From the IMG/VR virus record IMGVR_UViG_3300023184_000578, positions 1 through 21,646 of that record: DNA of 21,646 nt; one strand, written 5' to 3'. Both the position numbers and the translations under genes were made by a program. Each line of letters opens with the position of its first letter. Positions within the stretch are counted from its first letter, which is position 1. The stretch is from a virus. The notes under the pieces are model-generated. The model was given only the letters and a program-made list of their open reading frames with translations, had not been told where the DNA came from and did no database searches. Shown in pieces: positions 1-21,646 of this stretch.

Positions 1-838
1 AAGTTTGTCGTGTGCCTTCTTTGCTGGCCTGTAACAGTGACGGAACATATTTTTGTTCTTCTTCAGTAAGTTGCACACTGCCAAAATTAGTATTACCTGG
101 TGTAGTGGGCGTCTCAGTTAGAGTAGTTTGGCTGATCGGAACCTGTAGGTAGTCTACTTCAGAGGGCATAGTATGAGTAAAGCTGCTGATCACACAAGGC
201 ACATGAGGGAAATAGTGACTACCGTATCCATCTAAGAATACTATAGGTGGTGGATTGCCTACATTAGCACCTTGTCCAAAGAACATCTTAGTAGCCGCAC
301 GGAAGAAATAAACCGCAGCCATTAGATATTGTCCGTCTGCAGGACTCTGCACAGTAAATTCGCCCGACACCTGTATGTCTGCCACTTCTGAGTTGTTGTA
401 GAAATGTGCGGGATAATTACTATGTGTAAGGGCTGCACTTGAATAGTTGGCATTATGTGTTACTGAAATCTGAGGAACATATGGCCAAATAACGCCATTG
501 GTTTCAACTAACGGATACATCAGTGCATTTTCGAGTATCGTTGGATCTTGATAAAATATTCCAGCACCTGCGGCTAAACTTACACGGACACGCCAATCGT
601 CTTCAGCGGCCGCAGTAGCACCGCCTGACCCTGAGGCATTTTGGAATCCAATGTTAGGTATAGATTTTGCTTTGCCCAATACTCCGCCAAGGCCTAATCC
701 TGAATTGCCAAGGCGCTGTTTACTGGGGTTCAGCAGATCAAACACTGTGTTACTTCCTGGTATATGCCCCTTGTCAGAGGTGTAGCCCGGAAGGAAACTG
801 TTTGACTGGTTATATAGTCCAGATAAATTTATAGCCAT
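1..838 (-). CDS. Putative phage structural protein, truncated by the window edge
   Basis: An open frame on the minus strand starts at ATG 838-836 and runs without a stop to base 1, giving at least 279 residues; the C-terminus lies outside the window. The start is backed by an AAGAGGT ribosome binding site about 10 bases upstream and a TATAAATA late promoter. The N-terminus is Gly/Ser/Asn-rich (MAINLSGLYNQSNSFLPGY) and is followed by a mixed alpha/beta region with motifs such as DDWRVRVSLAAG, GVIWPYVPQISV and FFRAATKMFFG. There is no signal peptide and no obvious transmembrane segment. Late-promoter control and the surrounding virion genes suggest a tail or baseplate component. I do not recognise a T4 counterpart with certainty, so the exact role is open. 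Confidence 0.75.
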   Translation of the reverse strand, partial: MAINLSGLYNQSNSFLPGYTSDKGHIPGSNTVFDLLNPSKQRLGNSGLGLGGVLGKAKSIPNIGFQNASGSGGATAAAEDDWRVRVSLAAGAGIFYQDPTILENALMYPLVETNGVIWPYVPQISVTHNANYSSAALTHSNYPAHFYNNSEVADIQVSGEFTVQSPADGQYLMAAVYFFRAATKMFFGQGANVGNPPPIVFLDGYGSHYFPHVPCVISSFTHTMPSEVDYLQVPISQTTLTETPTTPGNTNFGSVQLTEEEQKYVPSLLQASKEGTRQT

Positions 839-864
839 AATTTAAAATACCTCTTGCTTTAGTG

Positions 865-872
865 TATTTATA
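865..872 (-). promoter_or_regulatory. T4-type late promoter (TATAAATA)
   Basis: The plus-strand bases TATTTATA read TATAAATA on the minus strand, an exact match to the T4 late promoter element recognised by gp55-programmed RNA polymerase. It ends 26 bases before the ATG of the minus-strand gene at 838, leaving room for a short leader with its ribosome binding site. The sigma factor that would read it is encoded just across this intergenic gap. Confidence 0.7.
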
Positions 873-911
873 GGTAATATAATAGTAGTAGTTTAAAAGG
901 AAAACTTAACA

Positions 912-1793
912 ATGCGAAAGGTCAACTACCTCAACAACAAAGATATACTAAAAGAAATTGCAAAAAGTAAACTAACTTACTGTAGTTTCATAGACGATAG
1001 TGTAAAAAGCTACGATGCTATAGTTACCAGCGTAGACAAAATCACTAAAAAATCCATACAAGAAGCACGCAAAGCTCGCGCAGAGCGATTAGCCAAAGAA
1101 GCACAAGAAGCTGATCTATTAAATGGCATTAAGAAAAAGTTAGACGAATACCTAACTCCTACCAAAGATATTCCACAAACAGATGTGGTTTTCCGTGTTA
1201 TGACTTGGGAACACATACCAATCGACGAAGCTAAACAGAAAAAAGCAGATCAAAAAGCACAAGAAGAATACGATGCTGACGAAGATAATTTTGAAACAGA
1301 GTATGATGAACCTGTAGTGGTCAAGGGTGCTACTAAGTATACCAAAGTAAACTTCCCTCCGTTCCAACATTTCCGTGTAGATGAAGAAGGCACACCTATC
1401 TGTGTAGGCAAAAGCCATTGGAAAGGTGGTGTTGAAAAAGGTAAATTTTCAAAAGACCACGGAACCATGACTGCTAAACTCGCACACATGTTCATTAAAT
1501 TATGTGAGCGTTATGCTACTCGTAGTAACTGGCGTGGTTATACCTATAACGATGAAATGCGTAGCCAGGCATTACTACAGCTAAGCCAAATTGGTCTACA
1601 GTTTGATGAGTCAAAAAGTCAAAACCCTTTTGCTTACTACACAGCAGCAATTACCAACAGCTTTACTCGTGTTCTTAACATCGAGAAGCGAAATCAAAAC
1701 ATTCGTGATGATATTTTAGAAATGAACAACTACAATCCAAGTTACACTCGACAAGGCGAGTGGGGTGCGGGTGGCGGGCATTACGAAGAATAA
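912..1793 (+). CDS. 55: Late-transcription sigma factor, T4 gp55-like
   Basis: Late sigma factor that directs host RNA polymerase to TATAAATA-type promoters. The N-terminus VNYLNNKDILKEI matches T4 gp55 (YNYVNNKELLQAI). The C-terminal core (about residues 188-270) matches the sigma region 2-like part: KLAHMFIKLCERYATR, NWRGYTYNDEM, FDESKSQNPFAYYT and a basic IEKRNQN. At 293 residues it is much longer than T4 gp55 (185). The extra length is an internal segment of roughly 150 residues with a charged Lys/Glu-rich helix (about 45-80) and a conserved-looking PPFQHFRVDEEGTPICVGK stretch. The T4 C-terminal clamp-binding tail (SLDFLYE) is not visible; this protein ends in a Gly-rich tail. A good AAGGA site precedes the ATG. 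The 3' end overlaps the next gene. Confidence 0.9.
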   Translation: MRKVNYLNNKDILKEIAKSKLTYCSFIDDSVKSYDAIVTSVDKITKKSIQEARKARAERLAKEAQEADLLNGIKKKLDEYLTPTKDIPQTDVVFRVMTWEHIPIDEAKQKKADQKAQEEYDADEDNFETEYDEPVVVKGATKYTKVNFPPFQHFRVDEEGTPICVGKSHWKGGVEKGKFSKDHGTMTAKLAHMFIKLCERYATRSNWRGYTYNDEMRSQALLQLSQIGLQFDESKSQNPFAYYTAAITNSFTRVLNIEKRNQNIRDDILEMNNYNPSYTRQGEWGAGGGHYEE

Positions 1794-3207
1794 TTTTTCT
1801 ATTGTTGGTCAAGTTGATCTAACCAAAATAAGATCGTTTGCTGATCTACACCAATCTCTTTTGGCTGTTAAAAAAGATATTTTTCAAGATCATGAAAGGA
1901 TTCTTTTTATCTATAGCAAACATTCGCATAATATTTTAAATCTCACTAAAGATCTTTTGATAGAGTTTGATATTCCTGAATATTTCACTCTATTTGAATC
2001 TATAGAATATTACGACCCTGAGGCATTAGATTATGATCTACATGATGGACACTGTATATATCCTTGGATTAATTTACGTATTAGCACCACTGGAGACATA
2101 TCTCCTTGCTGTTACTATGATGGATATCTGCAGGACGATCAAGGCAACGATCTTAACATAAACAATAACAACCTTGAGGAAATATATCTAAGTCCTGCGA
2201 TGAAATCATTGCGTGACCAACTTCGCACACATCAAAAACCAACAGGTTGTAAAAACTGTTGGGCGAGAGAAAAAGACAATCTGCCCAGCATGCGACAGAA
2301 TGGTAAAAACAAATTTAAAGAAATTTATTACAAAGTTAATTGGAACGCTGAAGATATCAACAACCTTCAACTATTTGATTTAAATTTAGGGAATCTGTGC
2401 AATCTTTCCTGCAGGATATGCGGACCACTCTCCAGCGTAGAAATTGGTAAACAAGAGCTATCAGCTGGACGACTCGCAGAACAAGATTTCATAAAAATAC
2501 AAAAATCTGTGCAATGGGAAGATACTGATCAATTCTGGCACCAGATGGAAGGACTAATTCAAAATATCAAATATTTAGATCTATATGGTGGTGAGACCAT
2601 GATGTCTAAAAAACATTTTAATTTCCTAAGAAAATTAATTAACGCCGGAGTATCTAAAGATATTAGACTATTTTATAATACCAACGGAACATTTTATTCT
2701 GACAGATTTTTTGACTTATGGAACAATTTTAAATCTGTTACTGTGAATATCAGTGTAGATGATATCAAACAAAGATTTGAATATCAACGCAATGGCGGGG
2801 ATTGGAAAGTATTAGAAGAAAACGTTAACAAATTTAAAAATCGCATCAGTGACAATTTTAATATAGAAATATTTCCCACGGTGAGTATACAAAATGTCTA
2901 TTATATGCCAGAATTAGTCCAATGGACAGAATCTTTGGGATTACCCATCTACTTCAATATGTTGTTGGGTCCCGATTTCCTTTCCGTTGATTTGTTGCCT
3001 GCACCTGCAAGACTTGCGGTAATTGATAAGTTATCTTCGAGGAAAGATCACCCGTTAATCGCAAAATTAATAAACAAACTAAAAAATATAAATTACACAG
3101 GTAATAATAAAGAATTTTTTGACTATATGAAGCAGTTAGATATAGAAAGAAATCAAAACTTTGCTGATGCACACAAGGAAATAGCCAATTTAATGAACTA
3201 TGAGTAG
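1765..3207 (+). CDS. Radical SAM protein A (N-terminal Cys cluster type)
   Basis: A 480-residue radical-SAM enzyme; substrate unknown. The SAM-binding 4Fe-4S motif is C212-N-L-S-C216-R-I-C219, followed by an LYGGE motif and a TNGTF strand. Ahead of the core lies a second Cys set: C97 in CIYPW, C115-C116 in SPCCYYDG and C162/C165 in CKNCW. This resembles an auxiliary-cluster (twitch/SPASM-like) module placed N-terminally instead of at the usual C-terminal position. The same architecture recurs in the gene at 4257, so the two are paralogues. The GTG start at 1765 overlaps gp55 by 29 bases and has AAGGCGAG just upstream; a GTG at 1771 is an alternative. Arginine is mainly AGA/AGG (11 of 19 by my count), against 3 of 14 in gp47, which suggests a separate origin. 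Confidence 0.88.
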   Translation: MRVAGITKNNFSIVGQVDLTKIRSFADLHQSLLAVKKDIFQDHERILFIYSKHSHNILNLTKDLLIEFDIPEYFTLFESIEYYDPEALDYDLHDGHCIYPWINLRISTTGDISPCCYYDGYLQDDQGNDLNINNNNLEEIYLSPAMKSLRDQLRTHQKPTGCKNCWAREKDNLPSMRQNGKNKFKEIYYKVNWNAEDINNLQLFDLNLGNLCNLSCRICGPLSSVEIGKQELSAGRLAEQDFIKIQKSVQWEDTDQFWHQMEGLIQNIKYLDLYGGETMMSKKHFNFLRKLINAGVSKDIRLFYNTNGTFYSDRFFDLWNNFKSVTVNISVDDIKQRFEYQRNGGDWKVLEENVNKFKNRISDNFNIEIFPTVSIQNVYYMPELVQWTESLGLPIYFNMLLGPDFLSVDLLPAPARLAVIDKLSSRKDHPLIAKLINKLKNINYTGNNKEFFDYMKQLDIERNQNFADAHKEIANLMNYE

Positions 3208-3239
3208 ACAAATCAAGATTAATAAGGTATAATAAATGT

Positions 3240-4256
3240 ATGGCTAATCTATTTAAAAAAGCGGCTGTTTGCACGGATATCCATTTTGGATTGAAGTCTA
3301 ATAGCCAAACACACAACGACGACTGTTTGAATTTCATCAAGTGGTTCATTGAAACTGCCAAAGCTGAAGGATGCGAGACCTGTTTCTTCACTGGAGATTG
3401 GCACAATAATCGTGCGGCGATTAATATCGTCACACTTAATTACAGCCTTAGGGCATTGGAGTTATTGAATGATGCATTTGATCGGGTATATTTTATTCCT
3501 GGTAATCATGATCTTTACTATCGTGACAAGCGAGATATACAAAGTGTCGAATGGGCGCGGCACCTCCCTAATGTGCAGATTGTCAACGATTGGTTTGCTG
3601 AAGGTGATGTTACTATCGCTCCTTGGCTTGTTGGTGACGATCATAAGCGTGTTCACAAGTTAGAAGGCAAATACTGTTTTGGACATTTTGAACTACCGCA
3701 CTTCATGATGAATGCTATGGTAGCTATGCCAGACACAGGTGAGATACAAGTAGAAGCGTTCCAAGGATTTGAAACAGTATTTTCAGGACACTTCCACAAA
3801 CGTCAACAAAAAGGTAATGTTATCTATTTAGGTAATTGTTTCCCACATAATTATGCAGATGCTGGTGATGATGCTCGTGGTATGATGATTGTTGAATGGG
3901 GCAAGGATCCAGTATTCCATACTTGGGTCGATCAACCGCGTTATAGGGTGTATAATCTCAGCGATGTGTTAAAAACTCCGGAAACATTACTATTACCAAA
4001 TATGCATTGTCGTGTTAATTTAGATATTGACATCACTTACGAAGAAGCTACCTTTATTAAAGAAACATTTGTTGGTACTTATAGCCTACGTGAGCTGACC
4101 CTGCTGCCAGTTAAAAACACAGATATTGGAACTGATATTATTTTAGGTAATATACAATTTGAAAGTATTGATACTATTGTCACCAATCAATTGACTAATA
4201 TTAATAGTGATCATTACGATCCAAATTTATTGTTAGATATCTACAGGCACCTATAA
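3240..4256 (+). CDS. 47: Recombination endonuclease subunit, T4 gp47 / SbcD-like
   Basis: Metallophosphoesterase subunit of the Mre11/Rad50-type complex that resects DNA ends for recombination-dependent replication; partner of the gp46 gene at 5788. The phosphoesterase motifs are in order: D13-x-H15 (CTDIHFG), GDWHN (52-56), GNHD (88-91), H149 in GHFELPHF and GHFH (183-186), together supplying the two-metal centre. The length of 338 residues matches T4 gp47. An AATAAGG site precedes the ATG. Its stop is directly followed by the ATG of radical SAM protein B. Arginine codons are CGN-dominated, as in gp46, and unlike radical SAM protein A. Confidence 0.95.
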   Translation: MANLFKKAAVCTDIHFGLKSNSQTHNDDCLNFIKWFIETAKAEGCETCFFTGDWHNNRAAINIVTLNYSLRALELLNDAFDRVYFIPGNHDLYYRDKRDIQSVEWARHLPNVQIVNDWFAEGDVTIAPWLVGDDHKRVHKLEGKYCFGHFELPHFMMNAMVAMPDTGEIQVEAFQGFETVFSGHFHKRQQKGNVIYLGNCFPHNYADAGDDARGMMIVEWGKDPVFHTWVDQPRYRVYNLSDVLKTPETLLLPNMHCRVNLDIDITYEEATFIKETFVGTYSLRELTLLPVKNTDIGTDIILGNIQFESIDTIVTNQLTNINSDHYDPNLLLDIYRHL

Positions 4257-5795
4257 ATGATAGATCTATCTGAATACTCATCATTTGGTGACAAGTGGTT
4301 ATATGATTTATTATCTAAAGAAAAACAAGAAGTATACTCTAATGATTTTAAATTGGTCGTAGCATATACCCAAGATGTGTTTAATAACGATTCAGCAGTA
4401 GGTAATGCACTATTACGTCTACAAGAATATCTATCTAAGTTAGATATCCCAAATTTCTTCGTTGAATTGCATACAAATAAAGAAGACATACACAGAGATC
4501 TTAAGACTATAAAAGATATTTTTACTCCTGCAGACGTAGAAATTAGTTTCAAACTAATGCCGGGCCGATTTCAAAAAAAGGTCATCAATCAAGATTCGAT
4601 TTGTATTCTTCCATGGATGCATTTGCATATTAGTCCGCAAGGAAGAATAGGGACCTGCTGCCAATTTGACGAAAATTATCCTTTAGGCCACGTAAGTCAA
4701 GACGATCTTAACACAGTCATCAATAATGAAAAAATGAAAACCGTGCGCAGACAGATGTTAGCTGGGCAAAGACCTGATGTCTGCAACAACTGTTGGAGGC
4801 AAGAAGATAGGAATTTAATTTCTCTGCGACAAGAAAATAATAGTTTATTCCGACATCATATGCCATTAATAAACAAAACCAAGCCAGATGGAACATTTGA
4901 GGAATTCAAACTAAGATCTTTTGATTTCAGGACTTCAAATGTCTGTAATCTACGTTGTAGATCTTGCAGTGGAAAATACAGTTCAAGAATCGCACGAGAA
5001 GAAATCGAATTATATCCTGAAATATATGATCAAAATAATTTTGTAGAATTAAAACTGAATTCTGCAGAAATATCTAATGTATTAGGCTTCGTTAAAGAAA
5101 GCATCCATGAATTAGAACAAATATATTTTGCTGGTGGTGAACCATTAGTTATGTATGAACATTACATGATTTTAAATTTTCTAATAGAACACCAACGCAC
5201 AGATGTTGAGTTAGTTTACAATACGAATTTATCTACACTCAAATACAAGAAATTTTCAATTATTGATTATTGGAAACAGTTTTCTGATGTAACTGTGTTA
5301 GCCAGCATAGATCTAATCGGCGAACGAGCAAACTACGCAAGATCAGGGGTAGAATATCGTGTAATAGAAGAAAATTATATAGCCATACGTGATTATGTTC
5401 GTGTTAAAATTGACAGCACATTGACTGTATATAATGCATTTAATTTAGTCGATCTACAGCAACATTGGATTAAAACTTTTAATATGCCTCCAGGAGATTT
5501 TAACATACGTATTGCGATGTTACCTCCAGAGGTTCTATCATGTAGAGTATTACCAAAATCATATAAAGAATCAGTAAGCAAAAAAATTGTTGATCATATC
5601 AATTGGTTAGGTAATATCAGTGGATCAGCGGCTCTTGTGGAAAAGTGGCAAGAAGTGTTATACTTTATGAATAGCGATGATCAGAGTCACCTCCTGGGAG
5701 AATTCTTCAGGATAAATGATGATAAAGATCGCATACGTGGCGAAAAATTTGAAGATGTATTTACAGAATATCAAAATCTAAGATCATATGTTTAA
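4257..5795 (+). CDS. Radical SAM protein B (N-terminal Cys cluster type)
   Basis: A 512-residue radical-SAM enzyme, paralogue of the gene at 1765. The N-terminal Cys module is C116 (CILPW), C134-C135 (GTCCQF) and C176/C179 (CNNCW followed by RQEDRN and SLRQEN). The SAM-cluster motif is C230-N-L-R-C234-R-S-C237, with AGGEP and YNTNL following. The first 110 residues lack recognisable motifs and may be a substrate-binding extension. The ATG abuts the TAA of gp47 and the 3' end overlaps gp46 by 8 bases, so it is translationally packed between the two subunits of one complex. Arginine codons are mixed (about half AGA/AGG). The substrate is unknown; peptide or sugar-derivative chemistry is possible from the family but not shown here. 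Confidence 0.9.
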   Translation: MIDLSEYSSFGDKWLYDLLSKEKQEVYSNDFKLVVAYTQDVFNNDSAVGNALLRLQEYLSKLDIPNFFVELHTNKEDIHRDLKTIKDIFTPADVEISFKLMPGRFQKKVINQDSICILPWMHLHISPQGRIGTCCQFDENYPLGHVSQDDLNTVINNEKMKTVRRQMLAGQRPDVCNNCWRQEDRNLISLRQENNSLFRHHMPLINKTKPDGTFEEFKLRSFDFRTSNVCNLRCRSCSGKYSSRIAREEIELYPEIYDQNNFVELKLNSAEISNVLGFVKESIHELEQIYFAGGEPLVMYEHYMILNFLIEHQRTDVELVYNTNLSTLKYKKFSIIDYWKQFSDVTVLASIDLIGERANYARSGVEYRVIEENYIAIRDYVRVKIDSTLTVYNAFNLVDLQQHWIKTFNMPPGDFNIRIAMLPPEVLSCRVLPKSYKESVSKKIVDHINWLGNISGSAALVEKWQEVLYFMNSDDQSHLLGEFFRINDDKDRIRGEKFEDVFTEYQNLRSYV

Positions 5796-7560
5796 AATAA
5801 AATATCTCACAGTTAAGAATTTTATGAGTGTTGGTAACAGCACCCAGGCTGTTAACTTTGACCGCAAGGACCTTACCTTAGTCTTGGGCGAGAATATTGA
5901 TTTAGGTGGTGATGACACAGGTGCACGTAATGGCACAGGTAAAACCACTATCATCAATGCCTTGAGTTATGCCTTGTATGGTCAAGCATTGACTAACATC
6001 CGTAAAGACAACTTAGTCAACAAAACTAATACTAAAGCCATGCTGGTTACCATCGATTTTGAAGTTAACGGTGTTGACTATAAGATTGAACGTGGGCGTA
6101 AACCCAACGTGCTCAAATTCTATATAGGTGATCAAGAACAAGAAGCCAAGGACGATAACAGCCAAGGCGACAGCAGAGAAACACAGGCAGAAATAGAACG
6201 CCTGTTGGGTATGAGCCACGACATGTTCAAGCACATCGTAGCCTTAAATACCTACACTGAACCGTTCTTAGCTTCTAAACCTAACGAACAGAAAACTATT
6301 ATTGAGCAACTGCTGGGTATCACTCTGTTAAGTGAAAAAGCAGAAGCACTTAAAGAACAACAAAAAGCCACCCGTGATGCTATACAAGCAGAAGAATATA
6401 AGATCAAAGCTGTGCAGGATGCTAACAAGAAAATTGAAGAACAAGTAGAAAGCCTACAGCGTCGTCAGATGCTTTGGTTAACTAAGCACAAGGATGATAC
6501 AGCTAAACTGCAATCTGCATTAGATGATCTGCTGAAATTAGATATCGATGTAGAGATTGCCGCACATAAAGAACTAAGTGCTTACGATCAGAAACGCAGA
6601 GACATCTCAGACCTTACTAAGGCCATACAGCGTGCAGAACAAGATGAGGCTCGTGAGCTAAAGACCGTAGAAAAACTCAAAATAGAAATCGCAGATCTTC
6701 GAGCACACAAATGCTATGCCTGTGGTCAGGATCTACATGATGAGAAACATGAAGAGGTGTTGAATGGTAAAGAGACAGCACTACAACAGACAGCCTTAGA
6801 TGCTCTCGCACATAATACACAAATCATCGAGCTTAAGGGTGCGCTGATTGAAATTGGTGAGTTAGGTGATATGCCAAAAGTCTACTACGACAAAGAAGAA
6901 GATGCTATCCATCATCGTTCAACTGTAGCTAACCTGCAGAGTCAACTGGCAATCAAATCAACAGAGGCAGATCCGTATAAGGAACAGATTGAAGAAATGC
7001 GTGCTACTGCCCTTGCTGAAATTGATTATACCGTCATGAATGAACTTGCTCGTGTGAAGGAACATCAGGAATTCTTGTATAAATTACTAACTAACAAAGA
7101 CAGTTACATACGTAAACGTATTATCGATCAAAATCTCAGCTACTTGAACGCGAGATTAAGCCAATATCTTGACCGTATTGGCTTACCCCATACCGTGGTG
7201 TTTATGAACGACTTGTCAGTAAACATCACAGAACTAGGACGTGAACTAGACTTTGACAACTTATCAAGGGGTGAGCGTAATAGACTTATACTTTCATTAT
7301 CATGGGCATTCCGTGATGTGTGGGAGTCATTATATCAACCAATTAATTTATTGTTTATTGACGAATTGATTGACAGTGGTATGGATGCCAGTGGTGTAGA
7401 AAATGCTATGGCTATCCTTAAAAAAATGTCACGTGATGCACATAAATCAATTTGGCTTGTTTCACACAGAGATGAATTGGGTGGTCGAGTTAACAACGTT
7501 CTTACTGTGGTTAAAGAAAATGGATTCACATCTTACAATACTGATGTAGAAATTGCCTAA
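5788..7560 (+). CDS. 46: Recombination endonuclease ATPase subunit, T4 gp46 / SbcC-like
   Basis: Rad50/SbcC-type ATPase that works with gp47 to process DNA ends. The Walker A motif is GARNGTGKTT (residues 45-54). Long charged coiled-coil arms flank a zinc hook C309-Y-A-C312. The ABC signature is LSRGE (492-496), Walker B is LLFIDE (521-526) and a WLVSHRDE H-loop follows near 556. The 590-residue length is close to T4 gp46 (560). The ATG overlaps the end of radical SAM protein B by 8 bases, implying coupled translation. Arginine is encoded by CGN in 24 of 30 cases, mostly CGT, unlike radical SAM protein A. Confidence 0.96.
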   Translation: MFKIKYLTVKNFMSVGNSTQAVNFDRKDLTLVLGENIDLGGDDTGARNGTGKTTIINALSYALYGQALTNIRKDNLVNKTNTKAMLVTIDFEVNGVDYKIERGRKPNVLKFYIGDQEQEAKDDNSQGDSRETQAEIERLLGMSHDMFKHIVALNTYTEPFLASKPNEQKTIIEQLLGITLLSEKAEALKEQQKATRDAIQAEEYKIKAVQDANKKIEEQVESLQRRQMLWLTKHKDDTAKLQSALDDLLKLDIDVEIAAHKELSAYDQKRRDISDLTKAIQRAEQDEARELKTVEKLKIEIADLRAHKCYACGQDLHDEKHEEVLNGKETALQQTALDALAHNTQIIELKGALIEIGELGDMPKVYYDKEEDAIHHRSTVANLQSQLAIKSTEADPYKEQIEEMRATALAEIDYTVMNELARVKEHQEFLYKLLTNKDSYIRKRIIDQNLSYLNARLSQYLDRIGLPHTVVFMNDLSVNITELGRELDFDNLSRGERNRLILSLSWAFRDVWESLYQPINLLFIDELIDSGMDASGVENAMAILKKMSRDAHKSIWLVSHRDELGGRVNNVLTVVKENGFTSYNTDVEIA

Positions 7561-7562
7561 AC

Positions 7563-8975
7563 ATGGATGTCACTATCGTTGCAGTACCTTATGTAGAAAC
7601 CGTAGAAGCCATTATGGCTCCTGCATTATTGAAATCAGTTTTGGCTACACACAACATACGTGCGGTTGCGATAGATCTCAACATTGAAATAGTAAATCGT
7701 ATAGAGCATCACCCCCGAAAGCAACAGATACTTGATTTTTTCTTTTCGCAAGTAATACATCCAGAAGCAGTTGAAGACATTGAAGAAATTATCAACTACT
7801 GTTCTCACAGAATATTACAGTATAATACCCCGACTATAGCCATGAGCATGTTGATCTACAGCGGACAAATATTTACACGCTGGTTGTGTGCTCGAATTAA
7901 AACAATTAACCCGGCCGTTAAGATAGTTGTGGGCGGCACAGGTATCAAAAACTTCGTCGCAGAAGATAAATCTACCTTTTGTGAACAAGCCCGACAGCTT
8001 GGTCTAATAGATGATTATATAATCGGAGATGGAGAATTATCATTGGTAGAATATCTTAAAGGTAACTACAACTATCCCGGAATTAACAATAATGACTGGT
8101 TACCACTGGCTAATCTTAACGATCTTCCATTTCCTGACTATAGTGACTACGACTTTAGTCAATACAAGGACAAAGAAATACCAATAAATGACAGCCGAGG
8201 CTGTATCAAAAATTGTGAATTTTGTGATGTTATCGAACATTGGAAAAAATTCCAATATCGTACAGCAGATATCATATTTGAAGAAATGTTATATCAGATA
8301 GATCAGTTAGGTATTTCTTATTTTTCTTTCCGTAGCGCACTAACCAATGGTAATATGAAAGAATTTAATAAACTGTTAGATCTAATAGTTGATTATAATT
8401 CCAACAAGCCACGTGAAAAACAGATTGGGTGGAACGGATATTTTATCATACGTAATGCTAAATTCCATACTGAGGACCTTTGGAAAAAAATTAGTTTATC
8501 TAATGGACTATTGCTCGTAGGAGTTGAAAGCGTAGTATCCAGGGTCCGACATCAGTTAGGAAAGACCTTTGAAGATGATGACATAGATCATAATCTAAAA
8601 CTTAGCCAGCAGTATGGTGTTCCTTTGATATTGCTGATGATCGTTGCATACCCAACAGAAACTCTACAGGATTTTGAATATACCAAGCAATGGTTTAGAA
8701 ATCATAAACAGTATGCGAATAATTGTGTAAAATTTGTTAATTTATCTTTTGCATCAATATTGCCTGGCACACAGCTGGCGAGAAAAAGCGACGAGTATAG
8801 TATCAAAAAGGGATCATTACCAAGTATTTGGATCAATCAAAATCTTAGCATAACTACTAAACAACGATTAGATTATCTCCGAGAACTCAGAGATATAGTA
8901 GTCAATGAGTGTGGGTTTAATGCAGAAACCAGTGAACAAACTATCGAACATAGCACAACCGATGATACCTTCTAA
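7563..8975 (+). CDS. B12-binding-domain radical SAM protein C
   Basis: A 470-residue radical-SAM protein of the class with an N-terminal cobalamin-binding (Rossmann-like) domain. Domain landmarks: an N-terminal strand DVTIVAVPY, VVGGTGIKN near 120-130, DDYIIGDGELSLVEYL near 150-165, the linker FPDYSDYDF, then the SAM cluster SRG-C214-I-K-N-C218-E-F-C221. The middle holds the TIM-barrel core and LLLVGVES. A DxHxxG cobalamin ligand motif is not visible, which is common in this class, so real B12 binding is uncertain. Such enzymes perform methylations, ring rearrangements or thiolations. It starts 2 bases after gp46 and overlaps the next ORF. It is a different subfamily from the other four radical-SAM proteins in the cluster. 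Confidence 0.88.
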   Translation: MDVTIVAVPYVETVEAIMAPALLKSVLATHNIRAVAIDLNIEIVNRIEHHPRKQQILDFFFSQVIHPEAVEDIEEIINYCSHRILQYNTPTIAMSMLIYSGQIFTRWLCARIKTINPAVKIVVGGTGIKNFVAEDKSTFCEQARQLGLIDDYIIGDGELSLVEYLKGNYNYPGINNNDWLPLANLNDLPFPDYSDYDFSQYKDKEIPINDSRGCIKNCEFCDVIEHWKKFQYRTADIIFEEMLYQIDQLGISYFSFRSALTNGNMKEFNKLLDLIVDYNSNKPREKQIGWNGYFIIRNAKFHTEDLWKKISLSNGLLLVGVESVVSRVRHQLGKTFEDDDIDHNLKLSQQYGVPLILLMIVAYPTETLQDFEYTKQWFRNHKQYANNCVKFVNLSFASILPGTQLARKSDEYSIKKGSLPSIWINQNLSITTKQRLDYLRELRDIVVNECGFNAETSEQTIEHSTTDDTF

Positions 8976-9402
8976 ACTAACTATAAATTTTCGGTTTGGC
9001 CTTTACAATGGGTCTATGTCTTTGCGTATCAGTGATAAAGATAAAGAGCTTTTTTATCTTTCATCAACTGATAAAGAATTAGTCTGTGCGGAGTTTCCTT
9101 TAGAATTACCAAATATCTTAGTGTTTGAGATTGAAGGCAAAAACCCAAAAACAGATACTAAACTAAGTTCCGACGGCCAGGTCATCGCGGATAAGTTTAT
9201 TCAGATACAGTCTATGTCATTAGATCTTATTCCTGTGTCAGAACAACTGTTATTTAAAATTTTAAAATATACTCCAGCCAATCAAGATACAACCTTTAAC
9301 ACCTATTGGGCATTTAATGGTGTGGCGGAATTAGATTTTAATGAACAGACTGCGGTAAGATGGCATCTACGAAATAACAATGTGTTTAATTTAAATGTTT
9401 GA
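8962..9402 (+). CDS. Unknown small protein, probably all-beta
   Basis: A 146-residue protein from ATG 8962 (MIPSKLTINF...). An in-frame ATG at 8905 would add 19 residues but needs a 71-base overlap with the preceding gene; 8962 overlaps only 14 bases and begins at the apparent domain start. The sequence alternates hydrophobic residues in strand-like patterns, with an acidic stretch (SLRISDKDKEL), a middle DGQVIADKFIQIQ and a late TYWAFNGVAELDF followed by TAVRWHL. This looks like a beta-sandwich of carbohydrate-binding-module type, but that is an impression, not an identification. It has no membrane segment or signal peptide. It overlaps the next radical-SAM gene by 8 bases and so belongs to the same transcription unit. 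Confidence 0.75.
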   Translation: MIPSKLTINFRFGLYNGSMSLRISDKDKELFYLSSTDKELVCAEFPLELPNILVFEIEGKNPKTDTKLSSDGQVIADKFIQIQSMSLDLIPVSEQLLFKILKYTPANQDTTFNTYWAFNGVAELDFNEQTAVRWHLRNNNVFNLNV

Positions 9403-10507
9403 TTATACTACTATAGACGAATATCAGATCGAAATTACAACTAATTGTAATGCGGCCTGTCCTCAGTGCCCTCGAAACATACACGGCGGTGAAGTTAACC
9501 CACATCTGCCAGTGGTTTATCTCGATCGCCAGACTATCGATCGTGCATTCCCTCCTGAATTGGTAACGAAATTACGTCAGGTATTCTTTTGTGGTAGCTA
9601 CGGTGACCCTATAGTGCATCCAGATTTCTTAGATATACTCAGAGACTTTCGTGCAAAAAGCCCCACAGTGTGGTTATATATACATACTAATGCTGGTGTG
9701 CGCAGTCCAGACTGGTGGGCAGAACTTGCTGGTATTTTAAATGGCTATGGCAAAATAGATTTTGGTATTGATGGATTAGCTGATACTAATCATATCTACA
9801 GACGTAATGTCAAATGGGACAAAGTTATGGCCAATACCCAGGCGTTTATACGTGCAGGCGGAAAAGCACAATGGAACTATATTGTGTTTAAACATAATGA
9901 ACACCAAGTCAAAGAAGCAGAACAACTAAGTCAAGCTATGGGATTTGAAAATTTCTTATCTCGCAATACTGGGCGTTTTTTCCATCACGGGCGTGTAGAA
10001 GAATTAGTTGCTTGGCCAGTAAAAAATGCCAACGATTTAGAGCCGCCTGTAAATGAACAGTATCGCAATCGTTCAATGATTAGGTTGACAGAACTTAAGA
10101 AAGAATACAATAATATAAGAGACTACTTTGACACTACAGAAATACGTTGTGATGCACTATTGGGGCGCAAAGTAGCTATTACTGGTGAGGGATTAGTTAT
10201 GCCTTGTAATTTCTTTACACATAATCTATATGATAAGAGATTCTATGATGCTAACACTTTACCAGGGCATAATGAATTAAGCAACGTAAATGGAAAAAAT
10301 CAAATTCAAGAATTAATCAAGCAGTATGGCCGCAACAATTTAGATATACACTTTAAGTCGTTGGAAGAAATATTTGCCAATGACTTTTGGTCGCACATTG
10401 TCGACAGCTGGAACAAAAATTTAAATGATGGTAGAATTTTTGAGTGTGCTATGACCTGCGGTAGCAAATTAACTAAAGTATGGGATCAAGGAGGCAGTAA
10501 AAGATGA
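9395..10507 (+). CDS. Radical SAM protein D with SPASM-like C-terminus
   Basis: A 370-residue radical-SAM enzyme with the cluster very near the N-terminus: C18-N-A-A-C22-P-Q-C25, then CGSYGDP (66-72), and IDGLADTNHIYRR near 125-137. The C-terminal half carries C252, C271 (VMPCNFF) and C351/C355 (CAMTC), a SPASM-like auxiliary-cluster pattern. It is a clear paralogue of the gene at 11094: both share the DTNHIYR, AFI-AGG and HN-HQV blocks in the same order. It is about 70 residues longer because of an insertion between C271 and C351. The ATG overlaps the stop of the preceding ORF and the stop overlaps the next start, giving tight coupling. SPASM enzymes act on peptides, proteins or sugars; the substrate is unknown here. 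Confidence 0.9.
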   Translation: MFDYTTIDEYQIEITTNCNAACPQCPRNIHGGEVNPHLPVVYLDRQTIDRAFPPELVTKLRQVFFCGSYGDPIVHPDFLDILRDFRAKSPTVWLYIHTNAGVRSPDWWAELAGILNGYGKIDFGIDGLADTNHIYRRNVKWDKVMANTQAFIRAGGKAQWNYIVFKHNEHQVKEAEQLSQAMGFENFLSRNTGRFFHHGRVEELVAWPVKNANDLEPPVNEQYRNRSMIRLTELKKEYNNIRDYFDTTEIRCDALLGRKVAITGEGLVMPCNFFTHNLYDKRFYDANTLPGHNELSNVNGKNQIQELIKQYGRNNLDIHFKSLEEIFANDFWSHIVDSWNKNLNDGRIFECAMTCGSKLTKVWDQGGSKR

Positions 10508-11085
10508 AAATGTTAGTAACCGGAGGGAATAGAGGACTAGGATTAGCGTTAGTTAATCACTTTACTGCTGATAGTATCAGTCGCGCTGATGGATTAGACA
10601 TTACTAAAGACGTCAAAGCTATAGCAGAACAGAGTTTAAATTATGACATTTTTGTAAACAATGCCTTTGATGGTCCCCCACATGAGCCATGGGCAAACTT
10701 TGCGCAGACTAATTTATTATACGAAGTATATCAACAATGGAAGACCAATAATAAAAACGGCTGGATATTTAATATTGGCAGTGTGGGTGAAAAATCTATC
10801 AAAGAACCAGAGCCTATGTTTGAAACCTATAGGACCAGCAAAGCCGCACTAGCACATGCCAGTAAGCAGTGCACCGCAGCATTTAAAAATAATTTAGTGC
10901 CGTTTAAAACAACTCTGATTACCTTAGACAGACTTGATACGGATCTTGCAAGATCTCGTCCTACGTGGACTGGTAATGGTATTAACTGCCAAGACGTAGC
11001 CAAATTTATTGATTACTCTCTATCTATAGCCGATAACAGTTGTATAGAAGAAGTTACTGTATATGTAAATTTCAATAGCAAATAA
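10504..11085 (+). CDS. Short-chain dehydrogenase/reductase (SDR)-like protein
   Basis: A 193-residue NAD(P)-dependent oxidoreductase of the SDR fold. The cofactor loop is TGGNRGLG (residues 6-13), the NNA motif is at 52-54, the active-site Ser is S93 in NIGSVG and the catalytic pair is Y109-x3-K113. It is shorter than a classical SDR (about 250), mainly through a compact region between the NNA and Ser motifs and a short C-terminus, but the catalytic set is complete. A strong GGAGG site precedes the ATG, which overlaps the stop of radical SAM protein D (ATGA). Lying between two paralogous radical-SAM genes, it probably oxidises or reduces an intermediate of the same pathway; that is inference from context. 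Confidence 0.87.
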   Translation: MKMLVTGGNRGLGLALVNHFTADSISRADGLDITKDVKAIAEQSLNYDIFVNNAFDGPPHEPWANFAQTNLLYEVYQQWKTNNKNGWIFNIGSVGEKSIKEPEPMFETYRTSKAALAHASKQCTAAFKNNLVPFKTTLITLDRLDTDLARSRPTWTGNGINCQDVAKFIDYSLSIADNSCIEEVTVYVNFNSK

Positions 11086-11093
11086 TATTTGGT

Positions 11094-11990
11094 ATGTTAA
11101 CAATAGGCGATAGAGAAGTAAAGGTATTACATATAGAACCAACCGATGCGTGTAATGCGGCCTGCCCACAATGTCTTAGAGAAACAGACAAGACCTTTAA
11201 TAAAGACGATCTACATCATCTGACTGTGGATCAAATCAAACAGCTGATCAGTGAAGATACCATATCAAATCTCAACAAGGTTTATATGTGCGGGGATTAT
11301 GGTGATCCAGCTGCTGGGCGACATACTTTAGATATATTTAGATATTTTAGATCTATAAATCCCAGTGTAGTGTTAGGTATGAATACCAACGGGGGGTTGC
11401 GATCCGTAGAGTGGTGGCGTGAATTAGCAGAAATCATGCACCAACCAACAGCTCATCCGCAGGAATATGTAGTATGGAGTATAGACGGATTAGAAGATAC
11501 TAATCATATCTATAGGGTCAATGTCAACTGGAACAAGGTCATAGAAAATGCCAAGGCATTTATCGCCGCTGGCGGACTTGCACATTGGGAAATGTTAGTA
11601 TTTGAGCATAATCAACATCAGGTTGATATGGCCCAAAATTTAGCCAGAGATATGGGATTCAAATGGTTTAGAGCTAAGGTCAGTAAGAGATTCATACCTT
11701 ATCCTGTAGAGTTTTTAAATCCGCCTAGCGGGTGGCAAGATCCTGTAGTAACACAAGGATCAATTGATTGCCAGGCTATTAAGGAGTCAACAGTTTATAT
11801 CAGTGCCCGGGGCATTCTGTATCCTTGTTGTTGGTTAGCTACTGAAAAAGATTCAGAATTGGGCAATTTTTCTGAAGTTATACACACATGGAAATCTGAT
11901 AACCCAAATCAGATCTGTAAGACTATGTGTTCAAGTAATAATAAAGGAACAAGTTTTACAAATCAATGGCAACGAGAAGTTGAATTTTAA
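11094..11990 (+). CDS. Radical SAM protein E with SPASM-like C-terminus
   Basis: A 298-residue radical-SAM enzyme, paralogue of the gene at 9395. The SAM cluster is C20-N-A-A-C24-P-Q-C27, with CGDYGDP at 66-72, MNTNGG near 96-101 and IDGLEDTNHIYR near 130-141. The C-terminal Cys set is C226, C245-C246 (YPCCW) and C275/C279 (CKTMC), again SPASM-like. It lacks the insertion seen in protein D. It starts 8 bases after the SDR gene with only a weak ribosome binding site, which suggests coupling. It ends the radical-SAM run; a 62-base gap with a new strong ribosome binding site follows. The product is unknown. Confidence 0.9.
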   Translation: MLTIGDREVKVLHIEPTDACNAACPQCLRETDKTFNKDDLHHLTVDQIKQLISEDTISNLNKVYMCGDYGDPAAGRHTLDIFRYFRSINPSVVLGMNTNGGLRSVEWWRELAEIMHQPTAHPQEYVVWSIDGLEDTNHIYRVNVNWNKVIENAKAFIAAGGLAHWEMLVFEHNQHQVDMAQNLARDMGFKWFRAKVSKRFIPYPVEFLNPPSGWQDPVVTQGSIDCQAIKESTVYISARGILYPCCWLATEKDSELGNFSEVIHTWKSDNPNQICKTMCSSNNKGTSFTNQWQREVEF

Positions 11991-12052
11991 TTTCAATTTG
12001 CCTAAGGTTTAACTTTAATTAAAATATATAGTATTACATGTAGGAGAATAAG

Positions 12053-12247
12053 ATGGCAGGACCAACCGCAAGAGTTCACCCAAGTCGTAGACACAACAAC
12101 CCAATGCAGTATAAAAGTGGTAAACCAAGATTACGTCCACTGAATTTGACACAGTTAACAGCATTGATTGATAAAACACAACGCAAGAAAGACAAGGCAA
12201 AAATCACGAGAGAGATCGCTCGTAAGCAGGCAAAACTAGCAGTATAA
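12053..12247 (+). CDS. Small basic protein of unknown function
   Basis: A 64-residue, strongly basic protein (MAGPTARVHPSRRHNNPM...) with an Arg/His/Pro-rich N-terminal half and a Lys/Arg-rich helical C-terminal half (TQRKKDKAKITREIARKQ). A strong GTAGGAG site sits 6 bases before the ATG. It has no membrane segment and no Cys. The composition would suit nucleic-acid binding. It is followed 21 bases later by the histone-H1-like gene, so both may coat or organise DNA or RNA. I do not recognise a named family. Confidence 0.75.
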   Translation: MAGPTARVHPSRRHNNPMQYKSGKPRLRPLNLTQLTALIDKTQRKKDKAKITREIARKQAKLAV

Positions 12248-12268
12248 TTTTTTAAAAAGGAAACGAAA

Positions 12269-12454
12269 ATGGCATTACATGACGATATTTTAGCAGCAGT
12301 AGACTTATATAAAGCAGAAGCAGAAAAATTTGAAGGCAAAGGCGTTAAGGCAGCGGCAGCACGTGCTCGTGGTGCTCTTGGTGATTTAGCCAAATTAGCC
12401 AAGGCCAGACGTGCAGAAATCCAAGACAAGAAAAACGCAATGGGTTCTAAATAA
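12269..12454 (+). CDS. Histone H1-like (Hc1 type) DNA-binding protein
   Basis: A 61-residue protein whose core KFEGKGVKAAAARARGAL, then LAKLAKARRAEIQDKKNA, matches the bacterial histone H1-like Hc1 family, whose members typically read KFYEKGNKAAGTR-RKA...LAQEIR-E-Q--KNA. It is predicted to be one or two amphipathic helices with basic residues on one face, binding DNA without sequence specificity. AAAAAGGAAACG supplies a good ribosome binding site. It lies in a run of small genes after the radical-SAM cluster. A role in compacting phage DNA or competing with host nucleoid proteins is inferred from the family. Confidence 0.75.
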   Translation: MALHDDILAAVDLYKAEAEKFEGKGVKAAAARARGALGDLAKLAKARRAEIQDKKNAMGSK

Positions 12455-12462
12455 ATAACACT

Positions 12463-12897
12463 ATGTCATATGAATATCCTTGGACATACAATGGTAAAAT
12501 CTTTGATTCTGAGGATATTCTTGACAACTATGGCTTTATCTACCGAATAACAAATACCACAAATGGCTACGATTATGTAGGCCGCAAATACTTTACTACA
12601 GTCAAAAAGAGACCACCTCTAAAAGGCAAGAAAAACAAACGCAGGGAAACAGTTGAAACTGATTGGAAAGAATACTGGGGCAGTAGTCCCAGACTACAAG
12701 CAGATATCGACACGCTAGGCCGAGATAAGTTCACACGCGAAATCATACACTTATGTAAATCACGTGGCGAAACCAATTACATGGAAGCCTATTACCAATT
12801 TACTGAAGGCGTGCTGTTGCGTGAAGACAACTACAATGGCATTATACAGATTAAATTAGGTAAGAATTCCGTTAAAGATTTAAAGTTTAACAAATAG
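12463..12897 (+). CDS. GIY-YIG-like putative endonuclease
   Basis: A 144-residue protein with a GIY-YIG-like signature: YGFIYRITN (FIY in place of GIY), then DYVGRKYF (YVG in place of YIG) with the conserved Arg after the Gly. Further on are WKEYWGSS, DTLGRDKFTREIIHLCKS and NYMEAYYQF, whose Glu would fit the metal-binding position. The domain seems complete, with no long DNA-recognition extension, so it may be a small free-standing nuclease of the kind common in T4-like phages. The ATG is 8 bases after the previous stop in an AT-only stretch with no clear ribosome binding site. Activity is not certain, since the first motif is degenerate. Confidence 0.65.
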   Translation: MSYEYPWTYNGKIFDSEDILDNYGFIYRITNTTNGYDYVGRKYFTTVKKRPPLKGKKNKRRETVETDWKEYWGSSPRLQADIDTLGRDKFTREIIHLCKSRGETNYMEAYYQFTEGVLLREDNYNGIIQIKLGKNSVKDLKFNK

Positions 12898-12905
12898 GAT
12901 ATCAG

Positions 12906-13703
12906 ATGACGTCTGTATTATTTTCTGGATGTTCTTTTGTACTGGGCTCAGGTCTAGACAAAACAAAAGAAGATCCTGGGAATTTTTGTAATGTGCTATC
13001 AGATAATTTATTTGGTAGCGACACAAAAATAAAAAATATAGCCGTAGGTGGATATTCAAACGAACGTATTTTTTTAGATACGGCATTTGAGTTAACACAA
13101 TCAAGGTATGATTATGTTTTTGTTGGGTGGACATCTCTACATAGATATGTATTTTGGATGGGATTAGAATTATACGATTCTAAACGTAGTTTTATACCAG
13201 GTCAATCACTCAGCGCACTACCTGCACACAATGGTAATGATATTTCTTGGTCACAGGATCAATTGGCAAAGTTTGAAAAATATTTTTTATTATTAAATCA
13301 CGCACACTACTATATTCGTGATCTGGTATCATATATTAACATTTTAATTAATTTAGCAAAAACTAAAAAGTCTAAGATATTTTTTATTAATAATTTATTA
13401 CCGTGGGATACAGGATATTTTGATCATATTAAATCTGATATTACTCCGGGTTTGCTAACAAGGTATTCTAGAGAATTATTAAACAGTGATAATCGAGATG
13501 ATCAAGAGATCAATCAACTTTATCACATGATGCACGGTCATTATGCTGAAAAAGGTGGCATAAATGAACCACATTGGCTTAACCTATATCAAAGTTTTTT
13601 TAACATGCGTATAGATTTTACTGATGATAATGTGCATCCAGGATACAAAAGCCACAAATTATTTGCTGACTTTTTAACTGAAGAATTTAAGAAACACAAT
13701 TAG
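12906..13703 (+). CDS. SGNH/GDSL-hydrolase-like protein
   Basis: A 265-residue protein with the SGNH hydrolase block order: GCSF (residues 8-11, Ser10 as nucleophile), a block II glycine in AVGGYSNER (46-54) and the C-terminal DDNVHPG (D240-G246) providing the catalytic Asp/His pair, followed by the usual helix (SHKLFADFL). The family removes acyl or acetyl groups from sugars, lipids or peptidoglycan. No signal peptide is visible, so it should act in the cytoplasm or on an intermediate. A TAGGATATCAG site precedes the ATG, 8 bases after the nuclease gene. It could trim an acyl group in the product of the upstream radical-SAM/SDR genes; this is inference. Confidence 0.72.
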   Translation: MTSVLFSGCSFVLGSGLDKTKEDPGNFCNVLSDNLFGSDTKIKNIAVGGYSNERIFLDTAFELTQSRYDYVFVGWTSLHRYVFWMGLELYDSKRSFIPGQSLSALPAHNGNDISWSQDQLAKFEKYFLLLNHAHYYIRDLVSYINILINLAKTKKSKIFFINNLLPWDTGYFDHIKSDITPGLLTRYSRELLNSDNRDDQEINQLYHMMHGHYAEKGGINEPHWLNLYQSFFNMRIDFTDDNVHPGYKSHKLFADFLTEEFKKHN

Positions 13704-14145
13704 CCACTATCGCAGTTTATACTGTGTCATGAGGTGATCCTGCTCGCGTAATGGCCGCAGGTGGAACGTGTAGAGTAGACTACACACATGACGGCAAGGC
13801 GTATCAATTAGGTGTAAAAACCAAAAGATCCGGGCTCCGAAACAAACCGACCCGGGAGCAAAACATCAGTTGGCTAACTACGGCTGAGTGAGCTACCGCC
13901 AGAGAAATCTAGAGTAGGGGGTACCGGCTGACCGCCTCCGTGCTAATGATAGTAATCTCTTTTAGTTAGTGTGACTCTGCACTCGGATAATGTGCCTGTT
14001 TGCAATTTGCCTCGGATAGGTAAATTGTGACTGGCATCTGGATAATGCTAAGAACAGTAACATAAGTTCAAAGTTAATACAGTAGATAGAGTAGAAAGAA
14101 AAAGGCTTTAGAGCGCAAGCGATAAAGCAGATGTCGTAGACATCT
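13704..14145 (+). ncRNA. Candidate structured non-coding RNA (gene-free region)
   Basis: This is the only long gene-free stretch; with its terminator it spans 13704-14212. Its 5' half is visibly richer in G+C than the flanking genes. Plus-strand hairpins by eye: 13711-13726 (6 bp, loop TTAT), 13768-13785 (GTGTAG/CTACAC), 13830-13859 (two mutually exclusive stems), 13979-13995, 14003-14027 and 14032-14050 (same GGATA loop), 14105-14128 (GCTTTA/TAAAGC capped by tandem G-A pairs and a GCAA tetraloop) and 14129-14145 (7 bp). I looked for tRNA, tmRNA, RNase P and group I/II intron landmarks and found none that hold. A 46-codon ORF (13751-13891) lies inside but uses GC-rich codons unlike the phage genes. 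The strand is inferred from GNRA-type loops and flanking gene direction; no promoter was identified. Confidence 0.5.
13979..14050 (+). repeat. Three tandem hairpins with a shared GGATA loop
   Basis: Hairpin 1: GCAC (13979-13982) and GTGC (13992-13995), loop TCGGATAAT. Hairpin 2: CAATTTGCC (14003-14011) and GGTAAATTG (14019-14027), 9 bp with one G-T pair, loop TCGGATA. Hairpin 3: TGGCAT (14032-14037) and ATGCTA (14045-14050), loop CTGGATA. The stems differ in sequence while the loop is kept, as expected for repeated protein- or RNA-binding sites. GGA in hairpin loops is the recognition element of CsrA/RsmA proteins in sRNAs such as CsrB and RsmZ. Confidence 0.6.
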
Positions 14146-14160
14146 TAAAACGAAGTCAAC

Positions 14161-14193
14161 AAAAAAGCGTGAATAAATGAATATCCACGCTTT
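14161..14193 (-). terminator. Rho-independent terminator for the minus-strand membrane-protein gene
   Basis: On the minus strand the 8-bp stem AAAGCGTG/CACGCTTT (14186-14193 with 14164-14171) has a 14-base loop and ends in a run of six T (14166-14161). It lies 20 bases past the stop of the gene at 14213-14446. On the plus strand the same hairpin is followed only by GTGCC after the stem, so it would terminate poorly in that direction, but it may still mark the 3' end of the RNA region. Confidence 0.7.
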
Positions 14194-14212
14194 GTGCCAT
14201 ACCAAAAAGAAC

Positions 14213-14446
14213 TTATTTGTTCTTCCAAATAGAATACAATACCCATACTGCCACTAAACCAACTACGCCTTCTGAACCTAAACCTTTTACGATTCCTGTT
14301 ACAGAGCCAACAACGTCTACAGTTGGTACGAATGGGATAGCTGCTCCCTTGAATAATACCTGTAATACAAGCAATAACGCTAAAACTGATACGCTTGTAT
14401 CTGCAAGGGCACTTGCCCATTTCTTAATTGTAGCTAAGATTTCCAT
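14213..14446 (-). CDS. Small two-segment membrane protein, holin-like in layout
   Basis: A 77-residue protein starting at ATG 14446 with an AGGAG site 9-13 bases upstream; a longer in-frame version from 14485 would lack this site. Two hydrophobic segments are visible, about residues 16-37 (SVSVLALLLVLQVLF) and 58-74 (GVVGLVAVWVLYSIW), separated by a short Pro/Gly-containing loop, with a charged N-terminus and a KNK tail. The topology and size fit small holins or other inner-membrane phage proteins, but no family is certain. It has its own terminator and a leader of about 100 bases containing a CTGTG/CACAG hairpin with a GCGA loop (14474-14487) and a TAAATA core (14497-14502), a possible weak late promoter. 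Confidence 0.8.
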   Translation of the reverse strand: MEILATIKKWASALADTSVSVLALLLVLQVLFKGAAIPFVPTVDVVGSVTGIVKGLGSEGVVGLVAVWVLYSIWKNK

Positions 14447-14562
14447 ACTATGGAGTCTCCTAAATAACCAACGCTGTGTCGCCACAGTGGGTAAACTATT
14501 TAGGTTCTTAGGAAAATCGTAATACTATAGGTTAATGATTTACGTTTTGGGATACTTATAGC

Positions 14563-14781
14563 TTAGAAATATGGAAGACCGGATTTGGTCGTAGTTTCTA
14601 TGTGATCTTTGATCATCTTGCTGATTATTTCTCTGTCGTTGAAACTCAAGAGCATGCCTTCTTCGTAACTGAGTGCGCCGCGCATGTGCCAACACATCTC
14701 GAGTATCTCGCTGCGTGTGGCTTTTGTCTCTGCTTCAAACTGCTCGATCAGTTTTTCTATTTCGTCTAACTTTAGCGACAA
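14563..14781 (-). CDS. Small conserved tail-assembly-type protein next to the hub gene
   Basis: A 72-residue protein beginning at TTG 14781, five bases after the stop of gp26; no ATG exists upstream in frame before that stop, so a TTG start or coupled initiation is needed. The N-terminal 30 residues are a charged helix (LDEIEKLIEQFEAETK), followed by MCWHMRGALSYEEGM and a second helix with NDREIISKMIKDHIE. The WHMRGALSYEE pattern resembles small proteins encoded next to tail-hub or tape-measure genes in myoviruses. A tail or baseplate assembly cofactor is likely from position; the exact role is unknown. Confidence 0.75.
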   Translation of the reverse strand: MSLKLDEIEKLIEQFEAETKATRSEILEMCWHMRGALSYEEGMLLSFNDREIISKMIKDHIETTTKSGLPYF

Positions 14782-14786
14782 AAGCC

Positions 14787-15623
14787 TTATGCGAAAAAAT
14801 TTGCTTGATCAAACTCCAGGGCAGTTTCGTATTCGTGATTACAAGCACTGCAAGCGACTTTCACAGGTTTGATCTTATTTTTGTTCATAATATCCTGTAT
14901 ACGATCTCTGATGTCAGTGAAAGTTTGTCGCCCGCAGTTGTCTAAGAATTCACGGATCATCGCTGGATCGCTAACTGTTTTGCCGTCAGCGGTGATGCTT
15001 TCTATGCAGTCAACTAACACACTAATATTTAAATCGTTGATCTTAGCAAAACTCTCATCGAACAAGCGTTTCTTGTCTTCATCAGAGATTTCGCTGTCCA
15101 AAACATTATTAACTAATCGTCGCTCTTCAAATGTAGCGATGTTCATCTTATTAACATCTCTGTATTTTTGTGGTTTGAACTTGAAGATCAGATCGTCGAT
15201 CTTAGGTTGTTCTGTGTAGTCTGCAGCTGAGATATTTTCTAACACTGTGGTTAAATTGATAGTGTGCTCGTTGGCTTCTTTGCATTCTGGGCAACTGGTA
15301 TTGATGTCCATGCCTGTGCCATAGCTGGCTAACCGTATGGCGATAAAAATAGCGTCAAGATCTACAGCAGGAATATTCCAAGGATCTAATATAGTAGGAC
15401 AACAGCTACGGATCACAGCAACCATGCCCTCACCGTTCATCAGTGCGTCTGGTGTTTTAAGCGTTAGCTCATCTTTGACTGTCATTGGATAAACAGGTAT
15501 GTCTCCTGTTACACTGATCTGCAGGCTACCGTCTGGATAGAACCTACCTTGGCTGGGCAATTTCAGGTAAACAGCTGGCTGCCTAAAATGCTTGAATAGT
15601 GGGTTATTGGTGGGTTTTTCCAT
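14787..15623 (-). CDS. 26: Baseplate hub protein, T4 gp26-like
   Basis: A 278-residue protein of the T4 baseplate (gp26) family, part of the central hub on which the tail assembles. Hallmarks are YLKLPSQGRFYPDGSL near the N-terminus, IPVYPMTVKDELTLKTPDAL (42-61) and IRSCCPTILDPW (71-82). Two CxxC pairs, C111/C114 (CPEC) and C258/C261 (CSAC), probably form a zinc ribbon. The start is ATG 15623 (MEKPTNNPLF) with GAGGA 11 bases upstream; an in-frame extension toward 15800 would run into the divergent tape-measure gene and is not credible. Transcription would come from an AATAAATA element between the two divergent genes. Confidence 0.88.
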   Translation of the reverse strand: MEKPTNNPLFKHFRQPAVYLKLPSQGRFYPDGSLQISVTGDIPVYPMTVKDELTLKTPDALMNGEGMVAVIRSCCPTILDPWNIPAVDLDAIFIAIRLASYGTGMDINTSCPECKEANEHTINLTTVLENISAADYTEQPKIDDLIFKFKPQKYRDVNKMNIATFEERRLVNNVLDSEISDEDKKRLFDESFAKINDLNISVLVDCIESITADGKTVSDPAMIREFLDNCGRQTFTDIRDRIQDIMNKNKIKPVKVACSACNHEYETALEFDQANFFA

Positions 15624-15637
15624 TGGTTTTTGATCCT

Positions 15638-15645
15638 CATAAATA
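15638..15645 (+). promoter_or_regulatory. Late-promoter-like octamer CATAAATA for the tape measure
   Basis: CATAAATA differs from the T4 late consensus TATAAATA only in the first base. It ends 36 bases before the ATG of the tape-measure gene, a normal distance. It faces the minus-strand octamer at 15662-15669, so the two elements form a divergent pair within a 58-base intergenic region. Confidence 0.45.
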
Positions 15646-15661
15646 TATGTGTATACTTGTA

Positions 15662-15669
15662 TATTTATT
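15662..15669 (-). promoter_or_regulatory. Late-promoter-like octamer AATAAATA for gp26
   Basis: Read on the minus strand this is AATAAATA, one base from the T4 late consensus, ending 38 bases before the gp26 ATG. The same AATAAATA variant occurs ahead of the portal gene, which supports it as an accepted late element in this phage. Confidence 0.45.
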
Positions 15670-15681
15670 GGATAAAAACCT

Positions 15682-17814
15682 ATGGCTGTAAGAATTGACG
15701 TTCCTGGAATTGGTGTAGTAGAAGCAGAAGGTGTAGCCTCTGAGGAAACCCTGCAGAGGATAGCTGCTGCACTGGAAAAATCGTCTGGCGGACTTGCCAA
15801 AGATCAAAAAGATCAAAGCAAAGCAATCAAAGACTCAACTAAAGCCCTTAAAGAAAATACCACGGGATGGGTAGCTGCAGGTGACAATCTCACACAGAGT
15901 TTTAAGAATCTCGCCTTAACTGCTACCAGCGTAGCAACAAAATTTTTTGCAAATTATGATACCATAGCATCAAGTCCAATCAAAGCCGGCCAAGCCCTGC
16001 TCAATACAGCCATTGATGTCACTGCGGATTTTGCTGGTGGTCTTGCCAGTGCGATACCTATCTTTGGTGGATTAGCCAAAGGTGCGATTGATGCTACAGC
16101 GGCTCTGGCCAAAGTAGCAAATGATGCCTTTGCTGATCAACTGCAAAAGAATGTTGATGCCTTGAGAGAATATGCTAAATCAGGCATAGGATTCTCGGGT
16201 GGCATGACCCAGATGCAGAACGTTGCCCAGGCTGCTGGATTAGGTATTAAAGATTTTGCACAAGGTGTAACCAGAGCCAAAACAGATCTGAATCAATTGG
16301 GCATGGCAGGTGGCGATGCGGCTGCCGCGCTGTCTAAAAATCTTGGACAGTTAGCTAAAAAAGGTCCTGGAGGCATGCCATCACTGCGTGATGAAATGTT
16401 TAAGATGGGCTATAGCTATGAGCAACAGATCGAAGTAGCTGCCAGCTTCATGGCCAACATGCAGGCCGCTGGTAAGCTGGAAAAGATGAGCAAAGAAGAT
16501 CTGGCCAAAGGCACAAGGCAGTATGCCGCAGATCTAAAAGTATTAGCCGACTTCACGGGCAAAGATGCATTAAAAGTCCAAGAACGTGCTCGTATGGCCA
16601 CTATGCGAGCAGTGATACAACAGAGATTAGATGATACCCAACAGGCACGATACAAAGACGGTATCAGCGTATTAGAAAAATTACCACACCATTCAGCTGA
16701 AGCTCAGCAGGCATTAACCCAGATGATTCTGACTGGGACCACGAATATCGAAGGCTTTACTATGGGTCCTCAACGCAAGATGATTGAGCAGATGGCCAAG
16801 GATATACAAAGTGGCACAGGATCTGTGATTGAAAACACTGCGGGGTTCATGAATCAAGCGCAGACTGAATTGCGTGCTGACTTAGCACAAGGTGCCATGG
16901 GCCTTAGCAAGACCATGGGTGTTGGCGGAGCCGCTGGTGCATTCTCGGATACCAGTGATGCTATCTTAGGCATGGGCAAAGTATCTGCTGATCAGACCAA
17001 AAAAGGAAAAGATGCTAACGAAAAAATGGCAACAGCGTTTGACAAGCTGTCGACAAGTCTGGCATCATTATATGATGTATCACAAAACTATAAGGTGCAG
17101 ATTGAAGGGTTCTTAAACAGCCATCTCGATTTATATGCAGAAAAACTAAAAGGAGCATTTGAAACCACTACTAATACTATCTTAAAAGGTATAGGTGGTT
17201 TTGGCGGCGGCGGCGATGCAGGACTGCATCCGTCAACTAAAGAAATGATGTCCAAGGCCTTGACAGGTAAAGATACCAGTGGTAAGAAAGTTGGATTCTG
17301 GGAACAGTATTTTAACACAGTTGGCGCTGCCGGAGCCCCTGGAGTATTACCAGCATTCGCTGATGGTGGTAAGTTAGGTGCAGGCAAAGTTGGTATAGCA
17401 GGCGAAGCAGGACCAGAATTGATCAGTGGGCCAGCTACTATACTCAGCAACGCATCATATGAAAAACTTATGATAGCTTTAGATGCTATGAAAGAACAAA
17501 AAGGCATTCGATTGGGTGATAATGGTTTTGACGCAATGGTAGGAACAACCAAACAACGAGCCGAGATTCTTAATAAACGCACCAGTGGATTCGAAGGGCT
17601 GAGCCATACAGATTTAGAACGTGAAATGCAGTCACGCCCTGAATATCAGGCCATACAACGTGCTAAAGATGCTATGATGGAAGGTGAAGATCAACCAACT
17701 AAGTGGCCAGGCAAAGACGCCGCAGATCAAACTGTTGCTTTGTTGGGCGAATTAGTCTCAGCTATGAAACAGAACGTCAATCAAACTGCCAGAGTAGCCA
17801 TGAATACCAACTAA
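15682..17814 (+). CDS. Tail tape-measure protein (gp29-like role)
   Basis: A 710-residue Ala/Gly/Lys-rich, mostly helical protein that fixes tail length. Features: an N-terminal helical region with KDQSKAIKDSTKALKENT, a glycine-rich hydrophobic stretch near 118-135 (GGLASAIPIFGGLAKGAID), long helices from 150 to 480, a GGFGGGG linker near 510, and near 565-590 the tape-measure hallmark FADGGKLGAGKVGIAG followed by EAGPELISGP. It is longer than T4 gp29 (590 residues), which would predict a somewhat longer tail if length scales as in known tape measures. The gene sits divergent from gp26 and upstream of the portal. TTGGA serves as a modest ribosome binding site. Confidence 0.87.
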   Translation: MAVRIDVPGIGVVEAEGVASEETLQRIAAALEKSSGGLAKDQKDQSKAIKDSTKALKENTTGWVAAGDNLTQSFKNLALTATSVATKFFANYDTIASSPIKAGQALLNTAIDVTADFAGGLASAIPIFGGLAKGAIDATAALAKVANDAFADQLQKNVDALREYAKSGIGFSGGMTQMQNVAQAAGLGIKDFAQGVTRAKTDLNQLGMAGGDAAAALSKNLGQLAKKGPGGMPSLRDEMFKMGYSYEQQIEVAASFMANMQAAGKLEKMSKEDLAKGTRQYAADLKVLADFTGKDALKVQERARMATMRAVIQQRLDDTQQARYKDGISVLEKLPHHSAEAQQALTQMILTGTTNIEGFTMGPQRKMIEQMAKDIQSGTGSVIENTAGFMNQAQTELRADLAQGAMGLSKTMGVGGAAGAFSDTSDAILGMGKVSADQTKKGKDANEKMATAFDKLSTSLASLYDVSQNYKVQIEGFLNSHLDLYAEKLKGAFETTTNTILKGIGGFGGGGDAGLHPSTKEMMSKALTGKDTSGKKVGFWEQYFNTVGAAGAPGVLPAFADGGKLGAGKVGIAGEAGPELISGPATILSNASYEKLMIALDAMKEQKGIRLGDNGFDAMVGTTKQRAEILNKRTSGFEGLSHTDLEREMQSRPEYQAIQRAKDAMMEGEDQPTKWPGKDAADQTVALLGELVSAMKQNVNQTARVAMNTN

Positions 17815-17861
17815 AATAATTTGGTTAAACTATTGATCTCTGTTAAATAACAGTATAGACT

Positions 17862-17869
17862 AATAAATA
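17862..17869 (+). promoter_or_regulatory. Late-promoter-like octamer AATAAATA before the portal gene
   Basis: AATAAATA lies 22 bases before the portal ATG in the 77-base gap after the tape-measure gene. It is one base from the T4 late consensus. A short hairpin, CTGTT/AACAG (17840-17853), stands just upstream but lacks a T-run, so it is not a convincing terminator. Confidence 0.45.
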
Positions 17870-17891
17870 GTAACCTAAGGCGCAAAATACT

Positions 17892-19619
17892 ATGGCATGG
17901 AAAAAATACTTCAAAACCGCTAACCCAAACGCAAGTGGCCTAATGAGCCCGATCAGCGGAGGCAATGGCACACTACCCGACGCAGGTTATCGTAACTTTG
18001 CCAGCCAATTACCGGAAGTCTATATCGGACATCCAAACAGAACAGAACGCTATAATCAATATGAACAGATGGACATGGACAGCGAAGTCAATGCGGCCCT
18101 AGATATTATTGCAGAATTTTCTACACAGACCAACGTTGAAAATGGCACAGGCTTTGACTTATTCTTCAAAGAAGATCCCACAGATAATGAAGTAAAAATT
18201 ATCCGCGAACAACTACAGCAGTGGGTAAGCCTAAACGATCTTAACAAACGCCTATTTAAACTATTCCGCAATACTATCAAGTATGGTGATCAGGTATTCC
18301 TACGTGATCCAGAAACTTTCAAACTATATTGGACAGAAATGTTCAAGGTAGTCAAAGTTATCGTAAACGAAGCAGAAGGCAAAAAGCCCGAACAGTATGT
18401 TATCAAAGATCTAAACATCAACTTCCAAAACTTAACAGCTACGGCCTTAAGCTCAAGCGATACGTTTATCAATCACCCACAAGTAGGTGGCCCCAGTGGT
18501 AGTTACGTGCAACCACAGACCCCTTACAGCGGAGGATCACGCTTTAGCCATGCGCAGAATGAAGCAGTTATTGATGCAGAACATGTAGTCCATGTGAGCC
18601 TAACAGAAGGCTTAGATCTAAACTGGCCATTTGGTAATTCAGTATTAGAAAGTATCTTTAAGATCTTCAAGCAGAAAGAACTGCTGGAAGATGCTATCTT
18701 GATCTATCGCATACAACGTGCTCCAGAACGCCGTATCTTTAAGATTGACGTAGGTAACATGCCTACGCACTTGGCTATGGCCTACGTTGATCGTATCAAA
18801 AACGAAATACATCAACGCCGTATACCTACGCAAACAGGCGGCGGACAGAACATGATGGACGCTACTTACAATCCATTAAGCACTAACGAAGACTATTTCT
18901 TCCCTGTAACCGCAGATGGACGCGGATCTACTGTAGATGTATTCCCAGGCGGTCAAAATCTTGGTGAAATCACAGACTTACGTTACTTTACCAACAAGAT
19001 GTTCCGTGGCCTACGTATTCCAAGTAGCTATTTGCCCACAGGTGATGATGACAGCGAGCGCACCTACAGCGACGGTAAAACTACCACAGCACTGATCCAA
19101 GAATGGCGCTTCAACCAATACTGTATGCGCCTTCAGAAAATGATCGCAGAAAAACTAGATCAAGAATTCAAGATGTTCATGCGTTGGAGAGGTGTAAACA
19201 TTGACAATGCAGTGTTTGAACTACGTTTCAATGAACCACAAAACTTTGCCAAATATCGTCAAGCTGAAGTTGATCAGGTGCGTATTACTACATTTACACA
19301 ATTAGAGCCAATTCCTTATCTAAGCAAACGTTTCTTATTGGAACGCTACTTAGATCTCAGCGAAGAAGAAATGACACGCAATGATGAATTATGGGCTGAG
19401 GAAAACGGCAAAGTCAAAGACACAGAAGCACCAGTAACTGGACTACGCTCAGTTGGTGTAAGCACAGCAGGCATACAGCAAGACATGGATACTTTAGGCA
19501 CTGCACAACCTGTAGCAGGTGCTGGCACAGTGCCAGGACAGACCCCAGGAGCAGGTCCAGACACAGTAGGTGCCCCGGGCGGCGCAGCTATGCAACCTGG
19601 CGGCAGCCTTGGATTGTAG
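17892..19619 (+). CDS. 20: Portal vertex protein, T4 gp20-like
   Basis: A 575-residue portal protein that forms the dodecameric DNA-entry channel at one prohead vertex and nucleates head assembly. Family landmarks: LPEVYIGHPNRTERYNQYEQMD (split around residues 40-60) leading into DSEVNAALDIIAEFSTQ, IYRIQRAPERRIFKIDVGN near 275-295, and FTNKMFRGLRIPSSYLPTG near 375-395 followed by an acidic DDDSERTYSDGK. The C-terminal 70 residues are Gly/Ala/Pro-rich and probably disordered. It is slightly longer than T4 gp20 (524). An AAGGCG site precedes the ATG. It begins the head-gene run 20 - core - 21 - 22. Confidence 0.96.
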   Translation: MAWKKYFKTANPNASGLMSPISGGNGTLPDAGYRNFASQLPEVYIGHPNRTERYNQYEQMDMDSEVNAALDIIAEFSTQTNVENGTGFDLFFKEDPTDNEVKIIREQLQQWVSLNDLNKRLFKLFRNTIKYGDQVFLRDPETFKLYWTEMFKVVKVIVNEAEGKKPEQYVIKDLNINFQNLTATALSSSDTFINHPQVGGPSGSYVQPQTPYSGGSRFSHAQNEAVIDAEHVVHVSLTEGLDLNWPFGNSVLESIFKIFKQKELLEDAILIYRIQRAPERRIFKIDVGNMPTHLAMAYVDRIKNEIHQRRIPTQTGGGQNMMDATYNPLSTNEDYFFPVTADGRGSTVDVFPGGQNLGEITDLRYFTNKMFRGLRIPSSYLPTGDDDSERTYSDGKTTTALIQEWRFNQYCMRLQKMIAEKLDQEFKMFMRWRGVNIDNAVFELRFNEPQNFAKYRQAEVDQVRITTFTQLEPIPYLSKRFLLERYLDLSEEEMTRNDELWAEENGKVKDTEAPVTGLRSVGVSTAGIQQDMDTLGTAQPVAGAGTVPGQTPGAGPDTVGAPGGAAMQPGGSLGL

Positions 19620-19639
19620 GCATTTTGGTAAATAATCAT

Positions 19640-19864
19640 ATGAACCTATTTGAAGTATTTAAAGAAGCACCCACTGGATATCGCACCGAAAAGGACGATA
19701 ACACGGCTCTTAAGCTCAGTGATCTGCGCAAAACTAAGCTGACTCTTAAACAGCTGAATCGCCTACGAATAATGAATGATGTGCGTAAATTAGAGCATGA
19801 ACAGAAATTGGAAACAGTGCAAGATCAATATCGAGCTCCACCTCCAGAAACTGCAGCCATGTAG
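19640..19864 (+). CDS. Small prohead-region protein between portal and core genes
   Basis: A 74-residue protein from ATG 19640 (MNLFEVFKEAPTGYR...); a TTG at 19625 would add five residues but is less likely. It is charged and helical in the middle (LSDLRKTKLTLKQLNRLR, then MNDVRKLEHEQKLETVQ) with a Pro/Ala-rich tail. It sits 20 bases after the portal gene, where T4 has the small prohead core genes 67 and 68. By position it may be a minor core component; the sequence itself does not prove it. Confidence 0.75.
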   Translation: MNLFEVFKEAPTGYRTEKDDNTALKLSDLRKTKLTLKQLNRLRIMNDVRKLEHEQKLETVQDQYRAPPPETAAM

Positions 19865-19992
19865 TTATCTGCCAAAACGATTCAAAAACATAGCATTTAA
19901 CCTACTTTTTCCATAAATTTTGTAAATATATAAACATAATACATTTCACTTGAGTATTAGTCCGGATTAATATTAATTTTAAGGAGTTCATA

Positions 19993-20883
19993 ATGAACAA
20001 CAAATACGAACAATTAGTTGAATTCATCATTAACGATGAGACAGACAAAGCTCGTGAATTGTTCCACGAGATCGTGGTACAAAAATCACGTGACATCTAC
20101 GAAAATCTAGTAGCTGAAGAAGATCTTGATGAAGTTGGTGGTAACGAAGTTGAAGATTTAGTAGACGAAGTTAGCCTCGACGAAGAAGGTATTTCTGAAG
20201 AAGAAGAAGAAGGTTCTGAAGAAGATGGCGCATTAGACCATGAAGAACTTGGTGCAGAAGAACATGAAGAAGAAGATTTAGAAGCTAAAGTTGATGACTT
20301 AGAACAAGCATTAGATGAACTTAAAGCTGAATTTGACGCATTGATGGCTGGTGAAGAACACGAACCAGAACACGCTGACATGGACTTTGGCGGCGACGAA
20401 GGAGAAGAAAGTGCTCCTGAAGAGTTTTACGAAGCTGAAGAAGGCGACGAAGAAGAATTAGATGAATCTAAAGAAGAAGACGAAGAGGATGAAGAAGAAG
20501 TTGATGAATCTATCGTCCGTGAATACGTAGAAAAAGTTGGTGATACAGGCCAAGGTTCTGAAGGTAAGATGGCAGGCACAGGCGCTAAAACACCAGCAAC
20601 AGGCGGTAAAAATACTAAATCAGTTGTAGCTGGTAAGAATGACATGGGTGGTACAGCAGTAACATCACATGGTGGTAATGCTAATCAAGACGGTAACCGC
20701 CCAGCAGCTAGCGAAAAACCAAAAGGTGAATTAGTTAGCAACCCACAAAACAAACCAGGTGCAAATGCAGGTAAAACAGCATTTAAAACCAAAGAAGCAC
20801 AGCAAGGTGGCCAAGAAGGTAAACTAGCTGGTAACGATGGTAGCGTTGCTATTAACAAGCAAAGCCCATTAAGAAAATCATAA
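19993..20883 (+). CDS. 67: Acidic prohead core protein, T4 gp67-like, extended
   Basis: A 296-residue protein. The first 45 residues (FIINDETDKARELFHEI, then YENLVAEEDLDE) match the start of T4 gp67 (SNDLVAARKLFAEAM...). Next comes a very acidic Glu/Asp-rich region (45-175) containing a probable coiled coil near 95-125 (EAKVDDLEQALDELKAEF). The last 120 residues switch to a Gly/Lys/Ala/Asn-rich, basic low-complexity tail. T4 gp67 has only 80 residues, so this is a large expansion. The protein holds several sites of the T4 prohead protease type (L/I-x-E): four LDE and one ISE. A strong AAGGAG site precedes the ATG. A TATAAACA octamer at 19929-19936 is a weak late-promoter candidate. Confidence 0.8.
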   Translation: MNNKYEQLVEFIINDETDKARELFHEIVVQKSRDIYENLVAEEDLDEVGGNEVEDLVDEVSLDEEGISEEEEEGSEEDGALDHEELGAEEHEEEDLEAKVDDLEQALDELKAEFDALMAGEEHEPEHADMDFGGDEGEESAPEEFYEAEEGDEEELDESKEEDEEDEEEVDESIVREYVEKVGDTGQGSEGKMAGTGAKTPATGGKNTKSVVAGKNDMGGTAVTSHGGNANQDGNRPAASEKPKGELVSNPQNKPGANAGKTAFKTKEAQQGGQEGKLAGNDGSVAINKQSPLRKS

Positions 20884-20899
20884 TTAGGAAACTATAGCA

Positions 20900-21541
20900 A
20901 TGGCTTTATATCTTAAAGAGAACTTAACATTTGACGCAGCTCGTATGGAAGTTATTAACGAAAGTACTGCTGACGGCAAAGGTAAGAATCTTTACATGAA
21001 AGGTATATTCATTCAAGGTGGTGTTAAAAATCACAATGAGCGTGTATATCCTGTAAATGAGATTGAAAAAGCCGTTAGCACACTAAATGAACAAATCAAG
21101 GGTGGTTACAGCGTATTAGGCGAAGTTGATCACCCTGATGATTTGAAAATCAATTTAGATCGCGTTTCACATATCATCATTGACATGTGGATGGATGGTC
21201 CTAATGGTTTTGGTAAATTAAAGGTTCTTCCTACTCCAATGGGTCAATTAGTTTCGACCATGTTGGAATCAGGAGTAAAACTTGGTGTTAGCTCTCGTGG
21301 TAGCGGTAACGTGAACGAGACTGACGGCAAAGTAAGTGACTTTGAAATAGTCACAGTGGATGTAGTTGCGCAACCAAGCGCACCAAATGCGTATCCAACA
21401 GCGATTTACGAAGGACTGATGAATATGCGTGGTGGCAGTAAGGTATTCGAAATGGCTAAAGAGGCCAGCGCAGATCAAAAAGTACAGAAATATCTAAGAG
21501 AAGCCGTAAAAGGCCTTATCAAAGATCTTAAAATTAAATAG
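20900..21541 (+). CDS. 21: Prohead core protease, T4 gp21-like
   Basis: A 213-residue serine protease that cleaves the core and scaffold proteins during head maturation. Catalytic motifs: H78 in LGEVDHPDD and the serine in LGVSSRGSG (S131/S132), with DFEIVTVDVVAQPSAPNAYP following, all typical of the gp21 family. The length matches T4 gp21 (212). It lies 16 bases after the core-protein gene behind TTAGGAAAC. Its likely substrates, the 19993 core protein and the 21551 scaffold, flank it. Confidence 0.95.
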   Translation: MALYLKENLTFDAARMEVINESTADGKGKNLYMKGIFIQGGVKNHNERVYPVNEIEKAVSTLNEQIKGGYSVLGEVDHPDDLKINLDRVSHIIIDMWMDGPNGFGKLKVLPTPMGQLVSTMLESGVKLGVSSRGSGNVNETDGKVSDFEIVTVDVVAQPSAPNAYPTAIYEGLMNMRGGSKVFEMAKEASADQKVQKYLREAVKGLIKDLKIK

Positions 21542-21550
21542 GAGATCGTA

Positions 21551-21646
21551 ATGTTAGATGCTATCAAACCATTGTTAGATAGTGGCATCATCAACGAAGA
21601 AACCCAAACAGCGTTAAACGAAGCTTGGGAATCTAAGTTAAATGAA
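21551..21646 (+). CDS. 22: Scaffold protein, T4 gp22-like, 5' part only
   Basis: The last 96 bases encode an open N-terminus of 32 residues (MLDAIKPLLDSGIINEE...) cut by the window edge. The short acidic helical start, the TAGGAGATCG ribosome binding site and the position directly after gp21 fit the major prohead scaffold gene 22. The identification rests mainly on gene order. Confidence 0.75.
   Translation, partial: MLDAIKPLLDSGIINEETQTALNEAWESKLNE

Follow-up and report, generated by a model that had tools for sequence, protein, structure and literature searches.

The DNA analysed here, hereafter the window, is a 21,646-nucleotide (21.6 kb) fragment of a virus record from a T4-like or jumbo myophage. 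It carries a metallophosphoesterase gene and an SMC-type ATPase gene in gp47 and gp46 position, as well as portal-like and protease-like genes whose identity was inferred from sequence. Two further genes flank the region of interest: a SegE-like GIY-YIG nuclease gene (PF19835; Pfam 4.5e-37) at 12463..12897 on the plus strand, the usual upstream neighbour of the element described below, and a gp26-like baseplate gene (PF12322, T4_baseplate) at 14787..15800 on the minus strand, the conserved downstream neighbour, which may in truth begin within the ORF as listed. Proteins with radical-SAM-like cysteine motifs (1765-3207, 4257-5795, 7563-8975, 9395-10507 and 11094-11990) sit between the recombination genes and the element; the sole one tested, 1765-3207, matched the Pfam Radical_SAM and SPASM domains. 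Positions 1-911 appear gene-free in the ORF list, yet hold an open minus-strand frame that runs off the contig end and is conserved in other loci.

The element itself occupies positions 13704-14145 on the plus strand, from just past the upstream stop codon through a terminal hairpin. An earlier note had described about 440 gene-free bases here that were GC-richer at the 5′ end, and both descriptions hold: the ORF before it stops at 13703 and no plausible gene follows until one on the minus strand that ends at 14213, while GC content is 0.48 across 13651-13950, compared to ~0.30 just upstream and 0.36 across 13951-14250. The sole internal ORF (13751-13891, 46 aa) was rejected as a small protein because single-base indels break its frame in relatives. 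The plus strand folds to −134.4 kcal/mol, versus −118.8 kcal/mol for 100 dinucleotide shuffles (z −2.57), and the minus strand folds no better than its dinucleotide shuffles (z −0.98). A separate terminator-like hairpin with a T run, in the last part of the gap (14164-14193, minus strand), serves the minus-strand gene at 14213-14485.

Relatives of the element were found by several routes. Two loci, L002 and L003, were reached by protein neighbour search, and their intergenic stretches align with that of the window; L003 conserves the element over its full length and L002 over the part that it contains, with paired stem changes visible by eye. Searches with two conserved stretches, and then with a degenerate core pattern, placed close relatives at more than 150 IMG/VR loci, a lower bound since more exist than those listed, on contigs of up to 346,856 bases. 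They fall into two subtypes, A (window-like) and B, which have a common core. Bacterial and archaeal genomes of ~85,000 species yielded no true match to the core pattern, and two apparent bacterial copies (L109 and L110) were chance matches in GC-rich coding sequence.

That this stretch is a new or divergent structured phage RNA, as first proposed from its letters, is supported by strong compensatory change among these homologues, both against shuffles and against a phylogeny-aware null, and by the lack of any Rfam family match. Covariation was scored by a G-test with average-product correction, with a null that replays inferred substitutions on the tree, across 59 subtype A and 69 subtype B sequences and across all 128 dereplicated relatives jointly. 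Each subtype gave 13 significant column pairs, mostly Watson-Crick, and the joint alignment gave ten pairs at E 0, a level unreached by any null pair, of which seven were Watson-Crick and three covaried by identity. In a 40-sequence core alignment, 96.5% of cells were paired in the proposed structure, compared to 81.2% after shuffling and 43-53% when the structure was slid along the sequence; double-changed cells numbered 175, versus 47.8 in shuffles, with slid controls nowhere near, and both-sided changes occurred at 17 of the 26 pairs. The homologues and their covariation rule out chance folding, and the region is almost certainly a real structured RNA.

At least eight hairpins had been noted from the letters, and eleven helices can in fact be placed, most with covariation support and all on the plus strand. 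The first, a 5′ hairpin GCAGU/ACUGU (13712..13725), rests on alignment with relatives and on the RNAalifold consensus of subtype A. It is followed by a three-way junction (13726..13792) with closing stem GUCAUG/CAUGAC and arms CCUGC/GCAGG (13739-13743/13757-13761; CGUGC/GCACG in L003) and GUGUAG/CUACAC (13768-13773/13780-13785), which covaries significantly at subtype A columns 97-119, 98-118, 127-142 and 128-141. Helices 1 and 2 of A2 correspond to a CCGGG/CCCGG stem with an inner UGU/ACA-type hairpin (13830..13855), where 98.7% and 100% of cells are paired with both sides changing, and helix 3 of A2 to a hairpin CAGUUG/CGGCUG (13867..13886), where 95% are paired and all six pairs show both-sided changes. 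Farther 3′, an AGAG/CUCU stem (13911..13960; pair 13911-13960 AU in 86, UA in 35 and GC in 6) surrounds a core hairpin GGGGGU/GCCUCC (13917..13939; pair 13917-13939 GC in 102, AU in 26 and mismatched in 0) and a small variable hairpin GCUA/UAGU (13942..13953; 13943-13952 and 13944-13951 covary). Another hairpin lies between two repeats considered below (14003..14027; 14005-14025 and 14012-14018 covary). The tandem G-A hairpin with a GCAA loop that had been singled out at 14105..14128 is borne out by a covarying stem (14105-14126 and 14106-14125), and the terminal hairpin AGAUGUC/GACAUCU (14129..14145) belongs to the consensus of both subtypes, with weak covariation at 14132-14142 (E 0.2).

The core hairpin also takes part in a pseudoknot, helix 4 of A2 (13898..13932), in which G-CCAG (13898-13902) pairs with CUGA-C (13928-13932) within the GGGGGU hairpin loop. 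More generally, a loop of the form ACCGG[NNNN]CC pairs with an upstream CCG[NNNN], and this pairing covaries through at least six combinations (UCAG/CUGA, UUGA/UCAA, UCAU/AUGA, UCGU/GCGA, UUGC/GCAA and UUGG/CUAA). The core loop and flanking nucleotides around the covarying pseudoknot show almost no variation, as a tertiary core should. This pseudoknotted core, GGGGGUAC.GG[NNNN]CCGCCUCC with upstream CCG[NNNN], is a trait of the family and is present in the element.

The RNA family is absent from Rfam 15 and from the annotations that we examined. Covariance-model comparison against Rfam 15 gave no match at the gathering score in the window, in ten relatives or in nine isolate stretches, and Rfam, tRNA and tmRNA searches (the latter with ARAGORN, which found no tRNA in the window) came back empty, in keeping with the earlier failure to recognise tRNA, tmRNA or intron landmarks. 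We found no description of this RNA in the open-licence papers searched. A sub-threshold match to EGFOA (RF02955) of 29 bits (E 0.001; cut-off 37.7) lies in the syntenic gap of Sinorhizobium phage Phosso; however, the EGFOA consensus differs from that of the present family, its model matched no family member meaningfully (of 13 IMG/VR records with the RNA, 12 gave nothing and the other an unrelated 10.9-bit match, E 2.2), and the Phosso gap has no match with the present RNA model. That gap (PV764938.1, 8230-9243 of stretch L320), 1014 nt long, unannotated, syntenic and with many hairpins, is probably another large structured RNA. The stable RNAs C and D of T4 are likewise non-coding RNAs of T4-like phages with obscure function, but they are much shorter and lie inside a tRNA cluster. 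Group I and II introns share with the present element a large RNA adjoining a GIY-YIG nuclease gene; unlike them, the element matches no Rfam intron model, is intergenic instead of interrupting a gene, and bears direct identical strands rather than complementary guides.

These strands emerged from the unbiased covariation analysis, in which some column pairs covary by identity rather than complementarity (AA/GG/CC, GG/AA and UU/AA). The columns belong to two direct repeats in the 3′ half of the RNA, N-A-CUC-[7 nt] and N-A-UCU-[7 nt], which lie either side of a hairpin, usually 48-80 nt apart. In the window, repeat 1 (13980..13991, plus strand) reads C-A-CUC followed by GGAUAAU (13985-13991) and repeat 2 (14035..14046, plus strand) reads C-A-UCU followed by the same GGAUAAU (14040-14046), so that the family trait of twin identical 7-nt strands after CUC and UCU around a hairpin is present here. 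The twin 7-mers are identical in 125 of 128 relatives, which hold 17 different 7-mers among them. On a tree built without the twin-strand columns, repeat 1 changed ~45 times, repeat 2 ~46 times and the joint pair 46 times, demonstrating that practically every change occurred in both strands. Among 153 distinct pairs, identity was 0.98-1.00 over exactly seven positions and fell to the compositional expectation 3′ of them, while the preceding CUC/UCU triplet differed in every pair; this extraction takes the best match after CUC and UCU, and the unbiased proof lies in the covariation analyses and tree counts. The twin strands must match each other, with their sequence otherwise free.

Matched sequences around a hairpin, ~50 nt apart and linked to a homing nuclease, are also found in the translational bypass element of T4 gene 60; in contrast, the present region is non-coding, the match there spans seven nucleotides that are free in sequence, and its structured RNA is far bigger. 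Pairing of the 7-mers in cis was rejected for lack of a complement: the 59 subtype A RNAs hold 0 exact antisense sites in cis for their own 6- and 7-mers, and the surroundings of the RNA are depleted in such sites. An antisense target elsewhere in the phage was similarly not supported, as neither the 7-mers nor their complements were enriched over swapped 7-mers, whether across the genome of the phage itself or at any distance up to 4 kb, although a single unlinked site may exist. CsrA-type GGA binding loops were also dropped because GGA itself varies, with AGA, GAC and others in its place.

We then turned to cultured phages. Direct BLAST with the window RNA found no isolate, but the covariance model detected divergent copies in gene-poor gaps of four, Agrobacterium phage Atu_ph07, Cronobacter phage GAP32, Xanthomonas phage XbC2 and Erwinia phage Kaldavass, at scores of 17-24 bits that are weak alone and are joined by retention of the core sequence and twin strands (GACUC-AUGAAU and GAUCU-AUGAAU in Atu_ph07; AUCA-UCGUCAG and AAUC-UCGUCAG in the other three). 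Atu_ph07 (MF403008.1) has a second copy at ~383.3 kb that keeps the core and has no recognisable twin strands. BLAST from the XbC2 copy reached 126 places in 31 records of jumbo phages related to GAP32, CBB, Munch and 121Q; R1 matches in PA5oct and phi30-2 were not counted, as the core is not kept. GAP32, XbC2, pEa_SNUABM_19, CBB and Munch each carry five copies and 121Q at least four; in every case the copies share a strand and their spacing is more regular than chance would give (minimum-gap P 0.001-0.006 per five-copy genome and 0.05 for 121Q, from related genomes that are not independent). In four phages the pair matches within each copy, four copies reading UCGUCAG in both twin strands and the copy at 92-99 kb reading CCGUCAG in both; a TACAAAT repeat in the 92-99 kb copies was set aside as a chance repeat.

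This genomic arrangement bears on the possibility that the element acts primarily as DNA, as a packaging, partition, replication or recombination site whose repeats are sites with matching overlap. Identical 7-bp cores of free sequence are a classic mark of recombination overlaps, and the near-evenly spaced, co-oriented copies of the isolates would suit such a role, as would the single copy per freshwater genome record (the covariance model found one in each of ten large records). However, covariation that keeps RNA pairing, the pseudoknot and the conserved loops indicates selection on the RNA fold, and the conserved neighbours include no recognisable recombinase gene. The RNA does not lie at a GC-skew extremum in most genomes, and a replication origin was rejected for want of a consistent coincidence with GC skew. 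We regard a DNA-level role as improbable.

The position of the RNA is conserved along with its strand. Across 187 loci it follows a same-strand block with gp46 and a nuclease gene, mostly facing an opposite-strand gp26-like gene, and when the search was run from the gp26-like side the covariance model found the RNA in 63 of 78 loci, on the expected strand in 62 of the 63; in several of the other 15 the sequence ends too near the gene to tell. GAP32, XbC2 and pEa_SNUABM_19 each have one copy at a window-like place beside the gp26-like gene. The GIY-YIG nuclease gene precedes the RNA on its strand in 147 loci, without an intervening gene in 127, and an unrelated PDDEXK nuclease (PF24608) replaces it in 13, most of the remaining loci (L053, L076, L112, L129, L139, L150, L160, L182, L189, L200, L205, L210 and L219). 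This association raises the idea of a ribonucleoprotein in which the RNA partners whichever nuclease lies upstream and the twin strands serve as short guides. Yet the nucleases, with recombination genes next to them, may be no more than junction resolvases, for which the two enzymes are perhaps alternatives; the Atu_ph07 copy at 490 kb and most Mimasvirus copies lie elsewhere; GIY-YIG relatives occur in 460 phage records, including checked cyanophages with no match to the RNA model; and seven nucleotides are short for a guide. Such a complex therefore seems very unlikely.

The same neighbourhood could instead point to a structured 3′ UTR or to a transcription boundary where convergent gene blocks meet, with a role in mRNA stability or in forming mRNA ends. 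The RNA ends a plus-strand block, the nearest downstream ORF is on the minus strand in 125 of 162 loci, and a feature under the homologous GAP32 stretch is annotated 'terminator'. Against this, sequence and structure are conserved far beyond what an end signal needs, a search of the plus strand found no terminator-like site, and several loci have a same-strand gene next. We give this explanation very little weight.

The element also resembles the ornate RNAs GOLLD, ROOL and OLE, which are large, highly structured and non-coding, have obscure cellular roles and belong partly to phages. The element could be a new RNA of this sort, forming an RNA-only particle of many copies with the twin strands as pseudo-symmetric intermolecular contacts. 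Its size, phage home, long conserved loops and pseudoknot resemble those of ornate RNAs described so far, which assemble into homo-oligomers through symmetric contacts, an unusual A-A helix among them (PMC12286853), and symmetric homo-contacts would select identity rather than complementarity. On the other hand, the element has no sequence or covariance-model match to GOLLD, ROOL or any other Rfam family, differs from these ornate RNAs in structure, is at 440 nt smaller than GOLLD and ROOL, and has identity-coupled twin strands and up to five copies per genome. GOLLD and ROOL are located near phage tRNA clusters, whereas in the one large genome compared (G001) the RNA lies at 195.5 kb, ~80 kb from the tRNA cluster at ~103-116 kb. 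Within that 346.9 kb record, stretch L226 (100001-120000) holds 26 tRNA genes within 14 kb, as well as a permuted-tmRNA prediction (10821-11310 of the stretch) with an odd tag that may be false. We consider an RNA-only particle rather unlikely, and rank it second.

An identity rule needs one partner bound twice, a symmetric contact or a matching process at the DNA level. We place the first of these foremost. For this reading as a whole, in which the element encodes a large, pseudoknotted non-coding RNA found in jumbo and T4-like myophages, we see about an even chance; that its twin strands form a two-site dock is, taken singly, a more tentative proposition and less likely than not. In this two-site docking model, the RNA would be made from the plus strand, probably as the 3′ part of the transcript carrying the recombination genes, and would be stabilised by its terminal hairpins, with the fold presenting the twin 7-nt strands to the same partner, which could be a single RNA or DNA strand present in two copies, or a symmetric protein that offers one half to each. 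Shared binding would then demand one sequence in both strands. Since the twin strands agree within every copy even where copies in a genome differ, and no genome-wide target was detectable, the requirement is most likely internal to one RNA molecule or to an oligomer of it. That argument from within-copy matching would lose force if the partner, having a G on its side, accepted both U and C. A fully intramolecular non-canonical contact would explain identity equally well and is suited by the closeness of the twin strands to a stable hairpin. Docking also has to contend with the fact that no partner was found, and with the Atu_ph07 copy at 383 kb that lacks recognisable twin strands.

Collectively, our results establish a phage RNA with a conserved fold, a conserved place and strand, and two strands held to identity. 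Large structured phage RNAs are a known kind; to our knowledge, both this family and its identity-coupled strands are new, and no described RNA family is known to carry two strands that always change together in this way. Base pairs are normally betrayed by complementary change, whereas here concerted identical change, some 45 times over, points to an RNA contact or recognition outside the scope of usual covariation searches. We hold it evenly balanced whether the family represents a new class of phage RNA, built on a homotypic recognition code rather than complementarity and set out at several near-evenly spaced, co-oriented stations in giant phages. Large structured RNAs are usually central machinery, and phages hold several with no known job. 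The present one is common in freshwater jumbo-type phages and occurs in culturable phages of E. coli, Salmonella, Cronobacter, Pectobacterium, Xanthomonas and Agrobacterium, isolates that make the family directly testable.
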